Positions 1 to 64,000 of a stretch of DNA of 64,000 nucleotides are shown here, piece after piece (position 1 is the first letter of the stretch; every line of letters begins with the position of its first letter). The stretch is from the NCBI GenBank assembly GCA_031254105.1, contig JAIRVB010000041.1, forward strand, positions 1-64,000. Direction: 5' to 3'. The position numbers and the translations under genes were made by a program. The DNA comes from Chitinispirillales bacterium (lineage in GTDB: Bacteria > Fibrobacterota > Chitinivibrionia > Chitinivibrionales > Chitinispirillaceae). The notes beneath the pieces are model-generated. The model saw only the letters and a program-made list of their open reading frames with translations. It did no database searches and was not told the DNA's origin.

Positions 1-10
1 TAAACTAAAA

Positions 11-58
11 ACGCCATAATAACGCCAGTGGCACTGTAATAACGCCATAATAACGCCA
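11..58. repeat. short direct repeat at the left edge
   Basis: The 17-base word ACGCCATAATAACGCCA occurs at 11-27 and again at 42-58. No gene is visible in 1-90. The function is unknown; it may be the tail of a repeat array that continues to the left of the window. Confidence 0.5.
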
Positions 59-91
59 AATTAAGTAAGATTAAGAAATAAGATATACGGC

Positions 92-210
92 ACATAACAG
101 AGCGGCTTTGCGTTAGGCGTAATATACACCCGCATACGTTTTTATACTAACGTGTGTGTATTACCCACTCAAATTGTTGCGCCCAACGCAAAGCAGCCAT
201 ATGTTAAGCG
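92..210. other. attC-like imperfect palindrome (possible integron cassette site)
   Basis: An imperfect palindrome of about 115 bases. Outer arms are TAACA (95-99) and TGTTAAGC (202-209). Inner arms at 101-118 and 181-198 match at 15 of 18 positions, including a perfect GCTTTGCGTT core. A third pair lies at 119-129 and 156-164. The right end carries GCCCAAC (fits RYYYAAC) and GTTAAGC (fits GTTRRRY), and GTTAGGC lies in the left arm. Core-site ends, bulged arms and a variable centre, with an ORF starting a few bases after the GTT site, are what attC sites look like. No integrase is in the window, so the assignment is inference; a non-integron palindrome is the alternative. Confidence 0.45.
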
Positions 211-213
211 AAA

Positions 214-930
214 TTGGTTTTGAACAGTCTGGATAAAATAAACGGTAAAAAATTATCTCAATTCGCAATCTTGACAATATTTGCAAAGGAATATAATATT
301 AGCAATGAGATTGATATGAATATTGTTAAAAATTATGTAGACGGACTCAAGAAAGCATATTATGATGAAAATGGGAAAGAAGTTTGGAACCATTTTGAAA
401 AAATCAAACATGGTGTAAGTAAAGAAAACATTACAAAACTAAAAGAAACATTTCCCAATATTCCAAATTCATTAATTAACTTGCTTGAATATGTAGACGG
501 AACTTACTACCGAGAGTATGAAGGGGAAGAAATTATTTTTTATTTTCTTGGTTCTGATGTTGGAGAATATGGTTATCCATATTATCTATTATCAGCAAAA
601 GAAATCATAGAAAACATAAAGCATACCAAAAATTTGGCAAAAATGGTTGAAGAAATTCGTGATTACGATGATAGTGCTGTTGATGATAAAATTTCTGTTA
701 AGCCGAGTGATTTTAAATGGCTTCATTTTTCTGATTGCATGAATAATGGCGGTACATCTAGGTTATATGTTGATTTCAGCCCATCTACTAAAGGCAAGGT
801 GGGACAAATAATAAGGTTTTTACATGATTCGGATGAGCTTAAGGTCATAGCAGATAGTTTTGATGATTACTTGAAAATGTTAATAAACAATGACTATGCT
901 TTTATTAATGAAGACACAATGGAAGAATAA
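214..930 (+). CDS. SMI1/KNR4 (SUKH) family protein
   Basis: A 238-residue soluble protein. The centre (about residues 68-130) has the SMI1/KNR4 pattern: a helix with FPNIPNSLINLLEYVDGTYY, then EGEEIIFYFLG and a helix after YYLLSAKEII. Known family members are often immunity proteins against polymorphic toxins; that role here is inference, as no toxin gene adjoins. The start is uncertain: TTG at 214 lies 5 bases after the attC-like site and has no clear ribosome-binding site. The gene is far more AT-rich than glgA next door and stands alone, which fits a transferred cassette. Confidence 0.75.
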   Translation: MVLNSLDKINGKKLSQFAILTIFAKEYNISNEIDMNIVKNYVDGLKKAYYDENGKEVWNHFEKIKHGVSKENITKLKETFPNIPNSLINLLEYVDGTYYREYEGEEIIFYFLGSDVGEYGYPYYLLSAKEIIENIKHTKNLAKMVEEIRDYDDSAVDDKISVKPSDFKWLHFSDCMNNGGTSRLYVDFSPSTKGKVGQIIRFLHDSDELKVIADSFDDYLKMLINNDYAFINEDTMEE

Positions 931-1380
931 ATTAACATAAAGTTGGAATAATAAAAGCAAAATCAACTTCGCATAACAGGCCTGTTTATGTACGCCGCTG
1001 AAGCGGCTAGGCTACGAAAACCCGCAGTCGGGCTACGCACTTTGTTAATATACCGCATTTTGTGAGCCGGCAGCAAGAAGAAGTAAATTACAAATTTTAA
1101 GCCGCATTCGACGCGTTATTGCCATATATTGATTTGAGCATATACGGTTTAAAAAAATACGGGAGGCTTTTTAATTCGTTTCGGGGGTTAGAGCAAATAA
1201 TTTTTCATTATGCAGGGAACGATCAGTGATCGTTCCGTCATACAAATTTTATGTGCAAAACCAGCGGGAAAAGCGTATTTTATATAGCAGTGAGTATCAC
1301 CTGAAGGAGTAAATTTCACTATTCTCTGAAATAACGCAAAAAAACTACAATTAAGACCAGAAACGGCTTAGACCCATTAC
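931..1380. other. non-coding stretch with hairpins between SUKH gene and glgA
   Basis: No convincing gene. At 971-1050 it holds a run of short hairpins: GCCGCTGAAGCGGC at 994-1007, CCCG/CGGG near 1021, and TAACA (974-978) facing TGTTA (1043-1047). This could be a degenerate second attC-like site closing the cassette, but the right core does not fit GTTRRRY. A perfect palindrome follows at 1216-1236 (separate entry). The sequence before glgA contains GAAGGAG near 1303, too far from the glgA ATG to serve it. Confidence 0.4.
1216..1236. repeat. short palindrome, GGAACGATCA family
   Basis: GGAACGATCA and TGATCGTTCC form a 10-bp perfect stem around one base. A near-identical palindrome is at 34726-34746 (GGAACGGTCA/TGACCGTTCC), so this is a dispersed motif, not a local operator. 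Confidence 0.6.
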
Positions 1381-2886
1381 ATGAAAAAATCTTTAAAAAT
1401 CCTGATAACCGCCTCCGAGATGTCGCCTTACGCAAAGGTGGGCGGGCTGGGAGACGTGAGCGCGTCTCTGAGCGCCGCGCTGCAAAAGCTTGGACATGAT
1501 GTACGGGTAGTAATTCCCCGTTACAGGTGTATAGATCTGCAGAAATGTACCGCACGCATAGCTTTAAAATCCATGGGCGTGTGGATGGGCGACCGCCAGG
1601 AGTGGTGCATGGTTTACCAGACAATGTCCGGCGGAAAAGTGCCTGTTTACTTTGTAGAGCATTCGCTGTTTTTTGACAGAGATGGGCTTTATCACGATCA
1701 GAACATGCATGATTACGATGATAACCCTTTACGCTTTGCTTTTTTCTCACGGGCAGCGCTGCAGTTATGTAAGGATATCGGATTCAAGCCCGATGTAGTG
1801 CATTGCAATGACTGGCAGACCGCGCTTGTAAGCGCTTATCTTAAAGTATGGCACTGGAATGATCCTCTTCTTGGCAGCGCCGCGTCGCTGCTTACTATAC
1901 ATAACGCCGCTTATCAGGGCATATATCCTAAGTCAAACTATGACTATATAGGGCTGGGGTGGCAGAATTTTACTGAGAATATTTTTGAATCTTACGACAA
2001 AGTCAATTTTTTAAAAGGGGGTATTCACTTTGCCGATATGGTGACCGCGGTCAGCCCCGCGTTTGCAAATGAAATCCGCGGGCCGGGCGGCGGATTTGGC
2101 CTTGCCCCATATCTCAATGATAAAGGTGAGAAGGTGAGGGGGATTCTTAACGGGATTGATTATGAAGAGTGGAATCCTCAAACAGATACGTTCCTTCCTG
2201 TTAATTACAGCGCTAACGAACTTGAAGGCAAAAAAAAGTGCAAGCGGCATCTGCAAAAGCTTTTCTGCCTGAAAAAAGACCCTAAAGTCGCGTTGATAGG
2301 AACAGTGGGCAGGTTTGTGCATCAGAAAGGTTTTCATCTTGTCAGGAATATTATAGAGGGCGTTTTGGACAATATGCATGTCCAATTTGTAATTCTCGGC
2401 AGCGGCGAAAGTGATCTGCAGGAATTTTTCCATCATCTGCCCGCGCGCTACAGCGGTAAAGCCGGTTCATACATCGGTTTTGACAACGAACGCGCCCACC
2501 TCATAGAAGCGGGCTGCGATTTTTTCCTTATGCCTTCGCTCTTTGAACCTTGCGGCCTTAATCAAATGTACTCCTTACGCTACGGCACACTCCCCATTGT
2601 AAGAGCTACGGGAGGGCTTGACGATACGGTAGAAAACTACAATGAATACACGGGAAGCGGCAATGGGTTTAAATTTGGAGAATCTTCGGAATCAGCCCTT
2701 TATTATACAATCGGCTGGGCGGTAAGTACATACTATGACAGGCCGGAGCATATCAAAAAAATGATACTCGATGGGATGAAGCGGGATTTCTCCTGGGAGA
2801 CAAGCGCGAAAAAATACGTTGATGCCTACAGAGCCGCGATTGAAAATAAGAAAGAGATTGATAGTTATAAGCCTTATTACCGGTAA
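1381..2886 (+). CDS. glgA: glycogen synthase (GT5)
   Basis: A 501-residue glycogen/starch synthase of family GT5, adding glucosyl units from a sugar nucleotide (normally ADP-glucose in bacteria) to alpha-1,4-glucan in the cytoplasm. The N-terminus carries the nucleotide-sugar loop KVGGLGDV at residues 19-26. The C-terminal Rossmann half has GTVGRFVHQKGFHL and the hallmark block PSLFEPCGLNQMYSLRYG followed by ATGGLDDTV. The length is normal for the family. ATG at 1381 gives the classical N-terminus, though no strong ribosome-binding site precedes it. It is monocistronic here, without other glycogen genes nearby. Confidence 0.95.
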   Translation: MKKSLKILITASEMSPYAKVGGLGDVSASLSAALQKLGHDVRVVIPRYRCIDLQKCTARIALKSMGVWMGDRQEWCMVYQTMSGGKVPVYFVEHSLFFDRDGLYHDQNMHDYDDNPLRFAFFSRAALQLCKDIGFKPDVVHCNDWQTALVSAYLKVWHWNDPLLGSAASLLTIHNAAYQGIYPKSNYDYIGLGWQNFTENIFESYDKVNFLKGGIHFADMVTAVSPAFANEIRGPGGGFGLAPYLNDKGEKVRGILNGIDYEEWNPQTDTFLPVNYSANELEGKKKCKRHLQKLFCLKKDPKVALIGTVGRFVHQKGFHLVRNIIEGVLDNMHVQFVILGSGESDLQEFFHHLPARYSGKAGSYIGFDNERAHLIEAGCDFFLMPSLFEPCGLNQMYSLRYGTLPIVRATGGLDDTVENYNEYTGSGNGFKFGESSESALYYTIGWAVSTYYDRPEHIKKMILDGMKRDFSWETSAKKYVDAYRAAIENKKEIDSYKPYYR

Positions 2887-3301
2887 ATAATGTAGAACAA
2901 TATATAGAAATAATAACCCCCAAATGTCCATTAGAGGATTATTTTAAGAATAAAAGTATTATCCCTAATGAATGCCAATAGAATAGCATGTTAACATTTA
3001 ATAAACTGTGCTGATTTATCTTTTTTACAAATGCAATTAAAACGGAGTTCATTGATGGTGAGAACATGGACTGATAACAATCAATTGATCTAATGGACAA
3101 TTTGGGATAAATTGCAAATCATTTGTTCCCGATGCAACGGGCAAAAAATTTTAGCGTGTAATCTCTTTGTAAATTTTCCTATCAACGTTTATCAATTCAT
3201 TAATAATAATAAGGCATGATTGGAGTTTTGGCGATGTCAATACTTTTGCATTTGTTTTTGGGTTGATTGAAAGATAAATTTGCAGAAAAATTTTACAGGA
3301 T
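2887..3301. other. non-coding AT-rich stretch
   Basis: About 415 bases between the convergent glgA and sensor kinase genes. No ORF with coding character or RNA motif was recognised. Confidence 0.4.
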
Positions 3302-3345
3302 CAAAAAAGGATACCGCCGCGTAAGGTATTTAAAGGCTACGCGGC
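3302..3345 (-). terminator. intrinsic terminator of the hybrid sensor kinase
   Basis: Read on the minus strand, an 8-bp perfect stem (TACGCGGC at 3338-3345 in plus coordinates, pairing with GCCGCGTA at 3316-3323) is followed by CCTTTTTT (complement of 3303-3310). It starts about 10 bases after the stop codon of the kinase gene, as expected for a Rho-independent terminator. Confidence 0.65.
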
Positions 3346-3354
3346 AGTTTGCTG

Positions 3355-6300
3355 CTATTGGTTGACACTTTCCTCAATTTCCCTCTCTCTGCCCAGATAC
3401 CCGCGCAGTTTCTCAAATACCATGTCGATGTCGAACGGTTTGCCAAGGTGATCATCCATGCCCGCTTTCAGACAGGCTTCTATGTCGTTCTTGAAGACGT
3501 TTGCGGTCAGCGCTATGATTGGCAGTTTAGCTCCCAGTAAATTCGGCAGGGCCCGTATACGCCGCGTCGCCTCGTATCCGTCCATTTTGGGCATTTGTAT
3601 ATCCATGAATACAACATCGTATTTGTAAGGGTGCGCAGATATAATATCCAGCGCTTCCTTGCCGTTCTCGGCGCAGTCAATCAGAAGCCCGGTATCTTCC
3701 AAAAGCGAAATAAGTATCTCACGGTTGATCTCTATGTCCTCTACAAGCAAAAGTCTCTTGCCTGTAAACTCGCCGTCGGTATTGCTGCCGGTATCGCTCT
3801 GATCAAGCGCTTTTCCCAGACACTCATTTACGCAATCAATTATCGTAGAGGAGAGGAGCGGCTTTAATATGTGCTTATCCACGCCTACTTTATCCGCTTC
3901 GCTTTTTACCTGATCCCAGTCCATCGCTGTTATCATAATTACTACAGACTGGCGCGCTCCCTCGCGCGATTTGATTTGTTTAGTCAACTCAATGCCGTTC
4001 ATGCCGGGCATACGCCAGTCAATAAAATATATGTCGTATTCGCCGCGTTTTTCAATGAACTTAAGCGCCTCAAAGCCGTCCGCCGCCGCGTCGCATTTTA
4101 TATCCAACTGTTCAAACAAATCATTAAATTGATCGCGGGTTTCGGCGATATCGTCTACAACTAAAATCCGCATATTTTCCCAATTTACACCCGGGGCTAA
4201 AAGCGAGCGGCTATTTTTTTCGCCGCACCGCAATTTTACCGTGAAAATAAACTTAGCGCCTTTTCCAAACTCAGATTCAATCCATATTCTGCCGCCCATA
4301 AGTTCAACGATGCTCTTTGAGATCGCAAGTCCCAGGCCTGTGCCGCCGTATTCGCGGTTTGTTCCGCTTTCCGCCTGCTCGAATGCCTGGAACAGTTTTT
4401 CCTGATGTTCGGGCGATATGCCTATGCCGCTGTCGGTAACCGCGATACGCAGTTCGCAAACCCCGTCCTCACGCATACTTTTTTCCGTAAGGGACGCTTC
4501 AAGATCTATTCTGCCGCTTTCGGGTGTAAACTTTACAGCGTTTGACATAAGGTTAGTAATAACCTGTGAGAGCCGTTGCGCGTCGCCTATTAAAAAGCGG
4601 GGGATCTCATCGTCTACATTTACAATTAGCGACTGCTCCTTTTCATCAACGCGGAAATTTATAACGGTTATTACTTTTTGCAGCATCCTGTCAAAATCAA
4701 ACTCAATGGGCGACAGTTCCAATTTATTCGCCTCGATTTTCGCCATGTCAAGCACATCGTTTATCACGCCTAACAGATGAGAGGAAGCGTCGCCTATCTT
4801 GTTTAAGGCGGTATTTTTATCCTCTAATTTTTCCGTTTTTTTGGCGATGGTAGTCATACCTATAATAGCGTTCATGGGCGTGCGCATCTCGTGGCTCATT
4901 GTGGAGAGGAAATCACCCTTGGCCTTGCTTGCCATGTTCGCCCGGTCAAGCGCGGATTCAAGCTCCTCTATCATTTTATTATGTTCCCGCAAGTCACGCG
5001 TATAGCCGGCTACCATAAACTCTCCCTTATGTATGATCCTTACAAGAACTACCTCCGCCGGCATTATCGAACCGTCAAGCATCTTATATGTCCATTCAAA
5101 AGCGCAGCGTCCCTCATCAAACGCTTTTTTAACGTACATGACGGCTTTCTCTTCGGAGCGTTGTCCGCAGGGCTGGAACTCCGGATAAAGTTTGAAGAAG
5201 TTTTCTAAAAAGTCATTTTTATCCTTAAAGCCAAAGAGCCTTATCGCTTCATCATTGCAGTCAATTTTTTTGAAGTTTACGTCCCATAACTGGCAGCAAA
5301 GAGGCGTCGAGTTCAGCATCAGCGCCGCGCGCTCGTCCGCTTCGCGTATGTCTGCGGCCTGCGTGCTGCGGATTATGGCGTTTGCCATCATAAGGCTCAC
5401 GGAACGCAGGATGTTGATCTCATCATCGGTAAAAATACGCATCGTTTTGCAGTCGTCAATACTGAAAAAGCCCCAGAACGTATCATTCAGAACCAGAGGT
5501 ATTATAACGATGGTATTGATTTCGTACTTACTCAAAATCTTAAACGCTGCGCTGTCGGAAGGCATCTCCGAGAGCGGTTGATTTATGTATTCGCCGCGCG
5601 AAAACCTTTCTTCCCATTCGGGTACGGCCGAGTATGGAATACACAAACCTATAGGCACCGGCTCCTTTTGTCGGCCAGTCTCGCTTAGCCATTCGTGGGT
5701 ATGGGTAAAGTGCAGCTGGCCGTCTCTCATCTCGTTGCGCCAGATTTGAACGCGGTCGGTATCGGTTGACCTGCCGATAAATTCCATGCTTTTTGTAAGC
5801 GTGTCTTCTATATTCTCGTTAGAGAGCAGCACGGACGCGGCGTGATTGACAGCGTGCAGCAGTTTGCCGCTGTTTTCGATATCCCGCATCATCTCCTTAT
5901 ATTTACGCAGATCGCGCGTATAGCCCATAACTACGTGATCATCCCCGTACTTGACTCTTACAAGCGTCACCTCTACCGGCATGGGAGAGAACCCGCTGCC
6001 GTTTGGGATCTGCTGCATCCATTCAAAAGTGCAGTTGCCTTCGTTAAATGCTTTGTTTATATATATCACCGCTTTATCATTTGACAACTGCCCGTCGGGC
6101 TGGTGCTGCGGAGAGAGTTCGAAAAATCTCTCCAAATATTCCTGTTTGTCCCTTAAGCCGTACAGCTTGACAGCCGCCTCATTGCAGTCTATGATATTTA
6201 AATTTTTGTCCCATATCTGGCTGCACAGCGGCGAAGTGTCAAGCATAAGCATGGCGCGCTCCCGCGCCGCGCTTATCTGCGCGGCCTGCGCGTTGCGTAT

Positions 6301-9012
6301 TATCGCGTTTATGAGCATCAAAGCTCCGGAACGCAGTATTTCGATCTCCTCCTCCGTAAGCATAAGCTCATGGCGGCAGTCGTCTATGCAGCACATCCCC
6401 CAAAACCGGTTGTTTATGATTATTGGTATTGACAATATGGATTTAACGTTAAAGGGGGCTAAAAAATTCCGGTCAGCCTCCGAAAGTTTGCTTACAGGGC
6501 CTTTTATCAGTTCGCCTTTTGACAATCTGATATCCCATCCCGGCGTATCGCTGTAGGGGAAGCTTGAAACCGAAGGGGATTTAGCCTGCCGTCCCGCTTC
6601 GCTGTACCAATTGTTAATAAGTACGGCGTGAAGCTCTCCGTTGATTGTTTCGTTGCGCCATATCTCAATACAGTCTATATCCATGATGTGGCATATTTTT
6701 TCCATGCTTGAAAGAATAGTATCCTCAAATGATCTGTCGTCCTGCGCGGTAAGCAGCGCGGCTGCGGCGCGGTTTATGGAAAAGAGCAGCTTGTGCGTTC
6801 TTTTAAGTTCTACGGTGCGAAGCCGCAGCGCCTCTTCCGTCTGTTTCTTTTCGGTAATGTCCTGAACCGCGCCGGCCACTCTCAGCGGCTTGCCGGAGTT
6901 ATCTCTGAGGGTGGTCCCAAAGGCGTGAAAAATCCGGTAGTCGCCGTTCTTAAGCATGAGGCGGTATTCGATATCGTAAGGGGTATCTCCCGTGCGGTCG
7001 CTCATGTGCGCCTCAAAAGCTTTAAGCGCAAATTCCTTATCTTCCGGATGCAGCCTGTCGCTCCAGCTTGAGAGTACGTTTGGGAAATCGTTTTCATCTG
7101 TAAATCCAAGCATGGTGCGGAACTCCCGCGACCAGGTAAATTTGTTGTTCGGGTTTACAGGATCGGAGCTCATGACCTGCATATCCCACAGCGCGATATT
7201 AAGGGCGTCGCTTGTGAGTTTGTATTTTTGTATGTCGTATTCGGTATCTAATCTTTCAGCCTCCGCCAGCTCATACGCAGCCTTGAGGCTAAGGCTCTGC
7301 CCCGCTATTATTTTTTTCTTTTGAATGATATTGATTGTCAAGATGATTATGAGCGCCAATATAAGCAGGAGCGCGGCAGCGAACACCGACAAATGCACTA
7401 AACGCTGATGCTCGATTTTCTTTGAGTAGTCGTAAACGCGGCCTGTCCAGTCTTTTGAGATTTTATCCGTGTCTATGTGGCGCAGGGTTTTATCTATTAT
7501 AGAACATAAAACGCTCTCATTTATGTTGAACCCAAAATAGGAACCTTTATAAACCTGAAAAGCGTAGTTGATTTTGTATCCCGGTCTCTCGCGGAAATTC
7601 ATTTGGTATTGAATGCTGTATTCGGATGCCAGAACAAGGTCGGCCTCGCCGTTTTCAAGAGCGTCGAACGCCTCGCTCTGAAAATTGTACAGCTTAATAT
7701 TTGTACTGCCGGGAAACCACGTATTGTACAACTCTTCGTAAGAGGTTCCCTTTATGGTGGCTACGGTTGCCTGACCGATCTGATAGAGTTCAAGATCCGG
7801 ATAATCTGTTTTGGAGATAAACACGTGGGGCGATAACAGGTAAGGCGTCTCGTGCCACAGGAAACGCCCCTTTCTCTTTTCCGTGATGGACAGCGTTGTG
7901 ATAAGCGACGCCCCGCCGTTTTCAAGCGTTTCCAATATATTGGCCCACGGCGCGTATTTTTCATTTACGGTCTCAAACTGTATATCTGTCAATCTGCTTA
8001 TTTGAGCCAGAATATCTATCGCTATTCCCTGAAACTCCCTCTCCTGTTTGTTGTAGAAACTGGCGGGGTAGTTATCTGACTCCAAAACCACGGGAACTTT
8101 CGCGTTAAGGCCGGCTATATACGCTCTTTCCGTATCGGACAGCGATTGACTGACTGTATACTTCGCGTATTCGGAATTTCCTTCAATGTAAAGATCATGC
8201 AGTTTGCTAAAGCCGCCCGCGGATATGTATTTATTTACAACAGATATTACGGGCTCAAGCTCAGGATTTGCGGTAGTCAACGATACCGGTATGAAAACCA
8301 GCGGCAGAACATCCCAGGCGCGTATTGACGGGCGGTCAAGGAAATACATCTTGTCAACCGATTCTGTGATAAACGCGTCGATAGCTCCGGAATGCAGCAT
8401 CTCAACGGCTTCGGAGTTGTTTCGCGCGTCAACCTTCTCGAACCTGAGCGAGGGGTAGGCGTTCATAACAAAACTGTGGATTATGGTGTTCTTTAAAAAA
8501 CCGGCTTTAAACCCCTCAAGATCAAGTTCCGATCTCATTTGAATCGGTTTGTTACTGTTTGTAAATACAGTCAGCGAGCGCTGCGCGATTGGAGCCGTCA
8601 TCTTATAAACGGAATGGCGTTCATCCGTTGGGAGCAGCTCACCGGTGAAATCGGTAAGTCCGCTGCCAACCCTGTTCGGCAAAACGTCCCATTCGTAAAA
8701 GGATGTTTCGAATGGTATTGAAAACAGATCTGAGAGCAGCCTGCAAAATCCTGCTGTAAAACCCGCGTTGGCGCCGTTTGGCAAAGTGAATAATTCTACC
8801 GATTTCACGCCGCCGTATGAAAAGTTCCGCCTTGATGACTTAAGCGCTTCTACCGCATCTATCTCCTGCGCGGTAACGCCAGGTATGTCGCGGTAGGAGG
8901 AGATGGCGCTTATATCAAAAGCGCCCTTCGGTTTGGCGAAACCTCCTGATAAAATGCCGGCAATAACAAAGACCGTCAAAAATAACATTCGTTTCAGGAG
9001 TATCTTACTCAT
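3355..9012 (-). CDS. giant hybrid sensor histidine kinase (2x SBP, PAS/GAF, HisKA, HATPase, 2x REC)
   Basis: An 1885-residue multidomain signalling kinase. In order: signal peptide (1-26), two periplasmic solute-binding (SBP_bac_3-like) domains (about 45-275 and 300-530), one transmembrane helix (about 538-563), PAS (about 600-717), GAF-PAS (about 747-1040), a second GAF-PAS (about 1060-1345), HisKA with phospho-acceptor His1374 in MSHEMRTP, HATPase_c (about 1470-1590, motif GGTGLGLAIS), and two receivers with phospho-acceptors Asp1665 (FIDWRMPGMNG) and Asp1804 (FMDIQMPKMDG). The two GAF-PAS blocks are clearly duplicates (both contain RNE...GELH/GQLH and a PLC-Q-WD start of PAS). The ligand is probably a small periplasmic solute such as an amino acid or sugar derivative (inference). 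ATG at 9012 has AAGGAAG upstream. No output regulator is adjacent; the histidine kinase at 9.4 kb is divergent. Confidence 0.92.
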   Translation of the reverse strand: MSKILLKRMLFLTVFVIAGILSGGFAKPKGAFDISAISSYRDIPGVTAQEIDAVEALKSSRRNFSYGGVKSVELFTLPNGANAGFTAGFCRLLSDLFSIPFETSFYEWDVLPNRVGSGLTDFTGELLPTDERHSVYKMTAPIAQRSLTVFTNSNKPIQMRSELDLEGFKAGFLKNTIIHSFVMNAYPSLRFEKVDARNNSEAVEMLHSGAIDAFITESVDKMYFLDRPSIRAWDVLPLVFIPVSLTTANPELEPVISVVNKYISAGGFSKLHDLYIEGNSEYAKYTVSQSLSDTERAYIAGLNAKVPVVLESDNYPASFYNKQEREFQGIAIDILAQISRLTDIQFETVNEKYAPWANILETLENGGASLITTLSITEKRKGRFLWHETPYLLSPHVFISKTDYPDLELYQIGQATVATIKGTSYEELYNTWFPGSTNIKLYNFQSEAFDALENGEADLVLASEYSIQYQMNFRERPGYKINYAFQVYKGSYFGFNINESVLCSIIDKTLRHIDTDKISKDWTGRVYDYSKKIEHQRLVHLSVFAAALLLILALIIILTINIIQKKKIIAGQSLSLKAAYELAEAERLDTEYDIQKYKLTSDALNIALWDMQVMSSDPVNPNNKFTWSREFRTMLGFTDENDFPNVLSSWSDRLHPEDKEFALKAFEAHMSDRTGDTPYDIEYRLMLKNGDYRIFHAFGTTLRDNSGKPLRVAGAVQDITEKKQTEEALRLRTVELKRTHKLLFSINRAAAALLTAQDDRSFEDTILSSMEKICHIMDIDCIEIWRNETINGELHAVLINNWYSEAGRQAKSPSVSSFPYSDTPGWDIRLSKGELIKGPVSKLSEADRNFLAPFNVKSILSIPIIINNRFWGMCCIDDCRHELMLTEEEIEILRSGALMLINAIIRNAQAAQISAARERAMLMLDTSPLCSQIWDKNLNIIDCNEAAVKLYGLRDKQEYLERFFELSPQHQPDGQLSNDKAVIYINKAFNEGNCTFEWMQQIPNGSGFSPMPVEVTLVRVKYGDDHVVMGYTRDLRKYKEMMRDIENSGKLLHAVNHAASVLLSNENIEDTLTKSMEFIGRSTDTDRVQIWRNEMRDGQLHFTHTHEWLSETGRQKEPVPIGLCIPYSAVPEWEERFSRGEYINQPLSEMPSDSAAFKILSKYEINTIVIIPLVLNDTFWGFFSIDDCKTMRIFTDDEINILRSVSLMMANAIIRSTQAADIREADERAALMLNSTPLCCQLWDVNFKKIDCNDEAIRLFGFKDKNDFLENFFKLYPEFQPCGQRSEEKAVMYVKKAFDEGRCAFEWTYKMLDGSIMPAEVVLVRIIHKGEFMVAGYTRDLREHNKMIEELESALDRANMASKAKGDFLSTMSHEMRTPMNAIIGMTTIAKKTEKLEDKNTALNKIGDASSHLLGVINDVLDMAKIEANKLELSPIEFDFDRMLQKVITVINFRVDEKEQSLIVNVDDEIPRFLIGDAQRLSQVITNLMSNAVKFTPESGRIDLEASLTEKSMREDGVCELRIAVTDSGIGISPEHQEKLFQAFEQAESGTNREYGGTGLGLAISKSIVELMGGRIWIESEFGKGAKFIFTVKLRCGEKNSRSLLAPGVNWENMRILVVDDIAETRDQFNDLFEQLDIKCDAAADGFEALKFIEKRGEYDIYFIDWRMPGMNGIELTKQIKSREGARQSVVIMITAMDWDQVKSEADKVGVDKHILKPLLSSTIIDCVNECLGKALDQSDTGSNTDGEFTGKRLLLVEDIEINREILISLLEDTGLLIDCAENGKEALDIISAHPYKYDVVFMDIQMPKMDGYEATRRIRALPNLLGAKLPIIALTANVFKNDIEACLKAGMDDHLGKPFDIDMVFEKLRGYLGREREIEESVNQ

Positions 9013-9448
9013 ACTTTCAACTTCCTTTTATATAAATCTGATTTTTAGCCGTTTTTAATGTGAAAGGCGCTTTTTAACTTCCTGCCGCTCAAAAAGCTGG
9101 GTCGTTATCGTAAAGATTATCTAATCTAAAATATAAGTAATGCACCATGGACTTTAAAAGAACGGATTTGCGCGGCCGCATTCCTGCCTTTTTGGTTTGC
9201 CAGGCGCTGTTTTTTTGCGCATAAAGCGGTTTCTTATTTCTTTAATAATTTATAAATTATTACTTTATCATAAGGCTGACAGGTGCCGCCTGGAGGGATT
9301 TACCTTCGCGGTATGGGAAATTCAATGCGGTTCATCGCCGGTTTAAACATGGAAGTATATCATCTTTTGCTTTGCTCCCCCTTACGGTCAAAACATATTT
9401 TGTTGATACAATCAACACTCGACACTCGAAACTGACTTGGTCAAAATC
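9013..9448. other. divergent intergenic region between two kinase genes
   Basis: About 436 bases separate the oppositely oriented kinases and must hold both promoters. The first part contains the AAGGAAG ribosome-binding site of the large kinase (minus strand). No riboswitch or repeat family seen elsewhere in the window was recognised. Confidence 0.35.
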
Positions 9449-10576
9449 ATGCCTGACAATAATATGCACCCCTTTGAGGAACAAAACGGAGCGTTTGCCA
9501 GATTGCGCCAGGCTTACAGCGCCCTTGAGCAAACCAGGCCGCTTCGGGATTTGGGTCTCTCCACGATCATGGTGAACCACGATGTAAAAAATTATATGGC
9601 GGTTATCTCCGGTTACGCGGCTCTTTTGCTGAGATCAAAAACTCTTGAGGACAAGAGCCGCAGAATGATTGAAAATATGCTGCAGGCAGTGATCAAGCTG
9701 CAGGATTTTAATACCAGAGTTTTTGAAATATCTGGAGTAAACCAGCAGCGCGCAGCGCAGGTACTCGATCTTGGTTTGATTATAAGTTCCTGCGTTGATA
9801 CTCACTTTAGAGAGCAAAAACCGCGGTTCTCTCTGCAAAGCGTATCTCCGGAAAAATCTATTTTGATAGATGGCGATCATGAAAAATTGGAGCTCGCGTT
9901 CATAAATGCTTTTAATAATTCTTTGGAAGCAGACGCTAAAAATATTAATGTTAAGATTGCCGCTTATAATTCAACGGCTCTTATAGTTATAGAAGATGAT
10001 GGAGTTGGATGCTGCAGCCGGCAGTTCTCAAATCTGTTTAAGACGTTTTATACTACAAAACACAATGCAGGCGCGGGTCTTGGGCTATGTATAATGCGCT
10101 CGGTTATAGAAGCGCACGGCGGCGGCGTCAGTATTTATTCCAAAAATTTTCCGGATCAAAAACAGCATGGTTTATCTGTGCAGATCGTACTCCCTGTTAA
10201 TAAGAAGAGCGCTGTCACAGCGGTCAGGCCTGAAATCTTTCTGGCAAGAAAGGAACTGAATAACACTGCCGCTCTGCTCAAAAAATTTAAGAACTTGAGG
10301 ATCATTCCTCGCATAGTTGACAGCGCCGAAAATATCGAACTGTCAACGCAAAGTTCATCCGCCGGCACACTGGTAATTGCTTCAAACGTACTTGTTCCCG
10401 ATCTTGAGCGAGAATTTCGTGATAATCCCGCGGTAAAGTTTTTAATTGTAGAAGAACCATATGAGGAAGTTTTATTTGCCAAAGGTCATGGCAGTAACCG
10501 CGCCGAACATCTTTCCGAAGATTTTATTATACGCTATCTTTGCAATGAAGAACCTCCTTCCGTCGGCGGCGCGTGA
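9449..10576 (+). CDS. soluble sensor histidine kinase with unassigned C-terminal domain
   Basis: About 375 residues from ATG 9449; TTG at 9437 and ATG at 9464 are alternatives, and none has a good ribosome-binding site. The H-box is MVNHDVKNYMAVISGY. The ATPase half shows N-box FINAFNNSLEAD, G1 DDGVG and G2 GAGLGLCIM, so it should bind ATP. There is no transmembrane segment, so it acts in the cytoplasm, perhaps with partner sensors. The last ~125 residues follow the kinase core as a separate alpha/beta-looking segment; it lacks the receiver phospho-acceptor pattern, so I do not call it REC. It is transcribed away from the giant kinase. Confidence 0.8.
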   Translation: MPDNNMHPFEEQNGAFARLRQAYSALEQTRPLRDLGLSTIMVNHDVKNYMAVISGYAALLLRSKTLEDKSRRMIENMLQAVIKLQDFNTRVFEISGVNQQRAAQVLDLGLIISSCVDTHFREQKPRFSLQSVSPEKSILIDGDHEKLELAFINAFNNSLEADAKNINVKIAAYNSTALIVIEDDGVGCCSRQFSNLFKTFYTTKHNAGAGLGLCIMRSVIEAHGGGVSIYSKNFPDQKQHGLSVQIVLPVNKKSAVTAVRPEIFLARKELNNTAALLKKFKNLRIIPRIVDSAENIELSTQSSSAGTLVIASNVLVPDLEREFRDNPAVKFLIVEEPYEEVLFAKGHGSNRAEHLSEDFIIRYLCNEEPPSVGGA

Positions 10577-10707
10577 GGCGCTTTCACGGGTAAAACGGCA
10601 TAAGGGCGTTAAAGCTGTCTTTGTCTGCGGAATTCCGCGTCTCTTATCTCTTATGAGTATATTGTATCATTTGAAATCATCTTAAATTCTTGGAGGCATA
10701 TAATTTT

Positions 10708-11487
10708 ATGAAAAACAATGGAACAGAGACAGTAAGAATAATGCCCTGCCTTGATATGCAAAACGGGCGTGTGGTTAAAGGTATCCGGTTCGAAAATTTA
10801 CGCGACGCGGGCGACCCGGCTGAGTGCGCCGCCGCTTACTGCGAGGCAGGCGCGGATGAGATCGCGCTGCTTGACATAACAGCAACATTGGAGAAGCGCG
10901 CTACCATGCTTGAGGTGGTAAAGAGCGTGGCGGCTGTGGTCACCGTACCGTTTTCGGTCGGCGGCGGGATAAGCGATGTTTCTTCCGCGGAGGCGGTGCT
11001 TGAAGCGGGAGCGGATAAAATTTCTGTAAGCAGCGCCGCGTTTCGTAAACCTGAAGTAATCGCCGAAATGGTGAAAAAATTCGGTTCACAAAAGGTAATT
11101 GTCGCTGTTGACGCCGCTGTAAACGCCGGCATGAAGAGCGGCTACGAGGTGTACATTGACGGGGGCAAAACCGCCACCGGAAGCGACGCGGGAGAGTGGT
11201 TTAAAAAAATAGATGGATTCGGGGCGGGCGCGATACTTCCGACAAGTAAAACCGCGGACGGAGCTAAATGCGGTTACGCGCTGCCTTTGATACAGGCGGC
11301 GCGAAACGCGTCAAGCGCGGATATAATAGCTTCCGGAGGGGCGGGAACCCTCGAACATTTCAGAGAAGCCGCGGAAGCGGGGGCGTCGGCGCTTCTCGCG
11401 GCATCGGTTTTTCATTTTAAAATTATTGGTATACGCGAGGTTAAAGAGTATCTCAGGAACAATGGGATTAATGTGAGCGGGCGCTGA
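10708..11487 (+). CDS. hisF: imidazole glycerol phosphate synthase cyclase subunit HisF
   Basis: 259 residues, a TIM barrel of the HisA/HisF family. It converts PRFAR plus HisH-supplied ammonia to imidazole glycerol phosphate and AICAR in histidine synthesis. Both catalytic aspartates are present in context: MPCLDMQNGRVVKG at the start and VAVDAAVNAG mid-protein, and the phosphate-binding ends VGGGI and ASGGAG are intact. The usual LTSMDxDG block is changed to LPTSKTADGAKCGY, a divergent point. ATG at 10708 is preferred because GGAGG lies 11 bases upstream; the TTG at 10690 lies before it. It stands alone without hisH or hisA. Confidence 0.88.
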   Translation: MKNNGTETVRIMPCLDMQNGRVVKGIRFENLRDAGDPAECAAAYCEAGADEIALLDITATLEKRATMLEVVKSVAAVVTVPFSVGGGISDVSSAEAVLEAGADKISVSSAAFRKPEVIAEMVKKFGSQKVIVAVDAAVNAGMKSGYEVYIDGGKTATGSDAGEWFKKIDGFGAGAILPTSKTADGAKCGYALPLIQAARNASSADIIASGGAGTLEHFREAAEAGASALLAASVFHFKIIGIREVKEYLRNNGINVSGR

Positions 11488-11709
11488 TCGCAAATAGAAT
11501 TTCTTGCGCTTTGCGCGGCGGAGATATAGTTTATTTGATATGGGGTTAACCGATTATATAAGTTATCATTAACCCGCGGTATACGGAACCGTAAACAGCG
11601 CTTTTTTATAGTAAATATGCGGTACGGGTTATGTTTATTGGTTTTAAAACGCCCAAGCCTTACTCCCTGAGGCTTGATATAGGTAAAATAGGGGAAAAAG
11701 GAGAATACT

Positions 11710-12324
11710 ATGTCCCTGTTTATTAACAAATCCAAGCTCTCGGTTGTTATCGCCGCTGCGGTGGCAGCGTCACTTCTGTCTTTAAATTCCTGCGGCTCCA
11801 AACCCACTAAAACCCAGGCTGCCTCAGCTCGCGGCTTTGAGACAATTACCACTCCCGCTTCCGAGCTGGAGAAGGTAAAGAAGCACATGGAAGATAAATA
11901 CAATATTCCCTGCGGTATCGGCATAGGCGAGTCCTCCGATGAGATGGTTGCGCGCAGTATCTCCGCCGATGAAGCCAGAACAGATCTTGCAAAATCGATA
12001 GGCACGCAGGTTCAGCGCCTCAGCGAGTCTTATGCTCAAAATGTTGACAGTGAAGCGAAAAAAATATGGGAAGAGGTCGTGAGGCAGGTGTCAAATGAGC
12101 ATGTGCGCGGTTCGGCTGTTAAAGAATCTGTCGTTCAGTTTAATCCGCAGAACAACCGTTATAAAATATACTCTCTTGTTATTCTGAATCCTGAAATTTT
12201 CAAAAACGCTGTTCTTGACGCTGCAAGCAGTCAGGAAGAGTTTGAGCTGAGAGTCAAAAAGGATGAAATGCTTAAGAAGCTTGATACGGGCATTTCCGAA
12301 TATGACGCAAAGTACAGGAGGTGA
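11710..12324 (+). CDS. lipoprotein, first gene of an LPP20/CsgG-type envelope operon
   Basis: 204 residues with a lipoprotein signal: hydrophobic VVIAAAVAASLLSL then lipobox LNSC-G, so the mature protein starts at Cys28 and is membrane-anchored. The rest is soluble, with a helical DEARTDLAKSIGTQVQRL segment typical of LPP20-like proteins, in which similar segments recur in the next gene. GGAGAA precedes ATG 11710. Its 3' end supplies the AGGAGG that starts the next gene, so the two are translationally linked. Exact function unknown; LPP20-like proteins are known as outer-membrane or flagellar accessory proteins (FlgP-like) in other bacteria. Confidence 0.75.
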   Translation: MSLFINKSKLSVVIAAAVAASLLSLNSCGSKPTKTQAASARGFETITTPASELEKVKKHMEDKYNIPCGIGIGESSDEMVARSISADEARTDLAKSIGTQVQRLSESYAQNVDSEAKKIWEEVVRQVSNEHVRGSAVKESVVQFNPQNNRYKIYSLVILNPEIFKNAVLDAASSQEEFELRVKKDEMLKKLDTGISEYDAKYRR

Positions 12325-12331
12325 GTTTTCT

Positions 12332-13417
12332 GTGCCTAAAACAGGAACTGCTTTTTTAAGCTTTTTAATTGCGGTGACAGTTCTATCACCGCAATTGTCT
12401 TTTGGTCAAAAGCTTGCGCCTGATTGGGTAAATGATTCATGGCGCTCAATGAATTATCCTCAGGCGCAGTGGTATGTCGGGTTTTCGCAGGATAATTTGA
12501 GAACCGGATCGAGCATGGCGGAAGCGATAAGACGAGTTGAACACGACGCGAAAAAAAAGATGTCGGAAAGCATAACCGTCCGCATATCCGCCGCCTCTCA
12601 AACAAAAACAACAAGCAGCCAGACGCGCCAGGATGAAAAAGTCGCCGAAACTATCGGCAGGGACTATGAGCAGATAGTGCAGGCGTCTACAAACGCCGAG
12701 GTTGCCAGGGCGGAAACTTACTCCTGGCATGATAAGAAAAATAACAAAATATACGCGTTCGCGGCAGTCAAAAAATCACACCTCGCCTCCTACTACGTTT
12801 CAATGATAGAATCCGGTTTGAACGAAGCGCAGGCTGGTTTCGATATTGCTAAAGAGCTGGCCGAAAAGGGTAACAACAGAGAAGCGGCGGAGAGGATAGC
12901 CGAGAGCAAAAAGCGTATAGAGCCGCTTTTTTATTACAGAGACCTGCTTTTAGCGGTAGATACTAAAGACGGCCTCAAACGCTCTCAGTCTGAACGCATT
13001 AACCGGCTTTTGAGGCAGATTGACGAAGCGCAAGCCGGAGTTCGCGATGAGATGTTTGTATATGTAAGCGCCGCCGCGGGATGCGGGGGCGAAGAGTGCG
13101 GTTCTGTTGTTCCCGCGTTGGAGACTCTTCTCACTGAAAATAACTGCCGTATCGCTCAGAATGAGGAAGAGGCTGGTTTTATTCTGAGAATAGACGCAAA
13201 AATTGTAAATGTCCGCGCTGCCGGCGCTTTTCACTATTGTAACGCGCAGGTGAGAGTGGAGTTGATCAATACAAAAACCGGTAAAAACGAAACCTTAATC
13301 ACCATAAACGGGCCAAAAGAGGGTGGTGTTAACGCACAGGCTGCCGCTCAGCTTGCGCTTAGAACCGCGGTTCCGGATGTTTGGGCTAAAATTAAAGATA
13401 AGATTGTGGTGAATTAA
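12332..13417 (+). CDS. secreted LPP20-like envelope protein
   Basis: 361 residues from GTG 12332. This start is chosen because AGGAGG at 12316-12321 overlaps the preceding stop and because it yields a clean signal peptide (PKTGTAFLSFLIAVTVL, then SPQLSFGQ). Residues ~30-160 look like an LPP20 domain (WYVGFSQ, then a long helix and YAFAAVKKS). A helical linker follows, then a C-terminal alpha/beta part with FVYVSAAAGCGGEECGS and FILRIDAKIV, resembling the LpoB/CsgG-like fold. Upstream in-frame codons from 12263 overlap the lipoprotein gene and are not needed. Probably acts in the periplasm or outer membrane with its two neighbours. Confidence 0.75.
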   Translation: MPKTGTAFLSFLIAVTVLSPQLSFGQKLAPDWVNDSWRSMNYPQAQWYVGFSQDNLRTGSSMAEAIRRVEHDAKKKMSESITVRISAASQTKTTSSQTRQDEKVAETIGRDYEQIVQASTNAEVARAETYSWHDKKNNKIYAFAAVKKSHLASYYVSMIESGLNEAQAGFDIAKELAEKGNNREAAERIAESKKRIEPLFYYRDLLLAVDTKDGLKRSQSERINRLLRQIDEAQAGVRDEMFVYVSAAAGCGGEECGSVVPALETLLTENNCRIAQNEEEAGFILRIDAKIVNVRAAGAFHYCNAQVRVELINTKTGKNETLITINGPKEGGVNAQAAAQLALRTAVPDVWAKIKDKIVVN

Positions 13418-13545
13418 CGGTATAAGGTGAAGAAGATGGAGAGGCGGATACGCGGGGCCCGCCTATATAATTATTGAGAAACAGGGCGCGGACAGGCTTG
13501 TGTGTTTGCCAAAATACGTACGTATCTGGAGAATATGGAGAAAAA

Positions 13546-14502
13546 ATGAAAAAACTAATGTTAACGGTGCTTGCATTTTGCTGTTTAGCGTTTAGCCAGG
13601 ATAAACAGAAAGTGGCCGTTTATATAGTAAACAAGGAGCCGAAAGGTTCCAAGATAAACTACAGAGTTTTAACTTCTAAACTTGTAGAATCAATCTCCCA
13701 GGGAAGCGCCTGTTTGGCGGTTGACCATACCGTGGAGATACTTAATGAACTAAAAAAGGATAACCGCGGCGATATTCCCGATGAACATCAGATAAAGTTT
13801 ATCGGCAGGATGCTTAAGGCGCATTATTTCTGCATGTTGGAGGTAACTCCTATAAATCCAAAGGCAAAAAAAGGCGATGCTTACAGTTTCAGCGTACGTT
13901 TAGTTGATGCCGCGACCGGAAGCGTTGTAAACTCAGCCTCAGCCGCGGCGACAAGAGATCAAAAAGATATTAATGAAAGTGTTATGCGTCTTGGACGGCA
14001 GGTGACACGTTATATTGAGGTGACAAAACTTGCCGCCGAAGCTCAGCAGCTGTCAAAACCGGAAGTTTCCGCTGCCAAAGTGGCGGATAAACCTAAAATT
14101 GCCGTTTACGTTGCCGGAGGTATGGAAGAGAACGCAAAGAGGATTGTGGCGGCAAATATAATTGACGGACTTGTCAACAGCGGCTCTTACCGTATGATAG
14201 AACGTTCTGATGACTTTCTTGACGAGTTAACTAAAGAGCAGCAGAAACAGCGCGATGGTTCTGTGGATGAAAAGCAGATAGTAAGCCTTGGCAGGCAGGC
14301 AGGCGCTCAGTTTATCTGTATAACGGATGTAACGAGCGCGTTTGGCAAAAGTCAGGTATCTGCCCGTATAGTTGACGTTATGACCGCTGATGTTGTAGCG
14401 TCCGGCGTGTCTAACGTATCTGTGGATTCTATGGATGACCTTATAAAGGCTTCCGCGGAAGTTGTTGACAGGTTACTTGGCAAAAGGCCAAGGTCTAAGT
14501 AA
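13546..14502 (+). CDS. secreted protein with two CsgG/LpoB-like domains
   Basis: 318 residues from ATG 13546, preceded by TGGAGA. The signal peptide is MKKLMLTVLAFCCLAFSQ. The mature protein contains two related halves: KVAVYIVNKE...LGRQVTRYI and KIAVYVAGGM...VVDRLLGKRP. Each has the pattern AVY-V, a helix, SGSYRMIERSD-type strand, LGRQAGAQFICI-type helix and strand, and VRLVDAATGSVV-type strand, as in CsgG/HfaB and LpoB-like proteins. An upstream in-frame ORF extension to 13474 lacks a signal peptide and is rejected as start. It is the third gene of the envelope operon; the function is inferred only at the level of outer-membrane assembly or scaffold. Confidence 0.75.
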   Translation: MKKLMLTVLAFCCLAFSQDKQKVAVYIVNKEPKGSKINYRVLTSKLVESISQGSACLAVDHTVEILNELKKDNRGDIPDEHQIKFIGRMLKAHYFCMLEVTPINPKAKKGDAYSFSVRLVDAATGSVVNSASAAATRDQKDINESVMRLGRQVTRYIEVTKLAAEAQQLSKPEVSAAKVADKPKIAVYVAGGMEENAKRIVAANIIDGLVNSGSYRMIERSDDFLDELTKEQQKQRDGSVDEKQIVSLGRQAGAQFICITDVTSAFGKSQVSARIVDVMTADVVASGVSNVSVDSMDDLIKASAEVVDRLLGKRPRSK

Positions 14503-14558
14503 CTTTCAGGAATGGATGTTTGCGCGCAAGTAGTCTGAAAAGAGCTTTGTTAATACAT

Positions 14559-14632
14559 AAATAATAATGCGGAATGCAGAAATGTTAAACCCCGGTGTTT
14601 TATTTCTGCATTTCGCGTTCTGTATTATTATT
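14559..14632. repeat. dispersed inverted-repeat element, copy 1
   Basis: Left arm AATAATAATGCGGAATGCAG at 14560-14579 plus AAAT; right arm ATTTCTGCATTTCGCG at 14602-14617 continuing to TATTATTATTTT. The interior is about 18 bases. It lies 60 bases after a stop codon and upstream of the EF-G gene. Confidence 0.8.
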
Positions 14633-14732
14633 TTAAAGTTAAATTCTGTACATACAATGAGCCAGTACATCTGACTGTTGCAGGGCCGATGGAATAAGCG
14701 TCCCGGTAATCACAGTTAAAAAAGGAGAAGTG

Positions 14733-16817
14733 ATGAAGAAATATGACGCGAGTTCCATTCGCAATGTTTGTTTAATTTCTCACGGCGGCGTAGGTAAGAC
14801 CACTCTTCTCGAAGCGGCCTGTTTTACAGCCGGGGCCACCTCAAAAATGGGTAAAGTAACTGCCGGTTCAAGTAACTTTGACACCCGGGCGGATGAAAAA
14901 GAGCGCAAAATGACTATAACTACTCATATTGGGTTTTGTGAGTGGATGGGTAATAAAATAAACTTCCTTGACACACCGGGATTTCTTGACTATCTCGGAG
15001 AAGCGCGCTCCGCTTTGAAAGTAACGGAAACCGCGATAGTTCTTATAGACGCGGTTGACGGAATTCAGGTAGGTACCGAGCTTGTATCGCGCTACGTTGA
15101 TGAAGTAGAGATTGATAAACTATTCTTTGTAAACAGCATGGATAAAGAATCGGCTGACTTTGACCGCATACTTTCCATAATAAGGGATACTTACGGATCA
15201 TCGGCTGCCGCGCTTACCATTCCCATCGGCGCGGGCGCTGACTTCAAAGGCGTTATTGATTTAGTCGCCAAAGAGGCGTTTGAGTATACAAGAGAAGGGA
15301 ATGGTTCTCCAAAGAAGATCGATGTTCCGGCGGATATGAAAGACAAGGTAGAAACGTTCCGCCTCGCTCTTATGGAATCGGTTGCCGAAACTGATGAAGA
15401 GTTGATGAACAGGTATTTTGAGAACGGAGAACTCACTGACGAAGAGCTGCGTTTGGGGCTTGCCAAAAGCGTACTTGCCGGATCGGTTTTTCCGGTGCTT
15501 GCGGGAAGCGCTGTCTTGAATATGGGCGTTGACCAGCTTCTTACTAAAATTGTCAACCTTTGCCCTGCCGCCTCCTCACGCGCCGAAATTGAGGTGATTG
15601 AGAATGATGAGCAAAAAAAAATTCCCTGTAAAGAGGATGGGCCCGCGCTGTCTTTTGTTTTCAAGACAATCTCCGAGGAGCATCTGGGCGAACTCAACCT
15701 TGTAAGAGTTTTCAGCGGCAAAATCGCAACCGGAAATGAACTTCAAAATATTGGCCGGCAGAGTATCGAACGGATCGGCAACATGTATTTCATACGCGGA
15801 AAAGAGAGAAGGGATACCACTGAGGTTGGCGCCGGAGATATCGCCGGTCTTCTTAAACTCAAAGACACTCATACAAACGACTCGCTTGTCGATAAATCCG
15901 TTAAATACAAAATCGCTCCTGTCATCTTTCCCGAACCTCTTGTCCGTGTCGCTGTCAGCGCTAAAGTAAAAGGTGACGAAGACAAAATCGCTGTTGGTAT
16001 CGCAAAGCTTAACGAAGAGGATAAAGGCTTTACCTATAAGTATCATACCGATATCCATCAGTCAATACTCAGCGCTATGGGAGATATTCAGCTTGAGGTG
16101 ATACTTGACAATTTGAAGAACCGTTTTAAAGTTGAGGTAGAGCGTAAATCTCCCAAAATTTCCTATAGGGAAACTATCACAAAGCCTGTAAAATATGTTG
16201 AGTACACTCATAAAAAACAGAGCGGGGGAGCGGGACAGTATGCCCGCGTGTTTATTGATCTTGAACCGGTGGCGCGAGGGAGCGGTTATGAGTTCTGGGA
16301 TAAAATCGTTGGCGGCGTAATTGATCAGCCGCTGCGGCCGAGCGTTGACAAAGGAATAAGAGCGAAGCTTGAGGAAGGTATTATTGCCGGTTACCCGATA
16401 GTTGATATAAAAGTATCTCTTGTTGATGGAAAAACACATCCGGTAGATTCAAAGGATGTAGCGTTTCAAATTGCCGGCCGCGAAGTTTTTAAGAAAGCGT
16501 TTGAAATGGCCGCTCCGGTTTTGCTTGAGCCTGTGGTAGAGCTCAAGGTATCCGTTCCGCCGGAGTATACGGGTGATATAATGGGTGACCTCTCTTCACG
16601 GCGCGGAAAAATCGGCGGCATGGAGCAGACCGGAAAACTTGAAAACATAACAGCAAAAGTGCCGGAGGTGGAGGTGCAGAACTACTCAAGTTCTTTGCGT
16701 TCGCTAACTCAGGGAAGAGGTTTTTACTCAAAAGCATTCTCCCATTATGAACAGGTTCCGGCGGAACAGGCTAAGAAAATTATTGAAAGCTATAAAGCGG
16801 AAGCTGCGGGGGATTGA
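14733..16817 (+). CDS. fusA: elongation factor G paralogue (EF-G2 type GTPase)
   Basis: 694 residues with full EF-G architecture: GTPase domain, domain II, III, IV and V. G1 is SHGGVGKTT (residues 16-24), G3 is DTPGFLDY. G2 reads RKMTI where standard EF-G has RGITI, and G4 reads NSMD where NKMD is expected, so this is a divergent paralogue rather than the main translocase. Known EF-G2-like proteins take on accessory roles in translocation or ribosome recycling, or lack strong GTPase activity; which applies here cannot be told. No ribosomal protein genes adjoin, supporting the paralogue view. ATG 14733 with GGAG five bases upstream is preferred to GTG 14730. Confidence 0.85.
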   Translation: MKKYDASSIRNVCLISHGGVGKTTLLEAACFTAGATSKMGKVTAGSSNFDTRADEKERKMTITTHIGFCEWMGNKINFLDTPGFLDYLGEARSALKVTETAIVLIDAVDGIQVGTELVSRYVDEVEIDKLFFVNSMDKESADFDRILSIIRDTYGSSAAALTIPIGAGADFKGVIDLVAKEAFEYTREGNGSPKKIDVPADMKDKVETFRLALMESVAETDEELMNRYFENGELTDEELRLGLAKSVLAGSVFPVLAGSAVLNMGVDQLLTKIVNLCPAASSRAEIEVIENDEQKKIPCKEDGPALSFVFKTISEEHLGELNLVRVFSGKIATGNELQNIGRQSIERIGNMYFIRGKERRDTTEVGAGDIAGLLKLKDTHTNDSLVDKSVKYKIAPVIFPEPLVRVAVSAKVKGDEDKIAVGIAKLNEEDKGFTYKYHTDIHQSILSAMGDIQLEVILDNLKNRFKVEVERKSPKISYRETITKPVKYVEYTHKKQSGGAGQYARVFIDLEPVARGSGYEFWDKIVGGVIDQPLRPSVDKGIRAKLEEGIIAGYPIVDIKVSLVDGKTHPVDSKDVAFQIAGREVFKKAFEMAAPVLLEPVVELKVSVPPEYTGDIMGDLSSRRGKIGGMEQTGKLENITAKVPEVEVQNYSSSLRSLTQGRGFYSKAFSHYEQVPAEQAKKIIESYKAEAAGD

Positions 16818-16872
16818 TGAGAGTGGGGATTGGGATAGATATAAGGGGGGAAGTCTCCCCCTGACTGCGACT

Positions 16873-16910
16873 TTTAATAAGTTGAACAAAAAGACGTTCA
16901 ACTTATTAAA
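16873..16910. repeat. 15-bp perfect hairpin after the EF-G gene
   Basis: TTTAATAAGTTGAAC and its exact reverse complement GTTCAACTTATTAAA are separated by 8 bases. It sits 56 bases after the EF-G stop. It may act as a terminator or mRNA stabiliser, but no U-tract follows. Confidence 0.6.
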
Positions 16911-17109
16911 ATTCTCCGTCACCCCCTCTGCGGGGACACCCCGCAACGCCCCGTCACCTTATCCCCCCAACCCCCCAAGGGGGCTAAAGAAGGATAAGAG
17001 CAAGATTAAGATATAAGCCCTGTAAAAATGAGCGGCGGTAATGATTTGGCTGGCTAAAGAAGGATAAAAGCAAGATTAAGGTATAAGAGCAGGAACAAGA
17101 TTCTTGTAA

Positions 17110-17128
17110 GGGCGGCAGCCTGCCGCCC
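17110..17128. repeat. short GC palindrome, GGGCGGCAG family
   Basis: GGGCGGCAG, one base, CTGCCGCCC: a 9-bp perfect stem. A degraded relative lies near 21096 (GGGCGGCAGGCTGCC). Confidence 0.55.
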
Positions 17129-17217
17129 GCATACGCATCATGTGCGGATATGCGGGGATGATCCGGTATAAGAGCAGCCTGCGGCTGTCCTCTTTATTAA
17201 AGAAGGAGAAAGTGAAT

Positions 17218-18279
17218 ATGACCCGGCTAAAAACAATTGAATGGAACAGCGGCAGCGGCTGCGTCCGTATGATAGACCAGACGCTTCTGCCTGAGCGGAT
17301 TCTCTATCTTGACATAACAACAATAGAGCAGATGCATGAAGCTATAAAAATACTCAGAGTCAGAGGCGCTCCCGCCATAGGCATTGCCGCCGCGTTTGGG
17401 CTTTATCTTGGAGTGCGTGTTTTTCCGGACAGCGCTGGCAGAGGTGAATTCCTGGCTCACATGGAAAACCGCGCTGATTATCTGGCAGGTGCCAGGCCTA
17501 CAGCTGTTAATCTCTTTTGGGCTCTTGACCGTATGAAAAAAGCAGCCCATGAGTATACAGGCGCGCAAGACGCGGCTGCGGTCAAAAAACGTCTTTTCGA
17601 TGAAGCCTGTCTTATTCTTGAAGAAGATAGAAAAATGTGCCGCGCTATAGGAGAGGCGGGTTTTGAGCTGCTTGGAGATAAACGCCGCGTACTTACTCAC
17701 TGCAACGCGGGCGGACTTGCCGCAAGTGAGTTCGGAACCGCTCTGGCGCCTGTTTACGTAGGGCAGGAGAAGGGCGCAAAGTTTAAAGTCTTTGCCGATG
17801 AGACAAGACCGCTTCTTCAGGGAGCGCGTATTACAGCTTTAGAGCTCAGTGAGGCTGGAATTGACGTAACTGTAATCTGCGACAATATGGCCGCGACTGT
17901 CATGGTTTCCGGTTCTGTTGAAGCATGTATTGTCGGCGCTGACCGCATTGCCGCAAACGGCGATACCGCAAACAAAATCGGTACCTATGGAGTTGCGCTT
18001 ATTGCCGCCGCGCACGGAATACCGTTTTATGTCGCCGCGCCCTCCTCTACATTCGACCTTACAATACCTGACGGCTCTCACATACCCATAGAGGAACGGG
18101 GCAGGGAAGAGGTGGCTGTTTGGGGTTCAAAAAAAACCGTTCCTGATGGCGTCTCCGTATTTAACCCCTCTTTTGATGTAACGCCAAACATATTAATATC
18201 AGCTATTATTACTGAAAAAGGGGTTATTGAGCCGCCGTTTACAGAGAATATTAACAGTATACTAAGTTCAACAAAATAA
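17218..18279 (+). CDS. mtnA: S-methyl-5-thioribose-1-phosphate isomerase
   Basis: 353 residues from ATG 17218, chosen because AAGGAG lies just upstream and the N-terminus MTRLKTIEWN matches the family. It isomerises 5-methylthioribose 1-phosphate to the ribulose form in methionine salvage (cytoplasm). Motifs: RGAPAIGIAAAFG, the catalytic-Cys loop LTHCNAGGLA and the Asp loop VGADRIAANGDTANKIGTY, then FYVAAPSSTFD. These separate it from the related eIF2B alpha-like proteins. No other salvage genes are adjacent, so it may also act on ribose-type substrates (inference). Confidence 0.93.
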   Translation: MTRLKTIEWNSGSGCVRMIDQTLLPERILYLDITTIEQMHEAIKILRVRGAPAIGIAAAFGLYLGVRVFPDSAGRGEFLAHMENRADYLAGARPTAVNLFWALDRMKKAAHEYTGAQDAAAVKKRLFDEACLILEEDRKMCRAIGEAGFELLGDKRRVLTHCNAGGLAASEFGTALAPVYVGQEKGAKFKVFADETRPLLQGARITALELSEAGIDVTVICDNMAATVMVSGSVEACIVGADRIAANGDTANKIGTYGVALIAAAHGIPFYVAAPSSTFDLTIPDGSHIPIEERGREEVAVWGSKKTVPDGVSVFNPSFDVTPNILISAIITEKGVIEPPFTENINSILSSTK

Positions 18280-18301
18280 ACTTTACCGAAAGGATAATCT
18301 C

Positions 18302-18655
18302 ATGTCTCAAAATTTAAGCGCCGCCGTAAGCGCGCCGCCAACCGCGTCAGGAGAATCTAAATTTGACGGAAAAGTACTCTCTTATCTCGGCTGGAGTATT
18401 TTGGCGGGCTTGATAACAATATGTACTTTTGGAATTTGTTTCCCGTGGGCGTTTTGCTTATTTTACAGCTGGAAAACAAGCAGTACGGTTATTAATGGAA
18501 AACGGTTAAAGTTTAATGGTTCCGGCGGTAGTTTATTTGTAAATTGGATAAAGTGGTGGCTGCTGTGCATAGTAACTTTAGGTATCTATAGTTTTTGGTT
18601 ATTTGTCGCTTTCGAAAAGTGGAAAGTAAAGAATACAACTTTTGTTGATGAATAA
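18302..18655 (+). CDS. small DUF898-like membrane protein
   Basis: 117 residues with a polar N-terminus (about 20 residues) and two hydrophobic stretches: ILAGLITICTFGICFPWAFC and WWLLCIVTLGIYSFWLFVA. Between them lies WKTSSTVINGKRLKFNGSGG, the DUF898/YjgN-like signature. AAAGGA precedes ATG 18302. It follows mtnA by 22 bases and may be co-transcribed. Function unknown in the family. Confidence 0.7.
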   Translation: MSQNLSAAVSAPPTASGESKFDGKVLSYLGWSILAGLITICTFGICFPWAFCLFYSWKTSSTVINGKRLKFNGSGGSLFVNWIKWWLLCIVTLGIYSFWLFVAFEKWKVKNTTFVDE

Positions 18656-18692
18656 TAATATAATTGATCTGTTTGGAAAAAGTTTACTGTTG

Positions 18693-18712
18693 GGCCGCGG
18701 CGTGCCGCGGCC
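18693..18712. repeat. 8-bp GC hairpin after the DUF898 gene
   Basis: GGCCGCGG, loop CGTG, CCGCGGCC. It lies 38 bases after the stop codon. No T-run follows, so it is either a weak terminator or one of the dispersed palindromes. Confidence 0.5.
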
Positions 18713-18757
18713 TTACAAATCAGATCATTTTATGCGTATTTGCCATAGCGTGTAAAA

Positions 18758-18964
18758 ATGCGGTACGGAACAGTACTTTGGTTTAATGATATCAGCGGAA
18801 CAGGCCGGATAAGGGCTGATGAAGACGGCGCGTATATCGGTGTTTCGCATAAGTCGATATTAGGCCAGGGGTATAAAATTCTTGATGAAGGACAGAGAGT
18901 AAGTTTTGATGCTGTGAAATGCGCCTCGGGGTTTGAGGCGCGGTCGGTGGTTGTTTTGGATTGA
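18758..18964 (+). CDS. degenerate cold-shock-domain protein
   Basis: 68 residues that fit the length and spacing of a CspA-like OB fold: GTVLWFNDISGTGRI, SILGQGYKILDEGQRVSFDA and ARSVVVLD. The RNA-binding aromatic positions are poorly kept: RNP1 (usually KGFGFI) reads SGTGRI and RNP2 (usually VFVHI) reads YIGVSH. So it may bind nucleic acid weakly or serve another role. There is no clear ribosome-binding site. Distinct from the fused cold-shock domain at 62 kb. Confidence 0.6.
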   Translation: MRYGTVLWFNDISGTGRIRADEDGAYIGVSHKSILGQGYKILDEGQRVSFDAVKCASGFEARSVVVLD

Positions 18965-19097
18965 GATTTATAGCGGGCCGTTTGATTTTTTCCAATCGGC
19001 GTATTTTTTAAGAAATAGCATTCAAACATAAGTCCTATTACCTCCAATAATACCTCCCAAAAAACCACCAACAGCTTGCTTGAACCTCCCCCAGTTT

Positions 19098-19226
19098 TCA
19101 TATCTTGAATTTAAAGTCAGCCCAAGCCCCTGTTTTTGTATTATGTAAATAATGAATTGAAACGTCATTCACTTTTTCTTCCATCTTTATCCATCCTTCA
19201 GAAGCTGGCCATCTTGTGTCTTTCAT
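19098..19226 (-). pseudogene. remnant of a secreted-toxin-like C-terminus
   Basis: A 42-residue minus-strand ORF starting MKDTRWPASEGWIKM and ending TGAWADFKFKI. From memory, the pattern DTRWPA-DGW-KM...IHY...NT-TGA-DDFKFK is common at the very end of large polymorphic-toxin/RHS-type proteins. Here there is an in-frame stop directly upstream and no large toxin gene, so it is probably a displaced toxin tip or decayed fragment. Further on in the same direction (about 19070-19030) another frame gives AVGGFLGGIIGG, also fragment-like. Not verified by search. The rest of 18965-19302 has no gene. Confidence 0.35.
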
Positions 19227-19302
19227 TTCGATGCTTGTGATTTACTTATTTGCCGCTCCAATAACTATTTTTATATTCTACTCTTTTTAATAAGAGAACC
19301 GT

Positions 19303-20136
19303 ATGCGCGCCCTGAGGCGCGGTATGTTTAAACGGGAGCGGCTTCTGGAGATAATATTTTTAGGTACAGGGACTTCACATGGGGTTCCGCCTCTTGACTG
19401 CGTGATAAATGATTACGCGCTTTGCCCTAAAGACGTGTGCCGCAAGTCTCTTAACGATCCGCGTCACAGGAGAACACGTACCTCCATTTTAGTTAAAAAA
19501 AACGGGAAAACCTTGCTTGCGGATGTTTCGTCTGATTTCCGGGAGCAGGCGCTGCGTCACGGCATTAAGGAAATTGACGCTGTGATTATCTCTCACGGAC
19601 ATATTGACCATTTTGGCGGATTACCGGATATCAGGTCTTATACCTGGCGTAAACCGCTTACCGTTTACGCTTCTTCGGAAACGCTTGCTAATGTCAGATG
19701 CGTTTTTTCGTATATGTTTGATTCCGGCGTAGAGTGCGGAGGCGGTATTCCTCATTTGCGGATGAAAGAACTTAAGGATACGAGTGAGATTGCCGGGTTT
19801 ACCGTAAAGCCTATACCTGTTACTCATGGGAAACTGAAAGGCTGCTTAGGTTTTAGAATTGATGATACCGCTTATGTGCCTGATGTTAAGCACATCGATC
19901 CTGAGAATGAAAAATTGCTTGAAGGGCTTGACTGTCTGGTACTTAACTGTCTAAGAGAGAACCCGGGGCACAGTACGCATCTGTTTTTATCTGAGAGCGT
20001 CTCGCTTGCGCGCCGGCTTGCCCCTAAGCGCTGTTATTTTATTCATATGAATCATGAGATAGATTATATTGCTGATGGGAAAGAGTTGGATTCGTGGATG
20101 GAATTTTCATATGATGGACTTATAATTAAAGTATAA
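19303..20136 (+). CDS. MBL-fold metal-dependent hydrolase (PhnP-like)
   Basis: 277 residues, or 270 from the alternative ATG at 19324. A metallo-beta-lactamase fold with the metal-binding motif ISHGHIDHFGG, the early FLGTGTSHGVP loop, a downstream VTHGK and a final IHMNHE. Residues CPKDVCRKS near the N-terminus resemble the cysteine-containing segment of PhnP phosphodiesterases, which hydrolyse cyclic phosphodiesters. The substrate is not determinable. No phosphonate genes adjoin. Possibly a housekeeping phosphodiesterase. Confidence 0.85.
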   Translation: MRALRRGMFKRERLLEIIFLGTGTSHGVPPLDCVINDYALCPKDVCRKSLNDPRHRRTRTSILVKKNGKTLLADVSSDFREQALRHGIKEIDAVIISHGHIDHFGGLPDIRSYTWRKPLTVYASSETLANVRCVFSYMFDSGVECGGGIPHLRMKELKDTSEIAGFTVKPIPVTHGKLKGCLGFRIDDTAYVPDVKHIDPENEKLLEGLDCLVLNCLRENPGHSTHLFLSESVSLARRLAPKRCYFIHMNHEIDYIADGKELDSWMEFSYDGLIIKV

Positions 20137-20262
20137 TGCAGAAATAATAATGCGGAAATTTGGAAAACAACGCGGAAATAATAATTCAGACCGTGTTTAT
20201 TGAGTCGCGCAGATGTTTTGAGCTTTTATTTCTGCATTCTGCATTATCATTTCTGCATTAAA
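20134..20262. repeat. dispersed inverted-repeat element, copy 2
   Basis: Left arm TAATGCAGAAATAATAATGC from 20134; right arm ends ATTTCTGCATTCTGCATTAT then TTCTGCATTA at 20260. The left arm begins inside the stop region of the MBL gene; pyrE starts 17 bases after the right arm. The left half contains extra repeats of GCGGAAAT, so this copy is longer than most. Confidence 0.8.
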
Positions 20263-20278
20263 ATAAAGGGGGTGGGAG

Positions 20279-20950
20279 ATGGAGCGGTTTAAGGAAGAGT
20301 TTATTGAGTTTATGGTTCGTTCCAGGGTGCTTACCTTTGGAGATTTTGTTACCAAGAGCGGACGGAAGACGCCTTTTTTTATTAACACCGGTAATTACAG
20401 CACCGGTGAGCAGCTTTTTGAGCTTGGGCGGTTTTATGCTGAGGCGTTAAGCTGCAAATTGGGTAAGGGTTTTAACGTGCTTTTTGGCCCCGCGTACAAG
20501 GGGATTCCTCTTGCTGTCACCGCTTCTATAGCGCTCCATACAAGTTTTGGTCATGATGTTTCTTTCTGCTTTAACCGCAAGGAAGCCAAGGATCATGGTG
20601 AGGGCGGCGTGATGGTAGGGGCTAAACTTAAGGTCGGCGATAAAATAGTGATTATCGAAGATGTGACGACCGCGGGCACATCGGTGCGGGAGTCTGTACC
20701 GCTTCTTAAGCTTAATCCCGGAGTTGAGGTGGCGGGACTTGTAGTTTCAGTTGACAGAATGGAGCGCGGTACGGGAACTAAAAGCGCGCTTGACGAACTT
20801 AGAGATGAGTTCGGTTTCTCAGCTTTTTCAATTGTTAATCTTAATGAGATCATAGAATATCTCCACAATAAAGAAGTTGACGGTAAAGTAGTATTGAATG
20901 ATGGGATTATGGACAGGATCAGGGAATACAGGGCGCAGTATGGGGTGTAG
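20279..20950 (+). CDS. pyrE: orotate phosphoribosyltransferase
   Basis: 223 residues. Transfers the phosphoribosyl group of PRPP to orotate in pyrimidine synthesis (cytoplasm). The PRPP loop VIIEDVTTAGTSVRE is intact, preceded by FNRKEAKDHGEGG, the flexible-loop region, and FGPAYKGIPLA. ATG 20279 follows GGGGTGGGAG. No other pyr genes are in the window. Confidence 0.95.
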   Translation: MERFKEEFIEFMVRSRVLTFGDFVTKSGRKTPFFINTGNYSTGEQLFELGRFYAEALSCKLGKGFNVLFGPAYKGIPLAVTASIALHTSFGHDVSFCFNRKEAKDHGEGGVMVGAKLKVGDKIVIIEDVTTAGTSVRESVPLLKLNPGVEVAGLVVSVDRMERGTGTKSALDELRDEFGFSAFSIVNLNEIIEYLHNKEVDGKVVLNDGIMDRIREYRAQYGV

Positions 20951-20953
20951 GAA

Positions 20954-20973
20954 GGGCGTTGCTCGCAACGCCC
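20954..20973. repeat. short GC palindrome, GGGCGTTGC family, copy 1
   Basis: GGGCGTTGC, TC, GCAACGCCC, four bases after the pyrE stop. Other copies are at 21050-21069 and 46220-46239. CGTAC follows here and precedes the 46-kb copy. It could work as a terminator of pyrE. Confidence 0.6.
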
Positions 20974-21049
20974 GTACTTTGCCCCATCCTGGCTAAGATT
21001 GCTGTGATGAGTTTAAAATATGAAAGGCAGCGCCCGTGCAATAGATCAG

Positions 21050-21069
21050 GGGCGTTGCGCGCAATGCCC
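21050..21069. repeat. short GC palindrome, GGGCGTTGC family, copy 2
   Basis: GGGCGTTGC, GC, GCAATGCCC, one mismatch in the stem. It lies in the 189-base gap between pyrE and the ElyC/YdcF-like gene. Confidence 0.55.
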
Positions 21070-21139
21070 ATACAGGTGATCAGGTGTGTGTAAAGAATGG
21101 GCGGCAGGCTGCCATCCTTACGTCAGATATTGAGGTTTC

Positions 21140-21922
21140 ATGCTTTTTATCCTTTCAAAACTTCTCGCTATTCCGTTTAATCCTGTAGGATTAATACTTG
21201 TTCTTCTTTTGGCAAGTTTTTTGACTGCTGTTATCTGGCGCAGAGTCAAATTGACGCTTATATTTTTTTCTGGCGCGTTTTTTGTACTTTTACTTCTCAG
21301 TACCCCTTTACTTTCACGGCCATTAATGCGAGGTCTTGAAAAACAATATATGCCGTCCGAAAATTATAGCCCCGCTTCCGCTGTAGTGCTTTTGGGAGGA
21401 GCAACCGTAGGAAAGATTTCGCCGCGTATTTATGCTGAAACCAATCATAACGCAAACCGTATTTTTCACGCGGTACGGGTATTCAGGCAGAGCGGTTCGC
21501 CAAAGCTCGTACTTTCCGGAGGGGTGATAGAGTTTACCAGCAATGAGATGGTTTCTGAAGCGCAGTCTATGTATACTCTTTTAAATGAATTTTTTGGTAT
21601 GGATACATCGGATGTGCTTCTTGAAGATGAATCAAAAAATACCAGAGAAAATGCCCTGTACACAAAAAAAGTAATGGAAGAAGCGGGAATGGGCAATGAT
21701 ATTATTCTTGTGACAAGCGCGTACCATATGCCTCGCAGCGCTGCTGTTTTCCGCAAGGCTGGTTTTTCGGTAACGCCCGCTCCCACAGGCTACTACGAGG
21801 AGGAGTCTTTTGCTTTTAAACTGTATCAGTGGCTGCCCAAGACAAGTACGCTTTTTAAATCTTCCATAGCGCTTCATGAATACTATGGCAGTGTTGTATA
21901 CAAAATATTAGGTTGGATGTAA
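21140..21922 (+). CDS. ElyC/YdcF-like DUF218 membrane protein
   Basis: 260 residues. Two hydrophobic segments (residues ~12-30 and ~38-58) precede a DUF218 domain: AVVLLGGATVG, then LVLSGGV, ESKNTRENALYTKKVM and VTSAYHMPRSAAVFRKAGF. This is the pattern of ElyC/SanA/YdcF proteins; ElyC in E. coli acts in envelope and peptidoglycan precursor metabolism. That role here is inference. TGAGGT precedes ATG 21140. The next gene starts one base after the stop, so they form an operon. Confidence 0.85.
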   Translation: MLFILSKLLAIPFNPVGLILVLLLASFLTAVIWRRVKLTLIFFSGAFFVLLLLSTPLLSRPLMRGLEKQYMPSENYSPASAVVLLGGATVGKISPRIYAETNHNANRIFHAVRVFRQSGSPKLVLSGGVIEFTSNEMVSEAQSMYTLLNEFFGMDTSDVLLEDESKNTRENALYTKKVMEEAGMGNDIILVTSAYHMPRSAAVFRKAGFSVTPAPTGYYEEESFAFKLYQWLPKTSTLFKSSIALHEYYGSVVYKILGWM

Positions 21923-21923
21923 G

Positions 21924-22754
21924 ATGCGCAACGATTTCCACGTTCATTCCAATGAGTCCGACGGGCAGCTCAGCCCGGAGCTGCTTATTGATCTGGCGAT
22001 TGGAAAAGGTATCTCGGTTATCGCTTTGTGCGATCATGATACGACCGCGGGAGTAGAGCGTTTTGTAAAGTACGGCGAGAGCCGCGGCATAAGGGCGTTT
22101 TCGGGAATAGAACTCTCCGCGCAGTGGAAGGGCGGCAACTGTCATCTGCTTGGCATTTCGGTAAGTGATGTTTACGAACCGCTTGAGTCTGTTCTTAAAA
22201 AAACGCGTGAAAGCCGCGACAGACGTAATAAGTTGATTTTAGACAAACTTTCCGATTTCGGGATAGATTTAACTATTGGCCAGCTGCATAATGAAGCGGG
22301 CGGGGAGGTGGTTGCGCGTCCACATATCGCCTCCGCGTTGTTAAAGATGGGTTATGTGACCTCTTTTCAGGAGGCGTTTGATAAATATCTTTCGCGGGAA
22401 GGATTAGCCTATGTTGACCGCTTCAGACTTGCTCCTGTGGAAGCGGTAAAGCTTTTGCGCGAGGCGGGCGCTTTTGCCGCGCTGGCTCATCCCGCCCAGC
22501 TTAACTTGAGCAACTCCGGCTTGTTTGATTTTGTTGTACAACTTAAAGATGCGGGATTGCAGGGGATTGAAGTTTATGCTCCCAATACTTCAGATAAGCA
22601 GATCTCTTTTTACAAAGAGATGGCCGATGGTCTTAAACTCATCCACACCGGCGGCTCGGATTTTCATGGGCCCGCTCAGGGCGGACGTGATATAGGATAC
22701 TACCAGCCTGATAAGTTAATCCCCCCGATCAGCATTCCGGCGCTTGGGATTTAA
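21924..22754 (+). CDS. PHP-domain metal-dependent phosphoesterase
   Basis: 276 residues, a PHP domain: DFHVHSNESDG (metal ligands), ALCDHDTTAGV, GIELSAQW, then ALAHPAQL and a final GGSDFHG. It matches the TrpH/YciV branch (RNase AM type, 5'-to-3' exonuclease or 3',5'-nucleotide phosphatase activity in E. coli). The helical insert RPHIASALLKMGYV is typical. Starts one base after the DUF218 gene. Confidence 0.88.
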   Translation: MRNDFHVHSNESDGQLSPELLIDLAIGKGISVIALCDHDTTAGVERFVKYGESRGIRAFSGIELSAQWKGGNCHLLGISVSDVYEPLESVLKKTRESRDRRNKLILDKLSDFGIDLTIGQLHNEAGGEVVARPHIASALLKMGYVTSFQEAFDKYLSREGLAYVDRFRLAPVEAVKLLREAGAFAALAHPAQLNLSNSGLFDFVVQLKDAGLQGIEVYAPNTSDKQISFYKEMADGLKLIHTGGSDFHGPAQGGRDIGYYQPDKLIPPISIPALGI

Positions 22755-22758
22755 AAGA

Positions 22759-22850
22759 TAATGCAGAATGCGGAAGTATAAAAAACATTTATATTTCAAA
22801 AAAAACCTATTTAATATATTTTTTGTTTTATTCAGGCATTCTGCATTTTT
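22759..22850. repeat. dispersed inverted-repeat element, copy 3
   Basis: Left arm AATGCAGAATGCGGAAGTAT from about 22760; right arm ATTCAGGCATTCTGCATTTT ending near 22850. The right arm overlaps the 3' end of the heptose kinase gene and encodes its last residues (MQNA). It sits between convergent genes. Confidence 0.8.
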
Positions 22851-23845
22851 AGACAATCGGCAATAAGCTCTTCCTGATTTACCGACGCGGTTCCAAGCTG
22901 GCCGACCGTAATGCCTGCCGCGCGGTTTGCCAGAAACGCGGCTTCAAGAGGTGTGGCTCCGCTCACAACCGCCGCGCTGAACACGCTGATAACTGTGTCT
23001 CCCGCTCCGGTAACATCAAAAACTTTACGGGCCGCTGTCGGCAGATGTGAATAGACTTTGCCCTCTCTCTGGAAAAGTCCCATTCCCCGTTCGCTTAATG
23101 TTATAAGGAGATATGGCAGCGACAGCTGTTCGACAAGCTTCCAGCCTATTGCTTGTATATCTTCATCACTGCTGTTATGTGATGATGAAAGTCCGAGCAT
23201 AGTGTGAGCTTCCTTAAGATTAGGGGTTATGACAGAAACACCTTTGTAAAGATCGAAATGGCGTTCTTTGGGGTCTATGGCTATGAACATGTTTTTTGAG
23301 ACGCATGTCTCTATAATTTTGCCTATAACAGGCTGTGAGATAACCCCTTTACCGTAATCTGAAATTATAACACCCCTTACACTGTCTACGTTTTTAATAA
23401 AAAGATTCCACACTCCTTCATATTCTTTGGCGCTAAGGTTTGTTGTTACTTCGCGGTCGGCGCGGACAACTTGCTGGTTGCGCGCTATAATTCTTGTTTT
23501 TATTGTTGTGGGGCGTTCGGCGGATTCAAGCAAGCCGTCTGAGGAACAGTCAAGTTCATCTATCATTTTGCGCAAAAGTCTGCCGTTGTCATCGCTGCCG
23601 TATATCGATATGAGGAATGGCTTTACATTTAGTTTACGAAGATTTTGAATGACGTTTGCCGCGCCCCCAAGTTTCCTTGATACCGATTCTACATCAACTA
23701 CCGGTACCGGAGCTTCAGGAGAGATCCGCTTTACCTCTCCCCACATATATTCATCTATCATCACATCGCCTATTACCATGACGGATGAAGAGGAAAAATT
23801 ACCGACAATTTCGCTTATGCGCCGCTCTGCTGTTTGAGTTGTCAT
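22832..23845 (-). CDS. rfaE1: D-glycero-beta-D-manno-heptose-7-phosphate kinase (HldE kinase domain)
   Basis: 337 residues of the PfkB/ribokinase fold. It phosphorylates heptose 7-phosphate at C1 in ADP-heptose synthesis for LPS core. Motifs: VIGDVMIDEYMWGEVKRISPEAPVP at the N-terminus, KLGGAANV, and the C-terminal anion hole VTGAGDTVISVFSAA with catalytic Asp. The length fits the kinase domain alone; the adenylyltransferase half must be elsewhere. ATG overlaps the stop of the M50 protease gene by one base (ATGA), so they are co-translated. The last four residues come from a dispersed repeat. Confidence 0.92.
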   Translation of the reverse strand: MTTQTAERRISEIVGNFSSSSVMVIGDVMIDEYMWGEVKRISPEAPVPVVDVESVSRKLGGAANVIQNLRKLNVKPFLISIYGSDDNGRLLRKMIDELDCSSDGLLESAERPTTIKTRIIARNQQVVRADREVTTNLSAKEYEGVWNLFIKNVDSVRGVIISDYGKGVISQPVIGKIIETCVSKNMFIAIDPKERHFDLYKGVSVITPNLKEAHTMLGLSSSHNSSDEDIQAIGWKLVEQLSLPYLLITLSERGMGLFQREGKVYSHLPTAARKVFDVTGAGDTVISVFSAAVVSGATPLEAAFLANRAAGITVGQLGTASVNQEELIADCLKMQNA

Positions 23846-24507
23846 CAGGTTGCCCAGACTGCCTTTCCAAATGTTATAAACTGGATCAGGTTAAGAAATG
23901 GTTTATAAAACGGATTCAGGATCATTGACAGAATATGATTTCCTGTCATATATCCAAAAACTAAAAGACCGATAAGAACTAAAAGCGCGTGACGCGTAGC
24001 GTTCATATAACCTTGGATATGTTTGCTTGGCAAAACACCCATTAAAATTTTTGATCCGTCAAGCGGCGGAATCGGAAGCAGATTGAAAAACGCAATTCCG
24101 GCGTTGATGAAAAATCCAAGCTGCAGAAACAGCAGCAGATGTCCTGTGAGCGCCTGCGGGTTAAAGATGATCAAAAGCCGGATAATAAATCCAAAACAAA
24201 CCGCTTGTATAATGTTTGAAACCGGTCCCGCAAGACTTACAAGCAGAAGATCACGCTTGATGTTAGTAAGGTTGTATCCGTTTACCGGAACCGGCTTTGC
24301 CCACCCAAATACTCCGGTCATCAGCATTATCCCTCCAAGCGGGTCAAGGTGGGAGAATGGGTTGAGCGTCAGGCGCCCCTCATCGCGCGCGGTGGGATCA
24401 CCAAGTTTTAGCGCAGCCCAGCCATGAGCGACTTCGTGTATTGTAAGAGCAAGAAGGATTACAGGTATACGCAGAATGAAAGCTTCGTAACTCATGCCAA
24501 GAATCAT
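23845..24507 (-). CDS. site-2-protease family M50 membrane metalloprotease
   Basis: 220 residues with several membrane segments. The zinc motif is HEVAH near residue 24, in LTIHEVAHGWAALKLGD; the second metal motif is LLPIPPLDGSKIL. WAKPVPVN is also typical. This short rhomboid-like S2P group (YwhC/YydH-like) has no PDZ domain. It is thought to act in intramembrane proteolysis; the substrate is unknown. Middle gene of an operon with the deacetylase (11-base gap upstream) and the heptose kinase. Confidence 0.88.
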   Translation of the reverse strand: MILGMSYEAFILRIPVILLALTIHEVAHGWAALKLGDPTARDEGRLTLNPFSHLDPLGGIMLMTGVFGWAKPVPVNGYNLTNIKRDLLLVSLAGPVSNIIQAVCFGFIIRLLIIFNPQALTGHLLLFLQLGFFINAGIAFFNLLPIPPLDGSKILMGVLPSKHIQGYMNATRHALLVLIGLLVFGYMTGNHILSMILNPFYKPFLNLIQFITFGKAVWAT

Positions 24508-24518
24508 ATTTTATATTC

Positions 24519-25679
24519 CTAATGTTGAAGTTTTTTTTGTAAAGCGAGACCGTTTATGTCAATTTCTGATTGATGAAGCAGCTCCGAAACCGTAACCGGT
24601 TCATAACCCATTTCTCTAAGGGCGTCTATAAGTTTACCCAAAATAAGATGTACCTGGAGTTCGCGCTGCTTGCGTTCGGTTCCAAGATGCATCAATACTA
24701 TGCCGCCGTTTACCCCCTGGGGCAGACCTGCCATGTTTATGATTTTGTCAAATACCTGCTCCGGGGTTTTAAACGCGTGGTGATTAACATCGGGAACCCA
24801 GTCGTTTGAATCAAGATTTTCTCTCCATGTTCCGCCCTGTTTCCATCCTACATGTAAGTATCCGGCTTCCATAGCCCACTGACAGATCTCTCTGTTATAT
24901 TCCCCATAAGGGCTTCGCCATAGAGGCGCAAAGCGAAGGCCGGTGCGCTCCATTAGTATCTTTTCGGCGCCGCTCAGTTCGTTGATTACGCTTTGGCGGG
25001 AGATTTCTGGCCGCGTAGTTTGCGTTTTTGTTTCGCCGAAGGTGGTCATGCGAGGGTGGGTCATTGTGTGATTGCCTAACTCATGACCGTAACTTGCGAT
25101 ATTTGTCACAATACCGGGAAAATTTTTAATAAAAGAACCTGTCAGGAACATTGTGCTCTTAACGCCTCTTGAGGCGAGAGTGTCAAGAATATCAAGCGCC
25201 GCGTTTGCGTTTGATCCGCCGTCAAATGTCAGAGCGACTAATTTCTTATTTGTAGAGCCGTTGTTCACCGTGTATGGGAATACGGATTTTTCAGATTGTG
25301 TATTTACATGCTTTCGGGACGGTGCTTCTGTTCGCACACCGTTGAATATTTCAACAGGCGTTTCACCCTCAATAATATCCTCCGGTTTTATCCTTGTCCC
25401 TGGTGTTATCTGTGGTTCCGGTATATCCATATCCCCATGTGGTATTATTATCACTGCGTCTGGCGTTATCTGAGGAATGACATATTGTGTGATCTGCTGT
25501 GGAAGTAAAACGGCAGCTTCGTTTTCATATTGTTTTTGCCGCTTGCGTTGTGATAAGCTTTGATCAATATCGTTAATAAGCATGAACGCAAAAACAGCTG
25601 CGCACGCAGAGAGCAGTACTGCTGCCGTGGAGATGAGTTTTTTTGCCGTATCAGGGGTCTTATTTTGATCTTGCGCCAT
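24519..25679 (-). CDS. membrane-anchored polysaccharide deacetylase (NodB/CE4)
   Basis: 386 residues. One N-terminal transmembrane helix (about 14-35, STAAVLLSACAAVFAFMLI) followed by a Pro/Gln/Ile-rich stalk and then a NodB domain from about residue 148. Motif 1 reads LTFDGG where the usual form is TFDDG; the metal-binding second Asp is Gly, as in some CE4 relatives. Motif 2 is HELGNHTMTHP (HTMTH, metal). Motif 3 region is WRSPYGEYN. It may deacetylate peptidoglycan or exopolysaccharide in the periplasm; the change at motif 1 leaves activity uncertain. Confidence 0.87.
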   Translation of the reverse strand: MAQDQNKTPDTAKKLISTAAVLLSACAAVFAFMLINDIDQSLSQRKRQKQYENEAAVLLPQQITQYVIPQITPDAVIIIPHGDMDIPEPQITPGTRIKPEDIIEGETPVEIFNGVRTEAPSRKHVNTQSEKSVFPYTVNNGSTNKKLVALTFDGGSNANAALDILDTLASRGVKSTMFLTGSFIKNFPGIVTNIASYGHELGNHTMTHPRMTTFGETKTQTTRPEISRQSVINELSGAEKILMERTGLRFAPLWRSPYGEYNREICQWAMEAGYLHVGWKQGGTWRENLDSNDWVPDVNHHAFKTPEQVFDKIINMAGLPQGVNGGIVLMHLGTERKQRELQVHLILGKLIDALREMGYEPVTVSELLHQSEIDINGLALQKKLQH

Positions 25680-25741
25680 AGGCTAAAAATAAAATCCGCG
25701 CACTTGCATTTTCACAGTAACGTTATTGTAATTTTATTTGT

Positions 25742-26686
25742 ATGGATATTAATGTTTTAAGTGTCGAGAAAATAACCAAAATATACCGCCGCGGATTCAA
25801 AGGAACGCCTTTCACCGCGGTAAAGGATGTCTCTTTCTCTCTGGCGCGTAACCGCGTTGCCGGTTTTGTCGGTCCTAACGGCGCGGGGAAAACAACAACT
25901 ATCAAGATGGCGATGGGGCTTGTAAAGCCGACAGCGGGACAGATTTCCATGATGGATATCAGCTCCAAAATGCCCGCTTCAAGAGATGGCGTGGCGTATG
26001 TCTCTGAGCAGCCTTATTTTTATAAACATCTCACAGTTTGTGAAACGGTAGATTTTTCCGCCAGTCTCATTGGTATTAAACCCGGTTCTGTTTCTTTGGA
26101 ACGCAAGCGGGTTCTTGAGGCGGTGGAGCTTTCCGGGCGGGAAAAAACCAAAGTGCGCAGTTTGTCAAAAGGGCTTCAACAGCGGCTCAATATGGCCTGC
26201 GGACTTTTGGGAGATCCGGAGCTTCTTATTTTTGATGAACCGATGAGCGGGCTTGATCCTCCTTCAAGGCGGCTTTTCAGAAAACTTTTCAGAAAACTTG
26301 GGCAGGAGGGCAGAACGGTTTTTTTCAGCACCCATGTGCTTGAAGATATTGAGGCCGTTTGTCAGGACGTAGTCGTGCTTGACAATGGGGCTCTGCGCTT
26401 TACCGGCAGCGTAGCTTCTCTTTTGGATAAGGGAACGCTTGGTACGGAACTTATTGTTCCGTCAATTCCGGACAGTCTTGCCGGCGACTTAACCGCTGAA
26501 GGTTTAAAGTTGTCAAGACCCGCCGGCGATAATGTTTTTGTTCTGATACCCGCGCAAAAAGATGTGGCTGAGTATCAGCGCAGGCTTTACGAACAGGGTG
26601 TTTACTGTCTCTCCATGCAAAAGCGTACCATGCCTCTTGAGGCGCTTCTTTATGGAAACAGCACAGAGGGAGGAGTCGCTTCGTGA
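25742..26686 (+). CDS. ABC transporter ATP-binding protein (ABC-2 exporter type)
   Basis: 314 residues. Walker A GPNGAGKTTT, signature SLSKGLQQRL (relaxed from LSGGQ), Walker B LLIFDEPMSGLDP, H-loop STHVLED. A C-terminal 80-residue extension is typical of NosF/CcmA-like exporters. It pairs with the permease gene that overlaps its end (GTGA). The cargo is unknown. Confidence 0.92.
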   Translation: MDINVLSVEKITKIYRRGFKGTPFTAVKDVSFSLARNRVAGFVGPNGAGKTTTIKMAMGLVKPTAGQISMMDISSKMPASRDGVAYVSEQPYFYKHLTVCETVDFSASLIGIKPGSVSLERKRVLEAVELSGREKTKVRSLSKGLQQRLNMACGLLGDPELLIFDEPMSGLDPPSRRLFRKLFRKLGQEGRTVFFSTHVLEDIEAVCQDVVVLDNGALRFTGSVASLLDKGTLGTELIVPSIPDSLAGDLTAEGLKLSRPAGDNVFVLIPAQKDVAEYQRRLYEQGVYCLSMQKRTMPLEALLYGNSTEGGVAS

Positions 26687-27450
26687 GAGTGATCCGGCTT
26701 GTCGCGCTCAATACATTTAAAGAGACTATCCGCAACAAGGTTCTCTACAATATTCTTCTTGCGGCGGCTGTAGCGCTTCTGATTGCGCTTTCATTCGGCG
26801 ATCTTTCGGTTATGTCGAGGGTGCAGGTTATGGCTGATTTCGGGCTTGCGACCATGTCTCTTACAGGGCTCCTTTTGGCGGTATTTATCGGAGTTGGTGT
26901 TTTGGGGACAGAGATCAACGACAAAACTGTTTATGGCGTACTCTGTAAACCTGTAGGCAGAACGCAGTTTATCATCGGTAAATTTTTAGGTTTGTTTGTA
27001 ACTCTTGTATTGAATTTCTTACTTATAGCTTTAATATTTGTCACAGCTATAACGGTTCTTGCGGGACAGATGCCGCATACGGATATTTTTGCGGCGGTGT
27101 TTCTTCTTATGATGGAGATGTCTGTTATTATAGCTGCCGCAATACTGGCGTCTTGCTTTACAACGCCAACTTTGGCCGCCATTTTTACCCTGGCGTTTTA
27201 TGCCGCGGGTCACCTCAATGATCTTATCTCACTAAGCGCGGATGCTCAGATCAACTCCGCCATGAAAACGGTTCTTGTCATTCTCCATTACGCGCTTCCT
27301 AATCTTGAGCACTTTAATATCCGCACACAGGTAGTGTTTGATCTGCCTGTCGCAAACGGTTTTATCTGGCTTGCCTGTCTGTACGGCCTCTTTTACACAG
27401 CGCTGCTTCTTCTGTTATCCTCACTTCTTTTCGCGAGAAAGGATTTGTAG
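26683..27450 (+). CDS. ABC-2 type permease (NosY-like)
   Basis: 255 residues with about six hydrophobic segments, e.g. LTGLLLAVFIGVGVLGTEI and LFVTLVLNFLLIALIFVTAI. It has the conserved DKTVYGVLCKPVGRTQFIIGK cytoplasmic loop of ABC-2 permeases. GTG start overlaps the ATPase stop by four bases. It forms the membrane half of the exporter. Confidence 0.9.
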   Translation: MRVIRLVALNTFKETIRNKVLYNILLAAAVALLIALSFGDLSVMSRVQVMADFGLATMSLTGLLLAVFIGVGVLGTEINDKTVYGVLCKPVGRTQFIIGKFLGLFVTLVLNFLLIALIFVTAITVLAGQMPHTDIFAAVFLLMMEMSVIIAAAILASCFTTPTLAAIFTLAFYAAGHLNDLISLSADAQINSAMKTVLVILHYALPNLEHFNIRTQVVFDLPVANGFIWLACLYGLFYTALLLLLSSLLFARKDL

Positions 27451-28112
27451 TGAAAAACAAACTTCTTAGTTGTGTTTTAGCGGCTGCGCTTTTTAGCGGT
27501 ATAGTGTTTGTAAATAAGCGGCTGACCGCCTCCCGCGCTGTCCATTCCACGTTTGAGAACATGACGTTTTTACCCGGCAGCGAAAGGATAAAGCCGTTTA
27601 TGCTTGGGTTTAACACAACTTACGCTCATTATTTATGGATCAGAACAGTGCTTTACAGCGGCGAGAAATTTATGGGAGACAGGCAGTTTGACTGGCTTGT
27701 GCAGATGATCGACATGATAACACGTCTCCATCCTCACTTTCATGAAGCCTATGAATTTGCCGGGCTTATGATACCTGATTTGTGCGATAATCCTGACGCC
27801 GCGAGGATAATCCTTGAAAGAGGAATGAACGTTCTGGGCAACCGCAGATGGAATATACCTTTCTATTTAGGCATGCTTTATTACAGGTACTATGATGACC
27901 CGCAGCGCGCCGGCGCCTATATATCAATGGCGGCTTCCATACCCAGTCCTCACAGCGGAAAACTTGCCTCTTTGGCCGCAACATTTTACAATAACGCCGG
28001 CATGGGAGCGCAGGGGTTGGCGATGCTTTATTTTTTATACGAAACAAGCGAAAATCCGGATGTAAAGAGGCATATTGAATCAAAGATTTTAGAATTTTCT
28101 AATAATAATTGA
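27450..28112 (+). CDS. membrane-anchored TPR-like accessory protein of the ABC exporter
   Basis: 220 residues. An N-terminal transmembrane segment (LLSCVLAAALFSGIVFV) is followed by helical repeats: HPHFHEAYEFAGLMIPDL, DNPDAARIILERGMNVLGNR, FYLGMLYYRYYDDPQRAGAYI and SLAATFYNNAGMGAQGLAMLYFL. These look like irregular TPRs. GTG start shares a base with the permease stop (TAGTG). Genes of this kind recur behind ABC-2 exporters; the exact role is unknown, perhaps periplasmic scaffold. Confidence 0.8.
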   Translation: MKNKLLSCVLAAALFSGIVFVNKRLTASRAVHSTFENMTFLPGSERIKPFMLGFNTTYAHYLWIRTVLYSGEKFMGDRQFDWLVQMIDMITRLHPHFHEAYEFAGLMIPDLCDNPDAARIILERGMNVLGNRRWNIPFYLGMLYYRYYDDPQRAGAYISMAASIPSPHSGKLASLAATFYNNAGMGAQGLAMLYFLYETSENPDVKRHIESKILEFSNNN

Positions 28113-28164
28113 TGTTTTTTAGAAGTGATTATCAGGGCGCGCGGGGTATGCGGCGTCATTGTTG

Positions 28165-28182
28165 GGGCAAATGAATTTGCCC
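28165..28182. repeat. short palindrome GGGCAAAT/ATTTGCCC
   Basis: An 8-bp perfect stem around GA in the gap after the TPR gene. It belongs to the scattered short palindromes of the window. Confidence 0.5.
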
Positions 28183-28258
28183 GTATTTGCTGATGTATAT
28201 GACGGGCAGGTACACATGATATGCGGGCGGCGGGTTGCCGGCCTAACGGATGGCGCTC

Positions 28259-28423
28259 TTATTCATGATTACCGTCTTGATTTTTATCATGTTCGCTGCG
28301 CCATTTTTCAGCATTTTGTTCAATCCATATAAGCGCGGCGTTATTTTCATCAATATCTTTACCTTGACGGGCAAGGTCGCTGTGAAACCTTTTTATCTCG
28401 TTAATTTGTTTTTCGTTGTCCAT
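28259..28423 (-). CDS. small hydrophilic protein of unknown function
   Basis: A 54-residue ORF on the minus strand: MDNEKQINEIKRFHSDLARQ then NAALIWIEQNAEKWRSEHDK and NQDGNHE. It is strongly charged and helical. AGGGAC lies about 12 bases before the ATG. It is flanked by plus-strand genes. No family recognised; coding character is suggested by composition only. Confidence 0.4.
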   Translation of the reverse strand: MDNEKQINEIKRFHSDLARQGKDIDENNAALIWIEQNAEKWRSEHDKNQDGNHE

Positions 28424-28463
28424 ATACAAAAAAGTCCCTATTATTTAATATACCGGCGCGTTA

Positions 28464-30392
28464 GTGTCGAAAATTGAGGAGAGGCCGAAAACAAGCATGC
28501 AAAATCAGAATTGCGAACAGTCAAGAGCGTTAAAATTTATACCTCAGGTAAGGGATTTGCGTCACGAAGCCGGATCGCTTGATCTCTCTTTATTGGAACT
28601 GATCAACATCCCTTATGCTGATGATCATTACTATAAATCCGCTTCTTATATACAAGAAAATATATTAAGCATCTGCGGAATCAAAATACCTGTTGTGTGT
28701 AACGCGAAATCGGGCGTTTTTATTAATCTGTATTTTGAGAAAGACGCGCAGAATGTTGATAATGAAAAGTATTTTTTAAGCGTTTCCGGCAGCGGTATTA
28801 CCCTTAAAGGAGTTTCCGCGCAGGGTCTTTTTCGGGCTGCCGCAACTTTTGTCCAACTGATTTTGAACAGCGTCTCCTCAATCCCGTATCTTGAAGTTCA
28901 GGATGAACCGGATTTTAAGGTAAGGGGGTTCTATCATGATGTGACGCGGGGCAGAGTGCCTTCTCTTGACACGCTTAAACGTTTGGCTGACAATCTCGCG
29001 TTTTACAAAATAAATCATTTACAGCTTTACATTGAGCATACGTTCGCCTTCCAGGCGCTGCCGGAGCTTTGGGCGGATAAAGATCCGCTTAGATCTGAGG
29101 ATATCTTATCGCTTGACCGGTATTGCCGGGAGCGTTATATCGATCTTGTTCCGTCGCTCTCTACTTTCGGCCATCTCTATGAACTTTTGAGGCTGCCGCG
29201 TTTTGAACATCTTAACGAATTGGAAATAAAGGCGTCTCAAACTCCGCGTAACCTGTGGGACCGCATGGCTCACTATACTCTTGACGTAAGCAACCCTCAA
29301 AGTTTTGATTTGGTAAAAGGGATGATTGAGGAGTTTTCACCGCTTTTTTCTTCTCCGTATTTTAATATCTGCTGTGATGAGACATTTGATTTGGGTAAGG
29401 GTAGAAACGCGAGGCGGGCGGAAAGCGAAGGGACCGGAAGGCTCTATGTGGAATTTGTAAATAAGATAATAGGGGTAGTGCGGTCTCTTGGAAAAAAGCC
29501 GATGCTTTGGGGCGATATTGTCCTCAAACATCCGGAGTTAATCTCACAGATTCCTTCCGAAGCGGTATTTTTAAACTGGGACTATACCCCTGAGGTAGAC
29601 GAATCATCAGTAAAAACTTTTAAAAACGCGCGCGTAAAGCAATATGTATGTCCCGGCGTCAATGGATGGAGCAGATTTGCGGCTGATGTAAACCGCGCGT
29701 GTACAAACATATCAAAGATGGTGCGCTTTGGTAAAGATGAGGGAGCGCTTGGGGTTTTAAATACCGACTGGGGTGACTGCGGGCATGTCAATCTTTTGTC
29801 AAGTTCATTTCACGGACTCGCTTTTGGAGCCGCCCTTTCATGGAATGCTGGTGACGGCGATGACAGCGGCTGGTTTGACAGAAGGTTTTCATTTTTACAA
29901 TGGGGATCAGATGAGCGGCGGTTAGGTGAAATACTAAGAGAACTTGGCGAGTTAAGCTCATATCATTTCGGAAATCTTTACGCGTGGATTACAGATAAAC
30001 AGAGCTTGTGGTTCAAAGAGGATGATGTGAAGGCTGCTGACCCAATTGAGCTTGGCCGCAGGGCTGCCCGCGCTCTGGAATTAAAAAATTCACTTGAATC
30101 TCTTTTCTCTGAAGTCTGTACCGGCTTTAGCAAAAGGGATGAATTCAATGAATATATCTGGAGCGCCTCAGCAACCGCATGGCTGCTTTCAATGCAGCTT
30201 TTCAAAAAGAAATACGAATACAAACAGGATATGGCTCAACTCCTCCTGTCACCTGATAAAATTATAAAAGAGGGTTACAAGCTTGTGGAACAATTTAAGA
30301 GCTTGTGGCGGTCACGCAATCGTGAATCTGAGCTGCGGGACGTTGTGGATACGTTTTCGGATATCTTGCGCAGGGTTCAAAACCTGTTATAA
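28464..30392 (+). CDS. GH20-like beta-N-acetylhexosaminidase
   Basis: 642 residues (631 if it starts at ATG 28497; GAGGAG at 28475-28480 precedes that codon but is 16 bases away). Residues ~20-140 form the GH20b-type N-terminal domain. The catalytic TIM barrel follows from VRGFYHDVTRGRVPS. The catalytic pair is Asp305-Glu306 in FNICCDETFD, as in hexosaminidases using substrate-assisted catalysis. MLWGDIVLKHP and VFLNWDYTPE follow. A helical C-terminal region (~440-642) is longer than usual. There is no signal peptide, so it probably works in the cytoplasm on imported GlcNAc oligomers or peptidoglycan fragments. Confidence 0.85.
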   Translation: MSKIEERPKTSMQNQNCEQSRALKFIPQVRDLRHEAGSLDLSLLELINIPYADDHYYKSASYIQENILSICGIKIPVVCNAKSGVFINLYFEKDAQNVDNEKYFLSVSGSGITLKGVSAQGLFRAAATFVQLILNSVSSIPYLEVQDEPDFKVRGFYHDVTRGRVPSLDTLKRLADNLAFYKINHLQLYIEHTFAFQALPELWADKDPLRSEDILSLDRYCRERYIDLVPSLSTFGHLYELLRLPRFEHLNELEIKASQTPRNLWDRMAHYTLDVSNPQSFDLVKGMIEEFSPLFSSPYFNICCDETFDLGKGRNARRAESEGTGRLYVEFVNKIIGVVRSLGKKPMLWGDIVLKHPELISQIPSEAVFLNWDYTPEVDESSVKTFKNARVKQYVCPGVNGWSRFAADVNRACTNISKMVRFGKDEGALGVLNTDWGDCGHVNLLSSSFHGLAFGAALSWNAGDGDDSGWFDRRFSFLQWGSDERRLGEILRELGELSSYHFGNLYAWITDKQSLWFKEDDVKAADPIELGRRAARALELKNSLESLFSEVCTGFSKRDEFNEYIWSASATAWLLSMQLFKKKYEYKQDMAQLLLSPDKIIKEGYKLVEQFKSLWRSRNRESELRDVVDTFSDILRRVQNLL

Positions 30393-30413
30393 GGCGCCCG
30401 TAAATCATGCGTA

Positions 30414-30441
30414 TTGATTTTGCGCGGATTTGATATATACT
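30414..30441 (+). promoter_or_regulatory. candidate sigma-70 promoter for the YhcH gene
   Basis: TTGATT at 30414-30419 and TATACT at 30436-30441 with a 16-base spacer, 89 bases ahead of ATG 30530. Confidence 0.35.
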
Positions 30442-30529
30442 ATGCGCAGGTATAATCATTACCAAAGAATGGAACAACAGTTGCGTTCATATTTTTTATG
30501 AGCTGTATCTCGTATGGGAGGCAATATAA

Positions 30530-30979
30530 ATGATTCTCGATCAGCTTGAGAGCATGCACAAGTATCTCAAAATTCATCCTGCTATGACCGCGGCTCTTGA
30601 ATTCCTTGAAACTGTTGACCTTGATGGTTTTACCTCAGGCCGCAGAGAGATAAGCGGCGATAGAATATTCGCGCTTGCCACAACCGGACAGGGCAAGGGG
30701 CTTGCCGAAGCGAAACTTGAAGCTCACAGAAAATATATAGACATTCAATACGCCGTCTCAGGCATCGACAATATCGGATGGAAACCGCTCGCCCGCTGCT
30801 GCTGCCCTCAGGGAGAGTACAACAGCGAATCAGATATCATCTTCTTTACAGACGCGCCTGACACATGGTTTGGACTTGTTCCCCAAACTTTCGCGGTGTT
30901 CTTTCCTGAAGACGCGCACGCGCCGCTTGCCGTCAACGGACTTCTGCATAAGATAGTGATTAAGTTGTTGATTAATTAA
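30530..30979 (+). CDS. YhcH/YjgK/YiaL family protein
   Basis: 149 residues, a cupin-like DUF386 protein. Motifs: EAHRKYIDIQYAVSG, the family signature, and the metal-site-like FAVFFPEDAHAP. Ribosome-binding site GGGAGG at 30516-30521. Family members are linked to sugar (sialic acid, beta-galactoside) metabolism, probably as epimerase-type enzymes; a link with the GH20 gene upstream is inference. Confidence 0.88.
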   Translation: MILDQLESMHKYLKIHPAMTAALEFLETVDLDGFTSGRREISGDRIFALATTGQGKGLAEAKLEAHRKYIDIQYAVSGIDNIGWKPLARCCCPQGEYNSESDIIFFTDAPDTWFGLVPQTFAVFFPEDAHAPLAVNGLLHKIVIKLLIN

Positions 30980-31063
30980 AACTCCTCAATTCCGCTTTCC
31001 TGATGTATTTTATTCTTCTTAATCTCAAGATTGTTATACTTTTTATTTGAAAGTTGTTAATGT

Positions 31064-31495
31064 ATGGACGACTCAAACACACCGCCTGTCATAGAGCAGG
31101 CCGGAGCGGTGATGTACCGCCGCGAAACCGGCGAAATTCAAATACTGACAGTGCGCGCCAAGAGAGATCCCTCGGTACGAATTTTTCCAAAAGGGCATAT
31201 TGAGGATGGAGAGAACGATATAGAAGCCTCCGCTCGCGAGTGTTTTGAGGAAGCTGGCATGAGTGGTATAGTTATTGGATTTTGCGGGGAGAGGAAATTT
31301 ACTTATGAAGGAAAACTGTACCGTGTAAGATATCATGTCATACGTTACGAGTCTACGGAACACGATGGCGAGCCGGGCCGGGAACCTCAGTGGAACAGCG
31401 TCTCTAAAACCCGTGAATTGCTGCCATTCCCCGGTCTCAAGGAGATTTTAGATAAGAGTTTTGAGATGATAAAATCAAAAGAAAATCATAAATAG
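31064..31495 (+). CDS. NUDIX hydrolase
   Basis: 143 residues. Complete Nudix box GHIEDGENDIEASARECFEEAGM around residue 45-67. The start VIEQAGAVMYRRE and late WNSVSKTRELLPFPGLKEIL fit the diadenosine-polyphosphate or inositol-pyrophosphate type (DIPP-like). Substrate not determinable. Confidence 0.9.
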   Translation: MDDSNTPPVIEQAGAVMYRRETGEIQILTVRAKRDPSVRIFPKGHIEDGENDIEASARECFEEAGMSGIVIGFCGERKFTYEGKLYRVRYHVIRYESTEHDGEPGREPQWNSVSKTRELLPFPGLKEILDKSFEMIKSKENHK

Positions 31496-31591
31496 ATTTT
31501 TTCCGAAAAGAAGACAGCTCAGGGGCTGTCAGTACATGAATAGAGTGTTGGGGGCGCAAAATATAGTCATTCAACTTGAAAAAAGTTTTAT

Positions 31592-31686
31592 TAATGCAGA
31601 AATAATAATGCAGAATGCAGAAATGTTTAAAAATTTTAGTAAAAATAGAACTATCCTATAGTATTAGTTGCTTTATTTCTGCATTA
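31592..31686. repeat. dispersed inverted-repeat element, copy 4
   Basis: Left arm TAATGCAGAAATAATAATGC followed by AGAATGCAGAAAT; right arm TTTATTTCTGCATTA ending at 31686. The interior of about 45 bases is AT-rich and unlike the other copies. It fills much of the gene-free stretch 31496-31805. Confidence 0.8.
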
Positions 31687-31721
31687 AACAAACTAAATTA
31701 CAGAAAATAATTTACACTCTC

Positions 31722-31748
31722 AAAAAAGGGCTGGGTGTTGCCCGGCCC
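31722..31748 (-). terminator. intrinsic terminator of the chemoreceptor gene
   Basis: In plus coordinates GGGCTGGG (31728-31735) pairs with CCCGGCCC (31741-31748); on the minus strand the stem is followed by TTTTTT (complement of 31722-31727). It is 58 bases past the stop codon of the MCP gene. Confidence 0.7.
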
Positions 31749-31805
31749 CATATTGAGACTTTGAATTTTCAATCAAGCAGCGCAGCGATAACCGGTCGTT
31801 TCCCG

Positions 31806-33809
31806 CTAAAATGTTCTCAACTCATCATCACTAAGCATCACAATCTCTTCGGGCTTTATAGATTTCGGGATAGATCTTGCGGCGGATAATCCCCGGCCGC
31901 GGCTGCTTCTTTTATCCGCGATAACAAGAGAGTTAGAATGTCTCTGTCTTGATGGAGGCATACAAGGCCCGCCCTTATTAGAGGGGTATATGCTGTTTGA
32001 ATTAAAGCTAAGAGTGAAAGAGTGTACCATATTGGAAAGTTCCGCTGCCTGACTGCTGAGCTCTTCCGCCGCGCTTGCGGATTCCTGAGAGTTGGCCGCG
32101 TTTTCCTGAGTAACCTGATTCGTTTGAGTTACAGCTGTGTTTACCTGCTCAATACCCAGAGCCTGTTCATGAGAGGAGGCTGCGATCTCCGCGATCAGGT
32201 CACCCACTTTGCCCGCTCTGTTTACGATCTGGTTTAGAGCCTGTGCTACCTCTTCTGTAATTTTGACTCCGCTTTCAGCGTTGCGTATCGCTTCTTCTAT
32301 CATGTCCGCAGTGTTTTTGGCTGCTTCGGCGCTGCGCATGGCAAGGTTGCGCACCTCTTCCGCGACGACCGCAAATCCTTTTCCCGCTTCACCGGCGCGC
32401 GCGGCTTCAACAGCTGCGTTAAGGGCAAGCAGATTAGTTTGAAACGCGATGTCATCAATTGTTTTAAGGATTTTGGCTGTATTGTCAGATGAGAGTTTAA
32501 TTTGCAAAATAGCTTCTGTCATGCGTTTCATGGCTGCGTCGCCTTCGTTTGCCGCGGCGCGGGCTTCGGAAGCTAATAATTTTGCCTGATTGGAGTTGTC
32601 CGCGTTCTGCTTTGTTATAGATGACATCTCTTCAAGGTTTGAGGAAACCTCTTCCAGAGAACTCGCCTGAACATTTGAACCTGCTGCAAGCTGCTGGCTT
32701 CCGGTTGAAATCTGACTGCTTGCGGTTGCTACCTGTTCTACAGCTTCCGCTACCATATTCAGAGCCTCGTCAAGGTTTTGCATAACTGTGTTTATATTAT
32801 TTTTCATTACCGCGAATTCACCTTTGTATTCTCCATTAAGCCGCGTTGACAGGTTTTTTTCCGCCGCGGCGTTAAGAACCATGCCGCCATCTTCGATAAT
32901 AAGGCTGCGCAAAGATTCGATTGTTTGTTTGAGGGCAAGAGAGATCTCATCCCGTTCATTATCTAAAGAGATTTTGGCGCTCAGATCACCATCTGAAATC
33001 TTTTTCAGGGTACCTACAAAAATATGTTCCATGTCATCTGCGAAACAGTCCATCGCTTTAGCCATGATTCCTATCTCATCTGTCCGGTTCATATTTAACC
33101 TCATGTCAAGATGACCCTGACTAAGCTCACCGATCATCTTTACGGCGGCTTCAAGCGGTTTACTTATGCTGCGGGAGAGAAATATTCCAAGCAGCACCCC
33201 CCCGGCCGCGATAACAATAAGTAAACAGGCCAGTGTACTTTTGATACTGTTGTATGTTTTCGCGCTTGCCTTCCATGCTTCCGCGGCCATACTCTCATTT
33301 AAATCTCCGATTGCTGCTGAACTGTTTTCTATTGTGCTCACAAAAGCGGCAACGTTACTATACGCTTTAGCAAGCTCCTGAGGCATTTTCAGATTAGCTT
33401 TTTTTGCGGCTTCTATAAGATCATCGCATTCCGCCATATATTTGTCCCAGTTATTTTCTATGGATTTTATCTGCTCCTTCTCTTTATCGGTGTACGAAAC
33501 TGCTTTTATGGAATTTAGTGTGGTTATAAACTGGGTTTTATATTCATGAAACCTTTTTATATACTCATTCCGTTCCTTATCATTAACAGCCAGCGCTAAA
33601 GAACGGCTTGTAATCCGCATTTTTCCCAGTAAAATATCAAGTTCCTTGGCGTTGCTTATACAGGTAAGATCATGAGTATACATCTCTTTCACAATATTGT
33701 TTACTTTACTTACGCTTGTAATCCCCATAATCCCGATAAAAGCGGCCATAACTGCTGTAACCATAAAACCCGCAACCAGTTTGGTTTCTACTTTGACATT
33801 ATTCAACAT
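31806..33809 (-). CDS. methyl-accepting chemotaxis protein
   Basis: 667 residues. First transmembrane helix near residues 9-31, a four-helix-bundle periplasmic sensor (~32-188), second transmembrane helix near 190-212 ([19 protein letters not shown]), HAMP, then a long cytoplasmic coiled coil with the signalling hairpin [21 protein letters not shown]. The C-terminal ~60 residues past the bundle are polar and end in SDDELRTF; no CheR pentapeptide is visible. AGGAG precedes the ATG. It feeds a CheA/CheW array; no che genes are nearby. Confidence 0.95.
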
Positions 33810-34129
33810 CCTGGCTCCTGTTAATTTAAGTGATTAAAATTTCTGCAATAAACCCATACGGAAAAATATTCTCAGCGCTGAGAGGTACCTTTTCAGTAGA
33901 GAGGAGCAAAATGTTTGCCACGGGGAAGGAGGGTAGAGGAGAAAAATTATCTATCTAATTACGGGAAATAAAGAAATGCAGAAATAATAATGCGGAATGC
34001 AGAAATTGAAATAAAGATAGGTAGATTCTTTTTGTTGTATTATTAAGTGTGAATCCGCCTCCATTTTGTAGACAATAAGTTAAGCCTTATTGTAAGATTT
34101 AAATGTGTTAAGCACAGGGGGTTAATGTT
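33810..34129. other. intergenic region upstream of the chemoreceptor
   Basis: Holds the chemoreceptor 5' region, a short CTCAGCGCTGAG palindrome near 33870, the left arm of inverted-repeat copy 5, and the sequence leading into the IS3 orfA fragment (TGTAGACAATAAG near 34068 may be a residual IS end). Confidence 0.4.
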
Positions 34130-34346
34130 ATGGGTAAGAAATCTGTTGTAAAGCGAGTTTACACTAAGGAATTAAAAGAGGAAGCGGCTGCGCTTGCTGC
34201 GATGGGAGAAAAACCTGCACGCCAGATTGCAGCAGATCTTGGCATCAGCGCAAATGTGTTGTTTTAATGTTTGGTATATATCTCAATACATGCGGCCTGT
34301 ATTTGTCTATTTTATTTCCGCATTCTGCATTATTAATTCTGCATTG
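33974..34346. repeat. dispersed inverted-repeat element, copy 5 (split by an IS fragment)
   Basis: Left arm AAATGCAGAAATAATAATGC at 33974 onward; right arm TTTATTTCCGCATTCTGCAT ending near 34346. Other copies have arms about 20-65 bases apart; here they are about 300 bases apart and enclose an IS3 orfA fragment. Confidence 0.75.
34130..34267 (+). pseudogene. IS3-type transposase OrfA fragment
   Basis: 45 residues: MGKKSVVKRVYTKELKEEAA then PARQIAADLGISANVLF and a stop. This is the N-terminal helix-turn-helix of an IS3-family OrfA (HTH_Tnp_1). Normal OrfA is about 90-100 residues and is followed by OrfB, absent here. GGGGG lies 9 bases before the ATG. It is a remnant inside inverted-repeat copy 5. 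Confidence 0.65.
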
Positions 34347-34349
34347 ATT

Positions 34350-34628
34350 TCAATCGTTTCCTAAAGAAAACATATTTTCCAGATCATGCTGAGAGTGAAC
34401 CCTGAAAGCTATCTGGGTTTCGGAGTCGAGAATCCCGTCAAATTTAAGCACCTTATTCGTAACTACATCCGCCAACTCCTCGCAGTCCCTTACACGTATT
34501 ATGACGGTGAGATCAAATCTGCCCGCGACTGAGTACACCTCGCTCACCCTGTTTATCATCGCAAGTTCAGAGGCTATCTCGTTTACGCTGTTACGCTGTA
34601 CTTTGAGGAATACGAATGCGGTTAGCAT
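34350..34628 (-). CDS. stand-alone Lrp/AsnC ligand-binding (RAM) domain protein
   Basis: 92 residues from ATG at 34628, chosen because AAGGAG lies directly upstream; the in-frame extension to 34811 translates repeat DNA. MLTAFVFLKVQRN, VYSVAGRFDLTVIIRV and FDGILDSETQIAFRV are the strands of an AsnC/Lrp C-terminal RAM domain. There is no helix-turn-helix, so it cannot bind DNA itself; such single-domain proteins probably sense amino acids or modulate partners. Confidence 0.88.
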   Translation of the reverse strand: MLTAFVFLKVQRNSVNEIASELAMINRVSEVYSVAGRFDLTVIIRVRDCEELADVVTNKVLKFDGILDSETQIAFRVHSQHDLENMFSLGND

Positions 34629-34725
34629 GTTCTCTCTCCTTAAAAAACAGGGGCACCCGTGGAGGGATGCTCCCTGCGAAATTATCAATATGTACGGGCA
34701 TCCATTATGGATATATCGCAGTGGC

Positions 34726-34746
34726 GGAACGGTCAATGACCGTTCC
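34726..34746. repeat. short palindrome, GGAACGGTCA family
   Basis: GGAACGGTCA, one base, TGACCGTTCC; relative of the copy at 1216-1236. Confidence 0.6.
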
Positions 34747-34767
34747 CTACCGCGAATTGAATTGTAC

Positions 34768-34804
34768 GGGCACCCCCTCATCCCTTGCGGGTGCCCTTTT
34801 CTTA
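34768..34804. terminator. hairpin between the GH5 gene and the RAM-domain gene
   Basis: Plus strand: GGGCACCC... pairs with GGGTGCCC about 14 bases on, followed by TTTTC. The T-run is on the plus strand while both neighbours are minus, so it is a weak terminator candidate for either side or another dispersed palindrome. GTACGGGCA precedes it, as for other palindromes of the window. Confidence 0.4.
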
Positions 34805-34810
34805 CAATCA

Positions 34811-36817
34811 TTAATTAGCCAATGCTGCCCGCGTTCTGTAAATCTCTTTGCCGGAACCATTTCTTACAACCAAAATATAATTACCAGCTGGAGCAACTTT
34901 GGAATTCAATACCAACGGCTGTCCGCTTTTTGCGTTAACGCTTTTTACAAGCTTGCCGCGGGTGTCATAAAGCGTAAGCGTTGCGCCATGCTCTGCGGGA
35001 CCGCGGAGGGTCAATCCGCCGCCCACCCGCACAAGTGACCAAACCTGCGAACGTGCCGGCGATACCGTACTCGTAACGTTAGAATTACAAATTCCAGCTC
35101 CAACTTGACCAATATCCTCCAAAAGGATGTCGTCTATGATCCAATCGCCGGATTCGTTGCCGTAGTAGAACGAAACAACAGCGTCATCTACGGAAGCGCC
35201 GCACATATTGAACTCACTGGAAAACATCTGCATTGAGGACGTGAGCGTGACCGATGCCGTGTCATTGTATCTCGTACTCCTTTGATACACTACAGGAGTT
35301 ATTGTTCGTGTTCCGGACACGGCGCGGGCCTTGAACGACAAACGGTACTTACGGTTCTGAACAAGGGATATGCCTGTTTGCTCAAGACGAACCGAGTTCC
35401 GCGCCGTGCCGAAGTTGGCTGCGGTCACGCGGCACTCCCCGTTCGTAACTGTGCGGGACGCGCCGCTGCCGGCGCCGGAGTTCTGAGTATTCCATCCGGT
35501 CGCGTCCGTGTCAAACGTACCGTTGCGCAAAAGCAATATTTCGCCGAATGCCGCGGTCACAGTTACAGGGCTTGCCGACGTGAGCTGTATCCTTACCGGA
35601 TTGCTGTTGAGGGTGGCGTTGGACAGCACAAACTTGTATGGGCCGTTTATAGTCCAACTCCTAAACGTAGAGCCCGCGTTCGGTGTAGCCGTAAGCGTCA
35701 GCACCTGACCTGGAAAATACCTGCCGCCCTGATTCAGGTTGGGCGTTTCGGTCGTAATTGCCGCAGTGCCGCCGCCGCCCGGCGCGCTCACCGTTACGCC
35801 GGTAATTTGGGTGGCATAGTAACTGAGTTTGTTTTTGATCCAATACCCGCCGCCGCCAGGATTCATATTGTTCAGCGCGCCGGACGTTCCGCCCATGTTA
35901 CTGTACGACCAATTAGCCCAGCCTATGAAATTCCTGTCACTGAATTCAAACCACTTTTCCGTTTCTTCAAAATCATAGGCCCCTGCTCCATCAGAATTGG
36001 TCATACCGAATTCCGTTATGAATATCGGATATCCCCTGCCAAGCGCAGTAGAGGCTCTGCCGCGCAAAACATCCCTGTGGGTTGGATCCGCTCCCGCGTA
36101 GAAGTGCAGCACATAAGCCAAATTTGTGCCGGTCAGTGGGTTCGCTGTTGCAACTTCCACATATTGGCTGAACATTGGCGTACCTACGAGTATAACGTTG
36201 TTTTTATCGTACTTCCTTATGGTGTCGACAGCCGCCTGTAAATACGGTCTTATATCTTGTGGTGTTCCGGTACCCCACTCGTCTCCGGTACATTGATTGC
36301 GGAAACCCCCGTTATTCGGACACGGTTCATTGTATATTTCATACATGACGTGCTTCTCGTCTTTGTATCTATTCGCCATTTCCGCGAAAAAGGCAAGCGC
36401 CTTGCTTCTTTCATCGTTTCTGCCGTTGTGAGCGGAGTGGGAGTGCCAATCGATGATGGCGTATATCCCATTAACCTTGGCCGCGTCTACGACCGTTATG
36501 GTTCTGTTCCTGTCTCCGCCTGCCCCGCAATCCGGTTCGTTACCCGACCCGCTGTGCGCCGAGCGAACTATACCCACTTTCCACTCGCTGGCTAGCGTCC
36601 TAACATGATCGGCGGTATAATAACTGCCGGCCCAGCAATCCCAAAACAAACTCATGCCGCGCAGTACCGCCGGCTCGCCGTGCTGATTAACAATCTTATT
36701 GCCGTTAACGCTCAATTGCCCGTGATACGCAAGCGGTGTGGTTCCACTGGGGGTCCACGCCCACGCAGCAGCTGTCATTATGGCAGTTATCACCAAAGAA
36801 ACGACTGTTTTGTTCAT
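34811..36817 (-). CDS. secreted GH5 endoglucanase with carbohydrate-binding domain and sorting-type tail
   Basis: 668 residues from ATG 36817 (AAGGAGG nine bases upstream; the extension to 36859 is not needed). Signal peptide VVSLVITAIMTAAAWA. GH5 barrel to about residue 330: acid/base Glu164 in MYEIYNEP, nucleophile Glu269 in FITEFGMT, plus IDWHSHSAHNG. Then a beta-repeat domain (~345-425, LTLTATPNAGSTFRSW, InlB B-repeat-like), a CBM4/9-like jelly roll (~430-580, NGTFDTDATGWNTQ...WIIDDILLEDIG), and a ~75-residue tail (TLTLYDTRGKLVKSV..PAGNYILVVRNG) like T9SS sorting domains. Cleaves beta-1,4-glucan outside the cell. Paralogue of the next gene upstream. Confidence 0.93.
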   Translation of the reverse strand: MNKTVVSLVITAIMTAAAWAWTPSGTTPLAYHGQLSVNGNKIVNQHGEPAVLRGMSLFWDCWAGSYYTADHVRTLASEWKVGIVRSAHSGSGNEPDCGAGGDRNRTITVVDAAKVNGIYAIIDWHSHSAHNGRNDERSKALAFFAEMANRYKDEKHVMYEIYNEPCPNNGGFRNQCTGDEWGTGTPQDIRPYLQAAVDTIRKYDKNNVILVGTPMFSQYVEVATANPLTGTNLAYVLHFYAGADPTHRDVLRGRASTALGRGYPIFITEFGMTNSDGAGAYDFEETEKWFEFSDRNFIGWANWSYSNMGGTSGALNNMNPGGGGYWIKNKLSYYATQITGVTVSAPGGGGTAAITTETPNLNQGGRYFPGQVLTLTATPNAGSTFRSWTINGPYKFVLSNATLNSNPVRIQLTSASPVTVTAAFGEILLLRNGTFDTDATGWNTQNSGAGSGASRTVTNGECRVTAANFGTARNSVRLEQTGISLVQNRKYRLSFKARAVSGTRTITPVVYQRSTRYNDTASVTLTSSMQMFSSEFNMCGASVDDAVVSFYYGNESGDWIIDDILLEDIGQVGAGICNSNVTSTVSPARSQVWSLVRVGGGLTLRGPAEHGATLTLYDTRGKLVKSVNAKSGQPLVLNSKVAPAGNYILVVRNGSGKEIYRTRAALAN

Positions 36818-36845
36818 TAGTAAAACCCTCCTTAAATATTTTCTT

Positions 36846-36870
36846 GACAAGGGGGACATGCCCCCTTGTC
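36846..36870. repeat. 10-bp hairpin between the two GH5 genes
   Basis: GACAAGGGGG, loop ACATG, CCCCCTTGTC. It lies just before the ribosome-binding site of the downstream GH5 gene and after the stop of the upstream one. No T-run is present, so it may be an mRNA processing or stability element, or a dispersed palindrome. Confidence 0.5.
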
Positions 36871-36936
36871 CGAATTAATGTCTATTTAGGATATTAGGAT
36901 AATAAGTTACACTCCGGTTCCATACACATTTTTGCG

Positions 36937-39021
36937 CTACCGCTCAAGCATCACTCTTTCGTGACCGAACGCCTTACCATCCAACTTATAGCGCACGGTG
37001 TAAATACCGGCGGGCAGTCTGTCAAGCGATACTTTTGCGCTGCCGCCGCTAAGCGTAACGTTTTTCGTAAATCTAACCCTGCCGGCCATGTCGAACACCT
37101 GCACTTCCGCGCGTTGGCCCATGCTGCCCGCAAGTACAAAAGCTTTGCCGTTAAATACGGCCCTAAACGGAACCGCGCGCGCCGCGGCGTGAGACACGGA
37201 AACCGGATCGCGGTAGTTGCCGGTTGTGCCCTGGCTGGTGGCCGCGCCTATGCTCCTGAGATTGATATCATCTATAACCCAGCTGCCCTGTTCGTTGCCA
37301 TAGTAAAACGACAGGAATGCGTTGGTGGTAACCGTAGCGGCGGTCATGTCGAACTCCATCCAATAGTCACGCATCTCGGTTATAAGCTGTACGGACGCGG
37401 TATCATTGAGCCTGTTGTTCCTTTCCAACACGACCGGAGTAATTTTCCTGTCGGCGCCTATCGACTTGGCGCGGAACTCAAGGCGGTACCGCTGTCCCTG
37501 AGTGAGCGTAAGGGACTGGCCGGAAGAGGTGGGATACTCCAAACGGACGCTGTTCCTCGCGGTACCGTAATTTGTGGCGGAGATTGCAGCTTCCATGTTG
37601 TTGATGATGACGCTTCCCGCGCCGCCGCTTGCTGTTTTTACGCTCCACTGCCCCAAGCTTCCGGTTGTAAACGTGCTGAATCCGGCGGCAATCATGTTTG
37701 TGGGGAAAAACACCGCCGTAGCGCTCATTTCAGAACAAGCCTCGCCGTTAAGCGGGTTGGTGGAGCCGCCGGGGCCGCCGTTTACAATCCACCCTTCGAG
37801 CCTCATACCCGAACCGGGAGTTGCCGACAGGGTGTATGTCTGACAGAACGTTTTTGCCCCGCCGCCGGATACCGCGCCGTCGCCGATTTTATCAAGAGTA
37901 ATAGTGAACGTACGGTCGGGCCTGGTGTTCGCCCTCCGCAGCTTGTCGCGTATAAATGTACCGCCGGAGGAGAGGTCGTTAGCTGTCCAATTGCCATTTG
38001 TCAAACGCGCCTGGTCGGTAGATTGCGCTGTAACGGATTTGAGAAGCGCCGAGCTCTCGTTCCTGGTGGATACCTGCCAAATCGCCCAGCTGCGATTGTT
38101 GCTCTCCATGGCGTCAAACCAACTGCTCATGTAGCTACCGCCAACAGTCGGAGCGCTGCCGCACCAATTGTTACCATCTGCATTGCTGAGACCAAACTCC
38201 GTGACAAAAATAGGCAAGTTCGCGCTCAACCTGTCCGAAAAGTTATGGTTGCAGTAAAAATGCAACGTATACATGATATTTGTACCGCTAATCTGGTTGT
38301 TCATTGCGTCACCCGTGCATTGGCTGTAATATGGAGTTCCCACTACAATGATATTGTTGGGGTCGTTCTGCCTTATTGTGGATATCACTCTATTGGCATA
38401 CGTCCTGATGGTATTCCAGCAAGCGCCGCCGTCGCTGCAGCCCCAACTGGAACACAGCGGCTCGTTATATATTTCATATATGATGTTCGGGTAACCTTTG
38501 TATTTACCTGATATATATCTAAAAAATTCTGAGGCGCCATTTGTGCCGTCTAACTCCGAATGTGCGTTATGGGAGTGCCAGTCTACGATGACGTATATGC
38601 CCTGCTCAATCGCGGCTTCTATGACCCTCTCGACCGCTTGCGCGTTTCCATCGTTAGTCCCGCTGTACATGGTTCCGGGACCTTGATGCGCTCCATGCGG
38701 CGGTTTGTCACTCACGCCCAACGCCGCGCGCACAAGCGTTACCTTCCAGTCGTAAGCCAGCCAGCCGACCACGCGCTTGGTGTAGTACGGCCGTTCGTGG
38801 TCTGTGTTTGAAGACCACCCAAAACTCACGCCTCTAAGCGTTACGGGCTGGTTTGTTTTCTCGGATACGATGTTCCTCCCAACCACCTTCAGCTGGCCGT
38901 AATCAGCGACCGGGGAACCTGTCGGCGCCCATCCCGGCGCAGGCAACTGCGCCAAAAGAACTCCGGCAAACATAAAAACCAACAGCATGGTTAACGGCAG
39001 AAAATGTTTCGTCCTTCTCAT
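36937..39021 (-). CDS. secreted GH5 endoglucanase, second paralogue
   Basis: 694 residues, AAGGAGG before ATG 39021. Signal peptide LPLTMLLVFMFAGVLLAQ. GH5 catalytic part to ~375 with acid/base Glu187 in IYEIYNEP, nucleophile Glu275 in FVTEFGLS and IVDWHSHNAHS. It is followed by a beta-repeat (~385-460), a CBM4/9-like domain (~462-600, ending SWVIDDINLRSIG) and a C-terminal tail (EVQVFDMAGRVRFTKNV, PAGIYTVRYKLDG) typical of T9SS cargo. The CBM-like domains of both paralogues share ARNSVRLE and SFYYGNE, so the tandem arose by duplication. It is probably first in a two-gene operon. Confidence 0.93.
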   Translation of the reverse strand: MRRTKHFLPLTMLLVFMFAGVLLAQLPAPGWAPTGSPVADYGQLKVVGRNIVSEKTNQPVTLRGVSFGWSSNTDHERPYYTKRVVGWLAYDWKVTLVRAALGVSDKPPHGAHQGPGTMYSGTNDGNAQAVERVIEAAIEQGIYVIVDWHSHNAHSELDGTNGASEFFRYISGKYKGYPNIIYEIYNEPLCSSWGCSDGGACWNTIRTYANRVISTIRQNDPNNIIVVGTPYYSQCTGDAMNNQISGTNIMYTLHFYCNHNFSDRLSANLPIFVTEFGLSNADGNNWCGSAPTVGGSYMSSWFDAMESNNRSWAIWQVSTRNESSALLKSVTAQSTDQARLTNGNWTANDLSSGGTFIRDKLRRANTRPDRTFTITLDKIGDGAVSGGGAKTFCQTYTLSATPGSGMRLEGWIVNGGPGGSTNPLNGEACSEMSATAVFFPTNMIAAGFSTFTTGSLGQWSVKTASGGAGSVIINNMEAAISATNYGTARNSVRLEYPTSSGQSLTLTQGQRYRLEFRAKSIGADRKITPVVLERNNRLNDTASVQLITEMRDYWMEFDMTAATVTTNAFLSFYYGNEQGSWVIDDINLRSIGAATSQGTTGNYRDPVSVSHAAARAVPFRAVFNGKAFVLAGSMGQRAEVQVFDMAGRVRFTKNVTLSGGSAKVSLDRLPAGIYTVRYKLDGKAFGHERVMLER

Positions 39022-39321
39022 AGCAGGGGCCTCCTTATCAGAGAACAGGCAACAAACGGCTGCCTGCCCACTAAAATTATGTATTTTTAGACATGTAGTT
39101 AACCGCTTTAATACAATATAAATATTTCAGAGACGAAGATGTCTATATATTATACATTAATACCGCGCCAGGCGCAATAATTTTTTTAGTAACGCGCATC
39201 TTCAGAACCTATGCCGGCGATCTCCAGCCCCGAAGGGGCGTCATACATTACCATAGGGTATAGCCCTATGTATAATGGGGCGTATTACGCCCCTGCCCTT
39301 CGGGGCTGGGGGGATGCCGCT
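39022..39321. other. upstream region of the GH5 pair with one palindromic repeat unit
   Basis: Contains an AT-rich part (39055-39200) that should carry the GH5 promoter on the minus strand, then one unit of the multi-hairpin repeat (see 39219-39308). Confidence 0.5.
39219..39308. repeat. multi-hairpin palindromic repeat, outlying unit
   Basis: CCAGCCCCGAAGGGGCGTCA at its start, then AGGGTATAGCCCT, GGGGCGTATTACGCCCC and CTTCGGGGCTGG. It has the same order of hairpins as the five units at 39930-40420 on the other side of the transposase gene. Confidence 0.85.
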
Positions 39322-39774
39322 CTAATCCCAAACATATCTCTCATCATACTCTACATTATACTTCTTAAGAAACATCCTGTATTCATCCTGAAATATCTTC
39401 TTATTATGATGTCTGCGCTGATTCGCGATGTAAGCTATAACCGTATCTATTTCAGAAGGGTAAACAGAAAACGCTCCATAGCCGGTTTGCCAATAAAAGT
39501 TTTCGTATTCCCTGCCCTTAGTTTTAATCCATTTAGAGGAATTGGATTTTAATTCCTCTATAAGTTTCATCAGGGCTATCTTTTTTGATAACATGCAGAG
39601 TATGTGAATATGGTCTGTATGGCCTCCCACTTTTATTACATGACAGCCGAGTTTGTTGCAGATGCCGCCAAGGTAGCTGTGCAGCTCTGTTTCTACAGGC
39701 GGATGTATGTGCGGGATTCTGTACTTGGTACTGAATACGATATGTATGTAATTTTTTACGAGAGACTGGCCCAT
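39322..39774 (-). mobile_element. IS200-like Y1 transposase (REP-associated/RAYT type)
   Basis: 150 residues, AGAGG before ATG 39774. HUH motif GHTDHIHIL around residue 54-60 and the catalytic Tyr in VIAYIANQRRHHNKK at the C-terminus, as in Y1 transposases (PF01797). WIKTKGREYENFYWQTGYGAFS is typical of the tnpA-REP group. It uses single-strand hairpins as targets. It is intact and flanked on both sides by the multi-hairpin repeat, which is the expected arrangement for a RAYT and its repeats. Confidence 0.9.
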
Positions 39775-39889
39775 ATTGTGCCTCTTTCGTGAGGTGGGGA
39801 TGTTTCTTATATTATGAGAGGTTATGCCGTGATAGTGAGAGACTGCCAGATGGGACGGGACGAAAGCGATGGGCTGCGCCCATCGTTAA

Positions 39890-40420
39890 CGTATGACGCC
39901 CCTTCGGGGCTATGTCGGCGAACCCCTCAGCCCCGAAGGGGCGCCATACGTTACCATAGGGTATAGCCCTATGTATAATGGGGCGTATTACGCCCCTGCT
40001 CTTCGGGGCTATGTCGGCGAACCCCTCAGCCCCGAAGGGGCGTCATACGTTACCATAGGGTATAGCCCTATGTATAATGGGGCGTATTACGCCTCTGCTC
40101 TTCGGGGCTATGTCGGCGAACCCCTCAGCCCCGAAGGGGCGGCAGACGTTACCATATGGTATAGCCCTATGTATAATGGGGCGTATTACGCCTCTGCTCT
40201 TCGGGGCTATGCCGGCGAACCTCCAGCCCCGAAGGGGCGCCATACGTTACCATAGGGTATAGCCCTATGTATAATGGGGCGTATTACGCCCCTGCTCTTC
40301 GGGGCTATGCCGGCGGTCGGCGGCGAACCCCTCAGCCCCGAAGGGGCGTCATAAGTTACCATATGGTATAGCCCTATGTATAATGGGGCGTATTACGCCC
40401 CTGCTCTTCGGGGCTATGGC
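39890..40420. repeat. tandem array of five multi-hairpin repeats
   Basis: Units begin at 39930, 40029, 40128, 40226 and 40335 (spacings 99, 99, 98 and 109), with a partial copy at 39890-39929. Each unit contains GCCCCGAAGGGGC, AGGGTATAGCCCTATG (TGGTATAGCC in units 3 and 5), GGGGCGTATTACGCCCC and GCTCTTCGGGGC. Units differ at few positions. One reading frame translates through as repeats of YSPMYNGAYYA, which is an artefact of the repeat. It lies upstream of the transposase (opposite end from the unit at 39219). Confidence 0.92.
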
Positions 40421-40434
40421 CCCGCGAACCCCAT

Positions 40435-40463
40435 AAAAAAAGGCCCCCGTCGAAACGAGAGCC
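40435..40463 (-). terminator. intrinsic terminator of the secreted carbohydrate-binding protein
   Basis: On the minus strand GGCTCTCGT, loop TTCG, ACGGGGGCC (9 pairs with G-U wobbles) then TTTTTTT. Lies 57 bases past the stop at 40520. Confidence 0.8.
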
Positions 40464-40519
40464 TCTCTTTTAATCTTAATGTACGGGCACTCCTGCAGGC
40501 GCCCATCCGCGTTATAACA

Positions 40520-42604
40520 TTATTTCACAACATTCACAGGAACCTGCTGAACGATTCTCTTGCCGTTCACATCACGCGCGTTGATACGTACAAAGTACAT
40601 ACCTGCGGGGAGTGCGCCTTTGTTACCAAGTCTGGCAGTGATTTTGTTACTGTTAGGCTTGATAGCGGTTGAAGAAACCGTTATACCTCTTACGTTTACC
40701 AGAGAAACTGTTCCGCTGGCGATCCTGGAAGAAGGAGTCCAGTTCACACCGATAGTACCTCTGTTGAAAGAGGCGCGGATACCGGTTGTTTTCGCAGCCG
40801 TGCCTATGTGTCTGACAGGCACGGACGTTCCAACGAGATATACGTTCCTGAGAAACATCTCGCCGCTTTCACCGCCCTGATACTTAAACTGGAACTTCGC
40901 GAGTTGGGTGAGGTCCAACTTCGGACCGGGATTAGCCGCGACAGTCTCCCACTCAAGGTGCTGCCTCAATTTTGCAAACGGCACAGCGACCGCTCTCCAG
41001 CTGCCGCCGGTAGCGCCCGGAACATCAATGTAGAATGTAGCCGACTCAATGCGATTCTTCTTGACATCATGGACATCATGAACCTCAAATGTGATTTGAG
41101 ACGCGTCCGTCCTGTACTCAAAATAAAGACCGTGAAAGCCGCCCGCAGTCGCGTTAAAGAAGTCAGCCGCCGTTAGAGTACTGGGGTCTTTCGGAGTATC
41201 CAGACCGCCATCATCATACAAGTTGGTACCGAGGCCAACAAACGGCTGTACCATCTCTCCGCCGATCGTCAACTGGGGACCCATCCAATATTCAATGCCG
41301 ATATGCGCATTGTCGCCCGAACCGATAACCTTTAAACCGCAGCCACTGTAGTATTGATTGTTGCAGTCAACGCCTTCTCCAGAGAAAGAACTATTACCCT
41401 GAGTAGTGCCGGGATCAACAACAGTCTTTGTGTCATCGTAGCCATACCAATAGTGACCGAGCCAGTTGATAGGATCCGATGTGAGATTGTCGACACGCGG
41501 ATCGGCATCGTGGGGCTTTGTGGTAACAACGCACTCTTCACACATGTCCGCCGCTACGAAACGGAAGCCGTGGATTATAACGTCATCAAGATAGAATGTT
41601 CCGCCTTGGCTCTCAGCATCCTTAGTACTCGGGTTCGGGGCCAAAAGATCGGTAACAGGCTCGTATGTGTAATCATTCGGACCGGTCTGTATCTGCCACG
41701 CCAATTTAACGATGTTTTTCTTAATAAAGTTCTTGTTGGTGCCAATAAGGTCGTAGCTGCTTGCGTTTTGATACCAGAGCGCGCCCTGTCCCAAAGCCCA
41801 CGCGGGCTGCGCAAGACCGGCGTTCGTTGTCGCACCGGTAATGGGCGCAAGCTCACCGTGTATGTAATCGGCTTTGGCTTGATGTGACGTTGGGTCGACT
41901 TTTAAATGTATAGTGTATGTCTGCTCCGTGGTGCCGACCTGGATGACTCTGCCGAAGTGGGCATTCATCTCTATATGCGACATTTCAACGGCGAATCTCA
42001 CCGCCATCGGGACGCTCGCTTTAGCCTTGAATGTGATATGCGTAGCGTTTTCGATGCCTTTCGGACCTTCCTTGCTGCCATCGGGCGCAAGGTTAGTGCC
42101 TATGCCGACAAACTGCTGCACCTCATAACACCCTCTGGCATAGCCGCCCGGCCCCGTGGCGCTTTCAGGATACCACGTAAGATCCAATGGCCCATTCGTA
42201 CAATTGCTGTGGTTCGGATTACGCGCTTTTTCTATTGATGTGTTATCATAACCGGTTTGAAACGTTCTCCCCCACGTAAATTCCAATTTCGCGGAGTTTC
42301 CGTTAATACCATCTGAAGTAATTGACCTATCCGGCGTGAAGAGGAGTTCTCTGCCACTGCTGCCAACGCGCTCGCCTGCGCTGAGGACCTTAGAATTGCC
42401 GGTTTTACCGGCATCGGCGTGAGGTGCAGTAAGAGACGACTTGACCTCGCTGTCATCGTAGAAGTACCAGTAGTCCTTGAACAGGTTCTGGTTTGAGTTG
42501 TTCTCGAAGTCTGCCAATAAAGAAGACTCCTGCGCAAAAGCTCCGCCCGCCATCATAAGAGCCGCGGCAAGCCCTGCAGTTAACCGCTTAGTAAATTTTC
42601 CCAT
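40520..42604 (-). CDS. secreted protein with two galactose-binding-like domains (CBM-type)
   Basis: 694 residues, AAGGAAGG before ATG 42604. Signal peptide LTAGLAAALMMAGGAFAQ. Two related modules, each beginning LLADFENN-LFKDYWYFYDD or DPINWLGHYWYGYDDTK, with later QPFVGLGTNL and QFVGIGTNLAPDG, resemble CBM11/CIA30-type beta-sandwiches (carbohydrate binding). There is no catalytic motif. The tail (TVSLVNVRGITVSS, LPAGMYFVRINARD) matches the sorting-type tails of the GH5 enzymes. Probably a cell-surface glycan-binding protein of the cellulase set (inference). Confidence 0.75.
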   Translation of the reverse strand: MGKFTKRLTAGLAAALMMAGGAFAQESSLLADFENNSNQNLFKDYWYFYDDSEVKSSLTAPHADAGKTGNSKVLSAGERVGSSGRELLFTPDRSITSDGINGNSAKLEFTWGRTFQTGYDNTSIEKARNPNHSNCTNGPLDLTWYPESATGPGGYARGCYEVQQFVGIGTNLAPDGSKEGPKGIENATHITFKAKASVPMAVRFAVEMSHIEMNAHFGRVIQVGTTEQTYTIHLKVDPTSHQAKADYIHGELAPITGATTNAGLAQPAWALGQGALWYQNASSYDLIGTNKNFIKKNIVKLAWQIQTGPNDYTYEPVTDLLAPNPSTKDAESQGGTFYLDDVIIHGFRFVAADMCEECVVTTKPHDADPRVDNLTSDPINWLGHYWYGYDDTKTVVDPGTTQGNSSFSGEGVDCNNQYYSGCGLKVIGSGDNAHIGIEYWMGPQLTIGGEMVQPFVGLGTNLYDDGGLDTPKDPSTLTAADFFNATAGGFHGLYFEYRTDASQITFEVHDVHDVKKNRIESATFYIDVPGATGGSWRAVAVPFAKLRQHLEWETVAANPGPKLDLTQLAKFQFKYQGGESGEMFLRNVYLVGTSVPVRHIGTAAKTTGIRASFNRGTIGVNWTPSSRIASGTVSLVNVRGITVSSTAIKPNSNKITARLGNKGALPAGMYFVRINARDVNGKRIVQQVPVNVVK

Positions 42605-42878
42605 AAAACCCTTCCTTTTTGGTTATAGTTTAGTGGAAAGAAAGTAAATTACAATGTATAATATACAAATAAAAACATTATAATAATAGAGAGATCATAT
42701 CAGCGTCATATAACGTACATCCTTTTCAATATAATTAACAGAATAACAAGATATGGTAAAAAAACACAAAAAGTCCGTTTGCGATCTGCCTCAGTTTATA
42801 TTATAATAAAAAACTGTGGAAAGGGCAAGTGTTATTTTGACGCGGCTTATGAACAGTGTACTCAAGAGTGTATCACTA

Positions 42879-42998
42879 AATCTTTCCGCCGCGCGGTTTT
42901 GGCGCGGTATACATTGGCCCAAGCGGATACGGTATCGTTTGGAACGACTATATAGATCTTGCCTGCAACGAGCTGCGGGAAAACGGTTATTCCGAATA
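42879..42998 (+). pseudogene. fragment of a DUF2442-like small protein
   Basis: A frame without start codon reads IFPPRGFGAVYIGPSGYGI then VWNDYIDLACNELRENGYSE and a stop. From memory, GYGIVWND-IDLACDELW-NG is a frequent C-terminus of small DUF2442-like, antitoxin-type proteins. An in-frame stop precedes it. Treat as a decayed remnant; family assignment is tentative. Confidence 0.35.
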
Positions 42999-43001
42999 AT
43001 A

Positions 43002-43028
43002 CGCGGGAAAGATGAGTCCCGCGCTTTT
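43002..43028 (+). terminator. intrinsic terminator after the gene fragment
   Basis: GCGGGA (43002-43007) and TCCCGC (43016-43021), then GCTTTTT. It suggests the fragment was once an expressed gene. Confidence 0.55.
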
Positions 43029-43145
43029 TATTTCCCGCGTTCAGCCATTTATATTTCTACATTGGTTCTCTTCCCGCTATTATATTAATAGAAGGATTTC
43101 TATAATTTAGATAAAAACGTTTTCTGAAAACAGGGTAACCCCAGG

Positions 43146-43904
43146 ATGATTACAGTTATTATTTCGGCCAAAAATCCCATTCCCGAATCCACCCTTGAGA
43201 GAAACATTAAAAAGACAATCGGATCTCCCCTTGAGCTGTTTATGATAAATAACGCGGGAGGAGAAAACAGTTTAGCGGCTGTTTATAATTTCGGAGCCAG
43301 CCGTTCACGCGGCGATATATTAGTGTTCATGCACGATGACGCGTTTTTTATGAATGAGAACTGGGGGCCGGTTCTTGAGTCGCTCTTTGCTCAGGATCCG
43401 TCTCTTGGAATAATAGGGGTTGCGGGGTCTCAGTATCTTTTTAATGATCACTGTTCATGGACTGCGCCGGGCCGTCCCTTTATAAAGGGGCGCATGATTC
43501 ACGATTTGCAGAACGGAGATTTTTTCGCTACGATGTACTCCCCGCATAAAGAGACCGCGCAGGTAGTCGTATGCAGCGGGGTATTTTTCGCGGTAAGAAG
43601 AGAGCTGCTTACACAGTTTGGTTTCGATGAAAAAACATTCGATTCCTTTTACTTTCATGATCTTGACTTCTGCATGCATGCGAGAAGACGATGGAAGATA
43701 ATCGTTACCGGCGATATTGTTGTAAAACACAGATCAACCGGCACTTACGGTAAAGAATGGCAGCGTTACGGTCAGCTGTTTCTCCAAAAATGGGCACGCG
43801 AACTGCCCGCGGCCTGCGCCGGCGGCGTACCGGACCTGTCCAACTGCGTTAACGCCGCGAGTGTACATCTTAAGGGAAAAATTGAACAGCGAACCATCGC
43901 GTAG
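43146..43904 (+). CDS. family 2-type glycosyltransferase
   Basis: 252 residues. A GT-A fold with ITVIISAKNP at the start, GASRSRGDILVFMHDDAFFM (DxD-like metal site HDD), the acceptor-side GVFFAVRREL and FHDLDFCMHARR. This is the short soluble GT2-like type that starts from a small sugar nucleotide; donor and acceptor are unknown, with cell-surface glycan being likely. Weak AGG before ATG 43146. Confidence 0.85.
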   Translation: MITVIISAKNPIPESTLERNIKKTIGSPLELFMINNAGGENSLAAVYNFGASRSRGDILVFMHDDAFFMNENWGPVLESLFAQDPSLGIIGVAGSQYLFNDHCSWTAPGRPFIKGRMIHDLQNGDFFATMYSPHKETAQVVVCSGVFFAVRRELLTQFGFDEKTFDSFYFHDLDFCMHARRRWKIIVTGDIVVKHRSTGTYGKEWQRYGQLFLQKWARELPAACAGGVPDLSNCVNAASVHLKGKIEQRTIA

Positions 43905-44997
43905 GGACGCCCGTGCGCTGTCCATACCTCAAACATCATTACACAGTACGGATTTCTCGCGGATCCTGCGTAGCCGCAATCCTCTTGGCGGGGGGGGCGC
44001 TGAGCCGTCCGTATCTCATACGCCTCTGATCCTTGCTCCCATGGCAGGTATTACGGATACTGTTTTCCGGCGGCTTTGCAAACAGCATGGTGCGGATATT
44101 ACAGTATCCGAAATGGTAAGCGCTGACGGACTGCATTATAAATCAGCCGACACTGCGGAATTAATGAGTTTTGACGATTCGGAACGCCCCTTTGGAGTAC
44201 AGCTTTTCGGCTCAGACCCGCGGAGGCTCGCTCAAGCCGCTCAAATTGCTTTTGACACTGTAAAGCCGGATTTTATTGACCTTAACTCAGGCTGCCCAGT
44301 GGCCAAAGTTGTAAAACGCAACGGCGGATCAGCGCTGCTTAGAGAGCCAAAGTTATTCGGTAATATTATCAAAGCGATGTCAGACGCAGTTCCAATCCCG
44401 GTAACTGTAAAAATCCGTTCCGGCTGGAACAAGTACGAATGGGTTGACGAAGAGTTAGCGCGTATCGCGCAGGACAACGGCGCCGCCGCGCTAACTCTCC
44501 ACCCGCGCTCTCAAACCATGATGTTTACAGGCCACTCATTCTGGGAACGAATCGCGGTTGTAAAAAAAGCGGTCTCTATCCCTTTAATCGGAAATGGAGA
44601 TATAACAGATGGCCCCAAGGCTTTAAAAATGCTTTTTGAAACCGGGTGTGACGCAATTATGATCGGGAGAGGGACTTATGGGAATCCCTGGATTTTCGCG
44701 GAGATTAAGGCCGCGCTAGGCGGTAAAACCTTCGCTCCGCCATCCGCGCGGGAACGCGTCAATGTGATTATTGAACATATCCGCGCTTTTCGTAATATTC
44801 ACGGAGAGCGGCGTGCCTGCGGCGAGATGAAAAAACATGCCTCGTGGTATCTGAAGGGTACCGCCGGAGCAAGCGCGGCAAGAAGCAGGATATTTTCGGC
44901 CAACTCTACTATTGAACTTGAGGATGTTATCGGAGACTTTTTTGAAATCAATGCAGAAATAATAATGCAGAATGCAGAAATAAAAAACCACTTATAA
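43861..44997 (+). CDS. dusB: tRNA-dihydrouridine synthase
   Basis: Up to 378 residues; the true start is unclear. The core begins at LILAPMAGITDTVFRRLC (44026 onwards) and includes SEMVSADGLHY, DLNSGCPVAKVVKRNGGSAL with catalytic Cys, VKIRSGW, TLHPRSQTM and IGNGDI/MIGRGTYGNPW for FMN binding. The known DusB N-terminus is only ~10 residues before LAPMAG, but GTG 43861 gives ~57 unusual residues (SRRDARALSIPQTSLHS). An 8-G run at 43990-43997 lies in that stretch; one more G would open a TTG start at 43985. The last ~13 residues (AEIIMQNAEIKNHL) are translated from inverted-repeat copy 6. Confidence 0.88.
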   Translation: MYILREKLNSEPSRRDARALSIPQTSLHSTDFSRILRSRNPLGGGGAEPSVSHTPLILAPMAGITDTVFRRLCKQHGADITVSEMVSADGLHYKSADTAELMSFDDSERPFGVQLFGSDPRRLAQAAQIAFDTVKPDFIDLNSGCPVAKVVKRNGGSALLREPKLFGNIIKAMSDAVPIPVTVKIRSGWNKYEWVDEELARIAQDNGAAALTLHPRSQTMMFTGHSFWERIAVVKKAVSIPLIGNGDITDGPKALKMLFETGCDAIMIGRGTYGNPWIFAEIKAALGGKTFAPPSARERVNVIIEHIRAFRNIHGERRACGEMKKHASWYLKGTAGASAARSRIFSANSTIELEDVIGDFFEINAEIIMQNAEIKNHL

Positions 44998-45043
44998 TAC
45001 AAAGAGAAACTGTTCCGTACCTTTTTGTTTTATTTCTGCATTC
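44950..45043. repeat. dispersed inverted-repeat element, copy 6
   Basis: Left arm AATGCAGAAATAATAATGCA at 44950 (inside dusB, coding its C-terminus); right arm TTTATTTCTGCATTCTA at about 45028-45044, touching the stop codon of the convergent cyclotransferase gene. Confidence 0.8.
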
Positions 45044-45813
45044 TATAACGAAGGAATCCGTACGATAAAAATATTCCTCCACTTCTTTCCTGTCAAATAC
45101 CATTCATCCTTTTTCTTACAGTAAGCGATACCATTGAAAACATACTCTCTTGAGAGCGGACGTTCAATATTTTTAAGTTCCGAGCAGTCAATAATTCTTG
45201 TTACTTTTCCATCAATCGGAGAAATTTCAACAATATAGTCTCTATACCATACATTTGCGTAAACCTGTCCGTGTACATATTCGAGTTCGTTGATATGCTT
45301 TAACGGCTTTCCGTCAAGTGTGACAGGTAATACACGGGTGATCTCAAATTTATCATTACGAAAATAAAGCGTATCCGAGCCGTTGCTCATTATAAAATTT
45401 GTGCTGTCATTAGTTAATCCCCATCCTTCTCCTTTGTATTTATACATTCCCTTTGGCCGCAGGGAAGGGAGATCGTAGCGGATCGCGAATTGATCCTGCC
45501 ATGTAAGCTGAACCAACTCTCCGTTGTGTATAGCTATACCTTCAGCGAAAGCATCCGGTACAGGTATTTTTGTCATAACAGCGCCGTTTGAGGCATTAAC
45601 GCGGCGCAAAGTAGAATGACCGACAAGACCGGTACTTTCGTAAAGAAGCGTATCAACACAAATGAGCCCTTGAGTAAACGCGGCGGTGTCGTGCGGGATG
45701 GTGCGTAAAATAGACGGCTTAACAACAGGGGTACCGCGCCCCGGCTGCGCGTGCAGACTGCAGGCGAGAGAAAATACAATTGCCGTTATAATACAAATAT
45801 AAGATTTTTTCAA
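45043..45813 (-). CDS. secreted glutaminyl-peptide cyclotransferase (glutamine cyclotransferase)
   Basis: 256 residues with signal peptide YICIITAIVFSLACSLHAQ. A five-bladed beta-propeller of the Glu_cyclase_2 family (PF05096): FTQGLICVDTLLYESTGLVG, GEGWGLTNDSTNFIMSNGSD, LKHINELEYVHGQVYANVWY and FNGIAYCKKKDEWYLTGKKW. It converts N-terminal Gln of secreted proteins to pyroglutamate in the periplasm or outside. Mature secreted proteins of this genome that start with Gln after signal cleavage (e.g. the CBM protein, ...AFAQ-E, and the GH5, LLAQ-L) might be relevant, but this is speculation. Confidence 0.92.
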   Translation of the reverse strand: MKKSYICIITAIVFSLACSLHAQPGRGTPVVKPSILRTIPHDTAAFTQGLICVDTLLYESTGLVGHSTLRRVNASNGAVMTKIPVPDAFAEGIAIHNGELVQLTWQDQFAIRYDLPSLRPKGMYKYKGEGWGLTNDSTNFIMSNGSDTLYFRNDKFEITRVLPVTLDGKPLKHINELEYVHGQVYANVWYRDYIVEISPIDGKVTRIIDCSELKNIERPLSREYVFNGIAYCKKKDEWYLTGKKWRNIFIVRIPSL

Positions 45814-45879
45814 AGGCTCTTCTTAAATTCCGCCGCGTGGCGATAGAAAACCAGCGTCCTGTAATCACTGCCAAAAACT

Positions 45880-45990
45880 TCAGCAGCTACATTTGTCATC
45901 GTCACAATTGCATGTCAATTTTGTATAAAGGTAAGCCCCTGCGGCTGCTACGATTCCCAGTATTACCAATACCTTGATAAGTTTACCCAT
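45880..45990 (-). CDS. tiny Cys-rich single-pass membrane protein
   Basis: 36 residues: MGKLIKVLVILGIVAAAGAY then LYTKLTCNCDDDKCSC. One transmembrane helix with a Cys-rich acidic tail (C-N-C-D4-5-C-S-C pattern), a plausible metal-binding tag facing one side of the membrane. GGAG lies about 8 bases before ATG 45990 on the minus strand, which supports translation. No family recognised. It follows the YyaL gene by ~380 bases on the same strand. Confidence 0.6.
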   Translation of the reverse strand: MGKLIKVLVILGIVAAAGAYLYTKLTCNCDDDKCSC

Positions 45991-46153
45991 AAAAACACTC
46001 CGTTATGAAAAATGTGCGCTTATTATCAAAATATAAGATAAATAATGACCTTAAAGAATACAATTTTGGGGTTATTATTATTATCCATAATTTTCCATTA
46101 GCCTTTCTCCGCACCTTGGAGGGGTACACAACCCGCAGACTGTCTCTATAACT

Positions 46154-46169
46154 CCACGCCTTAGCGTGG
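46154..46169. repeat. hairpin resembling an IS605-group end
   Basis: CCACGC, loop CTTA, GCGTGG, then GGATGG. Similar hairpins stand at ends of IS200/IS605-group elements. No tnpB is nearby; a solo end or chance hairpin are both possible. Confidence 0.25.
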
Positions 46170-46219
46170 GGATGGGAACCATGCATAAAACAACCCTCTT
46201 CTCCACCGATAAACTGTAC

Positions 46220-46239
46220 GGGCGTTGCGCGCAACGCCC
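46220..46239. repeat. short GC palindrome, GGGCGTTGC family, copy 3
   Basis: GGGCGTTGC, GC, GCAACGCCC, preceded by TGTACGG. Confidence 0.6.
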
Positions 46240-46287
46240 TTCACCGCCCCCTTCCGACCGCGTCCGCGCGTCCCCATAATCACAATT

Positions 46288-46330
46288 AAAAAAGGAAGCT
46301 TTACGTTTAGACCGTAAAGCTTCCTTTTTT
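46288..46330. terminator. bidirectional intrinsic terminator
   Basis: GGAAGCTTTACG (46294-46305) and CGTAAAGCTTCC (46313-46324), flanked by AAAAAA (46288-46293) and TTTTTT (46325-46330). On the minus strand it ends the YyaL gene, 44 bases beyond the stop. Confidence 0.85.
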
Positions 46331-46373
46331 GGCGCGTCATATTTTCATATAATGCGCATCTATATAAAAACTG

Positions 46374-48491
46374 CTAAGCCGCTTTCAGGTACTCAAGCAC
46401 CTTTTGCGTGTCGTGAACCGGCGGCTTGCAGGAACGGTCTGTGCATACGTAGGCGGTTACTCTGCCCTCGTGCGCCTGGTAGTCTTTAAGAAAGTCTACA
46501 TACTTTACAATTTCAGGGTTTTCGGTATCAGTCGGTTTGAACACCAAAACGGTGTCCGGTAAAAACTGATGCCCCAGTTCCTTCAGCATCTCCTGAGTTT
46601 CCGGATCATCCATTCTGCCGGCTATTATCACCTCCGCTCCGTTGGTCAACATGTAGTTCATGATAAAAGCTGAAAACAGTGACGGCGCCCGTACAATCTC
46701 TCCGGAAAACGCGCGTTTCATCATAGATATTCTTTCGTCAAAATCAGGCGAAGTCATAATTCTGCCCAAAACTATCTGATTAAGCAGTCCGATAGAGTTT
46801 GCGGACGGATACGCGTCGTCGAATATCTCTTTTCTGCGTAAAAGCATCTCTTCACCGTAATCGGCGACAGTGAAAAAACCGCCGTTAATATGATCCCAAA
46901 AGTGATCAACAAGGTGTTTGTTAAGCGAAATGGCCTCGCCAAGATAACGCGTATCGAATCTTGATTCGTAAAGTTCAAGAAGACCCCAGGTTAAAAACAC
47001 ATAGTCATCGGCATAACCGGCGATAGCCGCTTCGCCGTCTTTCCAGCGGTGTTTTAACGAGTGACCGGTTTTGTCATAAACATTGTCAAGTAAAAAGTCT
47101 ACCGCCTGACGCGCCGCGTTATAGTATTCATCGTTTTCAAAAACTCTGGAGGCGCGCGCCAGAGCCGCAATCATAAGACCGTTCCAGTCTGTCAATATTT
47201 TTTCATCACGCATAGGATGAATCCTGTGTTTGCGTGCGGTGAGCAGTCTGGATCTTACCGCCTCTATTCTCTTTTCAAACTCTTCGCTTGAAATGCCGAA
47301 CTCTGCCGACAGCTTATTAACAGATTCATCTCTGTAAAGAATATTCATTCCGTCAAAACGCCCCATGATCTCTTCAACGTTGCCGCCGTGGCGGATGTTA
47401 AAGGTGCGGAAAGCAAGCTCCTTGTACTCTTTGCCAAGAAGTTTTTCAGATTCTTCCGCGGACCAGGTGTAGTATTTACCCTCTATGCCTTCACTGTCAG
47501 AGTCCTCCGCGCAGAAAAACGCTCCTTGTTCATTTCTTAAGTCCCTCAATACATATGAGATTATCTCCTGTGCGGTCTTTGCGTACTCTTCTTTTTCAGT
47601 CGCCTGATAAGCTTCCGTATATGTAAGCGCCATCATCGCCTGGTCATAGAGCATCTTTTCAAAGTGCGGAACACGCCACTCCTTATCCGTAGCGTAACGG
47701 TGAAAACCAAAACCTATATGGTCGTAAAGCCCGCCGTCGCGCATTGCTTTAAGAGTATGCTCCGAAATGTCAAGAGCTTTCTGTTCGCCTGTTTTTTTCC
47801 AATACCGCAAAAGAAAAAGAATCGTATGCGGTGACGGAAATTTTGGTGTGTCGCCGAATCCGCCGCTTGTGCTGTCGTATTGTTCTACGATCTGCGTATA
47901 AGTTTCCTTAAGCAGAGCCTCGTCGTTAGTCTCTACGGAAGGGACAACAGAGAACATACGCAGTGAATTTGTAAATTGAAGCGCGGACCCTTTTATCTCC
48001 TCCTGACGCATCTTCCAAAGCTCCTCAACCTGCGGAATGAGGTCAAGCATTCCAATAAGATTTCCCGATGTTTCCCGCGGAATATAAGTCGCGGCAAAAA
48101 ACGGCAGTTTTTCCGGAGTCATAATCATTGTAAGCGGCCAGCCGCCGCCGCCTGTTATCACCTGACAAAAGTACATGTAAACGTCATCTATGTCGGGTCT
48201 CTCTTCCCTGTCAACTTTGACGCATACAAATGCTTTATTTAACAACGCCGCTATCTGTTCGTCGTTAAAACATTCACGTTCCATAACGTGGCACCAGTGA
48301 CAGGTTGAATAACCGATAGATAAAAATACCGGTTTATTTTCACGTTTCGCGCGCTCAAACGCCTCTTCTCCCCAAGGATACCAGTCTACGGGGTTGCGGC
48401 TATGCTGCAAAAGGTAGGGGCTCTTTTCATTAATAAGCCGGTTCGGTTCGCGATTCTTACGATTGTTTCTGTGGAAATTGAACAATTTCAT
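46374..48491 (-). CDS. YyaL-type thioredoxin-domain protein (DUF255/SPATA20 family)
   Basis: 705 residues from ATG 48491, chosen for AAGGAGG just upstream (the extension to 48515 is not used). An N-terminal thioredoxin-like domain with CxxC in [12 protein letters not shown] (around residue 56-60) is followed by a long (alpha/alpha)6 glycosidase-like region. Motifs: [57 protein letters not shown] and [16 protein letters not shown]. The protein is soluble, without signal peptide. Family function is unsettled, probably redox or sugar related. Confidence 0.93.
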
Positions 48492-48578
48492 GCTCGCCTC
48501 CTTGTCGCAGCCCAAAAAATTGGGGCTCTTATAAAAATGCGGGGGGCGAGGGGGGGATATTGTGATAATTGCAATATA

Positions 48579-48691
48579 TTATGACAAACCATAATCCATT
48601 TCTTTTAATTTTGTCAGCGTAAACTCCCGTATCTCAATAGTATGTTCTAACGCTTGTTCCACGCGTTTACGTCAAGCTCACCTTTATCCAT
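48579..48691 (-). pseudogene. decayed partner of the nucleotidyltransferase (HEPN-like start)
   Basis: An ATG at 48691 overlaps the stop of the nucleotidyltransferase gene but runs only 14 codons. A shifted frame then reads VEQALEHTIEIREFTLTKLKEMDYGLS and ends at 48579. MNT genes are often followed by a HEPN gene; this looks like a truncated, frameshifted remnant, but the HEPN identity is inference. Confidence 0.35.
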
Positions 48692-49004
48692 ACAACAGTA
48701 CTCCATTTGCAATTTCGTGTTGAAATGAAGTCGGCCTGTCGGCATTTGCGAAAAACTCATCTTGGTTAAACGCCAATAAATCTAACAGCATCGTCTTGAC
48801 TCCCCATAGCTTTCTTCTGTAATCCGCCGTAAGCTCAATAGGGTGTTTATCTTTTATGGGCGTTAGAACACATAAGTCAATATCGCTGTACGGAGTTTCT
48901 TCTCCCTTTGCGTAGGAACCAAAAAGGAAAATCTGCGATACAGTGCCGGTATCAACCAAGGTGCGCACGATATTATCAAGTTCGGTTTTAACTTTTTCGT
49001 TCAC
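48684..49004 (-). CDS. minimal nucleotidyltransferase (MNT family)
   Basis: 106 residues. Polymerase-beta-type nucleotidyltransferase with IFLFGSYAKGEETPYSDIDL: the GS motif and DxD metal site. Known MNT proteins act as antitoxins that AMPylate their HEPN toxin partner; here only a decayed partner follows, so its present role is open. Confidence 0.85.
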   Translation of the reverse strand: MNEKVKTELDNIVRTLVDTGTVSQIFLFGSYAKGEETPYSDIDLCVLTPIKDKHPIELTADYRRKLWGVKTMLLDLLAFNQDEFFANADRPTSFQHEIANGVLLYG

Positions 49005-49531
49005 AGAGTTCCTCTGCTAAGGACAATAAAAACGTACCATAATATACCGCATTTTTTAAGCCAAAGGCAAGGTTGGTGATTATTAGACAGCGGGCAATAT
49101 GTTTGTTCGCAAGGCTCCTGCATTTGACTTTTGTTAAATTAGTGTTTTTTGTGGAAATAGCGATGTTACAGGCGATTTTTTTATTATATTAAGGAAATGC
49201 AGGGGATGTTTTGTTGGGGAGTGTAAATTAGTTCGTTTAATGTAGAAGTAAAATGGCAGAATGCAGAAATAAAACAAGTAAGATAGTTGAATAGTTTATC
49301 TATGTATTTTAAGAGTTTCTAATATTTCTGCATTATCGTTGTATGACTCAAAGATTAATTTTTACAGAAAAAAATTTACACACTCTTTTCTTTGTGTATA
49401 TTTTGAACAGTGTTCAATACGAGCAGAGCGGAAAAAGTGTTTTTACCAAAACTTTAGACAACGATGCAAAGTTCTAACTTTCTTTCAATAAAAAATTGTA
49501 ACTTTAAAACCTTATTTTGTATTTAAGTGAT
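49005..49531. other. intergenic region before the AAA ATPase gene
   Basis: Divergent spacer, AT-rich, including inverted-repeat copy 7. No further gene is seen; it should carry promoters of both flanking genes. Confidence 0.4.
49254..49336. repeat. dispersed inverted-repeat element, copy 7
   Basis: Left arm AAATGGCAGAATGCAGAAAT at 49251-49270; right arm AATATTTCTGCATTATC near 49321-49337. The interior of about 50 bases is unlike other copies. Confidence 0.75.
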
Positions 49532-50751
49532 ATGAGTAAGATAAAAATTAAAAATTTTGGACCTGTTAAATGCGGTTTCCAAAGCGGTGATGGATGGCTT
49601 GATATAAACAAAGTTACAGTATTTGTCGGTAATCAAGGCTCAGGAAAAAGTACGGTAGCAAAACTTATTTCTACTTTTACCTGGATAGAAAAAGCGTTGG
49701 TGCGCAAAGATTATGATTTGAAATGGCTTGAGAAAAAAAACAGGTTTAAAAATCAATTTTTAGCTTATCACCGTATAGAAAACTATCTTTGTTCTGATAC
49801 GATTATTGAGTATGCAGGAGACGCTTATTCTATAAAATACGCAAATGGCCTAATGTCCATAACTGAAACAAAAAATGAAATATACCCTTTACCACAAATT
49901 ATGTATGTTCCGGCAGAACGCAATTTTTTGACATATATAAAGGGGGCAAAAGAATTAAAACTATCTTCGGAAGCGCTGCAGGAATTTAATACAGAATATT
50001 ATAATGCTCAACAGGATATGAAAAGTGTGGTAGAATTACCAATTAATGATACCGTTATTGAATATGACAAATTGAATGATACGCTTAATCTGAAAGGAGA
50101 AAGCTACAAAGTTAAACTTACAGATGCTTCAAGTGGTTTTCAATCATTTGTCCCATTATATTTGGTTTCAAGTTATTTGGCAAATTCTGTAAAAAGTGAC
50201 AGTGAGTGCAAAGAACCTATGAGCAGCGAAGAAAAAATTAGATTTCAAAAGGAATTTCAGGAAATCAGGGATAACAGCAACTTTACAGAAGAACAAAAAC
50301 GACTTGCCATTTCGGTACTTTCTGAACGTTATAAAAAACAGCTTTTATTAATATAATAGAGGAACCCGAACAAAACCTTTTTCCATCTTCACAATGGCAA
50401 ATGTTGCAAAGTTTGCTGGCTCTCAACAATATGAATGGCGGCAACAAATTAATAACGACCACGCACAGTCCTTATTTGATAAATTATTTGACTTTAGTAG
50501 TAAAGGCAGAAGAATTAAGAGAGAAAGTCAAGACCGAGGATCAAAAGAATGACTTGAAGCAAATTGTACCATTAAATACAATGATTGGCGCAAACAGTTT
50601 ATCAATTTATGAATTAGATGAAATGGAAGGCAATATAAAATCTCTTGAAACATACGAAGGACTTCCTTCCGATGATAACAGGCTCAATATGATGTTGGAC
50701 GAAGGCAATGAATTATTTGCTAAATTTTTAGAAATTCAACAACAATTATGA
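49532..50751 (+). pseudogene. AAA ATPase, frameshifted (OLD/ABC-ATPase type)
   Basis: A P-loop ATPase starting MSKIKIKNFGPVKCG at ATG 49532 with Walker A FVGNQGSGKST (about residue 34-44), YVPAERNFL and the downstream IIEEPEQNLFPSSQ (Walker B EEPE) and THSPYLINYL (H-loop). The first frame stops at 50356; the C-terminal part continues in the -1 frame from an A6 run (50333-50338: TAT AAA AAA CAG), reading ...TAFINIIEEPEQNLFP. The frame closes again at 50751. One missing A or programmed -1 slippage on AAAAAAC would explain it; together with a broken downstream partner, decay is more likely. Very AT-rich, typical of transferred defence-type ATPases. Confidence 0.75.
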
Positions 50752-51005
50752 AAACGCATTTCGCATTTATTTTTTAGGAGGACATAATCATAATCCTGAA
50801 TTTAATTCATTGTATGATATAAATATTATTGTAAATGATACTCAATATTTTGGTATTAAAAGTACTGCATCCAATATATTTTCGAGGAGATTATTACTGT
50901 AATAAGCTGAAAAAAAATTTAAAAGATGGTGATAAAATCAGAGTAACCGGTTCGAAATCTTATGTTTACGGCGATATTACTATTTATTTCCATAAAACGG
51001 ATTAA
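50748..51005 (+). pseudogene. decayed partner gene behind the AAA ATPase
   Basis: An ATG at 50748 overlaps the ATPase stop (ATGA). Protein-like sequence then spans three frames: MKTHFAF, then YFLGGHNHNPEFNSLYDIN and IIVNDTQYFGIKSTASN, then NKLKKNLKDGDKIRVTGSKS and YVYGDITIYFHKTD ending at 51005. At least two frameshifts. No family recognised; start-stop overlap suggests a former ATPase-effector pair. Confidence 0.45.
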
Positions 51006-51130
51006 TAAGTATTGCATTTAGACGCCTGTTCCTGCATTGACCGACAAAATTACAGAAAAGGTTTACACGCCCGTAAACGCTATCGGGTTATCTCTTTATT
51101 TTAACGGAAAACAAGTCCGGTATTTGTGAC

Positions 51131-51535
51131 TTACTCTCTCCTGTGCCCAATCGAAGAAAAATACTCTTCATCCGCTCTTTCACTTTCCATGAAATATGAT
51201 ACAATCCTGTCGGCTTTACGTTTGGCAAGCGTTGCGGTAGTGCGCGCTATTCCCTCTTCAGCGCACAGTTTTTCATTTATGCTGTTAAGCACATCTCTAA
51301 GCGCGCCCAAATCATCGAATTTTGATGTATCTAATTTATGGACTCCATTTATAAAAATATCAAGCCCGTTGATCTCATTTTCCAGGAGCGCCCGGTTTTC
51401 TCTAAATACATAGTTTGTTATGGAACCCTTATCATGATCTTCAATGTACTGCGCTACCTTTTCGCGCAAATGAACCTTAAGGTTTTCAAGCTCCAAAGTA
51501 TAAATAACGATAAATGCGTTAACTTTACTTTTCAT
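51131..51535 (-). CDS. helical protein of unknown function
   Basis: 134 residues, GGAAGGG before ATG 51535. After MKSKVNAFIVIYTLELENLK it is almost entirely amphipathic helix (ENEINGLDIFINGVHKLD, LGALRDVLNSINEKL, TLAKRKADRIVSYFMESERA). No known family seen. It lies between a decayed ATPase locus and the ATPase/TPR pair, on the same strand as the pair and 250 bases downstream of it. Confidence 0.55.
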   Translation of the reverse strand: MKSKVNAFIVIYTLELENLKVHLREKVAQYIEDHDKGSITNYVFRENRALLENEINGLDIFINGVHKLDTSKFDDLGALRDVLNSINEKLCAEEGIARTTATLAKRKADRIVSYFMESERADEEYFSSIGHRRE

Positions 51536-51783
51536 CTACGCCCTTCCGCTAAATAATTGATGGCTGGTTCATCATCAATAAGAAAAGCAAATTAAAAACC
51601 GTTTTCATTTCAGGCGTGGTTGAAAAACTAGTCTATAGTTATTTTAAGATATATCTCTTTTGCACAAAAGCAAATTTCTTTTGTATATGCCATGCCACTG
51701 AAGCGGGTATATTAAGGTGTTGGAGTTTATCGGCTTAAAGCGGGGAGGGAACTGTTTATTACGAAAATGACCTGAAAATGCGA

Positions 51784-53601
51784 TTATTCATTGTCTAATT
51801 GCGCGAGTTGCTCCTTAAGCCAGGTTTCAAATTCTGATGATGGTTTACCTGATGAGGCATAGGTTGTTTTCATATTTTGTTTATATGTTTTTGAATTTGG
51901 ATGGTCTTCGTTGAATTTATTAATGAGTATCCGGTAAGATTTTACATATAGCTCCAATGCCTTATCATAATCACCCTGATCACTATAAACCCTCGCCATG
52001 TTGTTATAGGTGGTGGCGGTAGAGGGGTGATCTTTACCAAGAACTTTTTCGTCAATAGCCAAAGCCTTACCGTAGAAATCCAATGCCTTATCATAATCAC
52101 CCTGATCACTATAAACCACCGCCATGTTGTTATAGGTGGTGGCGGTAGAGGGGTGATCTTTACCATGAACTTTTTCGTCAATAGCCAAAGCCTTACCGAA
52201 AAAACCCAAGGCATGATCATAATCTCCATGAGCCCTATAAACCCCCGCTATGTTATTATAGGTGGTGGCGGTAGAGGGGTGATCTTTACCATGAACTTTT
52301 TCTGCAATAACCAAAGCCTTATCGTAGAAATCCAAGGCTTTATTATAATAACCCTGATCCTCATAAACCCCCGCCATGTTGTTATAGGTGGTGGCGGTAG
52401 AGGGGTGATCTTTACCATGAACTTTTTCTTTAATAACCAAAGCTTTATCGTAGAATTCTAAGGCCTTATTATAATCACCCTGAGCCCTATAAACCACCGC
52501 CATGTTGTCATAGGTGGTGGCGGTATCAGGGTGATCTTTACCAAGAACCTTTTCTCTAATAGCCAAAGCTTTACCGTAGAAATCCAAGGCCTTATCATAA
52601 TCTCCCTGATAGCTATAGACCACCGCTATGTTGTTATAGGTGGTGGCGGTAGAGGGATGATATTTACCAAAAACTTTTTCGTAAATAGCCAAAGCTTTAC
52701 CGTAGAAATCCAAGGCCTGATCATAATCTCCCTGATCATTATAAACCAACGCCATGTTGTTATAGGTGGCGGCGGTAGAGGGGTTATCTTTACCAAGAAC
52801 TTTTTCGTAAATAGCCAAAGCCTTACCGTAGAAATCCAAGGCCTGATCATAATTTCCTTGACTGAAATAGACGAAAGCTATATCAGAATAATAGTTGTCA
52901 AATTCGTTCCGATATAATGGTACCATATCATTAAACGACTTATAGAAACGATTAAGCTCAATTGCGGGCAAGGTATGTACAGAACTATTTAATTTTAAAA
53001 TTTCAAGCAGCGTTTCAAAAGCCTGCTTCTTTTCATGATTCGATAGGTTATTGTACTTTTCCAGATAATATTCAAGTAATTCTTTGTTAGCTTCGCTATA
53101 TTGATTCAAAGTATCAGGTTCACGTTCACGTTCAATTTTTCCATGTCTCTCATTCACAAAATTAGCGTAATAAACAAAAAACGAGTTGAAATCCGGCGCG
53201 TTACGCGCAATATTTATCCGAAAATACATCGGCATCATAAAAACCAGCACACAAGGTAATTCCGCCAAATCATCCCGCATTACATTAAGTATCTGAAAAA
53301 ACTCCGCGTCATTTAAATCACCGCAAGCTAATTGGAAATTAGCGAGAAATACAATTTTCGCGTTCTCTTTTATCAAAGAGCTCAAAGCGGCGTACGAGAA
53401 TCGCGCGTTCTTTCCGATCTCGTTACAATTGATTATTTGAAATACGTCAGGGGGGAAACGCTCACGCATTTTTTCGGCAAATTCGATTTGAGGGAGCATT
53501 GCATCGGCAACCACACAGAAAAAAGCGTTTCCCTCTTGAATAAGAATTCTCTTATAAAGACGTTCAAATTCTGATTGGTCATATTGAACTAATGATTTCA
53601 A
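51784..53601 (-). CDS. TPR-repeat protein with N-terminal STAND-associated region
   Basis: 605 residues. TTG start at 53601 overlaps the stop of the upstream ATPase (TTGA), so it is translationally coupled. Residues 1-~150 look like an ATPase-adjacent region: KIVFLANFQLACGDLNDAEF then LPCVLVFMMPMYFRIN and APDFNSFFVYYANF, which resembles the LPHPLVFWLP...APDFWSWR block of STAND/TPR proteins. A helical part follows (~165-235). Then eight TPR units of 42 residues (~245-580), of the kinesin-light-chain type: QGDYDKALDFYGKALAI, EKVHGKDHPSTATTYNNMA. The repeats are nearly identical at DNA level (126-base period). Probably the sensor or scaffold of the pair. Confidence 0.85.
   Translation of the reverse strand: MKSLVQYDQSEFERLYKRILIQEGNAFFCVVADAMLPQIEFAEKMRERFPPDVFQIINCNEIGKNARFSYAALSSLIKENAKIVFLANFQLACGDLNDAEFFQILNVMRDDLAELPCVLVFMMPMYFRINIARNAPDFNSFFVYYANFVNERHGKIEREREPDTLNQYSEANKELLEYYLEKYNNLSNHEKKQAFETLLEILKLNSSVHTLPAIELNRFYKSFNDMVPLYRNEFDNYYSDIAFVYFSQGNYDQALDFYGKALAIYEKVLGKDNPSTAATYNNMALVYNDQGDYDQALDFYGKALAIYEKVFGKYHPSTATTYNNIAVVYSYQGDYDKALDFYGKALAIREKVLGKDHPDTATTYDNMAVVYRAQGDYNKALEFYDKALVIKEKVHGKDHPSTATTYNNMAGVYEDQGYYNKALDFYDKALVIAEKVHGKDHPSTATTYNNIAGVYRAHGDYDHALGFFGKALAIDEKVHGKDHPSTATTYNNMAVVYSDQGDYDKALDFYGKALAIDEKVLGKDHPSTATTYNNMARVYSDQGDYDKALELYVKSYRILINKFNEDHPNSKTYKQNMKTTYASSGKPSSEFETWLKEQLAQLDNE
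51960..52860. repeat. 126-bp tandem repeat coding for TPR units
   Basis: Roughly seven and a half copies of a 126-base unit, each with GTTGTTATAGGTGGTGGCGG, AGAGGGGTGATCTTTACCA and AACTTTTTCGTCAATAGCCA or variants. High DNA identity between units means recent expansion or gene conversion and makes copy-number change likely. Confidence 0.85.
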
Positions 53602-54878
53602 TCCAGCACATCCGGATGATTATCTATATAGTCCCGAACAAGAGGATGCAGATTTACCCAACGATCCCCATTATTGTACTCTAAAATTGCCCCACAATAG
53701 AGTAATTCGAACGATTCGGCGTCTGGCCGCGGTATGTGATCTCCTTTATATATCTCTTCTATTCTTTTATAATGTTTTCCTTTTACCATAAAAAATACAT
53801 CTGTGGTAAATTTATTAATTGTAAAATTTACAGATTCCATATCAATTACCTTTTTGTTACGCATATAAGCTTCAAACGCGCAATTTGACAGTAATTTACA
53901 GGTATGACGCAAATATCCGCCTGTCTTGATGATTATAGTTTTCAAGACATCCTTATCAAATAAAGATTCATCCGCTCTTTTCAGTATCAATTCACGAATT
54001 ACATCAATTCCTTCCTGATAAGCGGAGCCATCCTTATTGTGTGTTTTGATCATTGGGATTACGGTGGGTACAAAAAAATAGTTTAACGCCGCAACGGCAT
54101 CGGGCGAACGGTATATTGACAGTGGGCAGGTCATAACCAAATGAGCCTTGATATCGGAAATAGCTGAGATGTCTTCACAAAATAGCTTTCTGGCATATTC
54201 ATATCTGCCTTTTTCGAGTCCATCTATTATGATGACTATTGATTTTTTAGTTTGCTCATTCAAATGATTAATAAAAGCATTTAATGACGCAACTATACTG
54301 CCTATATTCGGTTGAATTTCCAATCGCAATTCTTTGCTGAATCCTGAAGCCATTTTCAACGATGCGGTAATTCCGACAGTAGCTGTAATCAATGAAAGAA
54401 CCGATGCTGGCGCTTCAACGCCAACCTTCGCGTCTTTAACCCAATATTTCTTTATATTTGTAGTTGATAAAGAATCATAAAAAGCATTTACAATGCGTTT
54501 GTCAACTGTTAGCTCGTTATTTTTTGCGTATTCCGCCGTCCGTTCAATTATCCGCATGAGAACATCAATATAATCGAAATTTTGTAAATCTAAATCTTGT
54601 GTGGCATTAACAGTTATACATGGGATTTCGTAATCAGCCAGTTCTTTCATCAACATCCGCAATTCGGTTGACTTTCCGCAACCCATATGCCCGACAACTA
54701 ACAAACGGGTAGGTTCATCCGCTATCGTAATATGCTCGAACAAGGTATCATAAAATTCGCGCTGCGAACAATCTCTTACCGCGGCGGTTTTTTGATAAAA
54801 CTTAAGCTGATCGCTTTTTAATGGTTCCGGCTTAAATATATTCACAACATCCTTAACAGACTTAGCAAGTTGGTTCAT
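53598..54878 (-). CDS. STAND-like P-loop ATPase, partner of the TPR protein
   Basis: 426 residues from ATG 54878 (AGGAGA ten bases upstream; the longer frame to 54947 has no ribosome-binding site). Walker A LLVVGHMGCGKSTEL (about residue 62-75), Walker B IVIIIDGLEK, then a helical region and a winged-helix-like end (ESFELLYCGAILEYNNGDRWVNLHPLVRDYI). The N-terminal ~50 residues (FKPEPLKSDQLKFYQKTAAVRD) precede the ATPase. The stop overlaps the TPR gene start. The pair is isolated in an accessory island; a defence or signalling role is inference. Confidence 0.8.
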   Translation of the reverse strand: MNQLAKSVKDVVNIFKPEPLKSDQLKFYQKTAAVRDCSQREFYDTLFEHITIADEPTRLLVVGHMGCGKSTELRMLMKELADYEIPCITVNATQDLDLQNFDYIDVLMRIIERTAEYAKNNELTVDKRIVNAFYDSLSTTNIKKYWVKDAKVGVEAPASVLSLITATVGITASLKMASGFSKELRLEIQPNIGSIVASLNAFINHLNEQTKKSIVIIIDGLEKGRYEYARKLFCEDISAISDIKAHLVMTCPLSIYRSPDAVAALNYFFVPTVIPMIKTHNKDGSAYQEGIDVIRELILKRADESLFDKDVLKTIIIKTGGYLRHTCKLLSNCAFEAYMRNKKVIDMESVNFTINKFTTDVFFMVKGKHYKRIEEIYKGDHIPRPDAESFELLYCGAILEYNNGDRWVNLHPLVRDYIDNHPDVLD

Positions 54879-55122
54879 ATATAATTTTTCTCCTAATCTG
54901 CGTAATTCACCAAAATATAAAAATAGTATCCGGATTATTAATATCAATAAAATTGGGGAGTTATCGAAGTAATCACTTTGTGCCGCTTAACAGCCAAACT
55001 TACTAAAAACAGAAACTTTGGGAGTTTCATAATAAAATGGTTATCAAATCCATGCCTGCCATAACTTATTTTTTGTACCTCAAACAAATACAACCAATCA
55101 CAAAAACAGGAGCCGCCGCCCA

Positions 55123-56218
55123 ATGTCCGACACACTCGACAACGCCAGAATAAAAGAGCTGAAAAAAAGGGTAGATAATCTTCGGGGGTATCTTTGACAT
55201 AGACAACCGGAAGAATCAGATAAGCCAGCTTGAATCCCAATCCGCTCAGAATGGTTTTTGGGATAACGCGGACAGCGCGAATAAAACACTTAAAAACATA
55301 AAAGACTTGAAGCGGATAGTTGAGCCCTGGGAAAAAGCTAATTCTGAAATTGATGATCTGGCGGAGTTTTTCACCCTCGCCGTGGAAGAAGATGACAAAG
55401 ATACGCTGCTTGCGCTTGTTGAACAGGCCAACGCTCTCGAAAAAGAGATCGCGCATATAGAGTTCATCCGTAAACTAAGCGGTGAAGACGATATTGCCGA
55501 CGCCATTCTCACAATACACAGCGGAGCGGGCGGTACGGAATCATGTGACTGGACTGATATGCTTTTTCGTATGTATGTACGCTATATGGAGCGTACAGGG
55601 TATTCTTACACTGTCCATGAAATTTCCCCGGGAGATGAGGCGGGGATTAAAAGCGTTACCATAGAGGTAAAAGGCGAATACGCTTACGGTCACCTTAAAG
55701 CTGAAACCGGAGTACACCGTCTTGTACGCATCTCACCTTTTGATTCAAACGCACGCAGGCATACGTCGTTTTCTTCTGTATACGCGTATCCGATTATGGA
55801 TGAAATTGAGGATTATGAAATTGAGGAAAAAGATATAAGGGTAGATACATACAGGGCAAGCGGAGCGGGGGGGCAGCATATTAACAAAACAGACAGCGCC
55901 GTACGCATGACTCACATTCCTACGGGGATAGTTGTCGCCGTCCAGAATGAACGTTCTCAGATGAAAAACCGCGCGACAGCGCTTAAACTTCTGAAGGCAA
56001 GGGTACGCCAGCACTACAGAGAAATTGAGGAGCGGGAGCGCGAATCAAAACTTACGGAAAAGAAGAAAATCGAGTGGGGAAGCCAGATTCGTTCTTATGT
56101 GCTTCACCCGTATAACATGGTTAAAGATCACCGCACAGAAGCTGAGACAAGCAACACTCAGGCGGTGCTTGATGGGGATATAGATATGTTCATAGAAGCG
56201 TATCTGTTAAGTTTATGA
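55123..56218 (+). CDS. prfB: peptide chain release factor 2 with programmed +1 frameshift
   Basis: The N-terminal frame starts at ATG 55123 (MSDTLDNARIKELKKRVDNL RGYL) and meets TGA at 55195-55197. The shift site reads CGG GGG TAT CTT TGA C, matching the known prfB signal (GGGGGU internal Shine-Dalgarno, slippery CTT, in-frame UGA). +1 shifting continues as DIDNRKNQISQLE to 56218, total about 364 residues. The class-II peptide anticodon SPF is seen in VRISPFDSN and the GGQ motif in ASGAGGQHINKTD. It releases peptides at UGA and UAA and is autoregulated by RF2 level. An annotation that starts at 55307 would miss the N-terminus. Confidence 0.96.
55178..55198 (+). promoter_or_regulatory. RF2 programmed +1 frameshift signal
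   Basis: Within prfB: internal Shine-Dalgarno CGGGGG at 55183-55188, TAT, slippery CTT at 55192-55194, TGA at 55195-55197 followed by C. When RF2 is scarce the ribosome slips +1 on CTTT and makes the full protein. Confidence 0.95.
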
Positions 56219-56757
56219 AAAAGCGTGAAAAAAAGTCTTACGTAAAATGCGTCCGCTGCGGCGGATGCTGCCGGGTTCCTGTTGTACCCGTAACTCACAG
56301 GGATCTTGAGAGACTTGTAAAGTTCACAGGTACAGCGCCGAATGCGATTGTGCGGTTCTGTCCATTTTCAGAGATGGAGTATGACTCGGATTCCGGTTTG
56401 TGGATAAAATTCCGATATGGTAAGCACGCAATGGTTCTTCGCAAGAGATCTGAAAAATGTATCTTTCAGACCCCTATGCGCAGCTGCTCAGCCTACGAAG
56501 CAAGACCCCAAACCTGCCGCACATTTCCCTACAGCGTAGACACGGATGACAGTGAGAACGTTGAGATTAACCTTAATGAAGTATTTGACTGTAACGCCGC
56601 CCCATGTGAAGAAAGTGATGTTGACATCGACACACTTCTCAGCGACAGTCTGAATGAAACATGTGAGGACGCGGAGTATCATAATTTAGTCAAGCGATGG
56701 AACAAATCCGAAAATAAGGGCGGAACAGCGGATTTTCTTAAGTTTATCGGGTTTTGA
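56215..56757 (+). CDS. YkgJ-family cysteine cluster protein
   Basis: 180 residues; ATG overlaps the prfB stop (ATGA), so it is translationally coupled. Cys motif KCVRCGGCCRVP at the start and later KCIFQTPMRSCSAYEARPQTC complete the CxxCxxCC...C...C...C cluster that binds zinc or an iron-sulfur centre. Later Cys in FDCNAAPC. Function in the family is unsettled. Confidence 0.88.
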   Translation: MKKREKKSYVKCVRCGGCCRVPVVPVTHRDLERLVKFTGTAPNAIVRFCPFSEMEYDSDSGLWIKFRYGKHAMVLRKRSEKCIFQTPMRSCSAYEARPQTCRTFPYSVDTDDSENVEINLNEVFDCNAAPCEESDVDIDTLLSDSLNETCEDAEYHNLVKRWNKSENKGGTADFLKFIGF

Positions 56758-56795
56758 TCAAGCGTTTACAAACAATATAGAGGGTAAAACCGTAG

Positions 56796-57452
56796 ATGGC
56801 AGGAATACTGACTGTTTTGCAAAAAGAGCTGGCTAGCTTTACAGGCAGCGACAAAGGGGTATTTTTTGTCTATGCGATAATTGTAACGGTATGGAGCTTC
56901 ATGCTTCTCACCGGTGAAGAGGGAATGGGCGGTCAGCTGTGGTTTGTATTTTTTTCGGTAATTGTGGCGGCTAATTTTTCCAGTACTGTTTTTATCTCTG
57001 AAAGAATAAGCGGCAACCTTGAGGTTTTTATTACATCAGGACTTTCCAGAGATGCTATACTGTTTGGAAAGATGATTTTTGTTATCATTATGACTGCGGT
57101 AGTCGGTCTAAGCTGCGCGGTTCTTGCCGCGGTTTTGGGAGCTGTATTACCTGAAATTGGAGATGGCCGGACTTTCGGAGTCTATGATGCTTCTCTTTAT
57201 TTGTCCGCCACATTCCTTAATGTAGCCTCAAGCGCGTATCTCTCGGTTCGCCTGAGTAACCCAAGACTTTTGCATTTTATAAATATCTTCATGTTAGGAG
57301 CGGTTGTAATCGCATACAGCTTGCTGTCTGCCTTGTATAATCTTCATGATATTTTTCTGCTTCTGGGATTTCTCTTACTTGGCATATTGTTCACACTTCT
57401 GGCGAAGCGGGAATTTGCCGGAGAACGTATTATCCAGCCTGTGATATTTTGA
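56796..57452 (+). CDS. ABC-2-type membrane protein
   Basis: 218 residues with six hydrophobic segments, starting MAGILTVLQKELASFTGSDKG, a typical ABC-2 permease N-terminus. ISERISGNLEVFITSGLSRDAILFGK is the usual coupling loop. No ATPase gene is adjacent (the following ABC-F is on the other strand and is not a transporter). AGAGGG lies 11 bases before ATG. Its ATPase partner must be elsewhere if it is a transporter. Confidence 0.78.
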   Translation: MAGILTVLQKELASFTGSDKGVFFVYAIIVTVWSFMLLTGEEGMGGQLWFVFFSVIVAANFSSTVFISERISGNLEVFITSGLSRDAILFGKMIFVIIMTAVVGLSCAVLAAVLGAVLPEIGDGRTFGVYDASLYLSATFLNVASSAYLSVRLSNPRLLHFINIFMLGAVVIAYSLLSALYNLHDIFLLLGFLLLGILFTLLAKREFAGERIIQPVIF

Positions 57453-57455
57453 ACA

Positions 57456-59387
57456 CTATTGATTCTGTGTTACTGTCAGCCATCTGTCCATAAGTTCGTC
57501 AAGCTCCGCCTTTAACTGTGTAAGTAAAGTTGATGATGACTGAAGAAGCTCATGGTTAAGCGCGTTTGCGGGATCATTGAGGATCGATTCCTGAAGAACG
57601 ATTTTTGTTTCCTGGCGCTCTATCTCCTGTTCAAGTTTTAACGCTTCCCGCTCAAGTTTTTTGCGCTGCTCTCTCCCTTTTACCCTGTCTTCCTTCCCGC
57701 CGTTTACACGAAGATCGGCTCCGTCATTCCCGTGAAGGCGGGAATCCGTTGTTCTTTCTTTTTTATTCCCGGTTTCTTCTTCCGGTTGGCCGAAAAGCGT
57801 CTCCAGATAATATCTGTAATCAGTCAAACTTCCGGGAAAATCGCGGACAAGTCCCGGCCTGACCTCAATAATGCGTGTGGCCAAGCGCGAGATGAAGTAC
57901 TCATCATGAGAGACAAACAGTATGGTTCCACTGTAAGCGGCCATTGATTCGGACAGCGCTTCAATGGATGAGATGTCAAGATGGTTTGTGGGTTCATCAA
58001 GCAGAAGAACGTTTCCGGGACTTGCCATAATTGAAGCAAGCACGAGCCTTGATTTCTCACCTCCGGAAAGAACCTTTACCTGTTTTTCAACACTATCGCC
58101 GCTGAACAAAAAAGCGCCTAGCGCATTTCGAATATAATTTTTTTCGCGGTTTGCTGAAGCCGCGGCTACGGTATCATACAGTGTATTCTCACCATTAAGC
58201 TGCTCCAGCTGATGCTGGCCAAAATAGCGCAGTACTGTGTTATGTCCAAGCTGCATTATGCCGCTTGACGGTTGTAACATCCCCGCAAAAAGTTTTAATA
58301 GTGTGGATTTACCCGCGCCGTTTGGGCCAATGATCGCAACTTTTTCGCCCCTGCGAATCTCAAGTGTAAGATTGTCAAGCACGGTCTTATCGCCGTAACC
58401 AGTTGAACAGTTTTTTAGGCGCAGCGGAACAGCTCCCGATTCGCCGGAACATGTAAAAGTAAAGTGAATTGTTTTTTGCTGAGCTTCGGAAACCGGCATT
58501 TCAGCTTTTAGGTTTTCCAGTAGTTTGGCTCTTGACTGCGCCTGAGTGGCCTTGCTTGCTTTGGCTTTGAACCGCTCGATAAAACGTTCGTTTTGAGCGA
58601 TTTTCAGTTCCAGATTTTTCGTTCTGTTGCGGTCGGCTGTCTCTTGTTCGGTTTTGGCTTTCATGCATTGATCATAGTTGCCGCTATAGATGCGAACAGA
58701 GTGGCTTTTGATATCCGCGGTGTGAGTGCTTAATCTGTTGAGGAAGTCGCGGTCGTGACTGACGATGAGCATTCCGCCTTTGTATCTGTAAAGAAATTTT
58801 TCAAGCCAGATTAAAGAGTCCATATCAAGATGGTTTGTGGGTTCGTCAAGGAGCATAAAATCCGGGCTTTGCAAAAGAAGCCGTCCCAGCACCGCTCTCA
58901 TGCGGTATCCTCCGGAAAGATTACTCAGCGGCTTTTCCCAAAAATCCTGCGGAACCCCCAGGCCGCACAAAATCATCTCCGCCCTGGCTTTCAAAGCAAA
59001 GCCGTTATGGTGAGCCATATTTTTTTCAAGTTCATCAAGCCGGCTAAAAGCGTTTGTATCCCCACGGCTGATGCTGTCAGCGACTTCGCCGAGTGTTTGC
59101 TCATATTGCAGAAGGTGCTTAAAAGGTTCAAGCACCACGTCAAGCGGTGTCTGTTCGTCAAGAGTTTCGACCTCCTGAGGGAGCCATCCTGTTGTCATAC
59201 CGCTTGGGAACTGTATTGATCCTTTGTCCGGCTGTTCAATGTTTTGTATTAACTTTAACAACGTTGTCTTGCCCGATCCGTTAGGCCCTATGAGAGAGGT
59301 ACGGTGTTTCTCATTGATGCTGAAAGTCACGTTTTCAAACAGTATTTTTTCGCCGTATTGTTTGGAGATATTGTCGAATGTTATCAT
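57456..59387 (-). CDS. ABC-F type ATPase (translation factor-like)
   Basis: 643 residues with two ABC domains and no membrane segments. Walker A GPNGSGKTTL (about 36-45) and GPNGAGKSTLL in the second half; signatures LSGGYRMRAVLG and LSGGEKSRLVLA; Walker B MLLDEPTNHLDM and LLLDEPTNHLDI. The linker resembles the P-site-tRNA-interaction type, and a C-terminal coiled coil (VKGREQRKKLEREALKLEQE) follows. ABC-F proteins act on ribosomes. A palindromic repeat (57722-57755) lies in frame between ABC2 and the coiled coil and encodes DSRLHGNDG. Confidence 0.92.
   Translation of the reverse strand: MITFDNISKQYGEKILFENVTFSINEKHRTSLIGPNGSGKTTLLKLIQNIEQPDKGSIQFPSGMTTGWLPQEVETLDEQTPLDVVLEPFKHLLQYEQTLGEVADSISRGDTNAFSRLDELEKNMAHHNGFALKARAEMILCGLGVPQDFWEKPLSNLSGGYRMRAVLGRLLLQSPDFMLLDEPTNHLDMDSLIWLEKFLYRYKGGMLIVSHDRDFLNRLSTHTADIKSHSVRIYSGNYDQCMKAKTEQETADRNRTKNLELKIAQNERFIERFKAKASKATQAQSRAKLLENLKAEMPVSEAQQKTIHFTFTCSGESGAVPLRLKNCSTGYGDKTVLDNLTLEIRRGEKVAIIGPNGAGKSTLLKLFAGMLQPSSGIMQLGHNTVLRYFGQHQLEQLNGENTLYDTVAAASANREKNYIRNALGAFLFSGDSVEKQVKVLSGGEKSRLVLASIMASPGNVLLLDEPTNHLDISSIEALSESMAAYSGTILFVSHDEYFISRLATRIIEVRPGLVRDFPGSLTDYRYYLETLFGQPEEETGNKKERTTDSRLHGNDGADLRVNGGKEDRVKGREQRKKLEREALKLEQEIERQETKIVLQESILNDPANALNHELLQSSSTLLTQLKAELDELMDRWLTVTQNQ
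57722..57755. repeat. palindromic repeat inside ABC-F, copy 1
   Basis: GTCATTCCCGTGAAGGCGGG then AATCCGTTGTTCTTTC. Hairpin TTCCCG/CGGGAA. It is in frame within the ABC-F gene and adds TTDSRLHGNDGAD to the C-terminal linker. Relative of the copy at 62867-62902. Confidence 0.8.
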
Positions 59388-59395
59388 AGATTACT

Positions 59396-59788
59396 TTACG
59401 GTCCGGTAAAATTTATATTAGTATTATTTATTTTGGAAATAAACTCATTCAATCTGCTTTTATCCTCGTTCTCTTTATCCGCTTTGAAATATATCTCTAC
59501 GAAAGTAACACTTTCTTTATCCTGCCGGTATACGTATATTACGCGCAATCCCGACTGTTTGCCTCTTCCCGGCAGCGATTTACATGCGAATTTTCTGATT
59601 TTATATGATTTAAAATTTTTACCGCACGCATACTGTATTTCAACTGGGTCGCCGCCTTTAATGTTCATGCAGTGAAAGGTTTCAACGTGATACTGTTTAA
59701 GCGTTTCGAAGTCTTCGTTAAGTGTCTTGAACCGTTTTAGCAGTTTCTTAAAATCTCTGTCAAATGACGGCAGGGTTTCATACTTCAT
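59396..59788 (-). CDS. toxin component of a Panacea-type TA pair (RelE/HigB-like)
   Basis: 130 residues. MKYETLPSFDRDFKKLLKRF at the start, central KIRKFACKSLPGRGKQSG, LRVIYVYRQDKESVTFVEIY strands and KENEDKSRLNEFI: the RelE/HigB ribonuclease-fold pattern (inference from pattern). Overlaps the antitoxin gene by 11 bases (59778-59788), so the two are co-translated. Likely cleaves mRNA at the ribosome. Confidence 0.78.
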   Translation of the reverse strand: MKYETLPSFDRDFKKLLKRFKTLNEDFETLKQYHVETFHCMNIKGGDPVEIQYACGKNFKSYKIRKFACKSLPGRGKQSGLRVIYVYRQDKESVTFVEIYFKADKENEDKSRLNEFISKINNTNINFTGP

Positions 59789-60545
59789 TTTTGTAAACCC
59801 TCACCGAAGTTTCCAGCGTGCGGTAAAATACCGATTCGTATGGTATGACCTCCCTGTCTTTTGTCGCTGCCCACGGAACATCTTTGTGTGAGTATTCTGA
59901 TAGTTCGAAAGCGCTTTTGTCTGAATATTTTTCTAAACACGCGTCGATATGTTTAATCTCAAGCGCTGACAGCATGCTTATGTCCGCATGGCGTACAGGT
60001 ATGTATTTTGTCTGTTCATGCGAAAAGTGCGTAGTTTTTATCTCTTCAAGTTCGTCATCATTTTGCATTTGTTTCACAATTTTTGCAAAATCTACAGGTG
60101 TAGGGCCATAATGGTTTTTTATATATTTTGCGCCTATAAGCTGTTTCTCATAGAGTTCATAGAAATCAAAATCTATGAAATAGAGAAGCTTATAGATAAC
60201 CGTCTGTCCGACATTCGGTTTCGCGCCTACCTTTTCGAGTATATATAGCAGAACTTCCTTAAATTTGTTGATGTTTTCTTCCGGAATATCAATGCGTATT
60301 TCTGGATTGATGTGATATCTCTTTGCCGGAATAACTTTATAATGCGGTTCCCGCGGTAATTTGTCCGCTAAAATATCGTCAATGCTTATATCAAACTTTT
60401 CTGATAATTTCTTTAGTATTATGGGAGGAATACTCTCAGGTGAATTTTCGTATTTAATAAGTGTTTGACGCGTAATGCCGAGATATTCGGCAAAACTCGC
60501 CTGTGAATAACCGGCTTTTTCGCGTAAAATTTTTATTGCAGACAT
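59778..60545 (-). CDS. HTH-Panacea (DUF4065) antitoxin
   Basis: 255 residues. N-terminal XRE helix-turn-helix (~4-60: LREKAGYSQASFAEYLGITR QTLIKYE) and C-terminal Panacea/SocA-like DUF4065 domain from ~95: VIYKLLYFIDFDFYELYEK, YIKNHYGPTPVDFAKIVKQM, then LSEYSHKDVPWAATKDREVI, which is the signature. Panacea antitoxins pair with many unrelated toxins and block them by direct binding; the HTH represses the operon. First gene of the pair. Confidence 0.88.
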   Translation of the reverse strand: MSAIKILREKAGYSQASFAEYLGITRQTLIKYENSPESIPPIILKKLSEKFDISIDDILADKLPREPHYKVIPAKRYHINPEIRIDIPEENINKFKEVLLYILEKVGAKPNVGQTVIYKLLYFIDFDFYELYEKQLIGAKYIKNHYGPTPVDFAKIVKQMQNDDELEEIKTTHFSHEQTKYIPVRHADISMLSALEIKHIDACLEKYSDKSAFELSEYSHKDVPWAATKDREVIPYESVFYRTLETSVRVYKNEV

Positions 60546-60583
60546 TTATCTTACTCTCCCCTCATTGCTTAAGCTACACCATA

Positions 60584-60637
60584 AATATACGCAATCTTTC
60601 AACCAATGTCAAAACAATTTTACATCAAATTGTAAAA
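60584..60637 (-). promoter_or_regulatory. promoter and operator of the toxin-antitoxin operon
   Basis: On the minus strand -35 TTGACA (60607-60612) and -10 TATATT (60584-60589) with a 17-base spacer, a textbook sigma-70 promoter 39 bases before the antitoxin ATG. Just upstream is the perfect inverted repeat TTTTACA/TGTAAAA (60618-60624 and 60631-60637, six-base spacer), a plausible binding site for the HTH antitoxin. Confidence 0.75.
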
Positions 60638-60738
60638 AACATTACTCTCTGACATGGCACTTGTTTTGCGTTTCTATTAATTGCCGGTATCACTCATTTT
60701 TCTGTACCTGAAAGTGCGCAAGGAGGCTTGTTTGCCTT

Positions 60739-61950
60739 ATGGAACGGTTATCCTATGATTATATAATTGTTGGCGCGGGTCTGGCAGGCGCGTCGGCTGT
60801 TGCGGGTATCAGGGAGATTGACAGTAACGGCAGCATTCTGCTTTTAGGCAGCGAAAACCGTCTTCCTTATGACAGACCCCCGCTTACAAAAAGCCTTTGG
60901 AGCGGCAGGAAAGGCTTGCCGGATATCTTTATTTACAATTCAAAATTTTACGAAAAAAACGGAGTGGAACTGCGTTTAAACTCACCTGCCGCGAGGCTTG
61001 ATCTGAGCGCGAAGCTGATTTACACCGAAGAGGGAAAAATTTTCTCTTTTGGTAAACTGCTCTTAGCGGCAGGCGGGCAGCCTAGGCGTTTTATTTTTTC
61101 GGGCAACGCCTCAAGTGAGGTTATCTGGTACCGTTACCTCAGCGATTTTGAAAAGCTCAGAGAAAAAATTGGTATTCAGGGCAGGGTTGCGGTAATAGGA
61201 GGCGGATTTATCGGCTCTGAACTTGCGGCCTCGCTTTGCGGCTATGGGGCGCAAGTGGCGCTTCTGTTTACGGAGAATCATCTCTGCGCCAGAGTTTTCC
61301 CTAAAGAGCTTGGCGCCGCGGTTACTGAGGAATATATTCGCCGGGGCGTTTACATAATGAACAATCAGAGGGTAAACGCTATTTCACGGGATGGTAATGA
61401 TATAATGATTGAGACGTCTATGGGTATTGTAAGGGCGGATGCGGTAGTGGCTGGGTTTGGGATAGAACCAGAAGTCAATATGGCTCTTTACGCAGGGCTA
61501 AAGATAGATGGCGGTATTTTGGTTGACAATCATCTAAAAACTTCTCATCCTGATATTTATGCCGCGGGAGATTGCGCCAATTTTCCCTATGATGTTCTTG
61601 GAAAACGCGTGCGTATGGAGCATTGGGATAATGCTCTGAATCAGGGGACTACCGCTGGCAGAAACATGGCCGGAGCAAATGAAACGTATTTACACATGCC
61701 GTATTTCTTTTCTGATCTTTTTGAGTTTGGATATGAAGCTGTGGGAGATATAAATTCAGCCAATGTTACAGTTGCCGATTGGAAAGAGAGATACAGGGCG
61801 GGTATCATCTATTACCTTGATAGTTTTTCCAGGGTGACGGGTGTTATGGCCTGCGGGATTTATGGCAGGATGGAGGAGGGGCGGGAACTTATCCGCAGCG
61901 GGATGAGGCTTGATCCGCAGAGCGCTGTTTTTCCTTTAAACTTAAATTAA
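60739..61950 (+). CDS. FAD/NAD-dependent oxidoreductase (AIF/ferredoxin-reductase type)
   Basis: 403 residues. FAD-binding IIVGAGLAGASAVAGIRE (GxGxxG), NAD-binding VAVIGGGFIGSELAASL, second FAD motif HPDIYAAGDCANF. YDRPPLTKSLWSG and HWDNALNQGTTAGRNMAG match the AIF/benzene-dioxygenase-reductase-like group. The C-terminal domain (~320-403) is of the reductase type. It probably passes electrons from NAD(P)H to a ferredoxin or rubredoxin partner, not found here. AGGAGG at 60721-60726 is 12 bases before ATG. Divergent from the TA operon. Confidence 0.88.
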   Translation: MERLSYDYIIVGAGLAGASAVAGIREIDSNGSILLLGSENRLPYDRPPLTKSLWSGRKGLPDIFIYNSKFYEKNGVELRLNSPAARLDLSAKLIYTEEGKIFSFGKLLLAAGGQPRRFIFSGNASSEVIWYRYLSDFEKLREKIGIQGRVAVIGGGFIGSELAASLCGYGAQVALLFTENHLCARVFPKELGAAVTEEYIRRGVYIMNNQRVNAISRDGNDIMIETSMGIVRADAVVAGFGIEPEVNMALYAGLKIDGGILVDNHLKTSHPDIYAAGDCANFPYDVLGKRVRMEHWDNALNQGTTAGRNMAGANETYLHMPYFFSDLFEFGYEAVGDINSANVTVADWKERYRAGIIYYLDSFSRVTGVMACGIYGRMEEGRELIRSGMRLDPQSAVFPLNLN

Positions 61951-62041
61951 ATAATAATGCAGAGCGCGGAATGCGGAAATAAAGTCAAAAGCCTTTTCTT
62001 ACAATATATTTCTGCGTTCCGCATTATTATTTCTGCGTTAA
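61949..62041. repeat. dispersed inverted-repeat element, copy 8
   Basis: Left arm AAATAATAATGCAGAGCGCG then GAATGCGGAAAT; right arm ATTTCTGCGTTCCGCATTAT then TATTTCTGCGTTA ending at 62041. The left arm starts at the stop of the oxidoreductase gene; the right arm ends 13 bases before the next ATG. Confidence 0.8.
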
Positions 62042-62054
62042 AAAAGAGGTCGTT

Positions 62055-62624
62055 ATGCAGAAACCGCTTGAGGTTACGTTCAGGGATGTGCCGCACTATG
62101 AGGAGGCGCGGGAGCTTATAGAGTCGCGTGCGGAAAAATTAGACGAGATCTGTGACCATATCATAAGCTGCAATGTAATGGTAGAGAGGGGGCAGAAGCA
62201 TCGAAGCAGCGCCCAGCCCTATAAGGTGCGTATTGGTTTAAGAATGCCTCCCGGTCATGAAATTGTGGTAAGCCGCGATCCCAATAAGGCAGACCTTCAT
62301 CTTGACCTTGAGGCGGAAATCAGGTGGGCTTTTGACGCCGCAGAGCGCCAGATTAAAGAATTAATGGAGAAGCAGCGCCGCGATGTGAAAAAACACCCCT
62401 TTTCCGAAGCTGATGGAATAGTAGAAAAAATCTTCAGAAACGACGGCGTAGGGTTTATCAGGACATTTGATGATCGTCAAGTGTTTTTTCACCGCCATGC
62501 TCTTGTCAATGATAATTTTGATACGCTGCGTGAAGGCGCGGCTGTACGTTTTGTAGAAACTATGGGTGAAAAAGGCCCGCAAGCCTCTACTGTGCAAGTA
62601 GTAGAGGCTCCGCCCAAATATTAG
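62055..62624 (+). CDS. hpf: HPF/RaiA ribosome hibernation factor fused to a cold-shock domain
   Basis: 189 residues. Residues ~3-105 form the HPF/RaiA (S30AE) fold: VTFRDVPHYEEARELIESRA, NVMVERGQKHRSSAQPYKVR, RDPNKADLHLDLEAEIRWAF. Residues ~125-185 form a cold-shock domain: GIVEKIFRNDGVGFIRTFDD (RNP1-like GVGFI), VFFHRHAL (RNP2). The fusion links ribosome-binding with single-strand RNA binding. AGAGG lies 8 bases before ATG 62055. Confidence 0.9.
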   Translation: MQKPLEVTFRDVPHYEEARELIESRAEKLDEICDHIISCNVMVERGQKHRSSAQPYKVRIGLRMPPGHEIVVSRDPNKADLHLDLEAEIRWAFDAAERQIKELMEKQRRDVKKHPFSEADGIVEKIFRNDGVGFIRTFDDRQVFFHRHALVNDNFDTLREGAAVRFVETMGEKGPQASTVQVVEAPPKY

Positions 62625-62866
62625 CTCCGCCGCCATGTAAGGGTGCTGTTTATCGCGCCCTTTTATCACCGGTTACTCCGCCTGGCCCCTAAAATCACCG
62701 ATCTTTTGCCGCATTTTGCTTTCTGCTTTCGATAATGGTTGCTTTCAATATGCATGAACATTGACTGCTTTAATTTATATTTTCAGCCGCGTAAAAGGTG
62801 AGTTCGAAAAAATCTCCTTGGAAGACGCGGAGATGTGTTCCGTCCCGGAAGCATATATCCAACCTC

Positions 62867-62902
62867 CGTTATCCCTGCGAAGGCGGGGATGCGTTGTTCT
62901 TA
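62867..62902. repeat. palindromic repeat inside dinB 3' end, copy 2
   Basis: TTATCCCTGCGAAGGCGGGG then ATGCGTTGTTCTTAT. Same family as the repeat in ABC-F. It encodes the final residues NNASPPSQG of DinB and its stop codon. Confidence 0.75.
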
Positions 62903-64000
62903 TCTCTCAATTCCGGATTCCGCATTTTCATCTGCGTTCCCTTACGGATACAATTCTTGCCAAACCGCTCTATCACTTTATCCACAGCCTTTTCACTCGC
63001 CTCAAGCGCCTGTGTTTGTGGAAACGCGCTAAACAGGTCGGTTTGTACATCCGCGTCAAAATCTGTAATCCCAATGCCGATAAGCCTCAGGCTGCTCTCC
63101 TCAATTCCGGAGAGTATTTTAACGCCATGTTCATATATGACTTTTGACAAATCGGATGGATATGGAAGTTTTAGCCTTTTGGAGTGGCGGCTGAAGTCAG
63201 GCCGCCTGTAACAGAGTACCACGGTATCTCCCTTCACTCCTTTCCGGCGCGCCCTCTGCGCTACATCCTGAGAGAGCGCGAGAAGCGTAGATTTCCATTC
63301 CTCTTTGTCGCTGCAGTCACTTGGAAAAGTAAATTCTCGCGAAATTGATTTGGCGCTTTCATCTTCACCTACAGGCCGTTCATCTATGCCGCGGCAGAGG
63401 TAGTAAAGACTTTCTCCCTGCTTTCCAAAACGGGATACAAGAAAGTCGAGTTCTATCTGCTGAAGATCATAGACAGTTCGTATGTTAATGCAATGCAGAG
63501 CGTACTGAGTTTTCTCTCCCACTCCCCACAGCTTTCCAACCGCGAGAGGCGCGAGCCATTTTTCTATCTCCTGTTGATCAAAAGGAGTGGCGGTTATCCC
63601 GTCTGGTTTGTTGAAGTCGGAGGCGATTTTGGATAAGAACTTATTTGGAGCGATGCCTATGGAGGCGGTGAGCTCCAGTTTCTCATTTATGGCGCGTGAG
63701 ATTTTTTGCGCGGTTTCAAGCGGCGGCCCAAAAAGCCGCTGTGTTCCGCTCATGTCAATAAAAGCTTCATCAATGGAAACTTTTTCTATGACAGGGGAAA
63801 AACTAACCAAAATTTCCATAACGAGCTTGGACACGCCCGAATAAACCCCGCCTCTTGGCGGAACAAAAATTCCTTGCGGACAGCGCCGGAAAGCCTCTTT
63901 TACAGGCATGGCGGAGCGCACCCCAAAGCGGCGCGCCTCGTAACTTGCAGCGCATACAACCCCTCTGGTTCCCGGCTTTGCTCCCACAATGACAGGTTTG
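62869..64000 (-). CDS. dinB: DNA polymerase IV (5' end outside the window)
   Basis: At least 377 residues in the window; the first ~30 residues (with the first catalytic Asp) lie beyond the right edge, and the sequence enters in frame (KPVIVGAKPGTRGVVCAASY). Family Y palm: SYEARRFGVRSAMP and catalytic KVSIDEAFIDMSGTQRLFG; thumb ASIGIAPNKFLSKIASDFNKPDG; little finger to the end. Translesion polymerase. The C-terminus after ~RNPELRDK is coded by a palindromic repeat, so the natural end was lost or replaced. Confidence 0.93.
   Translation of the reverse strand, partial: KPVIVGAKPGTRGVVCAASYEARRFGVRSAMPVKEAFRRCPQGIFVPPRGGVYSGVSKLVMEILVSFSPVIEKVSIDEAFIDMSGTQRLFGPPLETAQKISRAINEKLELTASIGIAPNKFLSKIASDFNKPDGITATPFDQQEIEKWLAPLAVGKLWGVGEKTQYALHCINIRTVYDLQQIELDFLVSRFGKQGESLYYLCRGIDERPVGEDESAKSISREFTFPSDCSDKEEWKSTLLALSQDVAQRARRKGVKGDTVVLCYRRPDFSRHSKRLKLPYPSDLSKVIYEHGVKILSGIEESSLRLIGIGITDFDADVQTDLFSAFPQTQALEASEKAVDKVIERFGKNCIRKGTQMKMRNPELRDKNNASPPSQG

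Follow-up and report, generated by a model that had tools for sequence, protein, structure and literature searches.

The transposase gene and its palindromic surroundings

The window, by which we mean the whole 64,000-nt stretch of DNA analyzed, contains an intact gene for a Y1/HUH transposase (tnp; motifs HTDHIHI and YIANQRRHH) with genes for two GH5 cellulases and a CBM11-like protein as neighbors (Table 1). The encoded protein scores 94.3 bits against the Pfam Y1_Tnp model (cut-off 23), and its closest solved structures are those of IS608 TnpA and an ISDra2-type TnpA. A repeat search of the window returned six unit copies (starts 39199, 39902, 40001, 40100, 40198 and 40307; spacing 703, 99, 99, 98 and 109), one to the left of tnp and five to its right. 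Both the intact Y1/IS200-like gene and the arrangement of one unit opposite five tandem units of ~99 bp had been described in a first-pass annotation of this DNA, and both descriptions hold. The single-strand folding that it proposed as a check is likewise borne out, as the folds of the units were more stable than those of 200 dinucleotide shuffles (z = −3.5 to −6.7).

The same annotation had regarded the unit as a long four-hairpin element that departs from classical short REPs. We dropped this notion of a new element, since hairpins P1 (AGCCCCGAAGGGGCG) and P2 (CATAGGGTATAGCCCTATG) form one 45-nt palindrome, and the remainder of each unit is a second copy of that palindrome, inverted, partly degenerate and with P2 in common. 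In array unit 4, a covariance model matched the minus strand at 40225-40269 and the plus strand at 40251-40306; the two matches overlap on P2, so each "four-hairpin unit" is an inverted palindrome pair similar to a REPIN. The palindrome itself was already catalogued. A scan of the whole window at Rfam gathering thresholds returned one family only, RF01687 (Acido-Lenti-1), at the single palindrome 5' of tnp, with the other window copies listed scoring 32.3–34.1 bits, below the threshold.

This single palindrome, absent from the first-pass annotation, lies upstream of the tnp start codon, and its first hairpin differs from that of the array units (CGATGGGCTGCGCCCATCG). Together with the minus-strand palindrome at 39226-39270 on the other side, it brackets tnp as an outward-facing inverted pair. 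A model built from 30 Rfam-detected copies (R1) places the gene-bracketing palindromes and the array unit in one family.

Table 1. Features at the transposase locus, with positions in the window.
Feature	Position	Strand	Basis or remark
GH5 cellulase	34811-36859		neighbor of the tnp locus
GH5 cellulase	36937-39021		neighbor of the tnp locus
REPIN-like unit, 3' side of tnp	39226-39307		palindrome 39226-39270 (−) and inverted half-copy 39252-39307 (+), central hairpin common to both
TnpA-Y1 transposase (tnp)	39322-39774	−	150 aa; DHIH, WQ (WQTGY) and YIANQRRHH, the subclass 1.2 signature (PMC6006769, Table 1)
Single Acido-Lenti-1 palindrome, 5' of tnp, outer hairpin away from tnp	39867-39911	+	RF01687 38.5 bits (gathering threshold 37); R1 50.8 bits
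Array unit 1, inverted palindrome pair	39929-40010		repeat search and R1 model
Array unit 2	40028-40109		repeat search, R1 model and folding
Array unit 3	40127-40208		repeat search and R1 model
Array unit 4	40225-40306		repeat search and R1 model
Array unit 5	40334-40415		repeat search, R1 model and folding
CBM11-like protein	40520-42604		neighbor of the tnp locus

A genome-wide search, also suggested at the outset, gave a divided answer: the 99-bp array unit has no further copy in the rest of the 3.7-Mb genome, whereas about ten diverged copies of its palindrome were found there. With copies in this genome and in relatives, the absence of copies elsewhere that had been named as the refuting outcome did not occur. 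The only same-genus genome holds no collinear match to the array locus. Two side observations concern the same region. A promoter-like TTACCA-17-TATAAT is present on the plus strand of each palindromic unit (10/12 matches; 39248-40384), which we do not count as evidence, and a ~30-bp sequence just 5' of the 40520-42604 gene (~42640-42690) is a dispersed repeat with many genome matches at ~90%.

Class of the enzyme and origin of the module

We next consider which type of Y1 enzyme tnp encodes. The protein passed the NCBIfam IS200 model (NF033573; 71.6 versus a cut-off of 55) and failed REP_Tyr_transpos (NF047646; 21.7 bits versus 80), and it has YIANQ where RAYT/TnpA-REP enzymes (class 2) carry Y---NP. 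It agrees with the sequence criteria for TnpA-Y1 subclass 1.2, namely Y---Q--HH (YIANQRRHH), WQ (WQTGY), DH[IV]H (HTDHIHI) and a length of ~148 aa (150 aa); the published subclass, recorded in Bacteroidetes, is described with DH[IV]H, WQ, a YIKNQKEHH-type motif, 148–150 aa and low copy number (PMC6006769). Low genomic copy number also applies here, since the genome of the window has a single intact tnp, a truncated relative and a distant Y1 protein. The several near-identical copies and tnpB partner typical of IS200/IS605 were not found: tnp is a single full-length copy, and no tnpB-like gene was noticed among the open reading frames at 35000-45000. Judged by its motifs, tnp is a class-1 (IS200-like) transposase of subclass 1.2 and falls outside the RAYTs as these are defined (class 2, Y---NP). 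For subclass 1.2, Quentin et al. 2018 (PMC6006769) reported no REP and generally no IS200-type terminal structures, where the absence of REP is a reported property rather than a sequence criterion for membership.

The tnp protein shares 83% amino acid identity with a Runella homologue and 75–83% with several other Bacteroidota, compared with at most 54% for homologues of its own order, suggesting horizontal acquisition. Between the palindromes of the window and those at close transposases in other phyla, identity averages 0.78; against five loci of their own order, the best identity was 0.56–0.71. Bacteroidota or a relative are the probable source of the tnp-palindrome module.

Palindromes beside homologous transposase genes

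To place the locus in a wider frame, model R1 was run on 80 homologous loci with flanks of up to 10 kb, drawn from about nine phyla (Bacteroidota, Chlorobiota, Ignavibacteria, Planctomycetota, Verrucomicrobiota, Acidobacteriota, Armatimonadota, Calditrichota, Fibrobacterota and a deltaproteobacterium); these are the closest homologues and no random sample of subclass 1.2. Half of the top 150 matches (75) lie within 100 bp of tnp. Their density falls from 4.69/kb within 100 bp to 2.08 at 100–200 bp and 0.89 at 200–300 bp, and is 0.003–0.010/kb beyond 2 kb. A top-150 match occurs within 500 bp of tnp in 57 of the 80 loci, and at E<1 a flanking match is present in 79 of 80, the exception being L121. 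The nearest palindrome pointed outward in 36 of 47 cases upstream (minus strand; 36:11) and in 34 of 47 downstream (plus strand; 34:13). A model-free test agreed: when the two 300-bp flanks were aligned with each other as inverted repeats, the best score reached 40 or more at 45/78 loci versus 0/468 control windows.

The Rfam RF01687 model itself finds the motif beside tnp in five relatives. Across 41 genomes of the order, RF01687 matches were present in all nine with the tnp clade versus 10 of 32 without it (Fisher p = 2.6e-4), and 14 control genomes gave no match, though five of them have other PF01797 proteins. A held-out tnp on a Persicobacter plasmid, which entered no model, is flanked by an outward pair at 98 and 46 bp, with two tnp-less pairs nearby. 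On either side of the transposase genes of this clade, the Acido-Lenti-1 palindrome thus lies within ~100 bp, its GAA-loop hairpin pointing outward. The published "no REP" for subclass 1.2 is contradicted by palindromes at nearly all homologues examined.

These data bear on the simplest alternative, a typical IS200/IS605 insertion sequence with an unrelated tandem repeat as its neighbor. Its appeal lies in the NCBIfam IS200 score and the matched structures, and the enzyme fold, catalytic motifs and hairpins near the ends do resemble IS608 and ISDra2. In IS200/IS605 elements, recognition of the ends is confined to one strand and the two ends do not repeat each other in inverted form; here they do, facing outward, the gene copy number is low and no TnpB was seen. 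Moreover, the bracketing palindromes and the array unit are of the same family, palindromes flank tnp in 79 of 80 homologues, and four subclass-1.1 IS200 loci (two with tnpB) had none. We consider this explanation highly improbable and refuted by the palindrome-tnp association.

Tandem arrays (period of at least 60) lie within 1.5 kb of tnp in 19/80 loci, amounting to 34 arrays in 228 kb near tnp versus 7 in 1042 kb farther out. The array in the window is one case of a recurrent feature.

Folded strand, dispersal and the nature of Acido-Lenti-1

The palindromes have also diverged together with their transposases. Palindrome identity correlated with tnp identity (rho 0.43, with none of 2000 permutations as high), as it did among cross-phylum pairs alone (rho 0.42, 0/2000). 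Double changes, indicative of covariation, were seen in 9 of 12 base pairs. On the strand annotated by Rfam, the mispairs comprised 54 A.C versus 6 G.U (25 loci versus 5; G.U in 6 of 1791 cells), and a model-free count at the closing pair of hairpin 2 gave C.A in 27 loci versus T.G in 7 (p = 0.0008). An excess of A.C over G.U on the Rfam strand implies that the conserved fold is formed by the complementary strand, where these mispairs are G.T wobbles. Read in this direction, hairpin 2 has a GAA loop in 122/150 copies, and GAA triloops form unusually stable DNA hairpins. Hairpin 1 carries a conserved 5' foot, YAR (N[TC]A[GA]), with A in 144/150. Of the guide bases that had been anticipated near the hairpins, the literal GTAG of the REP tag GT[AG]G is found in 4/150 only; the YAR foot occupies the position of that classical tag.

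RF01687 is described as an sRNA of Acidobacteria and Lentisphaerae with no known role. It was graded a probable RNA, not cis-regulatory, by Weinberg et al. 2010 (PMC2864571), and a 2026 paper that calls its function little known suggested a role in regulating Tannerella proteases (PMC13298647). A genuine structured RNA beside or regulating the transposase, for example in untranslated regions or as insulation against read-through transcription, would account for the covarying helices as well as for these two assessments. Yet A.C mispairs nine times commoner than G.U argue for a fold on the wrong strand for that RNA, and the outward orientation of the palindromes to either side of tnp means that no one transcript holds both in the same sense. 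Inverted pairs without tnp and tandem arrays would be unexpected for an sRNA, and the window copies have no terminator-like T tract. We therefore judge the RNA explanation to be quite improbable. The Acido-Lenti-1 "RNA", which shares its two-hairpin motif with the palindromes described here, is probably a mobile repeat of DNA that is linked to a transposase, occurs in many bacterial phyla and has its conserved fold on the other strand. In a literature search outside subscription journals and ISfinder, we found neither a link between Acido-Lenti-1/RF01687 and a transposase nor later work on TnpA-Y1 classes or on repeats for subclass 1.2.

As in REP/REPIN systems, the palindromes both flank the transposase gene and lie scattered elsewhere in its absence, frequently in inverted pairs. 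R1 matches number 1–121 per genome in 16 genomes and reach 135 in one planctomycete genus, where they are present in 17 of 19 genomes. The tnp-less inverted pairs span ~80–220 bp; in a verrucomicrobium and two planctomycetes they measure ~100–200 bp, and their ends, inner hairpin included, match those of the tnp module. Among 32 ends from one planctomycete (G051), conservation drops ~6 nt beyond the outer hairpin (consensus GGTTTT), which indicates that the pair itself is the repeated unit in that genome. A ~1.1-kb module of Bacteroides xylanisolvens is absent from the orthologous intergenic site in six congeners, and a planctomycete palindrome pair is absent from the orthologous site in a congener, while a further congener carries a different palindrome subfamily there; these comparisons establish presence and absence, their exact junctions being blurred by intergenic divergence. 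As a separate observation, the intergenic site of a G051 pair is occupied in the planctomycete G119 (L306) by multiple palindromes from another Acido-Lenti-1 subfamily (CCAGGGGTTGAAACCCCTGGCTA).

Some copies sit inside larger elements, which raises the alternative that ordinary DDE MITEs contain the palindromes as subterminal segments and carry the Y1 transposase as another passenger. Four loci of the window's own genome (L166, L167, L169 and L170) belong to a ~230-bp element family with TIR TGCGTAACATCAG, which holds outward Acido-Lenti-1 palindromes and has TTATTAA/TTATAA on both sides as a possible target duplication. In Bacteroides G077 (L256, 1284-1920), the palindrome pair lies within a 637-bp insertion with TIR CAGGGCAAC/GTTGCCCTG and a 9-bp duplication, TATTTTATC; G100 has no insertion at this site, and the one found there in G041 has the same ends. 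We thus ruled out this copy as a clean insertion of the palindrome pair. Against the MITE explanation, the outer TIRs vary between genomes and were unseen around the tnp copies inspected, including the TIRs of the ~230-bp elements at the tnp locus of the window. Furthermore, the palindrome-tnp pairing is constant across phyla, the palindromes co-diverge with tnp, and conservation in G051 ends at the palindrome itself. We find this explanation unlikely. Y1 enzymes are not known to make target duplications, and the 9-bp duplication around the G077 copy suggests that part of the dispersal may be passive, with palindromes riding in elements of other transposases.

In our assessment, the locus most likely represents a REPtron-like system whose class-1 Y1 transposase uses the single-stranded palindrome as its substrate, mobilizing its own module together with gene-less pairs. 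A dimeric HUH/Tyr enzyme would recognize the palindrome in single-stranded form, probably on the lagging-strand template, the recognized strand reading 5'-AGCCCYGAARGGGCG-linker-YAR-hairpin 1. By analogy with IS608 TnpA and E. coli TnpA-REP, it would cut next to the palindrome with the YAR foot as guide, and cutting would move the whole module or copy transposase-less pairs. The 99-bp array of the window would then be a local tandem amplification of one palindrome pair.

The REPtrons of E. coli and Pseudomonas (RAYT/TnpA-REP with REP/BIME/REPIN) share with this system a single-copy gene for an HUH-Tyr enzyme between palindromes, an arrangement in inverted pairs (REPINs), local clustering, numerous dispersed copies that lack the gene and a conserved short tag at the 5' hairpin foot. 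They differ in the class of the enzyme (class 2, Y---NP, versus class 1, Y---Q--HH) and in the tag (GT[AG]G versus YAR). The palindrome here has two hairpins with a GAA-loop outer hairpin and, unlike that of REPtrons, is found in Bacteroidota, Planctomycetota, Verrucomicrobiota, Fibrobacterota, Acidobacteriota and others. TIRYT/TIRtrons of Acidobacteria and others also have a Y1 gene between inverted repeats and dispersed copies, but their enzymes are RAYT-like (class 2, mostly subclass 2.1) and their TIRs unrelated (GGGGWSAS; PMC3733652). By its defining catalytic motif, then, the enzyme is no RAYT, yet the system works like a REP/REPIN system. The first-pass reading of a RAYT with REP-like repeats accordingly finds strong support for the repeats, given the dispersed copies, gene-flanking inverted pairs and tag-like YAR foot, and fails for the enzyme, which is of subclass 1.2 and far below the REP_Tyr_transpos cut-off.

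This analysis joins two orphans, a transposase subclass reported without cognate repeats and an Rfam "sRNA" with an unexplained role, the latter still read in current papers as a regulatory RNA near virulence proteases. If it is correct, matches to RF01687 call for annotation as mobile palindromes of DNA and not as RNA genes, and the REP/REPIN phenomenon, mainly studied in Proteobacteria, extends through another enzyme class to Bacteroidota, Planctomycetota, Verrucomicrobiota and others. More tentatively, we raise the possibility that class-1 Y1 transposases gave rise, apart from class-2 RAYTs, to a second cross-phylum REP/REPIN system. Its palindrome would then have been misread, on the wrong strand, as a structured RNA, and the enzyme itself would make the tandem arrays beside its own gene. 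The locus offers a setting for testing how HUH enzymes create tandem hairpin arrays.

Related transposases carry other repeats. In a sister clade marked by TQIYIQ, variant palindromes were found, with weaker support in the inverted-repeat test. The truncated TQIYIQ-type transposase of the window's own genome (L175; contig C19, 22000-23800) has its own variant palindromes (CCCCTACGGGG hairpins, GGGGCTTAAGCCCC), and several Bacteroidota TQIYIQ-type transposases (L309-L331) are flanked by other inverted palindromes (GTCCCGTTAGGGAC..GGTAGA; AATCCCGAAGGGATG..GATTATA), suggesting that each transposase clade may have its own cognate repeat.
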